Assembly (NCBI RefSeq): GCF_003428625.2
Contig: NZ_QVQT02000003.1
Span: forward strand, 1 to 64,000
DNA: 64,000 bases
Direction: 5' to 3'
Source: Paracidobacterium acidisoli
GTDB lineage: Bacteria; Acidobacteriota; Terriglobia; Terriglobales; Acidobacteriaceae
Positions 1-64,000 of the stretch are shown here, one piece after another. Numbering within the stretch: the first letter of the stretch is position 1; the number at the start of each line of letters is the position of its first letter. A program made the translations under genes and the position numbers. A model generated the notes under the pieces. That model searched no databases, was not told where the DNA came from, and worked only from the letters and a program-made list of their open reading frames with translations.

Positions 1-79
1 GGAGAAGGGTCTTCGGTTCGCGATCCGCGAAGGCGGACGCACCGTAGGCGCCGGCACCATCACCGAAATTATTCAGTAA
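1..79 (+). CDS. tuf: Elongation factor Tu, C-terminal end (5' truncated by window)
   Basis: The first 79 bases encode the last 25 residues of EF-Tu, ending in [10 protein letters not shown] and a TAA stop. The sequence [18 protein letters not shown] is the typical end of domain III. EF-Tu delivers aminoacyl-tRNA to the ribosome as a GTP complex. The rest of the gene lies outside the window. Its position just before rpsJ matches the classical str-S10 junction (fusA-tuf-rpsJ). Confidence 0.93.
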
Positions 80-160
80 AAGTTTTACGGCAACAGACAG
101 TTGGCTTTTTTGAAGCGGGCCGGCGGTATTAACCGCTGACCCGCAGGAAGATTGAAAACG

Positions 161-478
161 ATGGTTGGACAGAGAATACGCATTCGGCTGAAGGCTTACG
201 ACTACCGGGTACTCGATACTTCGACGGGTGAGATTGTGGATACCGCGAAGCGCACGGGTGCACAGGTGGCGGGGCCGATTCCGCTGCCTACGGTGAAGAA
301 CAAGTACTGTGTGCTGCGCTCGCCCCACGTGGACAAGAAGTCGCGCGAGGCCTTCGAGATCCGCACGCACAAGCGGCTGATCGATATTCTTGAGCCGACG
401 CAGCAGACGGTGGACGCGCTGATGAAGCTTGATCTGCCCGCTGGTGTGGACGTCGAGATCAAGGCGTTCGAGAAGTAG
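161..478 (+). CDS. rpsJ: 30S ribosomal protein S10
   Basis: Small-subunit protein of the 30S head; in many bacteria it also serves as NusE in antitermination. The 105-residue product (from ATG 161) has the family signature GPIPLPT followed by the [19 protein letters not shown] segment. A GGAAG ribosome-binding site ends 10 bases before ATG 161. An in-frame TTG at 152 would lie almost on top of that site, so 161 is preferred. First gene of the S10 block; a structured spacer follows the stop. Confidence 0.97.
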
Positions 479-517
479 GACTGGCTGTTCAGGCAATCGC
501 GCCTTCGGCGCATAAAA
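479..517 (+). repeat. Stop-proximal double-hairpin element, copy A
   Basis: This begins on the base after the rpsJ stop. It contains CTGG-CTGT-TCAG (a possible small hairpin) followed by GCGCC-TTC-GGCGC. Near-identical layouts follow the rplX stop (6904-6940) and the rpmD stop (10317-10355), with weaker relatives after rplC, rpsZ and rpsH. Function is unknown. Confidence 0.6.
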
Positions 518-564
518 CCCGGCAGTGCGCGCATCGCTGCGACGCATGATGAGGAGAGGAAGTA

Positions 565-1320
565 ATGGCGGTAACGGGAATTCTGGGTAAGAAGATCGGG
601 ATGACGCAGGTGTTTGATGAGAAGGGTGAGGTTCACCCCATCACTGTCCTGCAGGCCGGTCCCTGCGTGATTACGCAGCTCAAGACGGCGGCGAAGGATG
701 GCTACGATGCCGCGCAGATCGGCCTCGTGGAGTTTGTGAAGGCGTCGAAGGTGACTAAGCCGCAGGCCGGTCACTTTGCGAAGAACAACGTCGCGCCGGT
801 CAGGCTGATCAAGGAAGTCGGCATTGAGGCTGCGAAGCCTGCAGTCGAAGACGCAGCCGGAGATCAGGAATCGAACGGCCATGCGAAGGCGGGCGACCGC
901 GTTCTGGTCGATATCTTTACCGATGAGAAGTATGTCGATGTGATCGGCACCAGCAAGGGCCGCGGATTTGCGGGTGTTGTTCGCCGGCACGGTTTCGGCG
1001 GCGGCCCCAAGTCGCACGGACACATGTTTCAGGTGCAGGGCTCGATCGGCGCTTCGTCGTTTCCGTCGCGCGTTTTTCCGGGGCAGCGTATGCCGGGACA
1101 CATGGGCGTCGATCAGGTGACGGTCCGCAATCTCCGCATTCGTGGAATCGATCTCGACGAGAACCTGATCATGGTCGAAGGCGCAGTTCCGGGGCCTCGT
1201 GAAGGCTATGTGCTGATCTCGAAGGCCAAGGCTCCGCCGCGCGAGCGCCGTGGCTTTGCCGGTGGCGGCACGGTCGATCCGCTGAAGGCTTCGAAGAAGG
1301 CTTCGGGCAAGAAGAAATGA
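565..1320 (+). CDS. rplC: 50S ribosomal protein L3
   Basis: Early assembly protein of the large subunit whose loop reaches toward the peptidyl-transferase centre. The family hallmarks [17 protein letters not shown] and the following [14 protein letters not shown] / [10 protein letters not shown] segment are intact. At 251 residues it is longer than the usual 205-215. The excess is an acidic insertion around residues 91-113 ([20 protein letters not shown]) and a Lys-rich tail. ATG 565 follows a GAGGAGAGGAAG ribosome-binding site. Confidence 0.97.
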
Positions 1321-1416
1321 CGCTGGCCGCGTCGGACAGCTGCGCCCTGGGGGCGTGAAGAACCAGAAGTTTTGCAGGCAGCCTGACGTCATGCGCGGCT
1401 GCAAGAAGAGAAGACG

Positions 1417-2079
1417 ATGGCAAACATTGACGTATTGAATCTGAGCGGAGAAAAAGTGGGATCGCTCGAGCTGGCCGATGAGGTGTTTGGCCAGCAGAAC
1501 GAGGCGCTGCTGTGGGAGGCGGTGAAGCACTATCGTGCGGCACTGCGTCAGGGAACAGCGGCAACCAAGAACCGCAAACTGGTCTCCGGTTCGGGCAAAA
1601 AGCTCTGGAAGCAGAAGGGCACGGGCCGCGCGCGTATCGGTTCGGTGCGCTCGCCCCTGTGGCGTCACGGCGGCACGGTGCACGGACCGCAGCCCCGCTC
1701 CTACGACTATGCGTTTCCGAAGAAGAAGCTGCTGGGTGCGCTGCGCTCGGCGCTGGCGGTGAAGCTGGCCGACGGAAAGCTGACGGTGGTGGAGAGCCTC
1801 GATCTGAAAGAGGCGAAGACAAAGCTGTACCGTCAGGCGCTGAACAGGCTTGAAGCGAAGAAGACGACGCTGCTGGTTGAGAACGGCGAAGCTTTGAGCC
1901 CGACACTGGTTCTGGGTGCCCGGAACCTCCAGGGCGTTGAGCTGATGCTGAACAATGAAGTGCACCCGTACGATCTGCTGCGGTACGAGCGGGCGATCTT
2001 CTCGCGGGCAGCGATTGAGAAGCTGCAGGAGTCGCTGAAGAAGACGGTTTCGAAGCGTAAGCATGCGGAGGTGGCCTGA
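1417..2079 (+). CDS. rplD: 50S ribosomal protein L4
   Basis: Large-subunit protein lining the exit tunnel; in Escherichia coli it autogenously represses the S10 operon. The 220-residue product carries the tunnel-loop motif [20 protein letters not shown] at about residues 61-80 and the [10 protein letters not shown] stretch after it. Its stop TGA (2077-2079) overlaps the rplW ATG by one base, implying translational coupling. Confidence 0.97.
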
Positions 2080-2372
2080 TGCCGACAACCTATAACGTGA
2101 TTCGTCGTCCGCTGATTACCGAAAAGGGACTGACCGTTAAGGAGACCCAGGAGACGCTGGTCTTCGAGGTGGATGCGAAGGCGACCAAGACGGAAGTGAA
2201 GCAGGCGGTTGAGCTGCTCTTCAAGGTGAGGGTATTCGATGTGCGCACCGCGAACTTTGCGGGCAAGGAGCGCCGCCGGGGCAAGTTTTCCGGATACCGT
2301 CCCGACTGGAAGAAGGCGTATGTGCGCCTGAAGGCGGGCGAGAAGATGCCGGAGTACGCGAACAACCTGTAG
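2079..2372 (+). CDS. rplW: 50S ribosomal protein L23
   Basis: Exit-tunnel protein that forms the docking site for trigger factor and SRP. The 97-residue product has the N-terminal [11 protein letters not shown] signature and the [20 protein letters not shown] loop that contacts 23S rRNA. Its start overlaps the rplD stop (TGATG). Confidence 0.97.
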
Positions 2373-2415
2373 GACAGGGCTCAGAGCGTATGGCTCGGAG
2401 CGCAGAGAGATAAAG

Positions 2416-3240
<825 letters not shown>

Positions 3241-3267
3241 AACAGGCAACAGGAACAGGATTAAAAG

Positions 3268-3552
3268 ATGGCACGGTCAACGAAAAAGGGCGCCTTCGCG
3301 GATACGCACCTGATGGTGAAGATTGAGGCAATGAACCAGGCGAACGACCGGAAGGTGATTCGCACCTGGTCCCGCCGCTCGACGATTCACCCCGAGATGG
3401 TAGGCCATACGATTGCGGTGCATAACGGCCGGAAGTTTGTGCCGGTGTATGTGACGGAGAACATGGTGGGGCACAAGCTGGGTGAGTTCGCGGCGACGCG
3501 GACCTTCAAGGGACACTCGGCGAAGGCGGAGACTGCGGCCAAGCCGCGCTAA
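3268..3552 (+). CDS. rpsS: 30S ribosomal protein S19
   Basis: Head protein that forms inter-subunit bridges and contacts A-site tRNA. The 94-residue product starts [12 protein letters not shown] and contains [22 protein letters not shown] and [16 protein letters not shown], both strongly conserved. Confidence 0.97.
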
Positions 3553-3606
3553 GAATTCAAGCCGGGCCGAAGCGGCTTCCGGCAGGTACGCAGAGGGATT
3601 ACAGGC

Positions 3607-4131
3607 ATGGCAACGCAACTCGAAACACGGGAATTCCGGGCCGAGGCGAAGTTTCAGCGGGTATCGCCGCAGAAGGCGCGTCTGGTGCTGGACCTTATCA
3701 GGGGACGGAGCATCGAAGAGGCGCTGAACATAGTGGCCTTCGCGAAGAAGGCGGTTGCTCCGCTGGTCGAAAAGGTGCTGCGCTCGGCGCTGCAGAACGC
3801 GAACTATCTGAGCCAGGAGCAGGGGCTCGACGTGGATGTGGACAACCTCTATGTGCGGAAGGCGATTGCCAACGAAGGTCCGCGCATGAAGCGCATCCGG
3901 CCGGCTCCAATGGGCCGGGCTTACCGCTACCAGCGGCGGCTGTCGCATATCTCGATCGCACTGGCGGAGCGGGGCGCGGCAGCCGGGTTGGTGGAGCGTG
4001 TGGATGAAGATGCAGCAGCGAAGCCGGTGAAGAAGCTGGCAAAGAAGGCGGCGGCGAAGAAGGCTCCCGCAAAGAAGAGCGCTGCGAAGAAGACGGCGGC
4101 AAAGAAAGCCGCGAAGAAGTCCGCGAAGTAA
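3607..4131 (+). CDS. rplV: 50S ribosomal protein L22 with Lys/Ala tail
   Basis: Exit-tunnel protein; its beta-hairpin lines the constriction next to L4. The core ends with the conserved MGRAYRYQRRLSHI segment at about residues 103-116. At 174 residues it is about 55 longer than usual. The extra C-terminus (from about residue 135) is almost only Lys and Ala in KKAAAKK-type repeats, resembling histone-H1-like tails, and is probably a flexible rRNA-binding extension. Confidence 0.96.
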   Translation: MATQLETREFRAEAKFQRVSPQKARLVLDLIRGRSIEEALNIVAFAKKAVAPLVEKVLRSALQNANYLSQEQGLDVDVDNLYVRKAIANEGPRMKRIRPAPMGRAYRYQRRLSHISIALAERGAAAGLVERVDEDAAAKPVKKLAKKAAAKKAPAKKSAAKKTAAKKAAKKSAK

Positions 4132-4155
4132 GCGGAAAGAGCTCAGAGGGCAATT

Positions 4156-4827
4156 ATGGGACAGAAAGTCCATCCTTACGGATTCCGGGTCGGAGTAAAC
4201 AAGCCGTGGCGGTCGCGCTGGTTTGTCGAGCGTGATTACGACAAGCTGCTGGTCGAGGACGTGCACCTGAAGCGCGAGCTGAAGGAGAAGCTGAAGGCGG
4301 CGGGCGTGAGCTCGGTCGAGATCGAGCGTCCGGGCAACAAGCTGCGGCTGATCATCCGCACGGCGCGTCCGGGCATCGTGATCGGGCGCAAGGGCGCCGA
4401 GATCGAGAAGCTCAAGGGCGAGCTGCAGAAGCGCACCAACCGCGAAGTGTTCATCGACATTCTCGAGGTGAACAAGCCGGAGCTGGATGCGCAGCTGGTG
4501 GCTGAGAACATCGCGCTGCAGCTGGAAAAGCGCGTCGGCTTCCGCCGCGCGATGCGCAAGTCGGTGGATTCGGCACTGCGCTTCGGCTGCAAGGGAATCA
4601 AGGTGCGCGTGTCGGGCCGTTTGAACGGCAACGAGATCGCGCGCTCGGAGTGGTATCTGCAGGGACGTCTGCCGCTGCACACGCTGCGCGCGGACATCGA
4701 TTACGGCTTTGCCGAGGCGCGCACGACGTATGGCGTGATCGGGGTGAAGACGTGGATCTACCGCGGCGATATTTATCAGCAGAAGCGGCGTGAGCCGCAG
4801 GCGGCGGTCGGCACCACGGTATTTTAA
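4156..4827 (+). CDS. rpsC: 30S ribosomal protein S3
   Basis: Shapes the mRNA entry channel together with S4 and S5. The 223-residue product starts [13 protein letters not shown] and carries the type-II KH motif [17 protein letters not shown] near residues 74-90, followed by the S3 C-terminal domain ([15 protein letters not shown]). The following spacer contains a triplicated 14-base repeat. Confidence 0.97.
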
Positions 4828-4829
4828 GG

Positions 4830-4907
4830 CAGTGAACAGTTGTCAGTCTCCAGCGGGATTTACTGGCAACTGAGTACTGGCAACTGAGTACTGGCAACTG
4901 AGTACTG
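4830..4907 (+). repeat. AGTTGTCAGT-type inverted/tandem repeat element 1
   Basis: The rpsC-rplP spacer holds CAGTTGTCAGT followed by three perfect head-to-tail copies of TACTGGCAACTGAG (4861-4902) and a partial fourth. The first block can pair with each ACTGGCAACTG (one G-U pair), so several alternative hairpins are possible. Relatives lie at 15252-15325, 16050-16109 and 17340-17430. Confidence 0.8.
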
Positions 4908-4923
4908 TTTCGAGGGTTTCGTT

Positions 4924-5358
4924 ATGTTGATGCCAAAGAAGGTCAAGTTCCGCAAGCAGCAGCGCGGCCGTATGTGCGGCAAGGCGTGGCGGGGCAGCGA
5001 GCTGTCGTTCGGCGATTACGGCCTTAAGGTCATGGAGTGCGGCTATATCACGGACCGGCAGATTGAAGCCAGCCGTGTGGCGATGACGCGCTTTATCAAG
5101 CGCGGCGGCAAGATCTGGCTGCGCCTGTTTCCGGACAAGCCAGTGACGAAGAAGCCGGCTGAAACCCGTATGGGTAAAGGCAAGGGCGCTCCTGATCACT
5201 GGGTGGCGGTGGTGCGTCCGGGCAAGGTGCTCTTCGAGATGGAGGGCGTGACGCCGGAGATGGCGCAGGAAGCCATGCGTCTGGCCGCGCACAAGCTGCC
5301 GCTGAAGACGAAGTTCGTGCAGCGCCACGATGTAAAGGTGACGGTAGCAGCGAAGTAG
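4924..5358 (+). CDS. rplP: 50S ribosomal protein L16
   Basis: Large-subunit protein that organises the A-site tRNA elbow region. The 144-residue product begins with the near-invariant [16 protein letters not shown] and has the C-terminal [15 protein letters not shown] segment. Length is typical. Confidence 0.97.
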
Positions 5359-5434
5359 CAGTGAGCGCGGGGCGCCGGAAGTTTTGGGGATACGCGGAAT
5401 GAGAATTCCGTAGTCCTGGAGAGAAGAAGAGACG

Positions 5435-5755
5435 ATGGAACTGGAAAAGATTCGCAATCTGGGCGACAACGAGCTGCGTGTCGAGGAGCAGAAGGCGGCT
5501 GAGCAGATCTTCCGCCTGCGCTTTCAGATGAAGCTGGGGCAGACCGAAGGCGTGAAGAAGCTGCGCGGGCTGAAGAAGGATATCGCCCGCATACAGACGG
5601 TTGGACGAGAGCGCGAGCTTGGTCTGCATGGCGAAGCTCCGAAGGCGGACGCGGCTGCGCCGGCGAAGGCTGCAAAGGGCAAAAAAGCAGCTGCGGGATC
5701 GAAGAAGACGAAGGCGTCAAGGTCAGCAGAGACGTCAGGGAAGGAGTCTCGTTAA
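5435..5755 (+). CDS. rpmC: 50S ribosomal protein L29 with Ala/Lys tail
   Basis: Surface protein near the tunnel exit. Residues 1-60 match the two-helix L29 fold (EKIRNLGDNELRVEEQKAAEQIFRLRFQ, then LKKDIARIQTV). At 106 residues it is about 40 longer than usual; the tail is Ala/Lys-rich and of low complexity, parallel to the tails on L22 and L17. A spacer of three bases separates it from rpsQ. Confidence 0.95.
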   Translation: MELEKIRNLGDNELRVEEQKAAEQIFRLRFQMKLGQTEGVKKLRGLKKDIARIQTVGRERELGLHGEAPKADAAAPAKAAKGKKAAAGSKKTKASRSAETSGKESR

Positions 5756-5758
5756 GCG

Positions 5759-6073
5759 ATGAGCGAAGAGACGAAAACGACACAGAGTGCGGAGGCGCAG
5801 TCGCGCCGTAATGAGAAGGTAGGACACGTGGTCTCGACAAAGATGCAGAAGACCATCGTGGTGGAAGTGGAGATGCGCAAGGCGCATCCGAAGTACAAGC
5901 GGATTGTGCGCTCGAGCAAGAAATTTTATGCGCACGACGAGCAGAATACGGCGCGCGTGGGCGATATGGTGCGCATCCGCGAGAGCCGGCCGCTGAGCAA
6001 GCTGAAGCGCTGGAGTCTCGAGGAGATCATCCGCCGCTCGACGCTGGCGCAGGTGGAAGAAGCGGCAAAGTAA
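5759..6073 (+). CDS. rpsQ: 30S ribosomal protein S17
   Basis: OB-fold primary rRNA-binding protein of the 30S body. The S17 core ([21 protein letters not shown], then [20 protein letters not shown]) is intact within 104 residues. The first 20 residues are a short polar extension beyond typical S17. Confidence 0.96.
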
Positions 6074-6178
6074 AGACGGGCTCGGGTGCAGAGCCCGGAG
6101 CAGAGAAAAGCCGGGACGACAGGCCGTCCGCAGTGAAGACCCAGGGCCGGCTGCTGAGCGAGACCAGGAGATACGACA

Positions 6179-6550
6179 ATGGCAGTGCAGATGAGAACGA
6201 TGCTCGAGGTCGCCGACAACTCCGGCGCGCGCAAGCTGCAGATGATTCTGCCGCTGGGCGGCGCGAGCGGCCTGAAGGCGGGACTGGGCGACGTAATTAC
6301 GGCGGCGGTGAAGGAAGCTTCGCCCGATGGCCAGGTAAAGAAGGGCAAGGTGGTGAAGGCCGTAGTGGTGCGCACGCGCAAGGAGACGCGCCGCCGCGAT
6401 GGAACCTACATCCGCTTCGATACCAACGCCGCAGTGCTGATCAACGAAGCCGGCGAGCCGGTGGGCACACGCGTCTTCGGGCCGGTTGCCCGCGAGCTGC
6501 GCGAGAAGAAGTTTTTGAAGATTGTTTCGCTCGCTCCCGAGGTTCTTTAG
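6179..6550 (+). CDS. rplN: 50S ribosomal protein L14
   Basis: Forms inter-subunit bridges and the binding surface for RsfS. The 123-residue product has the family pattern [16 protein letters not shown] at its N-terminus and the [13 protein letters not shown] and [14 protein letters not shown] segments. Length and start are typical. Confidence 0.97.
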
Positions 6551-6576
6551 TCTTCGGGCGGAGCACAGAGGAAGAT

Positions 6577-6903
6577 ATGAGTCTGAATATTCAGCGCAAC
6601 GATCAGGTCGAAGTCATTACGGGCAGCGACCGGGGCAAGAAGGGCCGCGTACTGCGGGTCTTCCCGGGCGAGAACCGGATTCTGGTCGAGAATGTGCGGA
6701 TGGTGAAGAAGAATGTTCGCCCCAATCCGCAGCAGAACATCCAGGGTGGTATTGCCGAACAGGCGGCGCCGATTCCTGTGTCGAATGTGATGCTGGTTTG
6801 CCCGAACTGCGGACCGACCCGGGTGGGGCACAGAATCGAAGGCGACAGGAAACTCCGCGTCTGCAAAAAGTGCGGCAACGAGATCGCCGCGAAGAAGAAG
6901 TAG
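6577..6903 (+). CDS. rplX: 50S ribosomal protein L24 with zinc ribbon
   Basis: Assembly-initiator protein of the large subunit. From ATG 6577 (AGAGGAAG site just upstream) the product is 108 residues with the KOW motif QVEVITGSDRGKKGRVLRVF near residues 9-28. The C-terminus has two Cys pairs (CPNCG, CKKCG) that form a probable zinc ribbon, a known variant of bacterial L24. The frame stays open upstream of 6577 but only across rplN, so the longer reading is rejected. Confidence 0.96.
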   Translation: MSLNIQRNDQVEVITGSDRGKKGRVLRVFPGENRILVENVRMVKKNVRPNPQQNIQGGIAEQAAPIPVSNVMLVCPNCGPTRVGHRIEGDRKLRVCKKCGNEIAAKKK

Positions 6904-6940
6904 GACTGGCCGTCCAGGCGTACGCGCCGACGGCGCAAGA
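6904..6940 (+). repeat. Stop-proximal double-hairpin element, copy B
   Basis: Immediately after the rplX stop: CTGG-CCGT-CCAG, a perfect 4-bp hairpin, then GCGCC-GAC-GGCGC. Compared with copy A, two T-to-C changes keep pairing in the first stem (G-U to G-C), which suggests a conserved RNA structure. Confidence 0.6.
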
Positions 6941-7040
6941 GTCCTGATGAGCAGTTCAGATGAGCACCCTCCGCAACGGTATACGGTTCCTGATTTTTAA
7001 GGGAGCCACTCCGGGACCGGAGAGAAAGACAGAAGAAGAG

Positions 7041-7589
7041 ATGGCAGCGAGACTGAAAGAGAAGTATCTGAAAGAGATCAAGCAGGCCCTGCAGAAAGAG
7101 CTTGGTCTCGATAACACGATGGCGGTACCCCGCCTTGAAAAGATCGTGCTGAACATGGGTCTGGGCGAGGCGACACAGAACTCGAAGCTGCTCGATCCAC
7201 TGGTGGCGGATCTGGCCTCGATTGCCGGACAAAAGCCGGTAACGACGCGGGCGAAGAAGTCAATCGCAGCCTTTAAGGTGCGCGAGGGTATGCCCATCGG
7301 TGCGATGGTGACGCTGCGCGGCGATACGATGTACGAGTTTCTCGATCGTCTGATTTCGGTTGCTCTGCCGCGCGTGCGCGATTTCCGCGGTGTTTCCACG
7401 AAGAGCTTTGACGGACGCGGCAACTATACCCTCGGCGTTCGCGATCAGCTGATCTTTCCCGAGATCGATTACTCGCGGGTGGAGAAGCTGAAGGGAATGA
7501 ACATCACGATTGTGACCTCGGCGAAGGACGATAACGGAGCACGGGCGCTGCTGCGGCAGTTCGGAATGCCCTTCCGCCAGACGGCATAA
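7041..7589 (+). CDS. rplE: 50S ribosomal protein L5
   Basis: Binds 5S rRNA and contacts P-site tRNA. From ATG 7041 (GAAGAAGAG upstream) the product is 182 residues, the normal length, with the conserved [13 protein letters not shown] segment and [19 protein letters not shown]. The frame is open back to 6960, but those residues do not resemble L5. Confidence 0.97.
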
Positions 7590-7630
7590 GATTTTGGCAG
7601 AAAGTTTTAAGGTTTTAAGGAATAAAGATT

Positions 7631-7816
7631 ATGTCAACGACTGCAAAGAGAGTAAAGGATGCCGGCAAGCCGAAGTTCAGCAGCCGCAAGCACAATCGCT
7701 GCAAGCTGTGCGGACGGCCGCGGGCGTTCCTGCGCAAGTTCGGTGTGTGCCGCCTGTGCTTCCGGCAGCTGGCGCTGAAGGGCGAGATCCCCGGCGTCAT
7801 CAAGAGCTCGTGGTAG
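7631..7816 (+). CDS. rpsZ: 30S ribosomal protein S14, zinc-binding type
   Basis: The short 61-residue S14 form of the 30S head. Two CxxC pairs (CKLCG, CRLCF) separated by [11 protein letters not shown] make the zinc site, so this is the C+ paralogue. An AAGGAATAAAGATT site precedes ATG 7631. Confidence 0.97.
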
Positions 7817-7951
7817 CACTGGCTGCATCGGGTACACGCGTGCGTTGCGCGCCAAAACAGATTTGACTGCAGGGTTCAGAGCCCGGTGGTCTTAGACATT
7901 CCCGCAGGTTCTTCGCGGAAAGCGGAGCGAACGGGGGATGAAGGAGAAACG

Positions 7952-8350
7952 ATGAGTCTGACCGATCCGGTAGCAGATTTCCTGGCGCGGATTCGCAATG
8001 CGATCAGGGCGCGCCATCAGAAGCTGGATGTCCCTGCTTCAAAGCTGAAGACGGAGATTGCCCGCATTCTGAAGGAAGAGGGTTACATCGCCAACTATAA
8101 GGCGACGGAAGAGAACGGCCGCAATGTGCTGCGCGTGTATCTGAAGTACGGGACGAACAGCGAAGCGGCGATTCGCGACCTGTCGCGGATATCGCGTCCG
8201 GGCTGCCGCGTTTATGTGGGCCGCGATGAGATCAAGCGCGTGCAGGGTGGACTGGGTATCAGCATCCTGACCACGCCGCGCGGTGTGATGACCGGCCGTC
8301 AGGCACGCAAAGAAGGCGTGGGCGGCGAGATTCTCTGCGAAGTCTGGTAA
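7952..8350 (+). CDS. rpsH: 30S ribosomal protein S8
   Basis: Primary binder of 16S rRNA helix 21 and, in Escherichia coli, the autogenous repressor of the spc operon. ATG 7952 follows AAGGAGAAACG and gives 132 residues, the family length. The start DPVADFLARIRNAIRARH and the C-terminal GVMTGRQARKEGVGGEILCEVW are canonical. Confidence 0.97.
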   Translation: MSLTDPVADFLARIRNAIRARHQKLDVPASKLKTEIARILKEEGYIANYKATEENGRNVLRVYLKYGTNSEAAIRDLSRISRPGCRVYVGRDEIKRVQGGLGISILTTPRGVMTGRQARKEGVGGEILCEVW

Positions 8351-8530
8351 CGCTGACCGCGTGGGGCAGACGCGCGCTTTGCGCGCCTGTTCGTGCGGTG
8401 ATAAAAGTTGTGGCCGCGCTCGCTGGCGCGGATGAACAGTGAAGAAGTAAGGGGGCGGTGAAAAATTCCGCCGGGCTGCAGTGGAACGCGATGAAGATTG
8501 CGGGACTCGCAAGCCGATAAGGATCAGAAG

Positions 8531-9070
8531 ATGTCACGTATTGGAAGAAAGCCGATTCCGCTGCCGAATGGCGTGAAGTATGCGGTGCAGGGCAACACCA
8601 TTGTTGTCGAAGGCCCGAAGGGCAAGGTTGAGCAGGCGATTCCGTCCGGGATTAAGCTCGAGACCAAAGACGGTCACGTGCATGCGGTGCGCGAGAATGA
8701 CTCGCAGGCGGCGATTCACGGGCTGACGCGCGCTCTGGTTGCGAATGCGATCGAGGGTGTGACGAAGGGCTGGTCGAAGGATCTGGACATCGTCGGCATC
8801 GGTTACCGTGTGGAGCTGAAGGGCAAGAACATGGCGGTCTTCACGCTTGGGTATTCGCATCCGATCGAATTTCCGCTGCCGACTGGTATTACGGCGGCCG
8901 TCGATCCGAAGCAGACACGGCTGACCATCAGCGGTATCGACCGGCAAAAGGTCGGCCAGGTTGCGGCCGATATGCGCTCGCTGCGCAAGCCCGATCCGTA
9001 CAAGAACAAGGGTGTTCGCTATGCAGATGAGAAGCTGAAGAAGAAGGCCGGCAAGACAGGCGCGAAGTAA
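8531..9070 (+). CDS. rplF: 50S ribosomal protein L6
   Basis: Two-domain protein near the sarcin-ricin loop and factor-binding site. ATG 8531 starts [12 protein letters not shown], giving 179 residues. The second domain ends [21 protein letters not shown], the L6 signature. Confidence 0.97.
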
Positions 9071-9171
9071 CGACAGACTAAGAGCTTTCCGCCTTTCGTG
9101 AAAGATGGAAAGCCATACGACTGGTAACCGGAGCTGCAGGGCAGCTCCGCTGTCAGGAAGGAAAAGAAAAG

Positions 9172-9528
9172 ATGATTCCGCAGAGAGACAGAAATCTGAT
9201 TCGCCAGCGCGTGCATACGCGTATCCGCGAGAAGGTGCACGGCACGACCGAGCGTCCGCGGCTGAATGTGTACCGGTCGCTGAACCATATTTATGTGCAG
9301 GTCATCGACGATGCGAAGGGTGAGACGATCGTCTCGGCTTCGACGGTCGCGTCGAAGCTGAAGACCGGCGGCAACGTCGCGGCGGCGAAGGAGATCGGCA
9401 GGCTGGTCGCCGAGCGGGCGAAAGAAAAGGGCGTCAGGAAGGTTGTGTTCGACCGTGGCGGCTATCTGTATCACGGACGCATCAAGGCGCTGGCGGATGC
9501 GGCGCGCGAGGCGGGGCTGGAATTTTAA
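9172..9528 (+). CDS. rplR: 50S ribosomal protein L18
   Basis: Binds 5S rRNA with L5 and L25. The 118-residue product contains [20 protein letters not shown] and the C-terminal [24 protein letters not shown]. The upstream spacer has a perfect 8-bp hairpin (GGAGCTGC/GCAGCTCC, 9130-9148) just before the ribosome-binding site. Confidence 0.97.
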
Positions 9529-9542
9529 AGGGCGAAAAGCAG

Positions 9543-9586
9543 GTCCCTCGACTCCGTCCGCTGCGCGGACTGCGCTCGGGATGACA
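9543..9586 (+). repeat. Extragenic imperfect palindrome in rplR-rpsE spacer
   Basis: The spacer carries TCCCTCGACTCCGTCCG, a CTGCG loop and CGGACTGCGCTCGGGA: an inverted repeat with a perfect CGTCCG-type inner stem. The TCCCTCGACTGCGCTCGGGA theme is familiar as a dispersed extragenic element in many bacterial genomes. Only this copy was noticed in the window. Confidence 0.5.
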
Positions 9587-9615
9587 AACGGATTTGGGAA
9601 GGAATCGGGAAGCGA

Positions 9616-10125
9616 ATGGCAACACTGAAGAAAAAACTGGATGCCGGTCAGTACAACCTGAAGGATCAGGTTGTGGCGATCAACCGCGTCACCAAGGTCG
9701 TCAAGGGCGGCAAGAATATGTCGTTCGCCGCGCTGGTGGTGGTGGGTGATCCGGGCGCGGGCGTGGTCGGTTACGGCTCGGGCAAGGCGAAGGAAGTGCC
9801 GCAGGCGATCCGCAAGGGGATCGAGTCGGCAAAGAAGAATCTGGTACGCGTGAACCTGACGGAGACGACGATTCCGCACCAGGTACTGGGACGATTCGGT
9901 TCCGGCCAGGTATTGCTGAAGCCTGCTCCGGAAGGTACAGGCGTGATTGCCGGCGGCGCGGTGCGCGCGGTGATGACCTCGGCGGGTGTGCAGAACGTGC
10001 TGACCAAGAGTCTGGGCACGGCGAATCCGCATAACGTGATCAAGGCGACGTTCGACGCGCTGGTGCAGCTTCGCGACCGTAGTGAAGTCGCTGCGGTGCG
10101 CGGCAAGCAGGTGCAGGAGCTCTAA
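9616..10125 (+). CDS. rpsE: 30S ribosomal protein S5
   Basis: Helps form the mRNA entry site and influences decoding accuracy. The 169-residue product has the dsRBD-like N-domain ([21 protein letters not shown], with [17 protein letters not shown]) and the C-domain segment [20 protein letters not shown]. rpmD starts two bases after its stop. Confidence 0.97.
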
Positions 10126-10127
10126 TC

Positions 10128-10316
10128 ATGGCAGAGACAGTGAGCAAAATCCGGATTCAGTACTTCCGGTCGATGATTCAGGCACCGGTAAAGCACAAGA
10201 AGGTCGTCAAGGGCCTTGGCTTTACACGGCTGAACCAGATCGTCGAGCGGGAAGACACACCGTCGATCCGCGGTATGGTGAAGACAATTCCGCATCTCGT
10301 GCGGATAGTGGACTAG
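10128..10316 (+). CDS. rpmD: 50S ribosomal protein L30
   Basis: Small large-subunit protein, 62 residues, with the family pattern SMIQAPVKHKKVVKGLGF followed by RGMVKTIPHLVRI. Starts two bases after the rpsE stop, so the two are probably co-translated. Confidence 0.96.
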   Translation: MAETVSKIRIQYFRSMIQAPVKHKKVVKGLGFTRLNQIVEREDTPSIRGMVKTIPHLVRIVD

Positions 10317-10355
10317 GGACTGGCCGTCCAGGCATTTGCGCCTCAGGGCGCAAAC
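10317..10355 (+). repeat. Stop-proximal double-hairpin element, copy C
   Basis: After the rpmD stop: CTGG-CCGT-CCAG, then a perfect 8-bp hairpin TTTGCGCC-TCAG-GGCGCAAA (10335-10354). A separate 16-base palindrome (GGCTGCAATTGCAGCC) lies at 10359-10374. Confidence 0.65.
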
Positions 10356-10427
10356 ATCGGCTGCAATTGCAGCCTGAATATGCGAGTCGGCAGAGCAAAG
10401 ACTCTTCCGGCGTTAAGCGAGGAAACG

Positions 10428-10868
10428 ATGAATCTTTCGAATTTACGTGCGCCAAAGAAGGCAAATCGGAACCGCAAGCGTGTGGGCCGTGGTATGGGCT
10501 CGGGTCACGGTAAGACCTCGACCCGCGGGCACAAGGGCCAGGGATCGCGCTCCGGTTCCAGTCTGATGCGCGGTTTTGAAGGCGGCCAGATGCCGCTGCA
10601 CCGCCGTCTGCCGAAGCGCGGCTTCACGAATATCTTCCGCACCGAATACACGGTGGTGAATCTTGATCGTCTGGCCGAGCTTGGCGAGACAGAGCTGACG
10701 CTGGAAGCGCTGACGGCGAAGGGCCTGCTGAAGAAGCGGAACGAGCTGCTGAAGGTGCTGGGCAACGGCGAGCTGACGACGGCGCTGACCGTGCATGCGC
10801 ACAAGTTCTCGAAGACGGCGCAGGAAAAGATCGAGAAGGCGGGCGGCAAGGCGATTCTGGTCGCATAA
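10428..10868 (+). CDS. rplO: 50S ribosomal protein L15
   Basis: Late assembly protein. From ATG 10428 (GCGAGGAAACG upstream) it has 146 residues, with KKANRNRKRVGRGMGSGHGK and TSTRGHKGQGSRSG glycine-rich segments and the RRLPKRGFTN motif, all typical. The frame remains open to 10380 but without L15-like sequence. Confidence 0.97.
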   Translation: MNLSNLRAPKKANRNRKRVGRGMGSGHGKTSTRGHKGQGSRSGSSLMRGFEGGQMPLHRRLPKRGFTNIFRTEYTVVNLDRLAELGETELTLEALTAKGLLKKRNELLKVLGNGELTTALTVHAHKFSKTAQEKIEKAGGKAILVA

Positions 10869-10917
10869 CGCGGACATAGGCCCGGCTGGGGCGGGCGTAT
10901 GATGAGAGCACCTTTCT

Positions 10918-12312
10918 ATGTTTGAGAACCTGGCCAATATTTTCCGCATTCCGGACCTGCGCAGGCGCGTCCTGTTCACTCTGGCTGTACTTGCCGTGTA
11001 TCGTCTGGGCGCGCATATTCCGACGCCAGGCGTCAATACCGCCGCGCTGGAGCAGTTTTTCAATTCGCAGGGCGGCTCTTCCCTTGGCCTCGTAGATATG
11101 TTCAGCGGCGGCAACCTGCGCCGTCTGACGGTATTTGCGCTGGGCATCATGCCGTATATCACGGCGTCGATTATCTTCCAGCTTCTGACCGTGGTGTATG
11201 AGCCGCTGGCCAAGCTGCAGAAGGAAGGCGAGCTGGGACGGCGGAAGATCACGCAGTGGACGCGTTATGTCACGGTGGGTCTGGGCGTGGTGCAGTCGGC
11301 GGCGATTGCCGTGGCGCTCTCGCACTCGACCGGGCAGCAGATGGTGCTCAATCCGGGCATGGGCTTCATTCTGATGACGGTTCTGACGCTGACCGCCGGC
11401 ACGACGTTCATCATGTGGCTGGGGGAACAGATCACAGACCGCGGCATCGGCAACGGCATGAGTCTGCTGATCTTTGCCGGCATCGTGGTGGGTCTGCCGC
11501 AGGGCATCGGAGAGCTGGTCGACACGGCGAAGTCGCAGAAGTTCGGCGCGCTGACGGTGCCGGCACTGATTCTGCTGGTGATCGGCATGATTCTGGTGGT
11601 GGCGTTCATCGTCTTCGTGGAGAAGAGCGAGCGGCGCATTCCGGTGCAGTACGCAAAACGGATTGTGGGACGGCGCCTGATGGGCGGCCAGTCGACGCAT
11701 CTGCCGCTCCGTGTGAACTCCGGCGGCGTGATGCCGATCATCTTTGCAGCCTCGGTACTTTCGGCTCCGCTGCTGTTTGCGCAGGCGGCGTTTGTGCGCA
11801 ACAGCGCCGCGCTGACACGTATCTTCGACTCACTGCGTCCGGGTGAGCCGTGGTACGAGCTGCTGTACATCATCTCGATCGTCTTCTTCGCTTACTTCTA
11901 TATCTCGATCGTCTTCCGGCCGGATGACATCGCGGATAACATGCGGAAGTATGGCGGATTCATTCCTGGAATCCGGCCAGGCAAGCGGACGTCGGATTTC
12001 GTCAACGACATTCTGACGAGGATCACGCTGATCGGATCGATTTATCTGATTGTGGTTTCGATCATTCCGCAGCTTCTGATCAGCGGTATTCACCTGAACC
12101 ATCTGTGGCTGATCGGACCGTTCTTCGAGAAGCTGCCTCTGTGGGTGACCAACGGCATGGGCTTCAACTTCTACTTCGGCGGCACATCGCTGCTGATTGT
12201 GGTGGGTGTGGCGATGGATACGGTCAACCAGGTGGAATCGCAGCTGATTATGCGGCATTACGAAGGCTTCACGACGAAGAGTGGCCGCACCCGCGGAAGG
12301 CGGGCTTGGTAG
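10918..12312 (+). CDS. secY: Protein translocase subunit SecY
   Basis: Channel-forming subunit of the SecYEG translocon in the inner membrane. The 464-residue product shows ten hydrophobic segments and the family motifs GIMPYITASIIFQLL (TM2 region), ITDRGIGNGMSLLIFAGI and RIVGRRLMGGQSTHLPLRVN. Its stop TAG overlaps a possible GTG start of adk (TAGTG). Confidence 0.98.
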   Translation: MFENLANIFRIPDLRRRVLFTLAVLAVYRLGAHIPTPGVNTAALEQFFNSQGGSSLGLVDMFSGGNLRRLTVFALGIMPYITASIIFQLLTVVYEPLAKLQKEGELGRRKITQWTRYVTVGLGVVQSAAIAVALSHSTGQQMVLNPGMGFILMTVLTLTAGTTFIMWLGEQITDRGIGNGMSLLIFAGIVVGLPQGIGELVDTAKSQKFGALTVPALILLVIGMILVVAFIVFVEKSERRIPVQYAKRIVGRRLMGGQSTHLPLRVNSGGVMPIIFAASVLSAPLLFAQAAFVRNSAALTRIFDSLRPGEPWYELLYIISIVFFAYFYISIVFRPDDIADNMRKYGGFIPGIRPGKRTSDFVNDILTRITLIGSIYLIVVSIIPQLLISGIHLNHLWLIGPFFEKLPLWVTNGMGFNFYFGGTSLLIVVGVAMDTVNQVESQLIMRHYEGFTTKSGRTRGRRAW

Positions 12313-13079
12313 TGACGGCAGCAACGGCGGTTTCCGGTACAGAGGGGAAAGTGAATCCGGAGCCGGAAGCAGTATCCAGGGTTTCATCAAAGGCAGTGCC
12401 GGAAGAGCCAAAACGAGCACCAGGGCCGATTCTGCTGCTGGGGGCGCCGGGGGTCGGTAAGGGAACGCAGGCCAAGGAGCTGATGGCGTCCTGGGGGATT
12501 CCTCAGATTTCGACCGGAGATCTGCTGCGCGAGAATAAGCAGAGCGGGACGGAGCTGGGGCTGGCGGCAAAACAGCTGATGGAGGCGGGCAGGCTGGTTC
12601 CGGATGAGCTGGTGAACCAGATGGTAGCGGTACGTCTGGAAGCTCCGGACACCGTGAGGGGGTATATCCTCGACGGATTTCCGAGGACGCTGGGGCAGGC
12701 GAACTGGGTGGACGCGCATATCGCGACCGAGCCGAAGGCGCTGCCGATCGTTGCTGTCAGCATCCGCGTGGAGTATACTCAGTTATTGCGCCGTATTACC
12801 GGCCGGCGCAACTGCCCAGTCTGCGGGAGCATTTACAACATCTACCTGCAGCCGCCGAAGGTCGATGAGCTTTGTGACCTGGACGGCACACCTCTGGTGC
12901 GGCGCTCAGACGACACGGAAGAAGTATTTGAAGAGCGGATGCGGACGTATGATTCGCTGACGGCTCCGGTTGTGGAGCATTATCGTGCTCTGGGGCGTTT
13001 TGAGGAAGTGGACGGAGAGCAGCCGGTGAGCGCTGTGACGGCCAGTGTGATGGCCGCCGTAATGCGTTTAAGGGGTTGA
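12312..13079 (+). CDS. adk: Adenylate kinase with N-terminal extension
   Basis: Catalyses ATP + AMP = 2 ADP. The P-loop GAPGVGKGTQ, the AMP-binding STGDLLRE and DGFPRTLGQA segments are intact. The lid has C-x2-C-x16-C-x2-D (CPVC...CDLD), a zinc-binding lid. The start is uncertain: GTG 12312 (overlapping the secY stop), GTG 12351 (after AGAGGGG) and GTG 12396 are in frame. All place extra residues before the P-loop, which normally begins near residue 7. GTG 12312 is listed because of the overlap with secY. Confidence 0.93.
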   Translation: MTAATAVSGTEGKVNPEPEAVSRVSSKAVPEEPKRAPGPILLLGAPGVGKGTQAKELMASWGIPQISTGDLLRENKQSGTELGLAAKQLMEAGRLVPDELVNQMVAVRLEAPDTVRGYILDGFPRTLGQANWVDAHIATEPKALPIVAVSIRVEYTQLLRRITGRRNCPVCGSIYNIYLQPPKVDELCDLDGTPLVRRSDDTEEVFEERMRTYDSLTAPVVEHYRALGRFEEVDGEQPVSAVTASVMAAVMRLRG

Positions 13080-13101
13080 ACCGGGGAGCGAACGGCAGGA
13101 T

Positions 13102-13851
13102 ATGGCCATCATGATCAAGACGCCGCAGGAGATTGAGAAGATGCGGCGCAGCGGCCAGGTAGTACGCGAGGTGCTGGAGCACGTGCGTTCACTGGTGAAG
13201 CCGGGTACGACGACGCAGGATCTGGAGAACGCGGCCGCGGAGAAGATGCGGGAGCTGGGCGCGAGGCCGGCATTCAAGGGGTACCGCGGATATCCCTGCG
13301 TGCTGTGCACCTCGATCAACAGCGAGGTGGTACACGGGATTCCTTCGGCAAACCGGGTGCTGCGCGAGGGCGATATCGTTTCGATCGACACCGGTGTGGT
13401 GATCGATGGGTATTACGGGGACTCGGCGACGACGATTGCAGTGGGCGAGAAGATTGCGCCGCGGACGAAGAAGCTGCTGGAAGTGACCCAGGCATCGCTC
13501 GAGCGGGCGATCGGCGAGGTGAAGGCCGGAGCAACCCTGGGCGATGTGGGCGCGGCGGTGCAGGAAGTGGTCGAGGCGGAAGGCTTCAGCGTGGTACGGG
13601 AGTTTGTGGGGCACGGAATCGGGACGCGGCTGCATGAAGATCCGCAGGTTCCGAATTATGGCCGCCGCGGACAGGGCCAGAAGCTGCGCGAAGGCATGGT
13701 GCTGGCGATTGAGCCGATGGTGAATGTGGGACGGCCGGGTGTACAGGTTCTTGAGGACGGCTGGACGGCGGTAACAGAAGACGGGAGTCTGAGCGCCCAT
13801 TTTGAGCACACGGTAGCGGTAACGGCCGAAGGTGCTCTGGTTCTTACGTAG
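13102..13851 (+). CDS. map: Methionine aminopeptidase, type I
   Basis: Removes the N-terminal Met from nascent proteins. The 249-residue product shows the dinuclear metal ligands in order: the two Asp of IDTGVVIDGYYGDSATT, His of GHGIGTRLHEDPQVPN, Glu of AIEPM, and a final Glu in SAHFEHTVAVT. ATG 13102 is used; ATG 13111 is a near alternative. Confidence 0.97.
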   Translation: MAIMIKTPQEIEKMRRSGQVVREVLEHVRSLVKPGTTTQDLENAAAEKMRELGARPAFKGYRGYPCVLCTSINSEVVHGIPSANRVLREGDIVSIDTGVVIDGYYGDSATTIAVGEKIAPRTKKLLEVTQASLERAIGEVKAGATLGDVGAAVQEVVEAEGFSVVREFVGHGIGTRLHEDPQVPNYGRRGQGQKLREGMVLAIEPMVNVGRPGVQVLEDGWTAVTEDGSLSAHFEHTVAVTAEGALVLT

Positions 13852-13896
13852 GAAACGGCGGAAGGCCGGCGGTGACCGGCGGAAACAGGATACGGA

Positions 13897-14115
13897 TTGT
13901 CGAAGGAAGACGCGATTGAAGTCATGGCAACGGTGCTGGAGACGTTGCCCAATGCGATGTTCAAGGTGGAGCTCGAAAACAAGCACCAGGTGCTGGCGCA
14001 TGTTTCCGGGCGCATGCGGAAGAACTTCATCCGCATTCTTCCCGGCGATCGGGTGGCGGTAGAGTTAAGCCCGTACGATCTGACGCGCGGGCGGATTGTA
14101 TATCGCTACAAATAA
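13897..14115 (+). CDS. infA: Translation initiation factor IF-1 (TTG start)
   Basis: Small OB-fold factor that occupies the ribosomal A site during initiation. The 72-residue product [20 protein letters not shown] ... [19 protein letters not shown] is canonical. The only start giving the conserved N-terminus is TTG 13897. Confidence 0.96.
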
Positions 14116-14153
14116 CAGAGCGCAGGGCTCAGGGCGCAGGATTGAGGAGTGGA

Positions 14154-14267
14154 ATGAAGGTTCGTGCATCGGTAAAGAAGATTTGTGACAAGTGCAAGGT
14201 CATTCACCGCCGCGGGGTGGTGCGGGTGATCTGTGAGAACTCGAAGCACAAGCAGCGCCAGGGCTGA
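14154..14267 (+). CDS. rpmJ: 50S ribosomal protein L36
   Basis: The 37-residue product [20 protein letters not shown]... has the C-x2-C plus C...H zinc pattern of the C+ L36 form. ATG 14154 follows GAGGAGTGGA. The position between infA and rpsM is the usual one. Confidence 0.96.
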
Positions 14268-14432
14268 AGGCTGGAGCTGAAATCGGGAGTCAGGCCCCAA
14301 TGCGGGCAGGGGCGAGTTAGCTGAAGAAAGGCTTGCGAAGAACCTCGACTCCACAACTGCCGGTTTCCCATACGGGGACTGGTTTAACCGCTTCCGGCGG
14401 CGAAGCTGCACGGAGCATATGAAGGAAGAAGC

Positions 14433-14819
14433 ATGGCACGTATTGCCGGCGTCGATCTGCCCAGGAACAAACAGGCGCGGATCGGGCTTACTTACATTTA
14501 CGGGATCGGAAATCCGCGTGCACTGCGGATTCTGACGGCGGCGAATGTCGATCCGTTCAAGAAGATCCAGGATCTGGGCGAGGATGAGGTCAACCGCATT
14601 CGCCAGGTGATCGAGGAGGAAGGCGGGGTCGAAGGAGACCTGCGCAAAGACGTCTCGATGCACATCAAGCGGCTGATCGATATCCAGTCGTATCGCGGAC
14701 TGCGGCACCGCCGCAGCCTTCCCACGCGCGGACAGCGCACGCATACCAATGCACGCACCCGCAAGGGACCGCGTAAGGGCACGGTAGCGAACAAGAAGAA
14801 AGCGACGTCGAAGACCTAA
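14433..14819 (+). CDS. rpsM: 30S ribosomal protein S13
   Basis: Head protein contacting P-site tRNA and bridging to L5. The 128-residue product starts [26 protein letters not shown] and carries the [20 protein letters not shown] basic tail. Its TAA overlaps the rpsK ATG by one base (TAATG). Confidence 0.97.
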
Positions 14820-15247
14820 TGGCAAAAGCACAGCAGCAACAGCAGGGCAGTGCCGGAAAGGCTGCCAGGAACAAGAAGTTCAAGAAGCGCGAGCGCAAGA
14901 ATGTCCCGTTCGGTCTGGTGTACATTCAGGCGTCGTTCAACAACACGATCGTGACGATCACCGACGGACAGGGCAACACGCTGTCGTGGAAGAGCTCGGG
15001 TTCACTGGGCTTCCGCGGATCGCGCAAGGGCACTCCGTTTGCCGCCCAGCAGGCGGCGATCAATGCCGCCAATCAGGCGCGGGATCACGGATTGCGCTCG
15101 GTGGATGTGCGGGTGAGCGGGCCGGGCTCAGGCCGCGAGTCGGCGGTGCGTGCTCTGGCCGCAGCCGGCCTCGAAGTGCGGTCCATCCGCGACGTTACGC
15201 CGATACCGCACAATGGTTGCCGTCCGCCAAAGCGCCGCAGAGTGTAA
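14819..15247 (+). CDS. rpsK: 30S ribosomal protein S11
   Basis: Platform protein near the E site. The 142-residue product has [31 protein letters not shown] and the C-terminal [18 protein letters not shown] signature. Coupled to rpsM by a one-base overlap. Confidence 0.97.
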
Positions 15248-15251
15248 GACG

Positions 15252-15325
15252 AGTTGTCAGGGATCAGTTGCCAGTTCCCGGTGAAAACCAGACTGGCAAC
15301 TGGAGACTGGCAACGGTAAACTGAT
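15252..15325 (+). repeat. AGTTGTCAGT-type inverted repeat element 2
   Basis: The rpsK-rpsD spacer has a perfect 11-bp inverted repeat, CAGTTGCCAGT (15265-15275) and ACTGGCAACTG (15292-15302), with an outer GAGTTGTCAG and a second GACTGGCAAC copy. Same family as the elements after rpsC, rpsD and rpoA. Confidence 0.75.
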
Positions 15326-15414
15326 TATGGACCGGGAGGAAGCGCGTGCCGCGCGTAAACCGGTTGGCCCCTGAAAGAAGCGATCCGGGCTGAGGCTCGG
15401 ACGAGGAGAAGACG

Positions 15415-16044
15415 TTGGCACGTTATACCGGAGCAGTCTGCCGCCTTTGCCGTCGCGAAGGCACCAAGCTTTTTCTGAAGGGCGCGAAGTGTTTCAGCGA
15501 TAAATGCCCGATCGAGAAGCGCAATTTCGCCCCCGGCCAGCATGGCCGCGACCGCAAGGCGAAGATCGTCGGTTACGGTCTGCAGCTTCGCGAAAAGCAG
15601 AAGGCAAAGCGTATCTACTTCGCGCTGGAAGGCCAGTTCCGTGAGTACTACGAGAAGGCGTCGCGCGCACAGGGTGTGACCGGCGAGCTGCTGCTGCAGC
15701 AACTGGAGCGCAGGCTGGATAACGTCGCGTTCCGGCTCGGCTTTGCGAGCTCACGCCGCCAGGCGAGACAGATTGTCCGCCACGGACACGTGGAAGTGAA
15801 CGGCAGAAAGGTGAATATTCCTTCGTACCAGGTGGGCGTGGGCGATGAGATCAGGATTCGTCCGAATTCGGCGAAGCTGACGGTGGTGGAGACGGCGCGG
15901 GAGTTTGCGAGCCACCAGCCGGCTCCGGCATGGCTGAGCGTGGATCACAACAGCCTGACGGGTAAGGTGCTTTCCCTGCCGAAGCGCGACGATGTGAACC
16001 TGCCGGTGAACGAGCAGCTGATCGTCGAACTGTATTCGAAATAG
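15415..16044 (+). CDS. rpsD: 30S ribosomal protein S4 (TTG start)
   Basis: Primary assembly protein of the 30S body and part of the mRNA entry helicase. The 209-residue product begins [16 protein letters not shown] at TTG 15415 after ACGAGGAGAAGACG. CRLC and CFSDKC form a zinc-type N-terminus. The S4 RNA-binding domain ([20 protein letters not shown]) lies near residues 100-120. Confidence 0.96.
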
Positions 16045-16049
16045 TTCTT

Positions 16050-16109
16050 AGTTGTCGGTTTCCAGTTTTCAGTCGTTCGGCTTTTACTGACAACCGGAGA
16101 CTGACAACT
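16050..16109 (+). repeat. AGTTGTCAGT-type inverted repeat element 3
   Basis: A 24-base left arm (16050-16073) and 24-base right arm (16086-16109) are inverted copies matching at 20 of 24 positions, separated by 12 bases. This would form a long hairpin between rpsD and rpoA. Confidence 0.75.
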
Positions 16110-16242
16110 TCAAAGGTTTCCGGATCTTTGATCCGGAGGAAGTAACACCGCGAAAGCGGTGAAATTTAACGATGAGGTAAACCGGCGCAGCCGCTGCAAA
16201 ATGCTTCGCGGCGTTCGCTGCGCATGGAAAGGCGATATCGAT

Positions 16243-17337
16243 ATGCTTTGGCGAGGATTTCAAAAACCCAAGCGTCTGGCAGTTGAGAGCGAGACGCTCA
16301 CCGATAAGTACGGCAAGTTCAGCGCGCAGCCGTTTGAGCGCGGATTTGGCACCACCATCGGCAACGGACTGCGGCGGACGCTGCTTTCATCGATTGAAGG
16401 CGCGGCGGTGACCGCGGTGAAGATCGAAGGCGTGCTGCACGAGTTCCAGTCGATTACCGGCGTGGTCGAGGATGCGACGGATATCATCCTCAACCTGAAG
16501 CAGGTTCCGTTCAAGCTGAACGGCGACGGCCCGAAGGCGCTGTACGTGCGCGCGGACCAGCCGGGTGTGGTGACCTCGGGCATGATCGAGGCCGATGGGG
16601 ATGTGGAGATCCTCGACAAGGACGTTTATATCGCTACCGTGAGCGAAGGCGGAAAGCTGGATATGGAGATGCGGCTGAAGCGTGGCCGCGGCTATGTCTC
16701 GGCGGACAAGAACTTCGACTCGGATCTGGGAATCGGATTTATTCCGGTGGATTCGGTGCACTCTCCGGTCCGCAAGGTGAATTACACGGTGGAAGCAGCG
16801 CGTCTGGGTCAGATTACCGACTATGACAAGCTGACGCTCGAAGTGTGGACGAATGGTTCGGTGCTTCCGGCGGACGCTGTAGGTCTGGCGGCGAAGCTGC
16901 TGAAGGACCACATGAGCATCTTCATCAACTTCGAGGAAGAGATCGAGACCGAAGCTCATGCAGAAGAAGGCCGGATGCAGCTTCGGAACGAGAATCTGAA
17001 CCGGTCGGTCGAAGAGCTGGAGCTGAGCGTTCGCAGCTACAACTGCCTGAAGAACGCGAATATTCAGACGATCGGTGAACTGGTGCAGAAGACCGAAGCC
17101 GAGATGCTGAAAACGAAGAACTTCGGACGGAAGTCCCTGAACGAGATCAAGGAAATTCTCGCGCAGATGGGGCTTTCGCTCGGCATGAAGATCGACGAGA
17201 ACGGTAACCCGGTGCCTGGACCGACGAGCGTGCTGCCGTCGGCAACCCTGGCGGCAGGATATGGCCGTTACGACGACGACGATGATGACGGACTGGGCGA
17301 CGAGATTCCGTTGCCGGCCGAAACGGAAAACTTTTAA
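16243..17337 (+). CDS. rpoA: DNA-directed RNA polymerase subunit alpha
   Basis: Alpha subunit: N-domain dimerises and scaffolds beta/beta-prime, C-domain contacts UP elements and activators. ATG 16243 ([15 protein letters not shown]) gives 364 residues; the frame is open further upstream without alpha-like sequence. Conserved [21 protein letters not shown] and the helix-hairpin-helix CTD ([22 protein letters not shown]) are present. About 35 residues follow the CTD, including six consecutive Asp, an unusual acidic tail. Confidence 0.97.
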
Positions 17338-17339
17338 GA

Positions 17340-17430
17340 GCAGTTGTCAGTGAACAGTCCTCAGTTGTCAGTTGTTTTGGCGCTGAGGACTGACTTAACT
17401 GGAGACTGGCCGCTGTAAACTGAGAACTTT
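17340..17430 (+). repeat. AGTTGTCAGT-type inverted repeat element 4
   Basis: The rpoA-rplQ spacer contains CAGTTGTCAGT twice (once within TCCTCAGTTGTCAGT), and downstream CTGAGGACTGAC and ACTGGAGACTGGC, giving several overlapping inverted repeats of the same family. Confidence 0.7.
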
Positions 17431-17447
17431 GTAAAGAGAGATTCGCC

Positions 17448-17924
17448 ATGCGTCATCGCAATGCAGGATTTAAACTCGGACGGAACACCAGCCATCGGCG
17501 CGCGCTGCTGCGCAACCTGGTGACGTCCATTCTTCTTGAGGACCGCGTCGTCACGACGGTGACGAAGGCCAAGGCGGCGAGGCCGCATGTGGAAAAGATG
17601 ATCACCCTCGGCAAGAAGGGTGATGTCCATTCTCGCCGGCAGGCGCTGTCTTTCCTCCAGACACGCGAGGCAGTCACACGCCTCTTCGATACGGTCGCGC
17701 CTCGGTACGGCGACCGCAACGGCGGCTATCTTCGCATTGTGCGCAAGGGCTTCCAGAAGGGCGATGGAGCTGAGACAGCCTTCATCGAGCTGCTTGGCGC
17801 CGAGGCACTGCTCGACGAGAAGCGCCAGAAGCGCGCGGAAGGCCGCGCAAAGAAGCGCGAGGAGCTGCAGAAGCAGATGGAAGAGCAGCAGGCTCAGAGC
17901 GGCGAAGGCGGCGAAACAGCTTAA
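17448..17924 (+). CDS. rplQ: 50S ribosomal protein L17 with charged tail
   Basis: Protein near the tunnel exit. Starts MRHRNAGFKLGRNTSHRRALLRN; 158 residues versus the usual 116-125. The tail after about residue 123 is Lys/Arg/Glu/Gln-rich and probably helical. Last gene of the ribosomal block, before a terminator. Confidence 0.96.
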   Translation: MRHRNAGFKLGRNTSHRRALLRNLVTSILLEDRVVTTVTKAKAARPHVEKMITLGKKGDVHSRRQALSFLQTREAVTRLFDTVAPRYGDRNGGYLRIVRKGFQKGDGAETAFIELLGAEALLDEKRQKRAEGRAKKREELQKQMEEQQAQSGEGGETA

Positions 17925-17949
17925 GCGGTTTCAGGACTATATGTCCGAA

Positions 17950-17983
17950 GGCGCACCCCTCCCAGAGGGGTGCGCCTTTTTAT
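17950..17983 (+). terminator. Intrinsic terminator after rplQ
   Basis: Perfect 11-bp stem GGCGCACCCCT / AGGGGTGCGCC with a 5-base loop followed by TTTTT. Ends the S10-spc-alpha block. Confidence 0.92.
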
Positions 17984-18038
17984 GTGGGCTCGCCGATTAT
18001 GGCAATGGAGGCCACGCAGGGTAGCCTGGTCCTGAAGG

Positions 18039-18200
18039 TCAGAAGCCGGAGCGAGGGCTTCTGCCGAAAAACTGAGCGCGGAAGCGCTGCCGGAACTTTG
18101 CCGCCGTGGTGGGCTTACCCAGGCCGAACCAGAGAATGAGCGCGCCCATGACCATCAGGTGCGATACGACGATGATGAGACCGATAATTTCCATAGCCAT
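18039..18200 (-). CDS. Small single-pass membrane protein, 53 aa
   Basis: The product begins MAMEIIGLIIVVSHLMVMGA and has one hydrophobic helix (about residues 4-27), then a basic, aromatic-containing tail (KFRQRFRAQFFGRSPRSGF). GGAGGAATGAAAC lies directly before the ATG at 18200, a strong ribosome-binding site with 8-base spacing, which is the main argument that it is real. Convergent with rplQ. Function unknown. Confidence 0.7.
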   Translation of the reverse strand: MAMEIIGLIIVVSHLMVMGALILWFGLGKPTTAAKFRQRFRAQFFGRSPRSGF

Positions 18201-18453
18201 GTTTCATTCCTCCGGTTCTGAAGTCTGACTTCCGGGGTTCTTCTGCCGGGAGCAGTCTCCACTTTTCAGAGTGCAGCGGATGTGTGGAGTGGATGGTCTT
18301 TTCCTGCGATAAGGAGCGATTTCCTGCTGCGAAGAGGATTGAAAGCAGTTCTCCTGATGCCATAGAGTGGCAGAGCCGTGCCGTGTGGCTGTTCTTCGGC
18401 GGAACGGCCACTCCAGAGCCTTCATTCCCCTCCACGCCTTCAGGAGAACTGCT

Positions 18454-19335
18454 TTATTGCCGCCGCAGCCATTCGGTGGGGCTGATACCGACTTCTCTGC
18501 GGAATGCGCGGGAGAGATGGCCAGGGCTGGAGAAGCCGGCTTCGACAGCGATCTCGGCAACGGTCCGGCTGCCCAGGCGCAGCAGGGACTGAGCCTGGCG
18601 GAGCCGCTGCCGAAGCAGATAGCGGTGCGGGGAGATTCCCATGGCGGTGCGGAAGAGCCTCGCGAAGTGGAAGACGCTCATCTCCGCGACCTGAGCGAGA
18701 TCTTCCAGGCGGAGATCGGAGTGGCTGTTTTCGTGGATGAAGTCGAGAACACGGCGGAGGCGCGCCTTTGAGATGCCGCCTTTGGCGAAGATGGCCTCCG
18801 GATCTTCCTTTGCGTGCTTCCGGAGCAGGGCGACGGAGAGAGACATGCCGAGAAGGTCGCCGTAAAGCGCGCCGGTGGACCATCCTTCTTCCATTTCGCG
18901 CTGGATTTCCGTGAGCAGAAGGCTGAGCTGGCTGTCCCTGAAGTGCCAGAGGCTGGCGAAGCCGGAACGGGATTTCAGATCAAGCTCGCGAGCGGCGCGG
19001 GAGAGATACGAATCATCGATGGAGACAATGAGCCGGCGGGAAGGAGCGTTCCAGCGCAGGCGGTCGCGGGTTCCGGGAGCGAGAAGGATCAGTGAGCCGG
19101 GACCGGGAGATTCCTTTCCGTTTTTTCCTTCACTCCACCACTCCATCTGAACGGGGTCGCTGGTCTGCATGTGCAGGCAGAGGGAGGAGTGCTCGTGTTC
19201 GGGAATTTCAATACCCGGGATGGAGTGTTTCTCGACGATGAGGCCATTCCATGGAGAAAAGATGGTGCCCGATGCCGGCTTACCGGGGAGAAGCGGTACG
19301 ACCTGGTCATCGCGAATGACAGAAATCCGGCTCAT
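18454..19335 (-). CDS. AraC-family transcriptional regulator
   Basis: 293-residue DNA-binding regulator. The C-terminal ~100 residues contain the two helix-turn-helix units of AraC/XylS proteins (LEDLAQVAEMSVFHFARLFR and VAEIAVEAGFSSPGHLSRAFRR, followed by GISPTEWLRR). The N-terminal ~180 residues look like a cupin-type sensor (IPEHEHSSLCLHM), so it probably senses a small ligand. The neighbouring plus-strand small membrane protein at 19521 is divergent and a possible target; this is inference only. Confidence 0.93.
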   Translation of the reverse strand: MSRISVIRDDQVVPLLPGKPASGTIFSPWNGLIVEKHSIPGIEIPEHEHSSLCLHMQTSDPVQMEWWSEGKNGKESPGPGSLILLAPGTRDRLRWNAPSRRLIVSIDDSYLSRAARELDLKSRSGFASLWHFRDSQLSLLLTEIQREMEEGWSTGALYGDLLGMSLSVALLRKHAKEDPEAIFAKGGISKARLRRVLDFIHENSHSDLRLEDLAQVAEMSVFHFARLFRTAMGISPHRYLLRQRLRQAQSLLRLGSRTVAEIAVEAGFSSPGHLSRAFRREVGISPTEWLRRQ

Positions 19336-19520
19336 GGAAGGTCTCTGATTTCTATCATGCGCCTTTTTTCAGGCTGGACGCAGCAGACACAGGAAGGCGC
19401 GGCCGACCACCAATCATGGCCGGGCTGCCGAGATGATTTCGGCAGGTTTGGCATAGTTTGCGCAGGAAATGCACACTGCCCGCTGCACGCCACCGTACAC
19501 AGGATATGGAGGTGTCTGCG

Positions 19521-19691
19521 ATGAATCCGTTTCGGCAGCTCACGAACAGCTTTATCTTTACCTTCGGCATTACTCCGCCGCGGCCGGAGCAGGAGAGAAC
19601 GGCGACTGTTTTTATCTCCGCTCTGCTCTTCGGGACCATCCTTCTGGTTCTGGGGCTGGCGGTTCTGATTCTTCGGCATATTTTTGTGTAG
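19521..19691 (+). CDS. Small membrane protein, 56 aa
   Basis: Starts MNPFRQLTNSFIFTFG at ATG 19521, preceded by GGAGGTGTCTGCG, a good ribosome-binding site. Residues ~29-53 form one transmembrane helix ending RHIFV. No family recognised. It is divergent from the AraC regulator. Confidence 0.6.
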   Translation: MNPFRQLTNSFIFTFGITPPRPEQERTATVFISALLFGTILLVLGLAVLILRHIFV

Positions 19692-19781
19692 AGGGTTGGC
19701 GGGGAGCGATTCAGGGCTCACAAGCCGACTCCATGGAACTTTCGCGTGCCGATCCGCGTATGGCAGAACGGAGTGGAGGCG

Positions 19782-19973
19782 ATGGTTCGATTCCTTCTGT
19801 GGTGCATTCTTTTTCTGATGTGCTGGCCGCTGGCGCTTCTGGCGCTGGTTCTGTATCCGCTGGTGTGGCTGGTATTGCTGCCATTCCGCATTGTCGGGAT
19901 CGCGGTGGGCGGAGCACTGGAACTGGTGGCTGCGCTGATCTTTCTGCCGGCGCGCCTGCTGCGAGCCATTTAG
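19782..19973 (+). CDS. Small hydrophobic protein, 63 aa
   Basis: From ATG 19782 the product is almost wholly hydrophobic: one or two helices in residues 3-33 and another around 38-55, ending PARLLRAI. An in-frame GTG at 19746 would add 12 residues. GGAGG is only two bases before ATG 19782, which weakens the start call. Function unknown. Confidence 0.5.
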   Translation: MVRFLLWCILFLMCWPLALLALVLYPLVWLVLLPFRIVGIAVGGALELVAALIFLPARLLRAI

Positions 19974-19977
19974 CGCG

Positions 19978-20730
19978 TCAGCATTTTCTGCTCTGGCGGC
20001 AGTACTCATTCGCCGCGTCGAGATACTGTGTCCAGTCCGAGGCGATCCCTCTGCGAGCCTCATCGAGCGGCATGCGTCCTGCGCGCACTTCTTCCGCAAG
20101 ATAGTTTTCGACGCGGTCCTTCACTTTGAAGTAGCGATTGTCGAGTGATGTCTGACCGGGACCGCATTCGGGCCAGATATTGCCGAGGCCGTCGGCTCCG
20201 CCGAGCTCCAGAGGAACCAGATGATCGAGCTCGCAGACCTGGGTTGCGCCGGTGTTGTTGCGTGGCACAGGGATTCCATACCACCTGTACACCAGGTGCT
20301 TCTGCGACTCACTGGATTCGCAGTTGCGGACGCAGCCGGTACGCCATGAGGGGCTGCGGAGGGTATCGAGCGTCACATAGGGATTGGCGCCGCCGGGGGT
20401 GCAGCCGGAATCGGGTTCGGGGTAGCCATTTTTAATGACCATGTGACAGGGAACCCGGCCATGGGGCGTTGTCCACGCTGCAAAGTATTGCGAAGTACAG
20501 GAGACGCCGAGGGCAGAGCAGTTTACCGGCTGCCGGGTGGAGGGCTCATTCTGTGCGAACGGGGATGCAGACGGGTGGGAGCGCCCGGAGAAACGCTCCG
20601 AACGGCGATGGTGCTCGCGTATGCTGCGCGGAGGCTGAAGGGAACGGTTGTTACGGAAGACGAAATAAACGATCAGGAGAAGGAGAAGGAAGACAAGAAA
20701 GTGCGGAAGTGGTGACTGACGACGCGCCAT
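19978..20730 (-). CDS. Membrane-anchored HNH-type nuclease-like protein
   Basis: From the ATG at 20730 (MARRQSPLPHF) the 250-residue product has one N-terminal transmembrane helix (about residues 10-24, LVFLLLLLIVYFVF), then a polar exported region with many Cys. Near residue 180 it has CELDHLVPLELGGADGLGNIWPE, the D-H ... N-x-W/L pattern of HNH endonucleases, followed by a Lys/Glu-rich helix. The frame is open upstream, but those residues look non-coding. Likely a periplasmic or surface-tethered nuclease; activity is not shown. Confidence 0.75.
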   Translation of the reverse strand: MARRQSPLPHFLVFLLLLLIVYFVFRNNRSLQPPRSIREHHRRSERFSGRSHPSASPFAQNEPSTRQPVNCSALGVSCTSQYFAAWTTPHGRVPCHMVIKNGYPEPDSGCTPGGANPYVTLDTLRSPSWRTGCVRNCESSESQKHLVYRWYGIPVPRNNTGATQVCELDHLVPLELGGADGLGNIWPECGPGQTSLDNRYFKVKDRVENYLAEEVRAGRMPLDEARRGIASDWTQYLDAANEYCRQSRKC

Positions 20731-20971
20731 GACCAAGTAAAGACCAGTTTCAACGTAGCATGAACGCCGGTGGTACTCTTTTTGCTGCAAAGGGATACGG
20801 GCGTGTGAAGGAAGCGGGACGAAGTGTGGGCGGTCTGCGGCCCCGTCGGGCACGGTATTCTTCGACTACAATACTCAAAAGCCTTTTGCCCACGCGTGTT
20901 TTTCAGATGCAGGGCATTCGTGCATCCGATTCCGGAATCCAAATCCGGATCGAAACGATCAAACACTTTTT

Positions 20972-22495
20972 ATGATTGAACATCCCGTCCCCGAAGCCCT
21001 GACATTTGATGACGTTTTACTTGTGCCTGCCTACAGCGACGTGGTTCCGGCGCAGGTGAGCACGCAGACGCGGCTGACGCGGCGGATTGTGCTGAATACT
21101 CCGCTGCTGAGCGCGGCGATGGATACGGTGACGGAGTCGCGGCTGGCGATTGCGATGGCGCAGCAGGGCGGACTGGGGATTGTGCACCGGAATCTGTCGA
21201 TTGAGCAGCAGGCAAGCGAGATCGACAAGGTCAAGCGGTCGGAGAGCGGGATGATCGTCGATCCGGTGACGATGGAGCCGGAGCAGCTGATCTCGGATGC
21301 GCTCGAGGTGATGCGGCGGTACAAGATCTCGGGCGTGCCGGTGACGCGGAACAAAAAACTGGTCGGCATCCTGACGAACCGCGATCTGCGCTTTGAGACA
21401 CGGACGGATGTTCCTATCAGCGATGTGATGACGAAGACGAATCTGATCACGGTTCCGGTAGGCACGACGCTCGAAGAAGCGGAACGCATTCTGCATCAGC
21501 ACCGGGTGGAAAAGCTGCTGGTGGTGAATGGCGGTTACGAGCTGAAGGGCCTGATCACCGTCAAGGATATTCAGAAGAAGCTGAAGTATCCAAATGCCTC
21601 GAAGGATGAGCAGGGGCGGCTGCGTGTGGGCGGCGCGATCGGCGCGACAGGCGATTTTCTGGAACGCGCTGCGGAGCTGGTGAAGAACCGCGTGGACGTG
21701 CTGGCGGTGGATTCAGCGCATGGACATTCATCGCGTGTACTGGAGGCAGTGCGGGCGGTAAAGCAGCGTTTTCCTGAGGTGGACCTGCTGGCGGGCAACA
21801 TTGCGACATACGAAGGCGCCGAAGCGCTGATCGACGCCGGCGCGGACGCGGTGAAGGTGGGCATCGGGCCGGGTTCGATCTGCACGACGCGCATGGTGAC
21901 GGGCGCGGGTATGCCGCAGATTACGGCAATCAGCGAGGCATTTCGCGCGGGGCGGAAACACGACATTCCGATCATCGCGGACGGCGGTATCAAGTACTCA
22001 GGCGATGTGGCGAAGGCGATTGCAGCGGGCGCAAGCGTGGTAATGATCGGATCGCTGTTTGCGGGCGTGGATGAGAGTCCGGGCGAGACGATTCTGTATC
22101 AGGGACGCTCGTTCAAAGCATACCGCGGTATGGGATCGCTGTCGGCAATGGCGCAGGGCTCGGGCGAGCGGTATTTCCAGAGCAGCCGCGACATGGAAGA
22201 GCGGGAAACGAGCAGCGAAGGCGTAGTGGCACGCGAGCGCAGCGGACAGAACCGGCTGGCGAAGTTTGTTCCGGAAGGTATCGAAGGACGAGTGCCGCAT
22301 CGCGGTCCACTGGAAGCGATGGTGTATCAGCTGGTCGGCGGGCTGCGGTCGGGAATGGGCTATCTGGGCTGCGGGTCGATCGAAGAGCTGCAGACGAACT
22401 CGCGGTTTGTGAGGATCTCAAACGCGGGCCTGCGCGAAAGCCATGTGCATGATGTGATCATCACGCGGGAAGCGCCGAATTATCACGTGGAGTAG
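20972..22495 (+). CDS. guaB: Inosine-5'-monophosphate dehydrogenase
   Basis: Oxidises IMP to XMP with NAD+, the committed step to GMP. The 507-residue TIM-barrel protein has the catalytic loop [18 protein letters not shown] with its Cys around residue 305, the N-terminal [15 protein letters not shown], a CBS-domain pair near residues 95-205 ([20 protein letters not shown]), and the flap Arg-Tyr region ([10 protein letters not shown]). Monocistronic by layout. Confidence 0.98.
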
Positions 22496-22714
22496 GGCGT
22501 AGCATACGCCTGCGTGCCCGGCTTTTATTGTCTTGCCGGCATGGCGGCAGGCGAAGGCATTCTTCGACTGTGTACTGACCTGCGCTGATGGATGAAGATT
22601 CTTCCGCGCATATCCTCAGTGCCGGAAATCTCATTCGCGACAGCGCTCTGATCTTCAGGCGAAGCTGCGAATCCAATGCGGCGGTCTGTCATCTGACAGT
22701 TATTGAGCCGCGTT

Positions 22715-23440
22715 ATGGAAGAATCTCAGGTTTTATTACGGGCAGAGCCGCTGCCACGTACGTCGCTGACGGGAAATGAAGCACTCGATAACCCGATCTG
22801 GCATGCTCTGTCGACAGAACAGCAAAAACTGGCCGCAGGCAACGAACTGGCGAAGCGTTTCCCCATAGATATAGCGCCGCTCGGCGCGCTGAGGGAACAG
22901 TCGGCGGAGTCGTACGCAGCGCTGGAGGATCTTGCGTCGCATGACGCGGTGGCGCTGTTTCTGGATGTGGAGCCGGCTGTGCCGGAGGGCTGGGAGATAG
23001 TTCATCGCGGAGAGATGTACCAGATGGTCTGCGAGGCTCCGGTGCGTGTGGGCATGGGTGCTCCGATCCGCGATCTGATGCAGGCGGATGTTCCGGCCAT
23101 GCTGGCGCTGACGAAGCTGACCGAGCCGGGGCCGTTTCGGGAGCGGACGATCGGGCTGGGACGATATCTGGGGATATTTGACGGTGAGTTGCTGGTGGCG
23201 ATGGCAGGAGAGCGGCTGCATCTGACGGGATTCACCGAAGTGAGCGCGGTGTGCACGCATCCCGATCACCGGGGGCGGGGATATGGAAATGCGCTGGTCG
23301 CGGCTGTGGCGGATGGGATTCAACGCCGGGGAGAGATGCCGTTTCTGCATGTGAAGACAGAGAACGCGGCGGTGCGGGTCTATGAGCGGCTGGGCTTCGG
23401 CGTGCGGAGGCAGCTGCATCTGGCGGTCGTGCGGCGTTAG
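22715..23440 (+). CDS. GNAT-family N-acetyltransferase
   Basis: 241 residues from ATG 22715. The C-terminal half carries the acetyl-CoA-binding signature VCTHPDHRGRGYGNALVAAV (Q/RxxGxG/A type) and the ending VRVYERLGFGVRR. The N-terminal ~90 residues are not obviously catalytic. The pattern matches FR47-like GNAT proteins. Substrate unknown. Confidence 0.88.
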   Translation: MEESQVLLRAEPLPRTSLTGNEALDNPIWHALSTEQQKLAAGNELAKRFPIDIAPLGALREQSAESYAALEDLASHDAVALFLDVEPAVPEGWEIVHRGEMYQMVCEAPVRVGMGAPIRDLMQADVPAMLALTKLTEPGPFRERTIGLGRYLGIFDGELLVAMAGERLHLTGFTEVSAVCTHPDHRGRGYGNALVAAVADGIQRRGEMPFLHVKTENAAVRVYERLGFGVRRQLHLAVVRR

Positions 23441-23483
23441 TGCATTCGGGGCACGGTTCTGAGCGGATGCGCCGGTATTCTTC

Positions 23484-23975
23484 TCACGCGGAGCGGGAAA
23501 CGGCAAGACGTTCGAGCTGGGCGAGGTGGTTGAGGTCGTGTCCGGCCATAGTTTCTACGATGGTGAGAAAGGTCATGGAGCCGCGCTCCGGGTGACTGAC
23601 GGGCTTTGCCGCAGAGGCTGGCAGGCTGGCCTGGAAAAGGCGCAGGTTCCAGGTGCGCAGCGCAATGAAGGTGGCAAGAGCTTCCGTGGCGCCCAGCGCA
23701 GAGTAGGGCCGAGCCCAGTGGTCCTGATCGAAGGGCTGGATGATATGGGCATCTTCGGCGAGGGTCTGGCGGAGACGGAACGAGAAAGCGATCTCGCAGT
23801 CTGCGAGATGGCAGAGGATGTCGCGGGGGCTCCATTTACCGGGCACGGGTGAGACGGTTATGAGGCCGGAACCGATAGCTTCTGCGAGCGAGGCGAGCTT
23901 TGCGGGCGTGGCGGCGAGGATGGGAAGCGGGTCCTGTCCGGCGAGGAAGGAGTCGTAGGGGTTCGCGATGCTCAT
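23484..23975 (-). CDS. DinB-like metal-dependent protein
   Basis: The 163-residue product from ATG 23975 (MSIANPYDSFLAG) has the DinB/YfiT four-helix-bundle pattern with presumed metal ligands in DILCHLADCE (near residue 57) and in AGHDLNHLAQLE close to the C-terminus. Such proteins include thiol transferases and stress proteins of unclear role. Confidence 0.85.
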   Translation of the reverse strand: MSIANPYDSFLAGQDPLPILAATPAKLASLAEAIGSGLITVSPVPGKWSPRDILCHLADCEIAFSFRLRQTLAEDAHIIQPFDQDHWARPYSALGATEALATFIALRTWNLRLFQASLPASAAKPVSHPERGSMTFLTIVETMAGHDLNHLAQLERLAVSRSA

Positions 23976-24116
23976 GCAGACATTGTGCGTCAGGATGAGG
24001 GCTGAGAGAGTATTTGAATTTGGGTGGGGATTGGGCGTATTCTTAAAGTTGCATACGAGTTTGTCCCGCCCGGGCCGTGAGTTTCCGGCGATAAGCGTTG
24101 AAGGCGCGGAGGAATG

Positions 24117-24142
24117 AGTGGGCTTTAGGCCCACTTTTTATT
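24117..24142 (+). terminator. Terminator-like leader hairpin upstream of rimP
   Basis: AGTGGGC-TTTAG-GCCCACT followed by TTTTTA lies about 35 bases before rimP ATG. It looks like an intrinsic terminator placed in the 5' leader, as in attenuated rimP-nusA operons, where NusA level may set readthrough. It could instead terminate transcription from upstream. Confidence 0.65.
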
Positions 24143-24175
24143 TGCGGCAAAATTTGTGGTGTTTCGCGGGAAACG

Positions 24176-24811
24176 ATGGCGGTCGAGCTGGAGAAAATTC
24201 GCGCCACTGCGCAACGGGTCGCTGCATCGCACGGGCTGGACGTTGCCGATCTGGAGTTTTTCGGGGGGGCGAAGCATCGGTCGCTGCGGGTGTTTATCGA
24301 GAAGAACGCCGAAGAGCGGGAGAAGCATGCGGCCAGAACCACCCCTGACGAGCCGGTCAGCGATGAGACCGGAGAAGAGGCGTTTGACAGCGACGCGGCT
24401 GCGAATATGGATCAGCTGGCCGGGGTGACGCATGAGGATTGTGAGGCGTTCAGCCGGGATTTCGGGACAGTGCTCGATGTCGAGGAACTGATACCGGGCG
24501 ACGGTGAGTATACGCTGGAGGTCTCGTCGCCGGGCCTGGACCGGAAGCTGCACGGACGGGCTGATTTTGAACGGTTTCGTGGAAATCTGGTGAAGCTGCA
24601 GACGTTTGAGGCGGTGGCGGGCAACCGGCACTGGCAGGGGAGGCTCACAGAGGTAGGCGAGCGCTCGATTCGTCTGGATTTAACAGCGCTGAAGCAGAAA
24701 CAGAAGGGCCCGAAGGGAAAGACCGGAGAAAAGAAGCCGGTTGCGGCGAGTGAAATGGTCGAGATCGGGCTGAGCAATATAGAAAAGGCGAACCTGATTC
24801 CGGAGATCTGA
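24176..24811 (+). CDS. rimP: Ribosome maturation factor RimP
   Basis: Aids 30S assembly around S12. ATG 24176 gives 211 residues. The N-domain (RVAASHGLDVADLEFFGG ... LRVFIEK), the LIPGDGEYTLEVSSPGLDRKL signature and the Sm-like C-domain (VKLQTFEAVAGNRHWQGRL) are present. It is longer than the usual ~150-170 because of an acidic insertion around residues 43-85. First gene of the nusA operon. Confidence 0.93.
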   Translation: MAVELEKIRATAQRVAASHGLDVADLEFFGGAKHRSLRVFIEKNAEEREKHAARTTPDEPVSDETGEEAFDSDAAANMDQLAGVTHEDCEAFSRDFGTVLDVEELIPGDGEYTLEVSSPGLDRKLHGRADFERFRGNLVKLQTFEAVAGNRHWQGRLTEVGERSIRLDLTALKQKQKGPKGKTGEKKPVAASEMVEIGLSNIEKANLIPEI

Positions 24812-24907
24812 GAATCAGGGAACAAGGGTGTTGTCCTGCAGCCGTAGCCGCTGAAGTGACGTGGTGGTGAAGACGGGGCACCCAATCAGGGACACAGAGA
24901 GAAACAG

Positions 24908-26572
24908 ATGGCAAGTGTGCTTTATCAGAGCATTGAAGTGTTGAGCCGGGATAAGGGGATCGACCCGGGGATCGTCGTGTCGGCGGTCGAGGATGCGATC
25001 GCGCTGGCGACGCGCAAGTACTACAAGACGCAGGAAAACATGCGCGCCGAGCTGGACAAGGAAACCGGCGAGATTCGCGCCTATGTCTACAAGACGGTCG
25101 TGGAGACTCCGGAGCAGATTGAAGACCCGGTAAACCAGATTGCGCTGGAAGCGGCGCGGGAGCTGGCGCCGGAGGTCGAGGCCGGCGGAGAGATCCGCTA
25201 CTACAAGCCGACGGATGTACTGGGACGGATTGCCGCGCAGATGGCCAAGCAGGTGATCTTCCAGAAGGTGCGCGAGGCGGAGCGGGACACGGTCTTCAAC
25301 GAGTATGCGCATCGAGTGAGCGAAGTACTGACGGCGACGGTGAAGCGGGTGGAGATGCAGGACGTAATCTTCGATCTGGGCAAGGCCGAAGCGCGCATGC
25401 CGAAGCGGGAGCAGTCGCGGCTGGAGCAGTTTGCCGTCGGAGAGCGGGTGCGGGTGGTGCTGCTGCGTGTGGACCGCGCGGCGAAGGGCCCGCAGGTGAT
25501 TGTGTCACGCGCAGCTCCGGAGCTGGTGCAGAACCTGTTCCAGAGCGAAGTGCCGGAGATTTATGACAGCACGGTGGTGATTCGCGCCATTGCCCGCGAG
25601 GCAGGCGAGCGGACGAAGATTGCCGTGATGTCGCGGGACAAGGACGTGGACCCGGTGGGCGCGTGCGTGGGCATGAAGGGCATGCGCGTGCAGTCGATCA
25701 TTCGTGAGCTGCGCGGCGAAAAGATCGACATTATCGAGTTCAGCGAAGAAGTCACCACATTTGCAGAGAAGGCCCTGCAGCCGGCGAAGGTAAGCCGTGT
25801 GAGCATTGCCGATCTGGGTGAGAAACAGCTGGAAGTAATTGTGGACGATACGCAGCTGTCGCTGGCGATCGGCAAAAAAGGTCAGAACGTGCGGCTGGCA
25901 GCGAAGCTGCTGGGCTGGAAGATCGATATCAAGAGCGAGGAAGAGAAGCGGCAGGAAGTTGAGCAGCAGATGCAGGGCTTCGGCAGCGGACAGACGACAC
26001 CGATCGAGCAGGTGGCGGAGCTGGGCGAGAACATCATCCAGAAGCTGATTACGGCGGGCATCACGACGGTGGAATCGCTGGCGGATATGACGCCGGAGCA
26101 GCTGGAGGAGATTCCGGGCATCGGCGAGAAGACGCTGGAGAAGATCAGCGTGGCGGTACGGCACTACTTCGGCCAGTATGAAGAGGGCGAGGAGCGTCCG
26201 GCCGGAGAGCCTGCGCCAGCCGAAGAGGCAGCGAGACGCGCCGAGGAGGCGAGTCTGGCGGAAGAAGAAGATGCACTGCGGCTGGATCTGACGCAGGAAG
26301 GTGAAGAGGCTGCGAGCGACGAAGGCTCGGGTGTGATCCGAGATGATGTCGCCGAAGAGCAGCTGTCAGAACTTACCGAAACCGGTCCTGATCTGGAGAC
26401 AGAGGGAGCGGAAGCGGTGGCACCGGGTCTCGAGGACACAAGCGAGAGGCTGGCGGAGCACAATCCGGACTTCGACATTGCGCGGGCAGAAACTGTGTTG
26501 GAAGGTAATGTGGAAGAGGTAAAGGACGAAGCCGTGGGTGAACGGAAGGTTGATGAAGGGAGCGGCGCGTAG
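24908..26572 (+). CDS. nusA: Transcription termination/antitermination factor NusA
   Basis: Binds RNA polymerase and modulates pausing, termination and antitermination. Over 554 residues: N-terminal RNAP-binding domain (1-125), S1 domain (~130-200), two KH domains with the KGMRVQSIIRELRGEKIDI and IGKKGQNVRLAAKLLGW motifs (~230-345), a helix-hairpin-helix (MTPEQLEEIPGIGEKTLEKI, ~397-416), and a strongly acidic tail. Confidence 0.97.
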   Translation: MASVLYQSIEVLSRDKGIDPGIVVSAVEDAIALATRKYYKTQENMRAELDKETGEIRAYVYKTVVETPEQIEDPVNQIALEAARELAPEVEAGGEIRYYKPTDVLGRIAAQMAKQVIFQKVREAERDTVFNEYAHRVSEVLTATVKRVEMQDVIFDLGKAEARMPKREQSRLEQFAVGERVRVVLLRVDRAAKGPQVIVSRAAPELVQNLFQSEVPEIYDSTVVIRAIAREAGERTKIAVMSRDKDVDPVGACVGMKGMRVQSIIRELRGEKIDIIEFSEEVTTFAEKALQPAKVSRVSIADLGEKQLEVIVDDTQLSLAIGKKGQNVRLAAKLLGWKIDIKSEEEKRQEVEQQMQGFGSGQTTPIEQVAELGENIIQKLITAGITTVESLADMTPEQLEEIPGIGEKTLEKISVAVRHYFGQYEEGEERPAGEPAPAEEAARRAEEASLAEEEDALRLDLTQEGEEAASDEGSGVIRDDVAEEQLSELTETGPDLETEGAEAVAPGLEDTSERLAEHNPDFDIARAETVLEGNVEEVKDEAVGERKVDEGSGA

Positions 26573-26676
26573 TTATGCGCCGCACAGAGTTGAATCGAGC
26601 GCAGAAGCGGGGCGCGGTGCGCTGGTTTTCAGGGGATAATACAAAACAGAGCTTAGCCTGCAGCCAGGAGTTTTTC

Positions 26677-26688
26677 ATGACGGACTAA
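26677..26688 (+). promoter_or_regulatory. Three-codon minicistron ahead of infB
   Basis: AGGAG (26666-26670) stands six bases before ATG-ACG-GAC-TAA (26677-26688). The last A of TAA is the first base of an in-frame infB ATG at 26688 (TAATG). The better-supported Shine-Dalgarno therefore drives a three-residue ORF, suggesting coupling or control of infB translation. Confidence 0.4.
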
Positions 26689-26717
26689 TGGCCGGGGGAA
26701 GTGAATCAAAGGGGCGG

Positions 26718-29700
26718 ATGAGTAAAGTTCGGATCAACGATTTAGCACGGGAACTGGAAGTGAAAAGCAGAGCCATCCTCGAGGCACTCACCGAAGTCGG
26801 GGTGACCGAGAAAAAAACGCACTCCAGTTCGCTCGAAGCCGATGAGGCCGAGCGTGTGCGTACCTATTTGCAAAAGAGCGGTAAGGGACACTCCGGCGGC
26901 GGGGCACGGACGGAAGCCGAGCCGAAGCCGAAGATCGACTGGTCGCAGGTTTCGAAGCCGGGCGATGTGCTGAAGGCGATCCAGCAGAAGAAAGAGCAGG
27001 AAGCTGCGGCGGCACGGTCTGCAGCGGCTCCCAGACCGGCTCCCGCTGTGACTCCTGGACCGGTCAGCGGACAGACACCAGGCGCGGCGCCAGCGACAGG
27101 TTCGCCGGTTACGGCGCGACCCGCTGTGAATATACCTGGATCTGGTGCCGCGGTTTCGTCGGCTCCTGGAACATTCCGGCCTGCCTCTCCTGCGACGACG
27201 CCGGCTGCGGCAGCGCCTGCTCCAAGAAGAATCGTTCCGCAGCCCCGGCCTGCACCGAATGTGGTCATGGCGCCTCCGGCTCAGACTCCGGCGATTGCTG
27301 CTCGGCCCCCGGCTGGACCGGTTGTGGCGAAGCCTCCGGTAACGGCGGCACCCTCAGGTGCAACGGTTTCTCCAGCGACCAATGTTCCGGCAGCGGCTCC
27401 GGTGACGGTACGTCCACCAGCCGTGGCAGCGCAGCCAGTTTCAACCGCGACTGCGCAGGCGGCCCCTGCCGTGACGGCTCCGGTGACGGCGGCTGCTCCC
27501 GTGGCAGTGAGTGCTCCGGCAGTGGCGCCGGCGGCTCCAAAGACAGCTCAGGAAGCCCCACAACAGGCTGCGGTTTCGGCTCCAGCCGGTGCTCCGGTAA
27601 GTTCGGCTCCGGCTCCGGTTTCGGCACCTCCGGCGGCGGCGACTGGATCGGTTGCAGCAGCCCCAGGCACGGCAACCCCGGCTTCGGCTTCGGCTGCGCC
27701 GGTTGCTGCTGCTCCTTCAGCAACGGCGACAGGAGCTCCGGCACCTCCGGCAAGGCGTGTCATTATGCCGCAGACGGGACCGCGCCCTGTATATACGGCA
27801 CCTCCACCGGCTCCGGTGGCGCCTCCGCCTGCAGGTGGGCAGGCAGCAGGTTCAGGAATTCAGCGGGGCAAGCCGATTTTCGATCGCAGACCGACGGGTG
27901 GCCCGATGGGAGGGTCGCGTCCGCAGGGTGGTCCGGGTGGACCAGGCGGCGGTCAGGGACAGTTCCCGGGCGGACGGCGTCCGATGCATCCGACGCGCAG
28001 CCAGCCAGGTGGTGGACCTCCTGGAGGCCCGCGGCCAGGGATGGGCGCACGGCCAGGATTTGGCGCGAGGCCAGGATTTGGCGGGCCAAGGCCCGGAATG
28101 GGTGGAGCGCCGGGACTGGTGCCGCCTCCGGGAGAAGCGCCGCGTCCGCAGCGGCCGGGCGCACCGAGAGGGCGTGGCCGTCAGCAGTATCCGAAGAGTA
28201 AAGAAGGCCCGATGAAGGGATTTGCGCCGCCGCCGCGTTTTGGCGGAGCGCAGGTTCCGATGGAGCCGGTGCCGGTTACGCGCACCATCACGGTGACGGA
28301 AGGCATCAGCGTGAAGGACCTGGCGGAGAAGCTGGAGCTTCGCGCCAAGGATCTGATCGCGACGCTGCTGATGCGCGGAGTATTTGTAACCGTCAATCAG
28401 TCGCTGGATGGCGAGCTGGTGAAGGATGTGGCTCGGCAGTTCGGCGCGGACGTGCAGGTGATCACCTTCGAAGACCAGATGGCCAACGAAGCGTTCGAGA
28501 ACATGCTGTCGCAGGAGAATCCGGACGAACTGGAAGTGCCGCGGCCTCCGGTGGTGACGGTGATGGGCCACGTCGATCATGGCAAAACGTCGCTGCTGGA
28601 CGCGATCCGCGAGACGGACGTAGCGGGCGGCGAGGCGGGCGGCATCACGCAGCATATCGGCGCCTACAAGGTGAAGATCGGCAAGTCGGATTCACCGGCA
28701 TTCGGACGCGAGATCGTCTTCCTGGATACACCGGGTCACGAGGCGTTTACGCGTATGCGTGCGCGTGGCGCTAAGGTCACGGATATTGTTGTGATTGTGG
28801 TGGCAGCCGATGACGGCGTGATGCCGCAGACGCTGGAGGCGGTCGACCACGCGAAAGCGGCGAATGTGCCGATGATCGTGGCGGTGAACAAGATCGATAA
28901 GCCGGATGCGCAGCCGGAGCGGGTGAAGAAGCAGCTTGCGGACCGCGGGCTGGTTCCGGAGGACTGGGGCGGAAGCACAGTCTTCGTGGACGTTTCGGCG
29001 AAGAAGAAGCAGAACCTCGACCTGCTGCTGGAGATGATCTGCCTGGTCGCCGATCTGGGGAATCTGAAGGCGACTCCGGGCCGCACGGCGGTAGGCACGG
29101 TGATCGAAGCGAGACTGGATCGCGGCCGCGGCGCTGTAGCGTCGGTGCTCGTACAGAACGGCACACTGCGCAACCAGGACAGCTTTATCGTCGGCAACAC
29201 CTTCGGTAAGATCCGCGCGATGTTCGATGACCGCGGACGGGCGATCGAAGTAGCCGGACCTTCGACTCCGGTGGAGATTCTGGGTCTGGAGGGCATGCCG
29301 GATGCGGGCGATACGTTCCTGGTGACGGCGGACCGCGACAAGGCCAAGAGCATTGCGCAGTATCGCAAGATGCGGGAGCGCGAGGCGCAGCTGGCCAAGT
29401 CGTCACGCGTGTCTCTGGAAGGACTGGCAGAGCAGATTCGTCAGGCCGGCGTGAAGGAGCTGCCGCTGATTCTGAAGGGCGACGTAACCGGATCGGTCGA
29501 AGTGCTGGCAGATTCGCTGCAGAAGATGTCGACCGAAAAGGTGCGGATCAAGGTCATTCGCTCGGGCGTGGGCGCAATCACGGAGAGCGATGTGCTGCTG
29601 GCTTCGGCGTCGAACGCGATCATCATCGGGTTCAACGTACGGCCGGAGCGCAAGGCTTCCGATCTGGCGGAGCAGGAGGATGTGGAGATCCGGCTGCACT

Positions 29701-30113
29701 CGATTATTTACGAGCTGCAGGACGAGATTCACAAGGCAATGCTGGGCCTGCTGGAGCCGGTCTTCAAGGAGAACTACCTTGGCCGTGCCGAAGTGCTCAA
29801 CGTCTTCAAAATTCCAAAGGTGGGCACCATCGCCGGTTGCCGCGTCACCGACGGCATCCTGCGGCGCGACGCGGATATTCGCCTGATGCGCGGCGGAGAG
29901 CAGGTCTTCAAGGGCAAGCTCACCTCGCTCAAGCGCTTCAAGGACGATGCTCGCGAAGTGACCAACGGCATGGAGTGCGGTGTAAGCCTTTCCGGTTACA
30001 GCGACGTGCAGGTCGGCGATACGATCGAGGCCTTCACTACGGAGAAGGTTGCGGCAGAGCTGACCTCAGCGAAGCCATCAGACCGGCGGCAGGTAGGGGA
30101 AGCCGTAAGCTAA
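26718..30113 (+). CDS. infB: Translation initiation factor IF-2
   Basis: GTPase that places initiator tRNA on the 30S subunit. ATG 26718 begins MSKVRINDLARELEVKS, the conserved N-terminus; an ATG at 26688 would add ten residues. Of 1,131 residues, about 75-500 are an Ala/Pro/Val-rich and then Gly/Arg/Pro-rich linker with PGFGARPGFG-like repeats. The G-domain has GHVDHGKTS, DTPGHEAF and NKID, followed by domains II-IV. The downstream genes rbfA and truB often found with it are absent. Confidence 0.97.
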   Translation: MSKVRINDLARELEVKSRAILEALTEVGVTEKKTHSSSLEADEAERVRTYLQKSGKGHSGGGARTEAEPKPKIDWSQVSKPGDVLKAIQQKKEQEAAAARSAAAPRPAPAVTPGPVSGQTPGAAPATGSPVTARPAVNIPGSGAAVSSAPGTFRPASPATTPAAAAPAPRRIVPQPRPAPNVVMAPPAQTPAIAARPPAGPVVAKPPVTAAPSGATVSPATNVPAAAPVTVRPPAVAAQPVSTATAQAAPAVTAPVTAAAPVAVSAPAVAPAAPKTAQEAPQQAAVSAPAGAPVSSAPAPVSAPPAAATGSVAAAPGTATPASASAAPVAAAPSATATGAPAPPARRVIMPQTGPRPVYTAPPPAPVAPPPAGGQAAGSGIQRGKPIFDRRPTGGPMGGSRPQGGPGGPGGGQGQFPGGRRPMHPTRSQPGGGPPGGPRPGMGARPGFGARPGFGGPRPGMGGAPGLVPPPGEAPRPQRPGAPRGRGRQQYPKSKEGPMKGFAPPPRFGGAQVPMEPVPVTRTITVTEGISVKDLAEKLELRAKDLIATLLMRGVFVTVNQSLDGELVKDVARQFGADVQVITFEDQMANEAFENMLSQENPDELEVPRPPVVTVMGHVDHGKTSLLDAIRETDVAGGEAGGITQHIGAYKVKIGKSDSPAFGREIVFLDTPGHEAFTRMRARGAKVTDIVVIVVAADDGVMPQTLEAVDHAKAANVPMIVAVNKIDKPDAQPERVKKQLADRGLVPEDWGGSTVFVDVSAKKKQNLDLLLEMICLVADLGNLKATPGRTAVGTVIEARLDRGRGAVASVLVQNGTLRNQDSFIVGNTFGKIRAMFDDRGRAIEVAGPSTPVEILGLEGMPDAGDTFLVTADRDKAKSIAQYRKMREREAQLAKSSRVSLEGLAEQIRQAGVKELPLILKGDVTGSVEVLADSLQKMSTEKVRIKVIRSGVGAITESDVLLASASNAIIIGFNVRPERKASDLAEQEDVEIRLHSIIYELQDEIHKAMLGLLEPVFKENYLGRAEVLNVFKIPKVGTIAGCRVTDGILRRDADIRLMRGGEQVFKGKLTSLKRFKDDAREVTNGMECGVSLSGYSDVQVGDTIEAFTTEKVAAELTSAKPSDRRQVGEAVS

Positions 30114-30150
30114 GCAAAAAAAACAGACTCAGATCATAGAGTTTGGCACA

Positions 30151-30179
30151 GGGGCAGGCTTTCGAGCCTGCCCTTTATA
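30151..30179 (+). terminator. Intrinsic terminator after infB
   Basis: GGGCAGGCT-TTCG-AGCCTGCCC followed by TTTAT; a 9-bp stem with a UUCG tetraloop. Confidence 0.85.
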
Positions 30180-30188
30180 CTTGCCTGC

Positions 30189-30758
30189 GTGGATCATCTG
30201 TGGACACCGTGGCGGTATGCGTATGTGACGGAGGCCGACCGGAAGCGGCGGCAGGGAATTCCTGACGAGCTGCAGGCGTGGCCGGGCGATACAGGCTGTG
30301 TCTTCTGCAATGTGATTGCGTCGGTCGATTACGCGATTGCGAACGGCATGGATCGGGAAGAAGCCGAAGCCGCAGCAGGGATTGTACTGCGTGCGAAGCA
30401 TTGTTTTATCTGCCTGAACCGGTATCCCTACACCGCCGGACACATTATGGTGCTGCCCTATGAGCATCAGGCATCGCTGGCGGCGCTGAACACCGCGACG
30501 GCGCATGAGCTGATGGATCTGGCACAGAAGTCGGAGTGCGCGCTGGCGCAGGTGTATGCACCGGATGGATATAACTTCGGGCTGAACCTGGGGCGGGCTG
30601 CGGGAGCGGGAGTGACCGGCCATCTGCACCTGCATGCGATGCCGCGCTGGGTGGGCGATACAAACTTTATGACCGTGGTGAGCGAGACGCGCGTGCTTCC
30701 AGAGGAGCTGCGTGTGACGTGGAAGAGGCTGCGCGAAGCATTTGCCTCGGTGGAATAA
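30189..30758 (+). CDS. HIT-family hydrolase (AP4A-phosphorylase-like)
   Basis: 189 residues from GTG 30189 (MDHLWTPWRYAYV). It has the HIT active-site motif H-x-H-x-H in TGHLHLHAMPRW, the upstream GYNFGLNLGRAAGAG segment and an N-terminal CVFC pair that may bind zinc with CFIC. The WTPWR N-terminus matches the branch related to mycobacterial AP4A phosphorylase; the substrate is inferred from the family. Confidence 0.93.
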   Translation: MDHLWTPWRYAYVTEADRKRRQGIPDELQAWPGDTGCVFCNVIASVDYAIANGMDREEAEAAAGIVLRAKHCFICLNRYPYTAGHIMVLPYEHQASLAALNTATAHELMDLAQKSECALAQVYAPDGYNFGLNLGRAAGAGVTGHLHLHAMPRWVGDTNFMTVVSETRVLPEELRVTWKRLREAFASVE

Positions 30759-30915
30759 GTGCAGGTGTTTTCCCTGTTATTCCGTTGATCTTTCGAGACG
30801 CATTCCTGGAATGCAAGCGTATCCCTTTGCGTTTTCCGTACAGTCAATCCGTTTGTGAGCCTCCGCAGTATGCGAAAACAACATCCAACCCAGGAAGAAC
30901 GCAGGAGGAATTGCT

Positions 30916-31187
30916 ATGACCCACACGCACGGAAAACAACACACGAAGAGCAGGAGCAGGATCGCACAGCAGCGCCGGCGCAGGTGCAGCCAGTCCCTCC
31001 TGACAACGCGGCCCGCTCAGGCGACCGGCATGCCGAGCAGCGCGAGCATTTGAAGCGCAACGTTGCGGAAGGGCAGACGCAGCGGCATCCCGAGACTCCG
31101 GCGGGGCAGCATGCGACAGGATCGTTTACGGACGATGCGGGGCAGGAAACGGCCGGCGAAGAGCATAACAGGCGCAAGGCCGGCTGA
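30916..31187 (+). pseudogene. Small hydrophilic protein gene, apparently frameshifted
   Basis: AGGAGGAATTGCT directly precedes ATG 30916, but that frame (MTHTHGKQH...) closes at 31053. From 30942 another frame encodes a low-complexity, very polar protein (HEEQEQDRTAAPAQ ... EHLKRNVAEGQTQRHPETP, ending EEHNRRKAG) to 31187. Removing one CA of the CACACA run at 30940-30945 joins them into a continuous ~90-residue protein. Either the gene is frameshifted, or the sequence has an error, or a site-poor upstream start (GTG 30855) is used. Function unknown. Confidence 0.5.
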
Positions 31188-31202
31188 TGGGCGCTGCCGC
31201 GG

Positions 31203-32696
31203 TCAGGGCTTTTCGGTCTCCGTCATGGACATCACGTTGTCCTGAGCTGCCGCGGCAAGCTCGAAAAGCTCGGGTGACGGTTCCTCGATGGCCTGTTCGA
31301 CTACGACAAGCGGAAAGCTCTTTGTGGGTTTGATTCCGAGACCTTTCAGCATTTCTGCCTGACGGATAGCGTTGCCTTTTCCCTGAGCCAGCTTTTTATA
31401 TGCCTCATCGTAGCTCTGGCGAGCTGCTTCGAGACTACGTCCAACATCGGTCAGATCTTTTGCAAAGGCCGCGAGCTTATCGTAAAGCTCACCACCGCGG
31501 CGGACGATCTCCTGAACGTTTCTCGTTTGCTGTTCCTGCCGCCAGAGGTGAGAGACGGTACGCAGCACAAAGAGGAGTGTAGTACGGCTGACGAGAAGGA
31601 TATTCCGGTTCCAGGCCTCTTCCCAGAGCCGGCTATCCTGCGCGAGGGCCAGCATAAAAGCAGGCTCAATGGGGATGAACATCACAACGAAGTCGAGTGA
31701 TCTGAGGCCGTAGATCGACTGATAGTTGCGCTGGGAGAGCTCTTTGATGTGGCCGCGCACGGAGGCGAGATGACGGCTGAGTGCATCGCTGCGGAAGGCC
31801 TCATCATCGCTGCTGCAATAGTTGTTGTAATCCACCAGCGAGACCTTGGCGTCGATGATGATGTGCCGTCCCTCGGGCAGATTGAGGATGACATCGGGTT
31901 TGACGCGGCTGCGATCTTCGCGCTGGAAGTTCTCCTGCACGCGATATTCGTGGCCTTTGCGAAGACCGGAGGATTCGAGCAGGCTTTCGAGGACGAATTC
32001 ACCCCAGTCGCCCTGTATTTTGGAGGAGCCTTTGAGCGCGCTGACCAGATTGGTGGCATCCTGCGAGAGGCGCTCGTTCAGCGTACGAAGCTGATCGATC
32101 TGCGTCTTCAGCTCGGAGCGGCCGGCGATGCCGTCTTTCTGAAGGCTCTCGACTTTTGTCTGAAACTCTCCAAATTTCTCTTTAAGCGGATGAAGCAGGT
32201 TCGTGAGATTCGTCTGATTCTGTTCGGTGAAGGCTTTTGATTTTTGCTCGAGAATTTCGTTTGCCAGCGCTTTGAACTGATTGGATAGCTCCTGACGCGC
32301 CGCAGTGAGCATGGCAAGCTTCTCTTCGGCATTCACACGCTCTTTGTCGAGAGCGGTGCGCAGTCTCGCATTCTCTGTTTCGAGCGTGCCCGCCTGTGTG
32401 CGCCACTGTTCGGCTTCGGTTCTGGATTTTTCCAGAGCGCTGCGCAGATCAGCCATTTGTGCGGCGATCTGCGTACTGGTGGCTTCAAGGGAGGCAACAC
32501 GGGCGAGGCCGGCCGTTTCACGCTCACGGACTATGTCGAGCGCGGTGTTCTTTGCAGCGAGCTCAGAGGCGAGCGCTTCGGCCCGCGCCTGCAGCGGCTG
32601 CAGCTCCACACTGCGCCGGCTGGCGAGAAGAAGGAAGACGAGCAGGCCGCCGGCGGCGAGTCCAAGAATGAGCGCTGCAGCCAGAGAAAAAAGCAT
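31203..32696 (-). CDS. rmuC: DNA recombination protein RmuC
   Basis: Putative nuclease-fold protein that limits inversions at short repeats. The 497-residue product has an N-terminal membrane helix (LAAALILGLAAGGLLVFLLL), a long coiled coil (~30-195), then the RmuC domain with GDWGEFVLESLLESSGL and DVILNLPEGRHIIIDAKVSL (restriction-endonuclease-like core) and LDFVVMFIPIEPAF. Confidence 0.95.
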   Translation of the reverse strand: MLFSLAAALILGLAAGGLLVFLLLASRRSVELQPLQARAEALASELAAKNTALDIVRERETAGLARVASLEATSTQIAAQMADLRSALEKSRTEAEQWRTQAGTLETENARLRTALDKERVNAEEKLAMLTAARQELSNQFKALANEILEQKSKAFTEQNQTNLTNLLHPLKEKFGEFQTKVESLQKDGIAGRSELKTQIDQLRTLNERLSQDATNLVSALKGSSKIQGDWGEFVLESLLESSGLRKGHEYRVQENFQREDRSRVKPDVILNLPEGRHIIIDAKVSLVDYNNYCSSDDEAFRSDALSRHLASVRGHIKELSQRNYQSIYGLRSLDFVVMFIPIEPAFMLALAQDSRLWEEAWNRNILLVSRTTLLFVLRTVSHLWRQEQQTRNVQEIVRRGGELYDKLAAFAKDLTDVGRSLEAARQSYDEAYKKLAQGKGNAIRQAEMLKGLGIKPTKSFPLVVVEQAIEEPSPELFELAAAAQDNVMSMTETEKP

Positions 32697-32768
32697 ATCT
32701 GCATCTTACGCCTTACGTATTTTCTTCGCCCGGATAAAGATGTGCGCCGGGGGGCACGAGAAGATCCC

Positions 32769-34212
32769 TCATTGTGAGATTGTTCCGTCCGGTGAAGGAG
32801 CCATGTCCATTACGACCTGATTTCGTCCCGCAGCTTTTGCTGTGTAAAGCGACTGATCGGCGCGAGCTAACAGTTTCTCGTAGTCCAGCTCCCCGGCGAA
32901 TGCGGCTATCCCCAGGCTGGCAGTTACAGAGAGGACGTTCCCGTCCGGAAGCCGGAGAATGAGGTCCTGAATACATTGCCGTATGCGTTCAGCGATGTTG
33001 CCGGCGAGAGAGGGATCGCAATCCACGAGCACGATTAATACTTCTTCTCCCCCATAGCGGAAGATGAAGTCAGAAGGGCGACAACATTGCGTAATGGCGG
33101 CAGAAACCTGCTGCAGCACGGCATCTCCAGCCAGATGGCCAAAGGTATCGTTGACCTCTTTAAAGCGGTCGATGTCGAACATGAGGATACAAAAGCCCCG
33201 GTCTTTTCGAATCTTCTGGAGTGCGATTTCACGCATCAACACCGTCGGCAGGAAGCGCCGATTGAGCAGGTAAGTTAGTGGATCGCGGCCATTTTCGATT
33301 TCCAGACGGGCTTCGAAAAGATTGTTCAGGCTGAATTTGACGGAGGCTATCTCCTGCTGAATACGCGATCAGTGAACCGACCACGTTTCGTTCAGCATAG
33401 ACGGCGGACTCGAGCGCCGGCACAAGGTCAGTGTCGATTCTGGTAACGGCATCCACGATCACGCCGACTTCCATCGCACCTTCGAAAAGAAGGCGTGCCT
33501 TATGGTCAAGCCAGAGGCCGAAGTCTGATTTTCCCAGGAGAGGAAGACACTGAATATCGCCAGACTGGCAGAAGGAAGTCAAAATATGCTGGACCCACTC
33601 CATGAGCGCAGCGCGCTGCCGCTCTTTCTCCATGGCGAGATTCTGACAGAGCGCCTGCAGCCGGTATGTCTCTTCCAGCCGCGCATGTTTGGCCTGCCTA
33701 GAATAAAAGCTGGCCGCCCGAATTTCTACGGAAATATCGATGATGAATACCAAACATTTAACGGTTTCCAGAAGCTGTTCGGATGAAAGGGGAAGAGTCC
33801 CGAGATGCGATATAAACCAGAGTTTCAGTTTGCGCATGGACCGCGATAAAGCGTAAGGGGGCAGCCCAATGCGCGCCATCATTCGTCCAACTTCCTTCTG
33901 GCGTTCACAATACTCGTCGACCGCATCTGGATCGAGCATCAACAGATGCTCGATCCATTTCAGGAATAATTCGGTGATCTCCTGACGTCCCGCATCGGTT
34001 GGAATCACACTGGCGATCTCGCGGTCTTTTGTGAGAAAGGCTACATATCGATCGCATAAATCCTGAATGTGATCGGTCAGAATCCGGTGCAGAATTTCCC
34101 GGCACCGCGTATCCACAGAAGAGACGTAAGCCTGCCACTCGGCAGCAGTTTCGCGCAGGGCCTCAGCTTCGAGCGTTGGCAAATGTATGTTTCTCCTTTG
34201 AAAGTTCGCCAT
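32769..34212 (-). pseudogene. DosC-like globin-coupled diguanylate cyclase, frameshifted
   Basis: The first reading frame (from 34212; TTG 34182 after AAAGGAG is an alternative start) covers a globin-type sensor domain and the linker SDFGLWLDHKARLLFEGAMEVG, which closely resembles Escherichia coli DosC (YddV). One extra base near 33360-33361 then breaks the frame. The other frame continues QQEIASVKFSLNNLFEARLE and NGRDPLTYLLNRRFLP into a GGDEF domain ending at 32769. That domain has an RxxD inhibitory site (RPSD) and RYGGEEV in place of GG(D/E)EF. Repaired, it would be about 480 residues, close to DosC (~460). The proximal haem His is Met in MMARIGLP. Sequencing error cannot be excluded. Confidence 0.82.
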
Positions 34213-34307
34213 TTTATTTTACAGGTAAAATTTTTTATCACGCGCGAAGATGCTTCTTTCTTCCTGTCCGGCCGGGCTGGAAGTTATTGCGGGCCATTCG
34301 CCCGGTA

Positions 34308-34385
34308 GAGAGAAGCGGGAGCGCCGGATACAGCCTCCGTTTGGAGAGAAGACGTAACGCTGCGGTGAGTGGAATGACGCGCCGG
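34308..34385 (+). repeat. 78-bp direct repeat, upstream copy (mscS 3'-end remnant)
   Basis: This aligns without gaps to 35704-35781 at 70 of 78 positions. In the mscS frame it reads EKRERRIQPPFGEKT then TAA, against EKQERLMQPPFAEKT at the real mscS end. It looks like the 3' end of a lost mscS-like paralogue, including its stop codon and 3' flank. Nothing else gene-like was seen in 34213-34613. Confidence 0.8.
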
Positions 34386-34613
34386 ACCGGTAAAGCGACC
34401 GATAATCCCGCAAACCTGCGGCAGGCTTTTCGCATCCTCTTTTCGTAGCGCCTGCGGGAGAATCATGCACCGCAGGCGATAAGCGAACGGCCGAAGCTGC
34501 GGTTTCCCCTCAATGCTGTGCGAGTTCCGCACAAGAGCCGGCATGGCAGATTCCGCGAACAGTCTGAAACCGAAAGCTGAAACCAAAAACCAGATATCAA
34601 CGCCCGGAGATCT

Positions 34614-35753
34614 ATGTCTGCCCTCCCTCAGTCGACACTGCATATTCTTCGCGCTCACTGGATTCACTGGCTGATCGGTCTGGCCATTCTGGTTGCCGCG
34701 GTAGTCCTCAGCTCTTTTGTGCGCAGTATCCTTACGCGGCTGCTGGCGCGTATCCGCGGTTTTCACTTCGGCGACAACTCGCCGCTGGCACGCATCGTGC
34801 ATCGGGTTCGACGTCCGGTTCAGGCGCTGGTTCTGTTTACCGGGGTTGGCTTCATTCTGCCGCTGCTGGATATGCCTGCAGTGTATCTGGGGCCGATGCA
34901 GAAGGCTCTGGCGGTGCTGTGGTTTATCGCTCTTGGCTGGCTGATGATCTCCGCGGTCTATTGTCTTGAGGATCTGCTGATTCTGCGCTTCGACATTTCC
35001 GTCGCCGATAATCTGCGCGCGCGCCGGGCACGCACGCAGCTCCAGCTGATGCGACGCATGCTGATCACGCTGCTGATCGTGATCGATGTCGGCCTCGCGC
35101 TCTCTGTCTTTCGCGATTCGCAGATCTGGCACTATGGTGCGGGGCTGCTCGCTTCGGCCGGGCTGGCCAGTCTGGTGCTGGCCACGGCAGCCAAGTCTTC
35201 GGCTTCGAATCTTCTGGCTGGTCTGCAGATCGCCTTCACCGAACCGATTCGTCTGGACGATGTGGTGATTGTGCAGGGCGAATGGGGGCGCATCGAAGAG
35301 ATCACGACGACTTATGTTGTTGTCGCGATCTGGGATCAACGGCGCCTGATCGTGCCACTGAGCTATTTCATCGAGAATCCATTTCAGAACTGGACACGGA
35401 ATACCGCCGATCTCCTGGGGTATCCCTATCTTTACGTCGATTATTCGGTGCCGGTGGAGCCGCTTCGTCAGGAATTCCGACGGATTCTGGAGGCCTCGCC
35501 CGACTGGGATAAACGGGTTTGCGTGCTGCAGGTCACCAATCTCTCCGAGCATACGATGGAGATTCGCTGCCTGCTGAGCGCCGCCGACTCGAGCAGGCAG
35601 TTCAATATCTGCTGCGAGGTTCGCGAGAAGATGGTGACTTACATTCAGAAGAATTATCCGGACGCGTTTCCGCGTACGCGCTTCAGCGCTGTCTCATCCG
35701 GCGGAGAGAAGCAGGAGCGTCTGATGCAGCCTCCGTTTGCAGAGAAGACATAA
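34614..35753 (+). CDS. MscS-family mechanosensitive ion channel
   Basis: 379-residue inner-membrane channel. Four N-terminal hydrophobic segments (about 18-42, 62-85, 100-122, 150-170) precede the pore helix region (AGLLASAGLASLVLATAAKSS) and the MscS beta-domain PIRLDDVVIVQGEWGRIEEI ... LIVPLSYFIENPFQNWTR. A soluble alpha/beta C-domain follows. The extra N-terminal helices place it with YnaI/YbdG-like members rather than the three-helix MscS. Flanked by the 78-bp repeat and lying between two c-di-GMP genes. Confidence 0.94.
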   Translation: MSALPQSTLHILRAHWIHWLIGLAILVAAVVLSSFVRSILTRLLARIRGFHFGDNSPLARIVHRVRRPVQALVLFTGVGFILPLLDMPAVYLGPMQKALAVLWFIALGWLMISAVYCLEDLLILRFDISVADNLRARRARTQLQLMRRMLITLLIVIDVGLALSVFRDSQIWHYGAGLLASAGLASLVLATAAKSSASNLLAGLQIAFTEPIRLDDVVIVQGEWGRIEEITTTYVVVAIWDQRRLIVPLSYFIENPFQNWTRNTADLLGYPYLYVDYSVPVEPLRQEFRRILEASPDWDKRVCVLQVTNLSEHTMEIRCLLSAADSSRQFNICCEVREKMVTYIQKNYPDAFPRTRFSAVSSGGEKQERLMQPPFAEKT

Positions 35754-35781
35754 CGCTGCGGCGAGTGGAATGATGCGCCGG
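35704..35781 (+). repeat. 78-bp direct repeat, downstream copy (mscS 3' end)
   Basis: Covers the last 16 sense codons and stop of mscS plus 28 bases beyond. Partner copy at 34308-34385, 1,396 bp upstream in the same orientation. Confidence 0.8.
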
Positions 35782-35825
35782 CGCGAAGGTCAGAATCTGT
35801 TCAGTTTGTTCCCCGCGATGGCGAG

Positions 35826-37865
35826 TCAGGAAGTGCTGGCGGCAAGCCTTGCCTGCAGATCTTCCACGATATGACGCAGCCGCTCGCGCTCTCCCGCGCC
35901 GTCGTTTGCGTTGGTAATGGCGGCAACGCAGCCGGTGATCGTGCCGTCTGCGGACTGGATGGGAGCAGCGGTCACACAGATCCAGATCATCTGCCCGTCG
36001 CCCCGCCGATAGCGGAATTCTTCTGCGTCGGTTGTTTTGCCGAAGAAGATGGCGCGCTCCAGAGGCAGATCCCTTGCATGAACCGGTTCTCCATCGGGAT
36101 AAAAGACGACTCCCTGCTGCTGTTCGGCCAGATCGACTCCCCGGAAGAGCGGACGGCCCAGGATGGCTTCAGCCTGAGGATTACCCATGACAATGCGACC
36201 TCCGGGGGCCTCGGCGATGACGATACCCACCGGGACGGCCTGAAAAACGGCCTGCAGCCGGGCTTCGCTTTGCCTCAGCGCCTCTTCTGCCCGCTTGCGG
36301 TCATCGATATCCTCGACCGTTCCGTACCAGCGCACAATCTTTCCGCCTGACCCGCGACGCGCGGCTGCGCGCGCACGCACCCATCGCCATTTGCCATCGC
36401 CCCGGCCGACCCGGTATTCGATATCGAGCGGTCTGCCGGTACGGAGGCACACGTTCCAGATATTCTGCACACGCTCAAGATCGTCCGGGTGCACCGCCTG
36501 TTTCCAGCCATCGCCCCGCGTCTGCTCTTTCGTCTGCCCGGTGAGGCTCTCCCATTTAGGACCGGAATCGAGAATGGCTCCCTCGGCGTCGGCGGTCCAT
36601 GGCACCTCGGCGTTCAGCTCCACGGCATTGCGATAGTGATCCTCGCTCTCGATGAGAGCCTCCTGCGCCTTTTTGCGCAGGGTGATGTCCACAACCGCGC
36701 AGGAGACGCCCATGATCTCGCCGGCCTCGTCACGGACCGGTTCATAGGACATGAGCAGATATTTTTTTCCGCCGGGCTCCTGCGCATGGGGCCTTTCTAT
36801 CTCGAGGTCGGAGATCGATTCGCCCATGAGAGCCCGGTGCAGCCAAGGCTCCACTTCGGCAAAGGCCTCGGGCAGTATTTCGGCCACGGTGCGTCCCAGA
36901 TGCTGGGAAAGCGGCTTGCCTGTGATTTCGGCGAGGCAGCGGTTAAGGCTGCGATAGCGCAGATTGCGGTCGAGAAAGCAGAGGCCGACCGGGGCGCCGT
37001 CATAAATCGCCTGCAGCTGTGCCAGACGCTGCGCGGGAAGGGCTTCCAGCTGAAGGGCCACCTCTTCACCAGGCGGCTTCGGCGCGGAGACATTCGCCAC
37101 GGTCCCGAGTGTCTTCGCCGCCAGAATGGCCGGCAGCTCCGCGGCGGGAACAGCGCGGCTGAAGAGCCAGCCCTGCCCGAGCTCGCAGCCCATCCGGAAG
37201 AGCATTTCCGCCTGTTCCTGCTCTTCGATGCCTTCCGCCACGGTTTCCATCCCAAGGCTATGCCCCAGGCCCACAACAGCGGCTGCGATCTTCCGGCTGC
37301 CTCGCTGATAATTCATCGAGCGCACGAAGCTCGAATCGATTTTGATTCGATCGAGAGGTAAAGCCTGCAGGTGGCGCAGGCTGGAGTAACCGGTTCCAAA
37401 GTCGTCGAGCGCAAGCTGGGCTCCCATCTCCTTAAGCTCCTCGGCAATGACTGAGGCGAGCTCCAGATTCAGCACGAGAGCGCTTTCGGTGATCTCGACG
37501 ATCAGGCGGCGAAAGGGGAAGTGCGCGCGCTCGGCTACAGCATGCAGGCGCGAGGCGAAGATGCGATTGCGAAGCTGGATGGGAGAGATGTTGACTGAAA
37601 GTGTCAGATGCTCCGGAAGTCCGGCTCCGACGGCGAAGGCCTGTGTCAGCAGCCTTTCGGTGAGCGATCCGATCAGCTCTGTCCGCTCGGCGAGGGGGAT
37701 AAAATCGACAGGCGGGATCAGCCCGTTTTCCGGGTGCTGCCAGCGCGCCAGTACCTCGAAGCCGGATAGCCGTCCGGTTCTCAGTTCAACAATGGACTGA
37801 AACCAGGGAACAATCTCATCCCGTTCGAGGGCCTTGCGCAGGTCATTTTCGTTCAGGGGAGACAT
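35826..37865 (-). CDS. EAL-domain c-di-GMP phosphodiesterase with three C-terminal PAS domains
   Basis: 679 residues. The N-terminal EAL domain (1-~250) begins with FEVLARW (EVL for EAL) and keeps the metal and catalytic set: Asn of SVNISP, Glu of EITES, DD of ALDDFGTGYSS, Lys of IKIDSSF, Glu of AEGIEEQEQ, Gln of GQGWLFS. It is probably active, hydrolysing c-di-GMP to pGpG. Three PAS/PAC units follow (~285-410, ~415-545, ~545-660) with WRWVRARA and VDITLRKKAQEAL linkers. PAS sensors after, not before, the output domain is an unusual order. No kinase or GGDEF part. Confidence 0.93.
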   Translation of the reverse strand: MSPLNENDLRKALERDEIVPWFQSIVELRTGRLSGFEVLARWQHPENGLIPPVDFIPLAERTELIGSLTERLLTQAFAVGAGLPEHLTLSVNISPIQLRNRIFASRLHAVAERAHFPFRRLIVEITESALVLNLELASVIAEELKEMGAQLALDDFGTGYSSLRHLQALPLDRIKIDSSFVRSMNYQRGSRKIAAAVVGLGHSLGMETVAEGIEEQEQAEMLFRMGCELGQGWLFSRAVPAAELPAILAAKTLGTVANVSAPKPPGEEVALQLEALPAQRLAQLQAIYDGAPVGLCFLDRNLRYRSLNRCLAEITGKPLSQHLGRTVAEILPEAFAEVEPWLHRALMGESISDLEIERPHAQEPGGKKYLLMSYEPVRDEAGEIMGVSCAVVDITLRKKAQEALIESEDHYRNAVELNAEVPWTADAEGAILDSGPKWESLTGQTKEQTRGDGWKQAVHPDDLERVQNIWNVCLRTGRPLDIEYRVGRGDGKWRWVRARAAARRGSGGKIVRWYGTVEDIDDRKRAEEALRQSEARLQAVFQAVPVGIVIAEAPGGRIVMGNPQAEAILGRPLFRGVDLAEQQQGVVFYPDGEPVHARDLPLERAIFFGKTTDAEEFRYRRGDGQMIWICVTAAPIQSADGTITGCVAAITNANDGAGERERLRHIVEDLQARLAASTS

Positions 37866-38007
37866 GCGACACAGAAATACTACGCCGGAACGATCCCGAG
37901 ACCCATCGCAAAGTCACTATCGTACCGTTCTGATCCATCCATAACGGGAAATGCTGTACTCGTTTTCACAAAGGAAACTGCACCTGTGCCGGTTCTCGGC
38001 TGCGGCC

Positions 38008-39618
38008 TCAGTGCATAGCCACGCTGCCGCCGCCCTGACCGGGACGGTTTTTGCTGAGCAGAAATGCAGTGGCGATCATGGCCAGCGACATCCAGCAGAG
38101 CAGCATGTAGACATCCTGGTAACCCTGCATGGCGGCCTGCTGGTTGAGCTGATTGTAGATGCTGGAAAGCGCCATCGAGGAGCCGTTTGCCGCGCCGGCG
38201 TGCCCGCTGAAGAAGCTGCTCAGGGCCTGCACCTGCTGATGAAAGAAAATATTGCCGTCCTGCATATGGTTCTGGAGCCGGGCCTCGTGCCAGAGGGTGC
38301 GATTGGTTACCACTGCGTTTGTGACGGCGATGAAGATGCTGCCTCCGATATTGCGGACGAAGTTGATCAGGCCGGCCACCTGATTGCTCTCAGACCGCGG
38401 CATGCCGACATAGGCTGCATTGGTGATGGAGATGAACGCAAACGGGATGGGAAATACCTGCAGAATACGCAGCCACGAGGCATAGCTGAAGCTCATCTGC
38501 AGATCGATATGCGTAGCCGAAAAATAGTATGAAAAAGCAAAGATGCTGAAGCCCGCGGCGGCGAGGTTCCGTGCAGAAAACTTGTTGGTCATATAGCCGG
38601 CCATCGGCATGACGATCACCAGAGCGATGCCGCCGGCGGTGAGGGCCTCTCCGGCTTTGGTCGCCGTGTAACCGAGAAGCTGCTGGAGGAACAGGGGCTG
38701 CAGCACGGTACTGGCATTGAGCACACCGCCGACCAGCATCATGAGAAAGCAGCAGACGGCGAAGTTTTTGTAACGAAAGAGCCGGAGATTGATCAGCGGC
38801 TTCTTCTGGCGCCACTCCCACACGATCAGGCCAATGATGCCCACGACGAAGAACACTGCGAAGATGCGGATAAAGTTCGAAGCGAACCAGTCATTTTCCT
38901 CGCCCTTGTCGAGCATGATCTGCAGGCCGCCCATAGCCAGCGTGAGAAAGCCGAGGCCGACGTAATCGATATTCAGGAGATTCTTCCGGTCCGCCTTGAT
39001 CCACGGCGGATCGTCGACCAGACGTGTGACCAGCAGGAAGGTCAGCATGCCGACCGGGATATTGATGTAGAAGATCCATCGCCACGAATAACTGTCGGTA
39101 ATCCAGCCGCCAAGAGTGGGACCAATGGAGGGAGCGAGGACCGCGACCAGGCCATAGAGTGCGAAGGCCAGCCCGCGCTGCCGCTCGTCAAAGGAATCTG
39201 CCATGATGGCCTGCGCCATGGGCTGCAGACCGCCGCCGCCGGCGCCCTGCAGGACGCGGCAGAGCAGCAGGATGGGAAGTGTGGGGGCAATGCCGCAAAG
39301 GAAGCTGGCGACGGTGAAGATGGTGATACAGAGGAGAAAGAAGTTTTTGCGGCCGAAGACGCTCGATGCCCAGCCCCCGAGCGGCAGCACAATGGCGTTG
39401 GCCACAAGGTAGCTGGTCAGTACCCAGGTTCCCTGATCGGTGCTGGCGCCCAGATTGCCGGCGATATGCGGCAGGGCGACGTTTGCAATAGACGTGTCGA
39501 GCACTTCCATAAACGCCGCGAGGGCCACGGTCATCGCGATCAGCCAGGGATTGACCCTCGGCTTCCAGTGCTCGTGGAGCGACGCTTCTGTCGGAGCTTC
39601 CGCAGTCGTTGCAGCCAC
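38008..39618 (-). CDS. MFS drug transporter, DHA2 (EmrB/QacA) type
   Basis: 536 residues with 14 predicted hydrophobic segments. Family motifs: LDTSIANVALPHIAGNLG (motif D1) in helix 1, GWASSVFGRKNFF loop (motif A), RVLQGAGGGGLQPMAQAIM (motif B region) and PSIGPTLGGWITDSYSWRWIF (motif C). Likely a proton-driven multidrug exporter. No membrane-fusion (EmrA) partner or TetR gene is adjacent. Confidence 0.94.
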   Translation of the reverse strand: MAATTAEAPTEASLHEHWKPRVNPWLIAMTVALAAFMEVLDTSIANVALPHIAGNLGASTDQGTWVLTSYLVANAIVLPLGGWASSVFGRKNFFLLCITIFTVASFLCGIAPTLPILLLCRVLQGAGGGGLQPMAQAIMADSFDERQRGLAFALYGLVAVLAPSIGPTLGGWITDSYSWRWIFYINIPVGMLTFLLVTRLVDDPPWIKADRKNLLNIDYVGLGFLTLAMGGLQIMLDKGEENDWFASNFIRIFAVFFVVGIIGLIVWEWRQKKPLINLRLFRYKNFAVCCFLMMLVGGVLNASTVLQPLFLQQLLGYTATKAGEALTAGGIALVIVMPMAGYMTNKFSARNLAAAGFSIFAFSYYFSATHIDLQMSFSYASWLRILQVFPIPFAFISITNAAYVGMPRSESNQVAGLINFVRNIGGSIFIAVTNAVVTNRTLWHEARLQNHMQDGNIFFHQQVQALSSFFSGHAGAANGSSMALSSIYNQLNQQAAMQGYQDVYMLLCWMSLAMIATAFLLSKNRPGQGGGSVAMH

Positions 39619-39857
39619 CGGTGCGCTCTCCTGTCTCCTGGACTCTCGAAGCAGCGATAAACGGCAACCAACGCCGTTCCGCCCGAATGTGTGCGGCGAA
39701 CGAACAGCGGCGGGAATAGCCTGCTTTACCGTTAAGCCATCCCGGCCATTCTCAGAGTGTACTTCTATTCAATGACGGAAACGGTAAAAGAGATTCAGGA
39801 ATTCCGTCCGGCGAAAAGATGCCATGCGTTCCGGAAGATGCCGTTTCGTGCGGCGGG

Positions 39858-41102
39858 TTACTCCCAGCGCCGGAAGACGAGCGAGCCGTTTGTTCCGCCG
39901 AATCCGAAGGAATTCGAGAGCGCCACATCGATTTTCGCTTCCTGCGGCGTATTGGGCACGTAGTTCAGCACGCATCCTGGGTCGATGTTCTCAAGATTGG
40001 TCGTGGGCGGAGCGATCTGGTGAATGAGCGCCATCACGGTAATACCCGCCTCAAGTCCGCCTGCACCTCCGAGCAGATGCCCGGTCATGGATTTGGTGGA
40101 GCTGATCCTCAGCCGGTGGCTGGTGGCGTGCTCGCCAAAGAGCCGCTGCATCGCCCGCGACTCGGTTACGTCGCCCAGCTCCGTTGAGGTTGCGTGCGCG
40201 TTGACGTACTGCACGTCCTGGGGGGTGACTTTCGCGCTGTTCAGAGCGTTCTGCATGGCACGGAAGCAGCCGTCGCCGTCTTCCGGCATACCGGTCATGT
40301 GATAGGCGTCAGCGCTCATGCCGTAGCCGATGATCTCAGCCAGAATCTTTGCTCCACGCGCCTTCGCGTGCTCGAGTTCTTCAAGGATGAGAATGCCTGC
40401 GCCTTCACCCACGACAAAGCCGTCACGATCTTTGTCGAAGGGCCGGCAGGCATGCTCCGGATCGTCATTACGGGTGGAGAGGGCACGCATGGCGGCAAAA
40501 CCGCCGATGCCCATGGGAGTAATGGCTGCTTCAGAGCCGCCTGCGATCATAGCGTCGGCATCGCCGCGCTCGATGATGCGGTAGGCGTCGCCGATGGAGT
40601 GCGCGCTGGTGGTGCAGGCCGTTGCCGTGGCCTCATTCGGTCCTTTTGCGCCGTAGCGAATACTGACCTGGCCTGCGGCCAGATTGATGATGGCCGCAGG
40701 AATGAAGAAGGGCGAGATCTTGCGGGGGCCTCCGGCGAGCATAGCGCTGTGCTCGCGCTCGATGATGTCAAACCCGCCGATTCCTGACCCGATGTGTACC
40801 CCGACCCGCGGTCCGTTCTCGGCGGTTATTTTCAGACCTGACGACTCCATGGCCTCATGGGTCGCAGCCATTGCCAGATGAATGAAGCGCGCCATTTTGC
40901 GCGCTTCCTTCTTGTCCACGAACTGCAGCGGATCGAAGTTCTTCACCTCGGCCGCGAACGTCACGGAGAAGCCCGTCGTGTCAAAGCCGGTGATCGGAGC
41001 CATTCCGCTCCGCCCTGCCAGCAGATTCTTCCACACTTCGGGCGCGGTGTTGCCGATCGCACTCACCAGCCCAAGCCCCGTAACGACCACGCGCCGCTGC
41101 AA
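39858..41102 (-). CDS. fabF: 3-oxoacyl-[acyl-carrier-protein] synthase II
   Basis: Condenses malonyl-ACP with acyl-ACP in fatty-acid elongation. The 414-residue product has the nucleophile Cys in ATACTTSAHS (~163) and the two catalytic His in VNAHATSTELGD and STKSMTGHLLGGAGG. It lies two bases downstream of acpP in the same operon. Confidence 0.97.
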   Translation of the reverse strand: MQRRVVVTGLGLVSAIGNTAPEVWKNLLAGRSGMAPITGFDTTGFSVTFAAEVKNFDPLQFVDKKEARKMARFIHLAMAATHEAMESSGLKITAENGPRVGVHIGSGIGGFDIIEREHSAMLAGGPRKISPFFIPAAIINLAAGQVSIRYGAKGPNEATATACTTSAHSIGDAYRIIERGDADAMIAGGSEAAITPMGIGGFAAMRALSTRNDDPEHACRPFDKDRDGFVVGEGAGILILEELEHAKARGAKILAEIIGYGMSADAYHMTGMPEDGDGCFRAMQNALNSAKVTPQDVQYVNAHATSTELGDVTESRAMQRLFGEHATSHRLRISSTKSMTGHLLGGAGGLEAGITVMALIHQIAPPTTNLENIDPGCVLNYVPNTPQEAKIDVALSNSFGFGGTNGSLVFRRWE

Positions 41103-41104
41103 AG

Positions 41105-41350
41105 TTATTTGCCGCCTTTCGCGTTCTTCTCGATGTACTCGATCGCGTCTTTTACCGTCTTGATCTTTTCGGCGTCTTCGTCCGGAATCTCCAGATCGAA
41201 GGCCTCTTCGAACTGCATTACCAGCTCCACGACATCGAGCGAATCCGCTCCCAGGTCTTCCTGGAAGGAGGCGCCCGGCGTAACCTCGGCCTCATCCACC
41301 TGAAGCTGCTCGACAATAATCTGTTTTACTTTCTCTTCCACTGCTGCCAT
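41105..41350 (-). CDS. acpP: Acyl carrier protein
   Basis: 81 residues from ATG 41350 ([16 protein letters not shown]), preceded by GGAGACAGGC. The phosphopantetheine-attachment Ser is in [19 protein letters not shown]. The frame is open further upstream, but the sequence there is unlike ACP. fabF follows directly. Confidence 0.97.
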
Positions 41351-41872
41351 GCCTGTCTCCTGTCGACTGCGTTCGCGTATACCGATTTTCAACTGCTTTC
41401 GGCGCACGAAGCCCGCCTGCCTGGCGAACTCGCCGGCGGGCACACTTCGCCCTTACTCCGAAATTTCAAGTCTACTGAGCCCCCCGAAGCGTGTAAAGCC
41501 AGCTGCTGTGGCGGCAGCCTGTAAAGTTCTTCCACGGGGTTTTCATGACAAAGAACAGATTCATACCCACGCTTTCGCGATTCTTTCGGAGATCCCTTCC
41601 CTGAGCACCGTTCGGCAAAAGCCTGCCTGATATGCCGGCCATATTTCTCCTTTCCAGATGCCCGGCCGGGAGCCTTCGGACTTGCCGGCCGCCGGGTAAA
41701 AATTTATTTTTCCGCCGTGGTTTCACAGGGTCTTCTCTCGCGGACAAAACAGAAATAAACTTTCCGTTTCAGCAGGAACCGATGCTTTTATTCTTTCCTC
41801 CGAGACCTGCGAGACCCATTACAGGATTAGCCTGCCTCGACCTCCTGCGCAGAGCGGAAAGGAGATGAATTC
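41351..41872. other. Intergenic region between divergent acpP and 41873 gene
   Basis: About 520 bases with no supportable gene. It should carry the acpP-fabF promoter (minus) and that of the receiver-like gene (plus). Short GC-rich inverted repeats occur (for example CCGCCTGCC...GGCGGG around 41413-41440), but I could not identify -35/-10 boxes with confidence. Confidence 0.5.
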
Positions 41873-42208
41873 GTGCCGGACCGGATTCTGCTTCTCTCCC
41901 GCGACAAAGATCTGCTCTATACGCGTGAGCAGATCTTTCAGCGCGCCGGTTATGTAACTGTCTCTGCGACGAATCTGCAGAGCGCTCTGGCTCTTGCCGT
42001 GGAGCAGGAGCCGGCAGTGATCCTTGTCGGTCATACCTTTTCCGCCGAGGAGCAGAGACTTTTTGTCGAGCGGCTGCACGAAACCCATCCGCACCTGCGC
42101 ATTCTGCTGCTGCGCGAAGGGCTGATCGATCCGACGATACTTCTCGCCGCCTGTGAATCTTTTCTCCGGTCCGATCCCGCGACAGCCCGGGTGCAGGTTC
42201 TGTACTGA
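41873..42208 (+). CDS. Degenerate receiver-domain protein
   Basis: 111 residues from GTG 41873 (AAAGGAGATGAATTC upstream). The beta/alpha alternation and DRILLLSRDKDLLYTREQIFQRAGY start resemble a response-regulator receiver. At the phosphoacceptor position the strand reads PAVILVGHTF, with Gly where Asp is expected, so phosphorylation is unlikely. No output domain. It may be a pseudo-receiver that works by protein contact; function unknown. Confidence 0.65.
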   Translation: MPDRILLLSRDKDLLYTREQIFQRAGYVTVSATNLQSALALAVEQEPAVILVGHTFSAEEQRLFVERLHETHPHLRILLLREGLIDPTILLAACESFLRSDPATARVQVLY

Positions 42209-42233
42209 TGAGGAGTGCAGTGCCGTCGAGAAG

Positions 42234-42266
42234 CGGAAAAAGAAAAGGGAGCGAAGAACGCTCCCT
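42234..42266 (-). terminator. Intrinsic terminator for the sigma/anti-sigma/Spy operon
   Basis: On the minus strand GGGAGCG-TTCTT-CGCTCCC is followed by TTTTCTTTTT. It lies about 40 bases beyond the 42307 stop. On the plus strand the same stem lacks a good T-tract. Confidence 0.75.
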
Positions 42267-42306
42267 TAACCACTGGGTTTGGAAGGACCAACACTGAGGT
42301 CTTTTG

Positions 42307-42912
42307 TTACCGGGCATCACCGGAGGGTGGTGGTGAACCGGCCGGGGGAGCGGAAGGCGTCGTCGGACCGCCGTCACGGTGGTCGGGACCGAAGCGGCGC
42401 CAGCGGGCATCGGGCCCCTCAGGGCCACGATGATCCGACATCTCGCTGCGGTGCTCCTGGCGCAGAGTCTGCACCTTCTTCCACTGATCGGGGGTGAGAA
42501 CCTTGCGGAGATCAAAGAGCATGCGGGCGTTGGCTTTTTCGAGCTCGGCGCGGGCCTGAGCGACAGCGTCGATCTGCGCGAGAATCTTCGTCTCGTCGGG
42601 ATTGTCGGCTTCGACGAGCGGCTGCATGATGGCTTCCTGCTTCTGCAGGCTGGCGTTGAGGTCGATGAGCTTCAGCCGGTGCTGCTGGAAGATGTCATCC
42701 ATCTGATGCTTCTGGGCATCGCTGAGGCCGATCTGCTGAACGAAGTGCGCATTGTCCCACCAGCGGCCCATATGGCCGTCGTGAAAGGCGCGCTCCATGG
42801 GCGGCCGGTGAAAGTCACCGCCGGGAGGGCCCATCTGGGCGAAGGCGAGCGGGACGGAGGCAATCCAAAGCAGAGAAGCGGTGAGCAGGAGGCGGTTATT
42901 CCTGAGTAGCAT
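42307..42912 (-). CDS. Spy/CpxP-like periplasmic protein
   Basis: 201 residues from ATG 42912. A signal peptide (LLLTASLLWIASVPLAFAQ) is followed by a His/Arg/Met-rich region and helices with a Spy-type pattern (GLSDAQKHQMDDIFQQHR ... LTPDQWKKVQTLRQEH). The C-terminus is Pro/Gly-rich and disordered. It is related to LTXXQ periplasmic stress chaperones and metal sensors. Its start overlaps the anti-sigma gene by 17 bases, so it is the third gene of that operon. Confidence 0.85.
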   Translation of the reverse strand: MLLRNNRLLLTASLLWIASVPLAFAQMGPPGGDFHRPPMERAFHDGHMGRWWDNAHFVQQIGLSDAQKHQMDDIFQQHRLKLIDLNASLQKQEAIMQPLVEADNPDETKILAQIDAVAQARAELEKANARMLFDLRKVLTPDQWKKVQTLRQEHRSEMSDHRGPEGPDARWRRFGPDHRDGGPTTPSAPPAGSPPPSGDAR

Positions 42913-43354
42913 TTTGGTTCTCCCTTGCAGACGATGAGGTTGACGTGGCGGAAGCGGCGGAACCCAGGTCTGCCATGGGCTGCAGGGCGTCGGGCACCTC
43001 TTCGGAGACTTCAGCATCGATCTGGCTGAGCAGTTCGGCGTCGGGGATGCGGTGCGGCTGCGAAGTATGAACGGAAACGGCGGTCTCCACCGCAGCATGC
43101 GGCTCGTGCCGGGGGTGAAGCCAGAGCGGCAGCGAGGCAAGAAAGATGGCGGTGGCCAGCACAGGGCCCACAATGGCCGGATGCAGAAAGAGCCGCGGCG
43201 AGCGAAGATGCGCCGGCCGGGTCGCCGGCGCGAGGCGCGAGGCCTCGTGGTCCGCGACATGATGCATGGCTGAGCGAAAAAGGGCAAGAGACTCGGCGAT
43301 CTCGCGAACTTCTTCCCGGGTGACGTCGATCGATTCGGATTTGCGGGAATTCAT
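42896..43354 (-). CDS. Putative membrane anti-sigma factor
   Basis: 152 residues with a polar N-terminal region (residues 1-57), one transmembrane helix (~58-80, PAIVGPVLATAIFLASLPLW) and an Ala/Ser/Glu-rich C-terminal part presumably in the periplasm. No recognisable zinc-finger motif. The anti-sigma call rests on its 4-base overlap with the ECF sigma gene and its topology. Confidence 0.65.
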   Translation of the reverse strand: MNSRKSESIDVTREEVREIAESLALFRSAMHHVADHEASRLAPATRPAHLRSPRLFLHPAIVGPVLATAIFLASLPLWLHPRHEPHAAVETAVSVHTSQPHRIPDAELLSQIDAEVSEEVPDALQPMADLGSAASATSTSSSARENQNATQE

Positions 43355-43929
43355 TGCGATCCTCCCATGCGCTCCCGAACGATGTGCAGAGCGCGATAGA
43401 GATGAGATTTTACGGTGCTGAGATTAATGCCTGTGGTGGTGGAGATCTCGTCCAGCTCCATCTCCTCGACGAAGCGGAGCACGAAGACGGTGCGCTGCTG
43501 CGGCGAGAGCTTGTCGACGGCGGTCCAGAGATGGCGGACGCGGTCGCGGGCGAGAAGCGTCTGCTCCGGGGTACTGCGATTGTCGGGCACCCAGTCGCTG
43601 ATCTCGAGCAGATCCACGGCATTTGCGCGGGTCCGATGCCAGAAACGAAGACGTCGGCTGCGGAGATGATCGCGCATGAGATTGACGGCAATGCGGGTGA
43701 GCCAGGTGCCGAGGCTGGATTCCCCGCGAAACTGCTGGCGGGCATTCCAGGCCTTGAAGAAGCAGTCCTGGGTCAGCGATTCGGCGGCATCGCGGTCGCC
43801 GAGCGAGGAGACCAGGAAGCGGAAGATACGTGGACGATAGAGGCGAACCACCTCGTCGAAATCGGCGAGCTCAAGCATGGCCTGATCGTGGGTAACCGCC
43901 GCCATCTCTGTAGGTGCTGTCTGTTCCAT
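43351..43929 (-). CDS. ECF-type RNA polymerase sigma factor
   Basis: 192 residues with sigma-2 (VVRLYRPRIFRFLVSSLGDRDAAESLTQDCFFKAW, ~25-60) and sigma-4 (LSPQQRTVFVLRFVEEMELDEISTTTGINLSTVKSHLYRAL, ~141-181) regions separated by a short linker. Its stop overlaps the anti-sigma start (43351-43354). Divergent from the S1-domain gene. Confidence 0.95.
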   Translation of the reverse strand: MEQTAPTEMAAVTHDQAMLELADFDEVVRLYRPRIFRFLVSSLGDRDAAESLTQDCFFKAWNARQQFRGESSLGTWLTRIAVNLMRDHLRSRRLRFWHRTRANAVDLLEISDWVPDNRSTPEQTLLARDRVRHLWTAVDKLSPQQRTVFVLRFVEEMELDEISTTTGINLSTVKSHLYRALHIVRERMGGSQ

Positions 43930-44081
43930 GCACAGGAATAGACGGGGGTTTCCCCGTGGAGTTTACTCCGAATTGCGGAATCGCCGGGCCAGGGTGGAGG
44001 CTCCGGCTGGCCGGTGTTGAGCAGCGGAGCGGAGACACTGGCGGCGGAATGGTGCCACAATGGAAAGACAGACCGAGACTT

Positions 44082-45839
44082 ATGACCAACGAGAGTATTT
44101 CGGAAGCCCCGTCACGGGCAGCAGACCCCTCTGAGCCCATTTCCACCAGCCTGGCAGGCCCCGAAGCTTCGGGTGCAGCCGTGGCCGTGAGCGAACCCGC
44201 CGAGTCATTTGGCGCTCTGCTTTCGCAGTTCGAGCGCAGCCATGTTCACAGAACCGGCGAGGGCACGAAGCAACTGGAGGGCACGGTTGTTTCTGTCTCC
44301 GCCGATGGGGTGTTCCTGGATATCGGCTATAAGACCGAAGGAGTGCTGCCGCGCACGGCCTTCGACAATCATGCCGAGGGGGTGGCGCCGGGAGACCGGT
44401 TTCCAGTTTCGGTGAAGGGGCGCAATGCGGAGGGCTATTACGAGCTCTCGCGTCTGAAGCTGGCTCCGGTAACGGACTGGGCATCGCTTGAGGCGGCCTT
44501 TGTACAAAAAGCTCCCATCGTGGGGACGGTGACAGGCGTGGTGAAAGGCGGTTTGAGCGTCGATGTGGGCGTGCGCGCCTTTATGCCCGCTTCGCGCAGC
44601 GGCACCCGTGAGGCCGGAGAGATGGAAAAGCTGGTGGGGCAGGAAATTACCTGCCAGATCATCAAGCTTGACGCGGCTGAGGAGGATGTTGTCGTCGACC
44701 GGCGTGTGATCGCTGAAGAAGAGGCGCGCTCGCTGGAGGCGGGCAGATGGTCTGCGGTGAGAGAGGGAGATGTTCTCGATGGTCAGGTGCGCAGTCTGGC
44801 CAGCTACGGCGCATTTGTCGATGTGGGCGGGATCGACGGACTGCTGCATGTGAGCGATCTCTCGTGGAGCCGGGTGAACAGTCCTGAGGAAGTGCTTTCC
44901 GTAGGCCAGCAGCTCAGGGTGAAGGTGCTGAAGATCGATTCGGAAAACAGGCGCATCTCGCTCGGGCTGAAACAGCTTTTGCCGGAGCCGTGGGATTCGG
45001 CGACGGAGCGGTATGCGGCTGGTCAGCGGGTGACGGGCACGATTTCGCGGCTGACCGATTTTGGAGCCTTTGTAGAGGTTGAGCCGGGGATTGAAGGGCT
45101 GATTCACGTGTCGGAGATGTCGTGGATCAAGCGGGTACGCAGGCCGAGCGATGTACTGAAACAGGGCGACACGGTAGATACGGTAATTCTGTCGATCAGT
45201 CCGGCGGAGCGGCGGTTGTCACTGGGACTGAAGCAGGCGCTGGGCGACCCGTGGACCGATGCGGAGCAGAAGTTTCCCGCCGGAACCACGATGGAAGGCA
45301 GGATAACGCGGCTGACGAAGTTCGGCGCATTTGTGCAGCTTGCAGAAGGCGTGGAGGGCCTTGTGCACGTCAGCGAGATCAGCGCGGAGAAGCGGATCAA
45401 CCATCCTCAGGACGTGCTGAAGGCGGGCGAGACAGTGAAAGCGCTGGTGCTGGCGGTGGATCGGGAGAAGCGGCAGATCCGCCTGAGCATGAAGCAGCTG
45501 GTTCCGAGCAGCCTCGATGAGTATCTGGCGGAACATAATGAGGGCGACATCGTCTCAGGCCGGGTGGTGAAAGAAGACGGCGATCGTGCGACGGTGGAAC
45601 TGGGTGAAGGAGTGCAGGCGTTCTGCCGTCCTGCGGCAGGCAGACCCGTCGTGGAGGAGAAGAAGGCCGAAGGGAAGGCCGACCTCTCTTCGCTGACTTC
45701 GATGTTGCAGGCGCGGTGGAAGAGCGGCCCGGCACCGGTTGCTGTGCGGCCGGAGGCTCTGCGGGCAGGGCAGGTACGGAGTTTTCGTATTGTGAAACTG
45801 GACCGCGAGGCGCGGATGCTCGAAGTCGAGCAGGCGTGA
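44082..45839 (+). CDS. rpsA: S1 RNA-binding domain protein (ribosomal protein S1-like)
   Basis: 585 residues from ATG 44082. Six consecutive S1/OB repeats are visible, for example LEGTVVSVSADGVFLDIGYK, LDGQVRSLASYGAFVDVGGI, VTGTISRLTDFGAFVEVEPG, MEGRITRLTKFGAFVQLAEG and a degenerate last one (VSGRVVKEDGDRATVELGEG). The N-terminal ~60 residues are disordered. Length and repeat number match bacterial S1, which binds mRNA on the 30S. A second S1-type gene elsewhere cannot be excluded. Confidence 0.85.
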   Translation: MTNESISEAPSRAADPSEPISTSLAGPEASGAAVAVSEPAESFGALLSQFERSHVHRTGEGTKQLEGTVVSVSADGVFLDIGYKTEGVLPRTAFDNHAEGVAPGDRFPVSVKGRNAEGYYELSRLKLAPVTDWASLEAAFVQKAPIVGTVTGVVKGGLSVDVGVRAFMPASRSGTREAGEMEKLVGQEITCQIIKLDAAEEDVVVDRRVIAEEEARSLEAGRWSAVREGDVLDGQVRSLASYGAFVDVGGIDGLLHVSDLSWSRVNSPEEVLSVGQQLRVKVLKIDSENRRISLGLKQLLPEPWDSATERYAAGQRVTGTISRLTDFGAFVEVEPGIEGLIHVSEMSWIKRVRRPSDVLKQGDTVDTVILSISPAERRLSLGLKQALGDPWTDAEQKFPAGTTMEGRITRLTKFGAFVQLAEGVEGLVHVSEISAEKRINHPQDVLKAGETVKALVLAVDREKRQIRLSMKQLVPSSLDEYLAEHNEGDIVSGRVVKEDGDRATVELGEGVQAFCRPAAGRPVVEEKKAEGKADLSSLTSMLQARWKSGPAPVAVRPEALRAGQVRSFRIVKLDREARMLEVEQA

Positions 45840-46011
45840 GTTGGCAAAGCAGGATTGACCGGAGGAGAAGTCGCCGGTACACTACTATAGTTTGGCGATT
45901 CTGCCTACGGCTCTGTGATGAACCGGAGCAGCGGGAATGGCCGGAGGCTTCCGGGAACGGAAGCGCGGCCCCCTGAGAAGCATGTATCCGCCCAGCCAGG
46001 GATTCAGTATC

Positions 46012-46030
46012 GCGCCCGAAGAACGGGCGC
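46012..46030 (+). promoter_or_regulatory. Hairpin abutting the rplU ribosome-binding site
   Basis: GCGCCCG-AAGAA-CGGGCGC, a perfect 7-bp stem, ends two bases before the GGAGG site of rplU. Its position suits control of rplU-rpmA translation. No T-tract follows, so it is not a terminator. Confidence 0.5.
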
Positions 46031-46040
46031 CGGAGGTTTT

Positions 46041-46367
46041 ATGTACGCGGTGATCCGCACAGGTGGGAAGCAGTATCGTGTCGCTCCGGGCGACGTGTTG
46101 AAGGTGGAGAAGGTCGTGGCCGATGACAACGGCACGGTCGAATTCAGCGATGTGGTTGCGGCCTCGAGCGAGGCCGGCTCGTTCGCCGATCCGGCGGGCG
46201 CGAAGGTTGTCGCCTCCGTGGTTGGCGACGGACGCGGCGACAAGATTCTGGTCTTCCACTACAAGCGGAAGAAGCAGTACAAGAAGCTGCAGGGGCATCG
46301 CCAGTCGTTTACGCAGATCCGTATCAACGAGATCGTGGTGGGCGGCAACAGCTATACGGCGCAGTAA
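46041..46367 (+). CDS. rplU: 50S ribosomal protein L21
   Basis: 108 residues from ATG 46041 (CGGAGGTTTT upstream), starting MYAVIRTGGKQYRVAPGD and ending with the conserved KKLQGHRQSFTQIRINEI segment. The open frame upstream is not L21-like. rpmA follows. Confidence 0.97.
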   Translation: MYAVIRTGGKQYRVAPGDVLKVEKVVADDNGTVEFSDVVAASSEAGSFADPAGAKVVASVVGDGRGDKILVFHYKRKKQYKKLQGHRQSFTQIRINEIVVGGNSYTAQ

Positions 46368-46437
46368 GCGCAGAGTTTTTACCGGCTCCAGAGGCCGGAC
46401 AGGAATCGCGGCCACGGCAGGTGGCAGAGGGTGAATC

Positions 46438-46701
46438 ATGGCACACAAAAAAGGTCTTGGTAGTTCGAAAAACGGCCGCGACTCAAACGCACAGCGGCTG
46501 GGCGTGAAGGCGTTCGGAGGTCAGGTGGTCACGGGCGGCTCGATCATTGTGCGGCAGCGCGGCACGAAGCTGAAGCCGGGTCTGAATGTAGGCCGGGGTA
46601 GCGACGATACGCTTTTTGCGAAGATCGACGGACGGGTGAAGTTTATCGACCGCGGCAGGACAGGCAGATTTGTCGCCATCGAGCCGGTTGCGGCAGAGTA
46701 G
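46438..46701 (+). CDS. rpmA: 50S ribosomal protein L27
   Basis: 87 residues: [20 protein letters not shown], then [20 protein letters not shown], canonical. It begins with MAHKK without a cleavable N-terminal extension. The obg gene, a frequent third partner, is absent. Confidence 0.97.
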
Positions 46702-46724
46702 CTTCTCCAGGGTTTTTCTGACAG

Positions 46725-46752
46725 GGGCCGGACCTTCGGGTTCGGCCTTTTG
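46725..46752 (+). terminator. Intrinsic terminator after rpmA
   Basis: GGCCGGA-CCTTCGGG-TTCGGCC (one G-U pair) followed by TTTTGCGTTTTT. Confidence 0.75.
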
Positions 46753-46880
46753 CGTTTTTGCGGACTTAGGCAGGGAGTGTAATGAAAGCAGGCCGGGAAG
46801 GCTTCACCAGAGACACAGAAGCATCGCAGTTTCATTCCCGGTGAGACGGCGGGGAGATTGAAAGAGCGCGTGCCGCGGTG

Positions 46881-47738
46881 CTACTGACGAGTGGTGCCGA
46901 GGGCGTTGCGGGCGAGCACCTTGTCGACGACCTTTTCAACGTCCTGCAGGAAGAAGCCGCTGGAGGCGGTACCGACGGCGACCTGAGGTGTGCTGTGGCC
47001 AAGTGCCCGGGCGATCTCATTCCAGCGCAGGATAGGGGATTCTGAAGGGAGGATGACCTTCATGCGCTCTCCGGCGGGTTCGGGGATAAGGAAGTATGCC
47101 GTCCAGATCAGCAGGACTGCAAAGAGGACAGCCTGCGCGATCCCATCGGTCATGGCGTGAAGACCGGGACGAGAGCTGTCGAGGGTGGAACTGACCAGTT
47201 CAATGGTCGCCTGGACGCCAAAGCCGAGTGCAATACCGAAGAGACGGCTGTGAAACGAGCGGCCGAGGCTGTGAATGACGAGGGCCAGGAAGAGCAGCAG
47301 GGATATCTCGAGAATGCTGATGCCCAGCGTGAGCGGTGCCATGGCGAGATGCGCCTGAAAGCCGCGCGTATAGAGGAGCAGAGACGCTACCACGCCGGAG
47401 ATGACGATCGAGACGATGGTGATCCAGCGGAAGGCGATGAGCGCGAGGCGGCGAAGGCCCGGCACCGGCTCCATGAGGTGCGCGAAGACTTCCTGCACGA
47501 CGAAGTAGACGGCCACCGTTTTGACGATGGAGGCGGCATAGAAGCCGATGGTATAGACCTGATGCGAGAGATGCAGCAGGGTGACAGCCTCAAAGAAAGC
47601 GAGCGACAGAAGGCGAATGCCGAAGTAGGTCGCGAGAGCAGGGAAACGGCGCATGCCTCCTGAACGGAGGAGCAGAGCCAGCAGCGACACCAGGAGTACC
47701 GGCTCGGCAATGATCAGCACGTGTTCCAACAGCGCCAT
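46881..47738 (-). CDS. Multi-pass membrane protein of unknown function
   Basis: 285 residues with about six to seven hydrophobic helices between residues 8 and 215 (for example HVLIIAEPVLLVSLLALLL, GISILEISLLLFLALVI, GIAQAVLFAVLLIWTAYFLI) and a soluble C-terminal 60 residues (PSESPILRWNEIARALGH ... FFLQDVEKVVDKVL). I do not recognise the family. Divergent from gyrB. Confidence 0.75.
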   Translation of the reverse strand: MALLEHVLIIAEPVLLVSLLALLLRSGGMRRFPALATYFGIRLLSLAFFEAVTLLHLSHQVYTIGFYAASIVKTVAVYFVVQEVFAHLMEPVPGLRRLALIAFRWITIVSIVISGVVASLLLYTRGFQAHLAMAPLTLGISILEISLLLFLALVIHSLGRSFHSRLFGIALGFGVQATIELVSSTLDSSRPGLHAMTDGIAQAVLFAVLLIWTAYFLIPEPAGERMKVILPSESPILRWNEIARALGHSTPQVAVGTASSGFFLQDVEKVVDKVLARNALGTTRQ

Positions 47739-50871
<3,133 letters not shown>

Positions 50872-50900
50872 GCAGAATCGGCTGTTGGAAGTCAGGAACA

Positions 50901-50942
50901 GGCCCGTATAGAGTGTTAGTCCTCTATACGGGCTTTATTTTT
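50901..50942 (+). terminator. Intrinsic terminator after gyrB
   Basis: Perfect 12-bp stem GCCCGTATAGAG / CTCTATACGGGC with an 8-base loop followed by TTTATTTTT. Confidence 0.93.
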
Positions 50943-51253
50943 GGGGCCGATAAGTTCTCTTTATATCTTTCGTTACTGCTATCTCACCGCCTATGGATTT
51001 ACCTCTTTTGCACCTTTAGCCTGCCTTATATGTGTACTAGTTATGCACGTTAATATTCCTACAAAATTTAATATTTATCCTGGTTTTCACTTCTGTTTTG
51101 TGAATCGCAGAAGATTTCTGAAGCAAACCGTATTACCGAAAAGTAAATAAGTGATTTTCATATCTGATTCATAATCCAGAACTTGCGTGAGAGACGGAAT
51201 TGTGGTTATGAGACCCCTTCAGTCCGGACACAGAATTGCATATCCCGGGTGTC
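50943..51253. other. AT-rich intergenic region before the TonB receptor
   Basis: Roughly 300 bases, visibly AT-rich from about 50960 to 51180 (runs such as TTTAATATTTATCC and AAAAGTAAATAAG) in an otherwise GC-rich window. An open frame at 50941-51150 has no ribosome-binding site and atypical composition, so it is not called. Probably a promoter region or relic of transferred DNA. Confidence 0.6.
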
Positions 51254-54200
51254 ATGAATCAGCTTTGCCTTTTCAGAGCTCAGTCGCTGCGTCATCTTTT
51301 TCTCGCGGTTGCGGCGGTTTTTCTGTTCGGCTCCCTTCCCGCATCCTTTGCCTGGGGACAGGCCACTAACCTTACCGGAGCCATTCAGGGCACGATTACC
51401 GATCCGGGCGGCGCACTGGTGCCGAATGCGACGGTGACGATCACGAACCTCGATACAAACGTCTCCAAGGCGGTTACGACGGACGGCGCCGGCAGCTATG
51501 CATCCGGTCCGCTTATTTCCGGAAACTATCAGGTAACGATTGAGGCGGCTGGGTTTGCCCAGATCAAAGCCACGATGGTGGTGCAGATTGGTCTGGTGAC
51601 GAACGGCAGCTACAAGCTGAAGGTCGGTGGCTCGTCGCAGGTGGTTGAGGTGAGTGCGAGCGCGATCCAGGTGGATCAGAGCCAGACGACGGTCTCGTCC
51701 GTTATTACGCCGGAGCAGATCAAAAACCTGCCGGTGCAGGGGCGGAACTTCCTCGATCTGGCGCAGTTGGAGCCGGGCGTTCAGTTACAGAGCGGCGAGA
51801 CGTTCGACCCGACGAAGGCCGGTTACTCGGCCCTGTCGATCGGCGGTGTCTCCGGGCGCACGACGCGTATTCTTCTGGATGGTTCTGACATTACCGATGA
51901 GACTGTGGGCACGACGATTTTTAACGTGCCATCGGGCGCTGTGGGTGAGTTTCAGCTGACACGGTCCACGGGCGATGCTTCGTCGGCGATCACGTCTTCG
52001 GGATCGGTGAACGTCAGCACCCCATCAGGAACAAACAGCTATCACGGGCAGCTCTTTTATAACTTTCAGGACAACGTGGCCGGCTTTGCAAACGCACCGA
52101 ACGGCCTCGATGCGCCGTTTCAACGCAATCAGTTCGGGGGCAATATCGGCGGCCCTATCCTGAAAGACAAACTGTTTATCTTCGGCGACTCGGAGCGCAT
52201 CAAGCAGGAGTCGGCACAGGTGGTGTCGCTGGCTTCGACCTTTTCTGCATTGAATTCGCAGTTCCCGACCTATCCGTCTCCTTTTCGCGATACCTATTCG
52301 ACAATACGGCTGGATTACAACGGTCCCTGGGGCGTGCACTACTTCGCACGCGGCAACTATGAAGTGAACAGCGTGGCGTCTACCTTCGGATATGGATATT
52401 CGCTTTATGCGAACCGTGACAACACGCCAGGTATTGCTTACGGTGCTGATTTTGTCACCGGCCACTTTACCCACAGCTTCCGCGGCGGTTATGAGAAGTT
52501 CCATAACCTCATCAGCGACCTGACGGGTGCAGATTCCGGACTTTACAATCCCTTCCCGAACATCGAACTGCATATTCCCTCCTCGGGCTTGTATACGGGT
52601 CCAAATCTTCTGGCACCGCAGCAGACCTACCAATCGGAGAAGCAGTTCCGGTATGACGGAAGCTGGACGAAGGGCGCGCATATTCTCCGTTATGGAGCCG
52701 GCTTTAACCGCATTCTGGGCGGAGGATTTGCATCCTTCTTCGGCATTGCGCCAGAGGTGGTGACGGGTACTTCCCCGATTGCTGGCGGCGACCCGAGCAA
52801 TCCTCTGGATTATTCGGCGGCGCAGGTTACGCTGGGCAATGGCCAGGGTTACTACACCGAAACACCGGAGTTTGGGGCACCGGCGGGCGGCCAGGGTGAC
52901 TGGCGTCTGGATATGTATATCGCCGACTCATGGAAGGTGACGCCGACCTTTACGCTGAATTACGGCGTGCTGTATCAGCGTGACACGGGCCGCTCGGATT
53001 CAGATCTAGCCCCCCTGCCATGCTCTGAGATTACGGTTTCGCCTGCTCCGTGCTCGGGTAATCAGTCGATTCTCGATCAGTTCGGTGCTGGCCTTGGAGA
53101 CCGGATCAATCAGCCGAATGGTGACTTTGGTCCACAGCTCGGCCTTGCCTATGCTCCGTCAGCCTTGAATGGCAATACGGTCTTCCGCGCGGGCATTGGC
53201 ATGTACTATGAGAATTTTGTCTTCAACAATGTGTTGTTTGACAGGCCCTTCAAGCTGCAGCAGGGTTTGTTCTCGGCGCAGGAACTGATCTGCGGCGGGA
53301 CGAACTCGTTCACCATGCCAACGGGTGAAACGGTAGACAGCTATAACGGTGTACCGATCTCTCAGCTTTGCTCGGAGCCTGTCGGACAGGCGGCTGATGC
53401 TTTTGCCGGGTTGCAGGCGGAATATCAGAAGTCAGCAGTCACTGCCGGAGCTCAGGCGAATCCAAATTTTGTAGGAACGACTCTGGCGATTCCGGCGGGA
53501 GCGGATTACGACGCATACGCGCCGCATCAGTTCACCACGCCGCGTTCGCTTCACGTAAACTTCGGCATTCAGCAGAAGCTGTTCAACGGTGGCGTGCTGA
53601 CGGTGGACTTCCTGCACCAGGTGGACTGGAAGTTTGAAGAGGCTGTGGACGTAAACCGCGTGGGAGCCGCACAGTACTTCGATCCGACGGCGGCGCAGGG
53701 CGCGATTAATGCGGTACTGAGCGCGTGCAATGCCTCGAACGTGCAGCAGGCGATCGATTCCTGCCCGGCGGATGCGTCCGGTCATGCGACCATCTTCGAC
53801 TTCGCAAACCCCGGAAATCTGTATCCTAACGGCTATTCCGGACCAGCAATGGATTCGGGAGTCGCACTGACGGGTGGATATCCGAACGCAGGAAACATTG
53901 CGTTTCCAGGTAAAAATCCGAATGTCGGGCAGGGACAGTTCCAGTTCCCGAGCGGTAAGTCGGCTTACGACGCTCTGCAGATTCAGTTCCGCGGGCAGAA
54001 GACCAATCCCTTCCCTGGCTTTACGCTCGGCAACCTGGAAGTCTCCTATAACTACTCGCGGTTTGTAACCAACGTGGGGGCAGCGGGAGCGAACGTAAAT
54101 GCACCTACGTCGGATCAGTACTTCACGCCGGGCGTGTGGGATTACAACAATCCGACACGCTATATCGGACGCGGATCGCTCGACCGCCCGCAGCAGATTT

Positions 54201-54907
54201 CGTTCGGCGGCTTTATTACACCGGTGCAGCCGTCCTTCATGCGGAAGTTCAGCACGGGACCGACGATCGGCATCATTGCGCACTTCTACTCTGCGCCGCC
54301 GTCGAGCCTGGTACTGGATGCAACGTCAGGCGACAGCGCACAGATCTTCCAGACCGACTGGACGGGTGATGGGCAGACCGGCGACATTGTTCCTGAGACC
54401 GATCCTGGTACATATATGCGAGCCACGAAGCCGGGCAGCCTGAACAAAGTCATCAACCAGTTCAATGCGAGGTATGCGAATCAGCTGACGCCGGCAGGTC
54501 AGACGGTTGTTAACAGCGGTCTGATTACGGCACAGCAGATGCAGCAGCTGGGTGGCGTGATGCAGCCGATGGCGCCAGCGTCGAACAGTGCGGTTCCGAA
54601 TGGAGACTTCAAGGAGATGGATGCGAGCTTTGCGTATCCGATCAAGCTGCGGTTCATTTCGGAGGGTGCAAGTATTGAGCCGACAGTGGCCTTCTATAAC
54701 GTCGCAAACTTCGGCAATTATGGTCCGCTCAACTCGGGTGGAAGCGCGACGCTGCTGAACACCTCCGATGTGGGAGCAGCCGGACTCTATCCGAACAGCC
54801 CGAACAGCTTCTTGAATCTGCAGCAGCTGCGGACGTCGCGCGGCTCGGGTACCTTCAATGAAGGCGGACCGCGCAGTGCGGAGTTCCAGTTGAAATTCAA
54901 CTTCTGA
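51254..54907 (+). CDS. TonB-dependent receptor, carboxypeptidase-regulatory-like N-domain
   Basis: 1,217 residues from ATG 51254. Order: signal peptide (~1-33, LAVAAVFLFGSLPASFAWGQ); beta-sandwich carboxypeptidase-regulatory-like domain (GAIQGTITDPGGALVPNATV ... GNYQVTIEAAGF, ~40-120); plug domain (ITPEQIKNLPVQGRNFLDLAQ, ~155-280); and a long outer-membrane barrel ending EFQLKFNF with a terminal aromatic. Acidobacterial Oar-like receptors of this type import bulky substrates using TonB energy. No SusD-like gene follows. A terminator separates it from the downstream esterase. Confidence 0.92.
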   Translation: MNQLCLFRAQSLRHLFLAVAAVFLFGSLPASFAWGQATNLTGAIQGTITDPGGALVPNATVTITNLDTNVSKAVTTDGAGSYASGPLISGNYQVTIEAAGFAQIKATMVVQIGLVTNGSYKLKVGGSSQVVEVSASAIQVDQSQTTVSSVITPEQIKNLPVQGRNFLDLAQLEPGVQLQSGETFDPTKAGYSALSIGGVSGRTTRILLDGSDITDETVGTTIFNVPSGAVGEFQLTRSTGDASSAITSSGSVNVSTPSGTNSYHGQLFYNFQDNVAGFANAPNGLDAPFQRNQFGGNIGGPILKDKLFIFGDSERIKQESAQVVSLASTFSALNSQFPTYPSPFRDTYSTIRLDYNGPWGVHYFARGNYEVNSVASTFGYGYSLYANRDNTPGIAYGADFVTGHFTHSFRGGYEKFHNLISDLTGADSGLYNPFPNIELHIPSSGLYTGPNLLAPQQTYQSEKQFRYDGSWTKGAHILRYGAGFNRILGGGFASFFGIAPEVVTGTSPIAGGDPSNPLDYSAAQVTLGNGQGYYTETPEFGAPAGGQGDWRLDMYIADSWKVTPTFTLNYGVLYQRDTGRSDSDLAPLPCSEITVSPAPCSGNQSILDQFGAGLGDRINQPNGDFGPQLGLAYAPSALNGNTVFRAGIGMYYENFVFNNVLFDRPFKLQQGLFSAQELICGGTNSFTMPTGETVDSYNGVPISQLCSEPVGQAADAFAGLQAEYQKSAVTAGAQANPNFVGTTLAIPAGADYDAYAPHQFTTPRSLHVNFGIQQKLFNGGVLTVDFLHQVDWKFEEAVDVNRVGAAQYFDPTAAQGAINAVLSACNASNVQQAIDSCPADASGHATIFDFANPGNLYPNGYSGPAMDSGVALTGGYPNAGNIAFPGKNPNVGQGQFQFPSGKSAYDALQIQFRGQKTNPFPGFTLGNLEVSYNYSRFVTNVGAAGANVNAPTSDQYFTPGVWDYNNPTRYIGRGSLDRPQQISFGGFITPVQPSFMRKFSTGPTIGIIAHFYSAPPSSLVLDATSGDSAQIFQTDWTGDGQTGDIVPETDPGTYMRATKPGSLNKVINQFNARYANQLTPAGQTVVNSGLITAQQMQQLGGVMQPMAPASNSAVPNGDFKEMDASFAYPIKLRFISEGASIEPTVAFYNVANFGNYGPLNSGGSATLLNTSDVGAAGLYPNSPNSFLNLQQLRTSRGSGTFNEGGPRSAEFQLKFNF

Positions 54908-54928
54908 CTTTGCCCCAGCAAGACGGGC

Positions 54929-54957
54929 GGGGAGGACTACGGTCCTCCCTTTTTATT
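54929..54957 (+). terminator. Intrinsic terminator after the TonB receptor
   Basis: GGGAGGAC-TACG-GTCCTCCC followed by TTTTTATTT; 8-bp stem. Confidence 0.88.
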
Positions 54958-55048
54958 TGATGGCCTCTGACAACAGGAAGCTTTCACAGACGGCTGCTCC
55001 TCTCGCATAGAATTGGGCGACTTCAAATTCTTTGCAGGAGCTGCCTCC

Positions 55049-56572
55049 GTGAAAAGAGTATGCCTTTCCGCTGCGATCGCCATTGCCTTATCTGCCGGTG
55101 CATTATATGCGCGTGCCGAAGTGACACTGCCGAGGATTCTGAGCAGTCACATGGTGCTGCAGCGCGATCGGCCGATTCATTTGTGGGGATGGGCTGATCC
55201 GGGCGAGCAGGTGACGGCGGCCCTGAACGGCACGAAGCAGACGACGAGGGCCGATGATCTGGGTAAGTGGAGCGTGTGGCTTGCGCCAGAGCAGGCGGGC
55301 GGACCTTATCAGGTAACCGTAGCAGGCACAAATACCATCACGCTGGACGATGTGATGATCGGCGATGTGTGGTTCGCTTCCGGGCAGTCCAATATGGAGC
55401 TGCCGCTGATTGGATTTCCAGGAAGCGCGGAGCTGCAGAATTCAGCGGAAGAGATTGCGCACGCGAATCAACCGCAACTGCGTCTGTTGCATATTCACGA
55501 AAAGGCGTCGGAATATCGTGTGGATGACATCGATACGACGTGGACGGACTGTACTCCGCAGACCGCGGCAACTTTCTCGGCCGCAGCGTATTTCTTTGGG
55601 CGTGATATCGCAGAGAAGGAACATGTGACGGTAGGGCTGATCGATTCGACGTGGGGCGGTACGCCGGCCGAGGCCTGGATAAGCCTCGAGGGATTGTCGG
55701 CTGACGCCTCCCTGATGCCGGTGTTTGCGACCTGGGCGACAATGACAGACCAGCAGCCGGATATGCCGCGCATTGTTGCGAAGGAGAAGCGGGAGGAAGC
55801 GCAGGCGAAGGCGACGGGCACGAGTGCGCCGTGGCACCCGTGGCATCCGAACCCTGCGTCGTGGGCTCCGGCCGCGCTGTACAACGGAATGGTGGCACCG
55901 GTGGTGAATTTTCCCATTCGCGGTGTGATCTGGTATCAGGGGGAGACAAACAGCGCGCTGGACCGGGCGGCAATGTATGAGCGGGTGTTTCCGGCACTTA
56001 TCCGGGACTGGCGCGAACAGTGGCGCCAAGGAGACTTCCCGTTTCTTTATGTGCAGATTTCGAGCTTCAGGTCCACACCGCATGAAGACTGGGCGGTCGT
56101 GCGCGAGGCGCAGCGACGGACGCTGGGTGTCGCCAATACTGCGATGGCGGTGACGATCGATATCGGGAATCCGGATAACGTTCACCCAGCCGATAAGCAG
56201 GATGTGGGCGCGAGGCTGGCTCTGGCGGCGAGGGCGCTGTCGTATGGCGAAAAGGTGGAGTACTCAGGGCCGGCGTTCCGGAAGGCGACTGTGGACGGCA
56301 CGGCAATGCGGGTGTGGTTTGATCATGCGGTGAGTGGATTGACCGCGAAGGGCGGTGAACCGACCGGGTTTGAAGTAGCCGGAGCAGATCACAAATTTGT
56401 AACAGCCACTGCGCATATTGACGGCGATAGCATAGTGGCGTCGAATGCTGCCGTACCGGAGCCGGAATATGTGCGCTACGGATGGCAGAATGCGCCGGTG
56501 GTGAACCTCTTCAACGGAGCAGGACTGCCGGCATCGCCATTTACGTCAGAGAAGCGGATTCCGCAGCCGTGA
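55049..56572 (+). CDS. Sialate O-acetylesterase-type SGNH hydrolase
   Basis: 507 residues from GTG 55049 (AGGAGCTGCCTCC upstream) with a signal peptide (CLSAAIAIALSAGALYARA). SGNH-type motifs: nucleophile Ser in ASGQSNMELP, WYQGETNS, and the C-terminal Asp/His pair DIGNPDNVHPADK. The N-terminal beta-domain (LPRILSSHMVLQRDRPIHLWGWADPG) is typical of the sialate O-acetylesterase family. Members also deacetylate xylan and other glycans, so the true substrate is unknown. It probably works in the periplasm with the upstream TonB receptor. Confidence 0.9.
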   Translation: MKRVCLSAAIAIALSAGALYARAEVTLPRILSSHMVLQRDRPIHLWGWADPGEQVTAALNGTKQTTRADDLGKWSVWLAPEQAGGPYQVTVAGTNTITLDDVMIGDVWFASGQSNMELPLIGFPGSAELQNSAEEIAHANQPQLRLLHIHEKASEYRVDDIDTTWTDCTPQTAATFSAAAYFFGRDIAEKEHVTVGLIDSTWGGTPAEAWISLEGLSADASLMPVFATWATMTDQQPDMPRIVAKEKREEAQAKATGTSAPWHPWHPNPASWAPAALYNGMVAPVVNFPIRGVIWYQGETNSALDRAAMYERVFPALIRDWREQWRQGDFPFLYVQISSFRSTPHEDWAVVREAQRRTLGVANTAMAVTIDIGNPDNVHPADKQDVGARLALAARALSYGEKVEYSGPAFRKATVDGTAMRVWFDHAVSGLTAKGGEPTGFEVAGADHKFVTATAHIDGDSIVASNAAVPEPEYVRYGWQNAPVVNLFNGAGLPASPFTSEKRIPQP

Positions 56573-56803
56573 AGGCCGCGCCCGTTTATGCGAAAGCAGG
56601 GACGGTCAACGGATTCTGCGAAGGATGGAATCCCTTCGTTTGACTTACCCTGCATGCCGGATTAAGCTCACCCTCAGCGCGAAGGGCGCTTCCAGTCCGC
56701 GGAAAGGGCCGTGCCCACCTTTGATTTTTCGACAATCTGACGAATCTTCTTTCCTGCCTGACCGGTGCGGACTGCCAGGCGTTTCACACGAAAGGAGCTT
56801 CGT

Positions 56804-58438
56804 ATGTCTGACAGGGAATTACCCCTCCGTCCCAACCTTGAACAATACAAAAAGCAGGCTCGCGATCTGGTGCGGGAGTGTGCGCAGAACCTTCCCGCAG
56901 CGCTGGAGCGCGTGCGAAGGCATCATCCACGTTTTCATTCACAGAAAAACCTCAATGGTTCACAGGTGAGCCGAACCGATGCGCAACTGGTGCTGGCTCG
57001 CGAGCATGGATTCGATAGCTGGCCGAAGTTCGCAAAGCATGTCGAGATGCTTGAGCGGATTCGCATGGTGGAAGAGCTGAGCGATCCGGAGTTGGCATTT
57101 CTGGAAATGGCGTGTGTGCCGCGGCATGGATGGCATGGATCGGGCACAGTGGAGGATGCGGAAGCGATTCGGACACGATATCCCGCGGTAACGACAGCGA
57201 ATATCTTTGCGGCTGCCGTCCTGGCGGATGAGGGCTCCGTGCGGGATTTTCTGCAGCGCGACAGTGGGCTGGCGATCGCAAAAGGCGGCCCGCACGGATG
57301 GGATGCGCTGACGCACCTCTGCTTTTCGCGGTATCTGCGGCTCGACAAAACACGCTCGGAGGCGTTTGTGAGAACGGCGCGGATGCTGCTGGACGCAGGT
57401 GCGAGCTCGAAGACGGGGTGGGTGGAGTGGATCGATCATCCAAATCCAAGGCAGACGTTCGAGAGCGTGCTTTATGGCGTGGCGGGCATTGCCCAGCATG
57501 TGGAGCTGACGCGGCTATTGATAGAGCGCGGTGCGGACCCGAATGACGAGGAGACTCCGTATCACGTGGCGGAGACGTATGACAATCGCATTGCAGAGAT
57601 TCTTGTCGAGAGCGGAAGACTGAATGAGACGAGCCTGACGACGCTGCTGCTGCGCAAGGCGGACTGGCATGATTATGACGGCATGAAGTATCTGCTGGAG
57701 CATGGAGCCAATCCAAATGGGTTGTTCGCTGGACGCTTTACTACGCTGCATCAGTCCCTGCGGCGCGATAACGGGATCGCAATGGTGGATCTGCTGCTGG
57801 ACCATGGCGCCGATCCTTCCATCCCGAACAGAGGGGACGGGCGAAGCGGGGTTTCGATTGCGATACGGTGTGGACGTCGAGACGTATTGCGGTCACTGGA
57901 GCGGCGTGGCCTGCTTCCCGCACTGCAGGGTGTGGAGCGGCTGATCGCAGCATGTGCAAAGGGCGACGATGAGGAAGTCCGGCGAATTGCGGCGAGTGAA
58001 CCGGAAGCGTTGCGGACCCTGCTGACAGAGGGCGCAACGCTGCCAGGAGAGTTCGCCGGAAACGGAAACATAGACGGTGTGCGCGCTTTGCTTGGTCTGG
58101 GAGTGCCGGTGACGGCGCTGTATCCGGGCGATCCTTATTTCGAGATTCCGAAGGACAGTACACCGCTGCATGTGGCCGCGTGGCGGCTGCAGCATGCGAT
58201 GGTCGCGTTTTTACTGGAGCGCGGAGCACCGGTGAATGTGTCCGATGGCAACGGGCGTACGCCACTGCAACTGGCGATACGCGGCAGTGTCGCTTCACAC
58301 TGGAAGGAGAGGCGCTCGCCGGAGCTGGTGCGTCTGTTGCTGGAGGCGGGAGCCTCGACGCAGGGCATCGAGATTCCCTGCGGCTATGACGACGCCGATG
58401 TGATGTTGAAAGAATACGGAGCAAAGGCTGACGTCTAA
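56804..58438 (+). CDS. Ankyrin-repeat protein
   Basis: 544 residues from ATG 56804 (GAAAGGAGCTTCGT upstream). The N-terminal ~75 residues are helical (LRPNLEQYKKQARDLVRECA; REHGFDSWPKFAKHVE). Later parts hold degenerate ankyrin units: HVELTRLLIERGADPND, DGMKYLLEHGANPN, MVDLLLDHGADPS, STPLHVAAWRLQHAMVAFLL and ELVRLLLEAGAS. No signal peptide, so probably cytoplasmic and protein-binding. Function unknown. Confidence 0.88.
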   Translation: MSDRELPLRPNLEQYKKQARDLVRECAQNLPAALERVRRHHPRFHSQKNLNGSQVSRTDAQLVLAREHGFDSWPKFAKHVEMLERIRMVEELSDPELAFLEMACVPRHGWHGSGTVEDAEAIRTRYPAVTTANIFAAAVLADEGSVRDFLQRDSGLAIAKGGPHGWDALTHLCFSRYLRLDKTRSEAFVRTARMLLDAGASSKTGWVEWIDHPNPRQTFESVLYGVAGIAQHVELTRLLIERGADPNDEETPYHVAETYDNRIAEILVESGRLNETSLTTLLLRKADWHDYDGMKYLLEHGANPNGLFAGRFTTLHQSLRRDNGIAMVDLLLDHGADPSIPNRGDGRSGVSIAIRCGRRDVLRSLERRGLLPALQGVERLIAACAKGDDEEVRRIAASEPEALRTLLTEGATLPGEFAGNGNIDGVRALLGLGVPVTALYPGDPYFEIPKDSTPLHVAAWRLQHAMVAFLLERGAPVNVSDGNGRTPLQLAIRGSVASHWKERRSPELVRLLLEAGASTQGIEIPCGYDDADVMLKEYGAKADV

Positions 58439-58449
58439 AGTTGCTGGTG

Positions 58450-58484
58450 CCCTGTCTCACGCTCAAAGCGAGCACGAGACAGGG
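58450..58484. other. Long inverted repeat between convergent genes
   Basis: CCCTGTCTC-AC-GCTC-AAAGC-GAGC-AC-GAGACAGGG: a 9-bp and a 4-bp stem separated by an AC/AC internal loop. It lies between the ends of the ankyrin gene and the EF-G paralogue. No T-tract, so it may act as an RNA 3'-end barrier for both strands. Confidence 0.6.
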
Positions 58485-58510
58485 ACACCGCATCCGTATA
58501 CAGGTGAGAG

Positions 58511-60682
58511 CTATTCTTCGTCTTCGTCACCGGTGGGCTTCTTTGCGCTGGCGACGATTTTTTCGGCGATGGGCGGTGGGACGACGTCGTAGTGATCCAT
58601 CTCCATGTGAAAGCTGCCACGGCCCTGGGTAAGAGCGGTGAGGCTCTGACCGTAGGAGAGCATTTCGGCCATAGGAACTTCAGCACGGATGAGAGTGGAT
58701 GCGCCGGTACTTTCCATCCCCTGGACGCGGCCGCGACGCTGGTTGAGATCGCCCATGAGGGCTCCGGCGAACTCTTCGGGGCCTTCGATCTCGACGCGCA
58801 TGATGGGTTCGAGGAGGGTGGGCTTTGCCTGCTCCATGCATTTGCGAAAGGCGATGCGGCCGGCCATCTTGAACGACAATTCATTTGAATCAACATCGTG
58901 ATAACTGCCGTCATAAACGGTGACCTTGAAGTCGACGACGGGATAGCCGGCGAGGTATCCACGCGCAGCAGATTCCTGAATGCCTTTTTCGACGGCGGGA
59001 ACGTACTGACGCGGGATAGCTCCGCCGAAGATGTCGTTGACGAATTCGAAGCCGCCACCGCGAGGCAACGGTTCCATCTTGATTTTGCAGTCGCCGTACT
59101 GACCGTGGCCACCGGTCTGTTTCTTGTGCCGGCCCTGCGCGTCGGCGCGCCCGCGAATGGTTTCTCGATAGGGGACTTTGGGCGACTTGAGCGTGACCTC
59201 CGTGTGGTAGCGGCGGCGCAGCTTGCTGACGAGTGATTCGATGTGCGGCTGACCGGCACCTGCAATGAGGAATTCATTGGTCTGCGGATCGCGGTAGAAG
59301 CGGACGAGCAGATCTTCTTCCATAAGCTTGTGCACGGCAGGGGCGAGCTTATCCTCATCGGCACGGGTTTTGGGCTCGATGGCCCAGGTCATGGCTGGTT
59401 CGGGAACACAGACAGGCTCGAAGAATATCTCGTGGCCTTTGTCACCGAGTGTGTCGCAGGTAAAGGTTTCGCGGAGCTTGGCGACGGCTCCGAGGTCGCC
59501 GGCGTGGAGCTCGCTGACAGGGACGGCGGTGTGGCCCTGCATGATGGAGAGATGAGAGAACTTCTCGGCGCCCTTGCGTGAGTAGTTCTGCACCGTGGCG
59601 TCATTACGCAGGCAGCCGGAGAAGACCCGGAAGAAACTGATGCGGCCGGCGAAGGGATCGGTCATGGTCTTGAAGACGAAGAGAGAGAGGGGTTCGGCAT
59701 CGTCTACCTTGCGGAGAACGATCTCGGGCTGATCTTCCGAATCAACCTCGGCGGGCGTGGCCATGACGGCGGCTCCATTGCCATTGGCGGCGACGGTCTG
59801 CAGCACGGCGCGTGCAGCTACGGGTTCACGCTCGATGGGCGCGGGTGCGTAGACCTTGAGGAAGTCGAGCAGATGATCGGTGGCGATACCGGCCAGGCCG
59901 CTGGTGTAGAGGACAGGAAAGATGCGGTCCTCACGAATAGCTTCATGCAGAGCACTGATGAGGTGCTGCTCGGGGATGGTGCCTTCGCGGAAGAACTCTT
60001 CCATGAGCTCATCTTTACCTTCGGCGACGAGCTCAACGAGGGTCTCGTGCGCCTGCTGCGCGGCGCCGGCGAGGCCGGGTGGAATCTCACCGATTTTTCC
60101 ATGACCATCGCCGCCGGGCGTGTAATAGAAGGCTTCCATGGTGACGAGATCGACGACACCTTCGAAACCGCGATCACTGTGAATGGGCAACTGGATCGGA
60201 ATGAGATTGCGGCCGAAGCGATCGTGCAGCGCCTGCAGTGTGGAGTTGGCGGTAGAGGCGGCTCGGGGATGGTCCATCTGATTGAGGACGACGACGCGCG
60301 GAAGATTGAATTCGGCAGCGTATTGCCAGACGCGGGTGGTCATGGCTTCGACGCCGTTGACGGCATGAATGACGATGAGGGCGGCTTCAACGGGGAGCAT
60401 AGCGCTGCGCGCTTCATGCACGAACATGTGGAAGCCGGGAGTGTCGACGAGGTTGACCTTGACGCCGTTCCATTCGGCGAAGGCGACGGCGTTCTGCATG
60501 GTGGTGCGACGGGCGACGTCTTCTTCATCGTAGGCGGTAATGGCGCTGCCGTCTTCGACGCGGCCGAGAACAGGAGTCATTTTCGCGGCATGCAGCAGAG
60601 CGGAGACGAGCGTGGTCTTGCCGCTGTGCGCATGCCCGGCTACAGCTACGTTGCGGATTTCACTTCCTGGATAGCTTTTCAT
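58511..60682 (-). CDS. Divergent elongation factor G paralogue
   Basis: 723 residues with all five EF-G domains. G-domain motifs depart from canonical EF-G: GHAHSGKTTL (for GHIDAGKTTT), DTPGFHMF (Phe replaces the catalytic His of DTPGH) and NQMD (for NKMD). Domain IV (KKQTGGHGQYGDCKIKMEP) and domain V are intact. It resembles the EF-G2 / FusA2-like group rather than the fusA of the str operon. It may act in recycling, stress or ribosome protection with weakened GTPase activity. Confidence 0.9.
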   Translation of the reverse strand: MKSYPGSEIRNVAVAGHAHSGKTTLVSALLHAAKMTPVLGRVEDGSAITAYDEEDVARRTTMQNAVAFAEWNGVKVNLVDTPGFHMFVHEARSAMLPVEAALIVIHAVNGVEAMTTRVWQYAAEFNLPRVVVLNQMDHPRAASTANSTLQALHDRFGRNLIPIQLPIHSDRGFEGVVDLVTMEAFYYTPGGDGHGKIGEIPPGLAGAAQQAHETLVELVAEGKDELMEEFFREGTIPEQHLISALHEAIREDRIFPVLYTSGLAGIATDHLLDFLKVYAPAPIEREPVAARAVLQTVAANGNGAAVMATPAEVDSEDQPEIVLRKVDDAEPLSLFVFKTMTDPFAGRISFFRVFSGCLRNDATVQNYSRKGAEKFSHLSIMQGHTAVPVSELHAGDLGAVAKLRETFTCDTLGDKGHEIFFEPVCVPEPAMTWAIEPKTRADEDKLAPAVHKLMEEDLLVRFYRDPQTNEFLIAGAGQPHIESLVSKLRRRYHTEVTLKSPKVPYRETIRGRADAQGRHKKQTGGHGQYGDCKIKMEPLPRGGGFEFVNDIFGGAIPRQYVPAVEKGIQESAARGYLAGYPVVDFKVTVYDGSYHDVDSNELSFKMAGRIAFRKCMEQAKPTLLEPIMRVEIEGPEEFAGALMGDLNQRRGRVQGMESTGASTLIRAEVPMAEMLSYGQSLTALTQGRGSFHMEMDHYDVVPPPIAEKIVASAKKPTGDEDEE

Positions 60683-60974
60683 AAAGAACTCCGAGGGGGA
60701 TGAAGTCGCTCCTCCATGTGAGGATGAGCGTGAAATGCGTTACGTGGCGAAGGGGAATAAAGGAGGGAAGCAGTATCGCAGAATGCCGGACACAGGGAAG
60801 TCGTGAAGGCGTCGCGTGAGGCGTCTCAGGTGAGAAGCGGCGGTGCGGTCCACACCCCATGTGGTGGCCTGTCCGGCGCGAAAATTTCGCGAAAGCGAAA
60901 GGTACGGGCCTTCAGGAGAAGGGAGGATAGCACAGGCACCGTGGTTGCGGTAAAGCCGCGTGCTACGTTGTTTT

Positions 60975-61115
60975 GTGCAAAAGATTCTGGAATATGGCAT
61001 AGCCATTGCTGCACTGTGTGCAGCGTTTTATCTGCGATACCGGCTTCTGGTGTGGCAGGAAAACCGCAAAAATCGGAAAGCCGATATCCGGACGCTCTTT
61101 GAGGGTCGCAGATAA
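60975..61115 (+). CDS. Possible small membrane protein, 46 aa
   Basis: From GTG 60975 the product reads QKILEYGIAIAALCAAFYLR, one hydrophobic helix, then a basic tail (YRLLVWQENRKNRKADIR). No clear ribosome-binding site. The pattern (short helix plus Arg/Lys tail) is plausible, but support is weak. Confidence 0.35.
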   Translation: MQKILEYGIAIAALCAAFYLRYRLLVWQENRKNRKADIRTLFEGRR

Positions 61116-61123
61116 CCGCAGTA

Positions 61124-61320
61124 TCAGAAGCTGAAGTATGTGCCGATCATGGACTGAGCGGCCTGAGTGGCCTCGTGTGTATCGTTGGCGATTTTCAAAA
61201 AATCGGGCGCGTGGTAAAGATCACCGCGGTACTGGAAGCGCAGGCCGAGATGAGGGATGAGGGTCCGGTCGACACCGCCTCCATAGACAAAGACGGGTTT
61301 GGTCTGGCCTGATCAGATGC
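61124..61320 (-). pseudogene. 3' fragment of an outer-membrane beta-barrel gene
   Basis: The minus strand reads KPVFVYGGGVDRTLIPHLGL, RFQYRGDLYHAPDFLKIAND and, at the end, MIGTYFSF-stop: alternating beta strands with a C-terminal Phe, the signature of an outer-membrane barrel end. Two codons before the fragment is an in-frame TGA (ATC-TGA-TCA), and no 5' part is found. It is therefore a remnant of about 60 codons, with 61313-61400 possibly also derived from it. Confidence 0.65.
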
Positions 61321-61396
61321 CGGGGAGTGTCTGTTGTGCGGCCGCAGCCTCTGAGGCGAAAATGTCTGTCAGACGGCGGGCGGTGGAAAAATTGCG

Positions 61397-61612
61397 ATGA
61401 GGCAGAATGCATCCCAGAACAGAGTGAGCCGGAATCTGTATTGGATATGGTTTGCCGGGGCGGCTGTATGGTTCTTCGACGCCGCGTTCGGGCTTCACCG
61501 CGGCTCACTGACGATCGGGCTGCTGGATGCCGCGGTTTCTGCGGTATTTCTGGCGGCAGGTATGTTTTTTCGCAGACAGGCGCGCAGGCAAAAGACAGAA
61601 GACAGAGATTAG
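61397..61612 (+). CDS. Small two-helix membrane protein, 71 aa
   Basis: MRQNASQNRVSRNLYWIWFA... with two hydrophobic helices (~15-30 and ~38-57, IGLLDAAVSAVFLAAGMFF) and a basic tail (RRQARRQKTEDRD). Positive-inside distribution fits a hairpin membrane protein. The ribosome-binding site is poor (GGTGGAAAAATTGCG). Family unknown. Confidence 0.5.
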   Translation: MRQNASQNRVSRNLYWIWFAGAAVWFFDAAFGLHRGSLTIGLLDAAVSAVFLAAGMFFRRQARRQKTEDRD

Positions 61613-61698
61613 AACGGACATTGAGAACAGCGGCAGAAAGCCGCCCCCCCATGTTCGCTGATGCGTACACGGGGGGCGGTGAGGTAGGAATTTTCCGG

Positions 61699-63105
61699 TT
61701 AAACGGAGGCAGAGGCCAGTGAGGAAGCACTGGCGTGCTCCTGCTCCGTCTGCTCGATCGAGGCTTCGAGAATATCAAGCGCGATCGTCATCTCATGCTC
61801 ATTGAGGATGAGAGGCGGAGCGAGGCGAATGCTGGTTTCGCCACAGCCGAGGATGAGCAGGCCGCGTTCAAAGGCGAGATCGACGATGCGGTCGCGGAGT
61901 GCGGGAGCTACTTCACGAGATTTCTGATCCTTCACGATCTCGATGCCGATCATGAGGCCGCGTCCCCGGACTTCGCCGACGATGGAGTGTTCTGCCGGCC
62001 AGTCACGCAGGCGAGAGAGCGCCTGTTCTCCACGGTGTTTCGCATTCGCCATGCCTTCGCGCTCGAGGACATCGAGCGTGGCGTGGGCCGCTGCGATGCA
62101 GAGCGGGTTTCCTCCGAAGGTGGAGGCGTGGGAGCCGGGTTTCCAGTCCATGATCTCGGCGCGGGTCATGCAGATGCCGAGAGGCATGCCGGAGGCAATG
62201 CCTTTGGCGATGCAGACGATGTCGGGCTCCACGCCGGCGTGCTCGACGGCCCACCATTTACCGGTGCGTCCGGCTCCGGACTGCACCTCATCGACAACCA
62301 GCAGAATGCCGTATTTATCGCAGATGCGGCGCAGCTCCTGCATAAAGATGGTCGGCGCGACGACGTACCCGCCTTCGCCCTGAATGGGCTCGACGAAGAT
62401 AGCAGCGACTTCCTCAGGAGGAAGCGTCGTTTTGAAGAGCTTTTCTTCAATGTACCGAGCGCAGCCCAGAGCGAAGGCCTCCTCTTCCTGCGGGCCGCCC
62501 GAGCAGCCGCGATAGGCATAGGGATAGCGGACGTGCGTGACGCCCGGAACGAGTGGGGCGAAGCGACGGCGCTGCTGAGGCTTCGACGCGGTCAGCGAGA
62601 GCGCGCCCATGGTGCGGCCGTGGAAGGCGCCGAAGAAGGCAATGATGTTCTGACGGCCAGTATGGTAACGAGCAATTTTAAGAGCGCACTCGATGGCCTC
62701 GGCTCCGGAGTTGCCGTAATAAAAGCGATGGGGGCCAGGCATAGGCGCGATGGAGGAGAGGCGATCGGCGAGGCTGACGAGGGCCTCATAGTAGAAATCG
62801 GTGCCGGAGATATGGATGAGCTCGGCGGCCTGGTTCTGAATGGCTTTCACGACCTCAGGGTGGCAGTGCCCGGTGGAGTTGACGGCGATGCCGGCGGCAA
62901 AGTCGAGGAACTCATTGCCATCGACGTCTTCGACACGGATGCCGCGGCCGCGCTTTGCCACCATGGGATACGAACGGGTATAGCTCGGCGAGATGAGGCG
63001 GTCATCGTCTTCCACGATGCGACGGGCATTGGGGCCTGGAAGAGTGGTGACCAGCTTCGGTCCGTACTGGGCAAGGATTTCGGTACTGACGGTCTTGCTC
63101 TGCAT
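61699..63105 (-). CDS. Class-III pyridoxal-phosphate aminotransferase (GabT/ArgD type)
   Basis: 468 residues. PLP-binding elements: YGNSGAEAIECALKIAR (phosphate loop), FGAFHGRTMGAL, VDEVQSGAGRTGKWW with the Asp that contacts the pyridine N, and the Schiff-base Lys in CIAKGIASGMPLG. The N-terminal GIRVEDVDGNEFLDFAAGI is typical. Sequence style is nearest 4-aminobutyrate/acetylornithine aminotransferases. No neighbouring pathway gene fixes the substrate. Confidence 0.93.
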   Translation of the reverse strand: MQSKTVSTEILAQYGPKLVTTLPGPNARRIVEDDDRLISPSYTRSYPMVAKRGRGIRVEDVDGNEFLDFAAGIAVNSTGHCHPEVVKAIQNQAAELIHISGTDFYYEALVSLADRLSSIAPMPGPHRFYYGNSGAEAIECALKIARYHTGRQNIIAFFGAFHGRTMGALSLTASKPQQRRRFAPLVPGVTHVRYPYAYRGCSGGPQEEEAFALGCARYIEEKLFKTTLPPEEVAAIFVEPIQGEGGYVVAPTIFMQELRRICDKYGILLVVDEVQSGAGRTGKWWAVEHAGVEPDIVCIAKGIASGMPLGICMTRAEIMDWKPGSHASTFGGNPLCIAAAHATLDVLEREGMANAKHRGEQALSRLRDWPAEHSIVGEVRGRGLMIGIEIVKDQKSREVAPALRDRIVDLAFERGLLILGCGETSIRLAPPLILNEHEMTIALDILEASIEQTEQEHASASSLASASV

Positions 63106-63539
63106 AGCTTCCTCACTAGGGCATTGGTTTGGGCCAGGGGATTCGACCGGGTTACGGTCAGGGTGCAGATGAGGTCATCTTCGGGTGCGCTGGCGGCGAT
63201 GGCGGCAAAGCTGGAGCGATTGGGCCAGATCTGCATTTCGACACGGCGCAGGCAGCGGTGACTACGCGCTGCCGAAGAGGCTAGGTCGCGTCCGGGAAGG
63301 CAGAACGCGGAAATAACGCCGGGGAGCGATGGCGCGCACAAAGGTGCGGCTCCAGCTTTTGCGGCTGAAGACGACCGGGTACGGAATGGCGGCTGTGTGA
63401 TGCACGCTGCTCCTGCTCTCGCCTTGAGGATAGCATGCGGCGGGAAGGATTTGGAAGGCGGGAGCCTGAGATTGGAGGCGAGGATCGGCGAAAGAGCCTG
63501 AAGCGATGTCTGTATGGGATGCGGTACACTTTTCGGGCT
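63106..63539. other. Intergenic region between divergent genes
   Basis: About 430 bases between the divergent aminotransferase and propeller genes. A minus-strand frame at 63262-63405 (47 Arg-rich codons, GTG start near AGGAG) is too weak to call. Otherwise I see nothing. Confidence 0.4.
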
Positions 63540-64000
63540 ATGAAGAAAACCGTTTTTTCTCACGTTCTTTTATGTGGTGTCGGAGTGGCGCTGGCTGCGC
63601 TGAGTGCCGGGGCGCAGTCACTGCTGGTGATCAATCAGGGCGACAAGGATATGAGCATTGTCGATCCTGCAACGGGCAAACAGGTTGCGACGGTGGATGA
63701 GGGAGTGACGGACGTGCATGTGCACGAGGTCGCCGCTTCCTCGGACGGTAAAACAGCGTGGATGCCGATTTACGGCAGCACCGGTGTTGGGCATGCTGGG
63801 ATCGACGGACACGAGATGATCGTCGTTGATCTGGCGTCGCGGAAGATCATTGGCCATGTGGACTGGGGCCATGGTGTGCGGCCGCACGATCCGGTATTCG
63901 ACCGGAAGCGGGATCTGCTCTATGTGACGACGGAGCTGGACAAGGCCGTGACCGTGATTAATCCAAAGACAATGAAGATTGTGGGGCAGGTTCCGACCGG
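63540..64000 (+). CDS. YVTN-type beta-propeller protein (3' truncated by window)
   Basis: ATG 63540 starts MKKTVFSHVLLCGVGVALAA, a signal peptide ending near SAGAQS. The visible ~133 residues show propeller-blade repeats (LLVINQGDKDMSIVDPATGK, MIVVDLASRKIIGHVDWGHG, DKAVTVINPKTMKIVGQVPTG) of the surface-layer/YVTN family. Likely periplasmic or secreted; role unknown. The gene runs past the window end. Confidence 0.88.
   Translation, partial: MKKTVFSHVLLCGVGVALAALSAGAQSLLVINQGDKDMSIVDPATGKQVATVDEGVTDVHVHEVAASSDGKTAWMPIYGSTGVGHAGIDGHEMIVVDLASRKIIGHVDWGHGVRPHDPVFDRKRDLLYVTTELDKAVTVINPKTMKIVGQVPT

Follow-up and report, generated by a model that had tools for sequence, protein, structure and literature searches.

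A DosC-type diguanylate cyclase lineage with methionine at the proximal position of its globin sensor, which most likely works without haem

The DNA analysed here (hereafter the window) is a stretch of 64,000 nucleotides of Paracidobacterium acidisoli, in which an ORF of 327 residues on the minus strand (33229–34212) encodes a globin domain and a middle domain of the DosC type. The globin (protoglobin) domain extends approximately from residue 22 to residue 168 (33709–34149, minus strand), limits that we set ourselves from a Pfam match to residues 41–166 and from a structural model, and the middle domain (DosC_2nd in Pfam) covers residues 194–268 (33409–33633, minus strand). Both Pfam families score above their cut-offs (42.7 bits for Protoglobin, whose cut-off is 25; 51.8 bits for DosC_2nd, whose cut-off is 31) and are the only ones that Pfam assigns to this ORF: no STAS output domain was found, the downstream ORF being a GGDEF domain. 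No second protoglobin match was found in the genome that carries this ORF, and Rfam gave nothing above gathering scores within the window.

The GGDEF (diguanylate cyclase) part, delimited by Pfam and tblastn, lies at 32769–33365 on the minus strand and carries the sites GGEEV and RPSD. It is read in another frame than the globin, and its ORF (33242–32769, minus strand) therefore does not belong to the same polypeptide. By contrast, the three closest relatives that we found, encoded by two genomes of the same family as the window (G031 and G087) and by Novosphingobium sp. FSW06-99, are intact over their full length, with the GGDEF domain in frame. As judged from tblastn of these relatives on the window, the frame of the similarity changes at about 33362–33365 (minus strand), and the last part of the 327-residue ORF is out of frame relative to them. 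Apart from this change, both frames are open. Since the GGDEF frame is still open from 33365 to the stop at 32769 and remains 59–61% identical to the relatives, the break is either recent or an assembly error; the window copy may be a dying, recently broken gene or the product of a sequencing error. The sensor domain is located wholly upstream of the break and can thus be studied without repair, and the three intact relatives are better objects of study than the interrupted window copy.

The surroundings of the gene are as follows. A gene for an MscS-type channel (34614–35753, plus strand) stands between the broken diguanylate cyclase and, upstream of the latter, a gene (35826–37865, minus strand) for an EAL protein that also contains three stretches of PAS type, a possible c-di-GMP-degrading neighbour. 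In G031 (L055, 5587–9111) and G087 (L056, 7328–10812), the intact Met-type gene comes after an ORF on the same strand whose first residues resemble Dxs; the window has no such neighbour. In Novosphingobium (L007), the gene is divergent and lies beside ORFs that, by eye, resemble a CheW-type and a PAS/chemoreceptor-type protein (532–2004 and 2015–4813, minus strand). The neighbours differ between the window and its relatives, and these neighbouring genes gave no hint of the nature of the signal.

The original prediction was that residue 112 is a methionine at the place where DosC-type sensors have the proximal histidine, and this is borne out by a gapless alignment and by the codon itself. The codons of Met111 (33880–33882, minus strand) and Met112 (33877–33879, minus strand), which lie in QKEVGRMMARIGLPPYALSR, are both ATG. 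In alignments, the Met112 column holds the proximal His of Escherichia coli DosC (also EcGReg or DgcO; 4zva and 4zvb), 4uii and 8h17, and when profiles are compared, the domain aligns with the globin domain of DosC over 142 columns without a gap, Met112 being paired with the proximal His98. The globin fold is predicted to persist in the window protein: a model of the domain, built from a two-row alignment (mean pLDDT 81.8), has the globin domains of DosC and BpeGReg as its best PDB matches (for 4zva, E 5e-4 and a TM-score over the target of 0.85). A second structure comparison, the top row of which was 4uiq_A (Z 16.6), superposed residues 20–167 of the model on residues 6–154 of 4zvb (148 aligned residues, rmsd 2.2, Z 16.3), so that the numbering is shifted by 14 where the match begins and by 13 where it ends. 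Because these rows give ranges only, the residue-to-residue pairing of Met112 with His98 rests on the sequence alignments.

An alignment or assembly artefact, with another histidine actually standing at the proximal place or with the Met being a sequence error, is hardly credible, even though a frame change does lie nearby in the assembly. Misalignment of the proximal position is ruled out by the gapless profile alignment to DosC and the agreeing register of the fold ranges. A change from His (CAY) to Met (ATG) alters all three bases, so a single misread base cannot yield Met112, and a single-base sequencing error is also ruled out by the presence of the Met in three further genomes. As for another histidine taking over, a possibility raised with the original prediction, none is common to the four proteins within columns 1–170, counted on the residues of the window protein, the G087 member having only two histidines there, at 7 and 152; the register of the model, known as ranges, likewise puts residue 112 at position 98.

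The original prediction had also raised the question of whether relatives share this methionine, and it is present in all three of the closest ones (the pair at 111–112 is MM, MM and LM, against MM in the window, so that position 111 reads Met, Met, Met and Leu across the four members). We aligned 42 distinct sequences, the four Met proteins and 38 others, after dropping two weak matches before the count (L015, which has an internal stop and gave no usable row, and L044, which matches in the middle domain only). The proximal column is Met in 4/4 members of the clade and His in 38/38 of the other DosC-like rows, a figure that becomes 32/32 once rows more than 90% alike are removed. The His-to-Met replacement is confirmed as real and as more than a chance event, being inherited within a small clade.

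This protein family is rare. Query genomes counted in, matching genomes numbered 3/200 in the survey of the order, 3/396 in that of the phylum and 2/19 in that of the genus of G031. Around Novosphingobium, the corresponding figures were 3/397 for the family, 5/385 for the class and 26/398 for the phylum; only the Novosphingobium genome itself falls in the Met clade there, and the other alignable matches have His. Plasmids gave 84 matching records, all below 60% identity, of which eight were taken as comparators; every one of these that could be aligned has His (the sequence of one of them, L047, is identical to that of the genome row L017). A scan of viral contigs found no relatives.

We then consider the history of the replacement. 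For the tree, which comprises 40 rows (L027 and L043, short or weak, were left out), the columns of the proximal position and of two distal positions were removed from the alignment. A branch with a support of 100/100 separates the four Met proteins from all other rows; with 0.92 changes per column, it is the longest inner branch among those listed, and one change is enough to explain the Met label. The tree thus suggests that Met at the proximal place arose in one ancestor of the four-member clade.

The replacement of the proximal ligand is accompanied by changes on the distal side of the pocket, as seen by comparing the four members with the 32 non-redundant His sequences (DosC numbering is used below for the comparison). 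The distal Tyr43 is replaced by Val, Gln, Met and Leu in the four members (Tyr in 28/31 of the others) and Phe42 by Tyr in all four (Phe in 30/31 of the others), the two positions corresponding to Tyr56-Val57 of the window protein (34042–34047, minus strand). Leu65 is replaced by Ile or Phe (Leu in 32/32 of the others), the three relatives compared carry Phe in place of Met69, and the position of Met151, which is Met or Ile in 32/32 of the others, is an invariant Arg in the clade (Arg165 of the window protein; 33718–33720, minus strand). According to the portion of PMC5549716 available to us, the distal-pocket residues Phe42, Tyr43, Ala68 and Met69 are needed by EcGReg for full activity. Residues that every one of the four members retains are Trp72 at the haem edge, Gln91, Arg100, Pro104, Trp192, Phe217, Gly218 and Trp220. 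The statement in the original prediction that the other landmarks of the domain are retained therefore holds for the residues of the signal relay (see below) but not for the distal side of the haem pocket, Phe42, Tyr43 and Leu65 being replaced in all four.

Because the distal landmarks of the haem pocket are replaced throughout the clade, loss of haem is favoured, and we infer that the globin domain of these proteins is devoid of it. The original prediction had left three options, haem bound through Met, no haem, or the sensing of something else, which is a sensible list. Methionine is known to ligate haem elsewhere among proteins, and Met112, invariant and exactly at the proximal place, would fit a haem ligand as well as it would a packing residue. 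If haem were still bound with Met112 as its axial ligand instead of His, the domain could be a sensor of redox state, CO or NO with an altered affinity; such a globin free of the proximal His, acting as a redox- or CO/NO-responsive c-di-GMP switch, would be unlike known globin-coupled sensors. The conservation of the haem-edge Trp72 in all four members and the presence of a second methionine that is likewise invariant in the clade, Met126, speak for this reading. However, the distal side has been rebuilt too, with Tyr43, Phe42 and Leu65 gone and Phe at position 69 in the three relatives compared, and we are not aware of any globin in which Met alone serves as the proximal ligand, nor did a literature search by title find one. 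We consider retention of a Met-ligated haem to be unlikely, and a switch of the kind just described to be equally so.

In the parts of the protein that lie beyond the globin, the relay residues have been kept and the catalytic residues almost completely so. His223 and Lys224 of the middle-domain pi-helix, essential in EcGReg according to the part of PMC5549716 that we could consult, are identical in all four members (His237-Lys238 in the window protein; 33499–33504, minus strand). Of the 16 diguanylate cyclase residues in the list given in that same partial text, every member retains 14; the two exceptions are Asp376, for which they have Glu (GGEEF being an accepted form of the motif), and Phe378, which is Phe, Phe, Ile and Val. 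This last position is the fifth residue of the GGEEF motif, Val in the window (32769–33365), Ile in Novosphingobium (L007, 4932–6458) and Phe in G031 and G087.

Could the globin domain be a decayed, non-sensing remnant that merely holds the dimer together, leaving the cyclase constitutive? The window gene is frame-broken, the fifth residue of its GGEEF motif, like that of the Novosphingobium protein, is no longer Phe, and the sensor part evolves faster than the rest: between G031 and G087, identity is 56% in the globin part, compared to 86% in the middle domain and 84% in the GGDEF domain. Such faster change in the globin part can be read either as adaptation or as looser constraint. Nevertheless, the three relatives are intact from end to end, and the substitutions between G031 and G087, most other pairs being saturated in dS, point to strongly purifying selection in all three parts (dN 0.28 and dS 1.86 in the globin, dN 0.074 and dS 1.24 in the middle domain, dN 0.091 and dS 1.22 in the GGDEF domain).

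The distribution of invariant positions within the globin also argues against mere decay. In the stretch that runs from the F helix through the FG corner to the G helix (residues 105–133; 33814–33900, minus strand), 20 of the 29 positions are invariant in the four members, whereas 67 similarly divergent quartets of His sequences have 12.4 on average and 16 at most; for the G helix, the figure is 11/15 in the clade and at most 8 in the quartets. This segment thus appears to be more tightly constrained than its counterpart in comparably divergent sequences of the haem type. Note that the quartets share sequences and thus are not independent of one another, and that the clade is somewhat more conserved over the entire globin domain as well, with 40 invariant columns compared to 26–36 in the quartets, so that the excess in the F–G segment is suggestive only. 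Taken with the intact relatives, these data make a non-sensing remnant rather improbable.

Comparison with known systems places the window protein in the lineage of E. coli DosC and BpeGReg, with which it shares the order globin, middle domain and GGDEF, matches to Protoglobin and DosC_2nd above the cut-offs, the relay pair His223/Lys224, the active and inhibitory sites of the GGDEF domain and the predicted globin fold. It differs from them in that the proximal His is a Met, the distal Tyr and Phe are replaced and, in the window, the GGDEF domain is in another frame. A globin fold lacking both the proximal His and the distal Tyr is otherwise found in Bacillus subtilis RsbR, the non-haem globin sensor of the stressosome. 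Indeed, in the text of PMC4976288 that was available, the Bacillus RsbR clade is described as having neither residue and its haem-binding Vibrio relatives as keeping both, and the accessible part of PMC4476040 reports that the proximal His of RsbR is replaced by Ala74 and that no haem is bound, the signalling input being kept. Unlike RsbR, which has Ala at this place and a STAS output, the present proteins have Met and a diguanylate cyclase output, and belong to the DosC lineage; the model matched RsbR (2bnl) with a Z of 11.2, no higher than ordinary globins. Mycobacterium tuberculosis MabR is, as far as the consulted portion of PMC11617747 goes, another non-haem globin joined to a GGDEF-like domain. 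MabR differs in that its helix F was not observed and in that it belongs to a family with an HTH output and without the DosC middle domain; at the level of the searches run, it is unrelated to the window protein. In the part of the review PMC8846402 that we saw, the globin-coupled sensors of c-di-GMP enzymes are presented as oxygen-sensing haem proteins, and no DosC-type protein without the proximal His was found in the open-licence literature as far as titles and the beginnings of abstracts reveal.

The joint loss of both haem-face ligands is the pattern of Bacillus RsbR, and on this ground we take the domain of the Met clade to be a haem-free globin. The reading that we regard as likely, drawn from the sequences of a clade of four members, is that the protein is a DosC-type diguanylate cyclase sensor whose globin lost its haem-binding machinery in one ancestor and now most likely functions haem-free; a change of signal, from oxygen to something else, has probably taken place in this small branch. 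That signal would enter at the former haem pocket or in its neighbourhood, and could be a small, perhaps hydrophobic or acidic ligand lodged in the pocket, or a partner protein. An acidic ligand is one possibility because Arg165 is both new and invariant in the clade; a fatty acid in the pocket would recall the B. anthracis case mentioned in PMC4976288. The signal would move the strongly conserved segment of the F and G helices, the movement would reach the middle-domain pi-helix, as it does in the oxygen-sensing relatives, and would set the rate of c-di-GMP synthesis. Since the F–G segment and the residues of the pi-helix are those kept most firmly in the clade, we infer that the new signal may use the old route. 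The section of PMC7033309 at our disposal describes, for PccGCS, cross-linking between the F helix and the pi-helix region of its middle domain.

It is on account of their haem that globin-coupled diguanylate cyclases are regarded as sensors of oxygen. As the Pfam Protoglobin match remains above its cut-off in the present case, caution is called for when an oxygen sensor is annotated from a domain match alone. A conserved branch without haem ligands, in which the relay and the enzyme are kept, would show that the globin input can be re-used for another signal in the control of c-di-GMP, a re-use that would parallel that of RsbR in the stressosome. The intact relatives would make it possible to test what a haem-free globin senses, in an enzyme whose activity is simple to read out.
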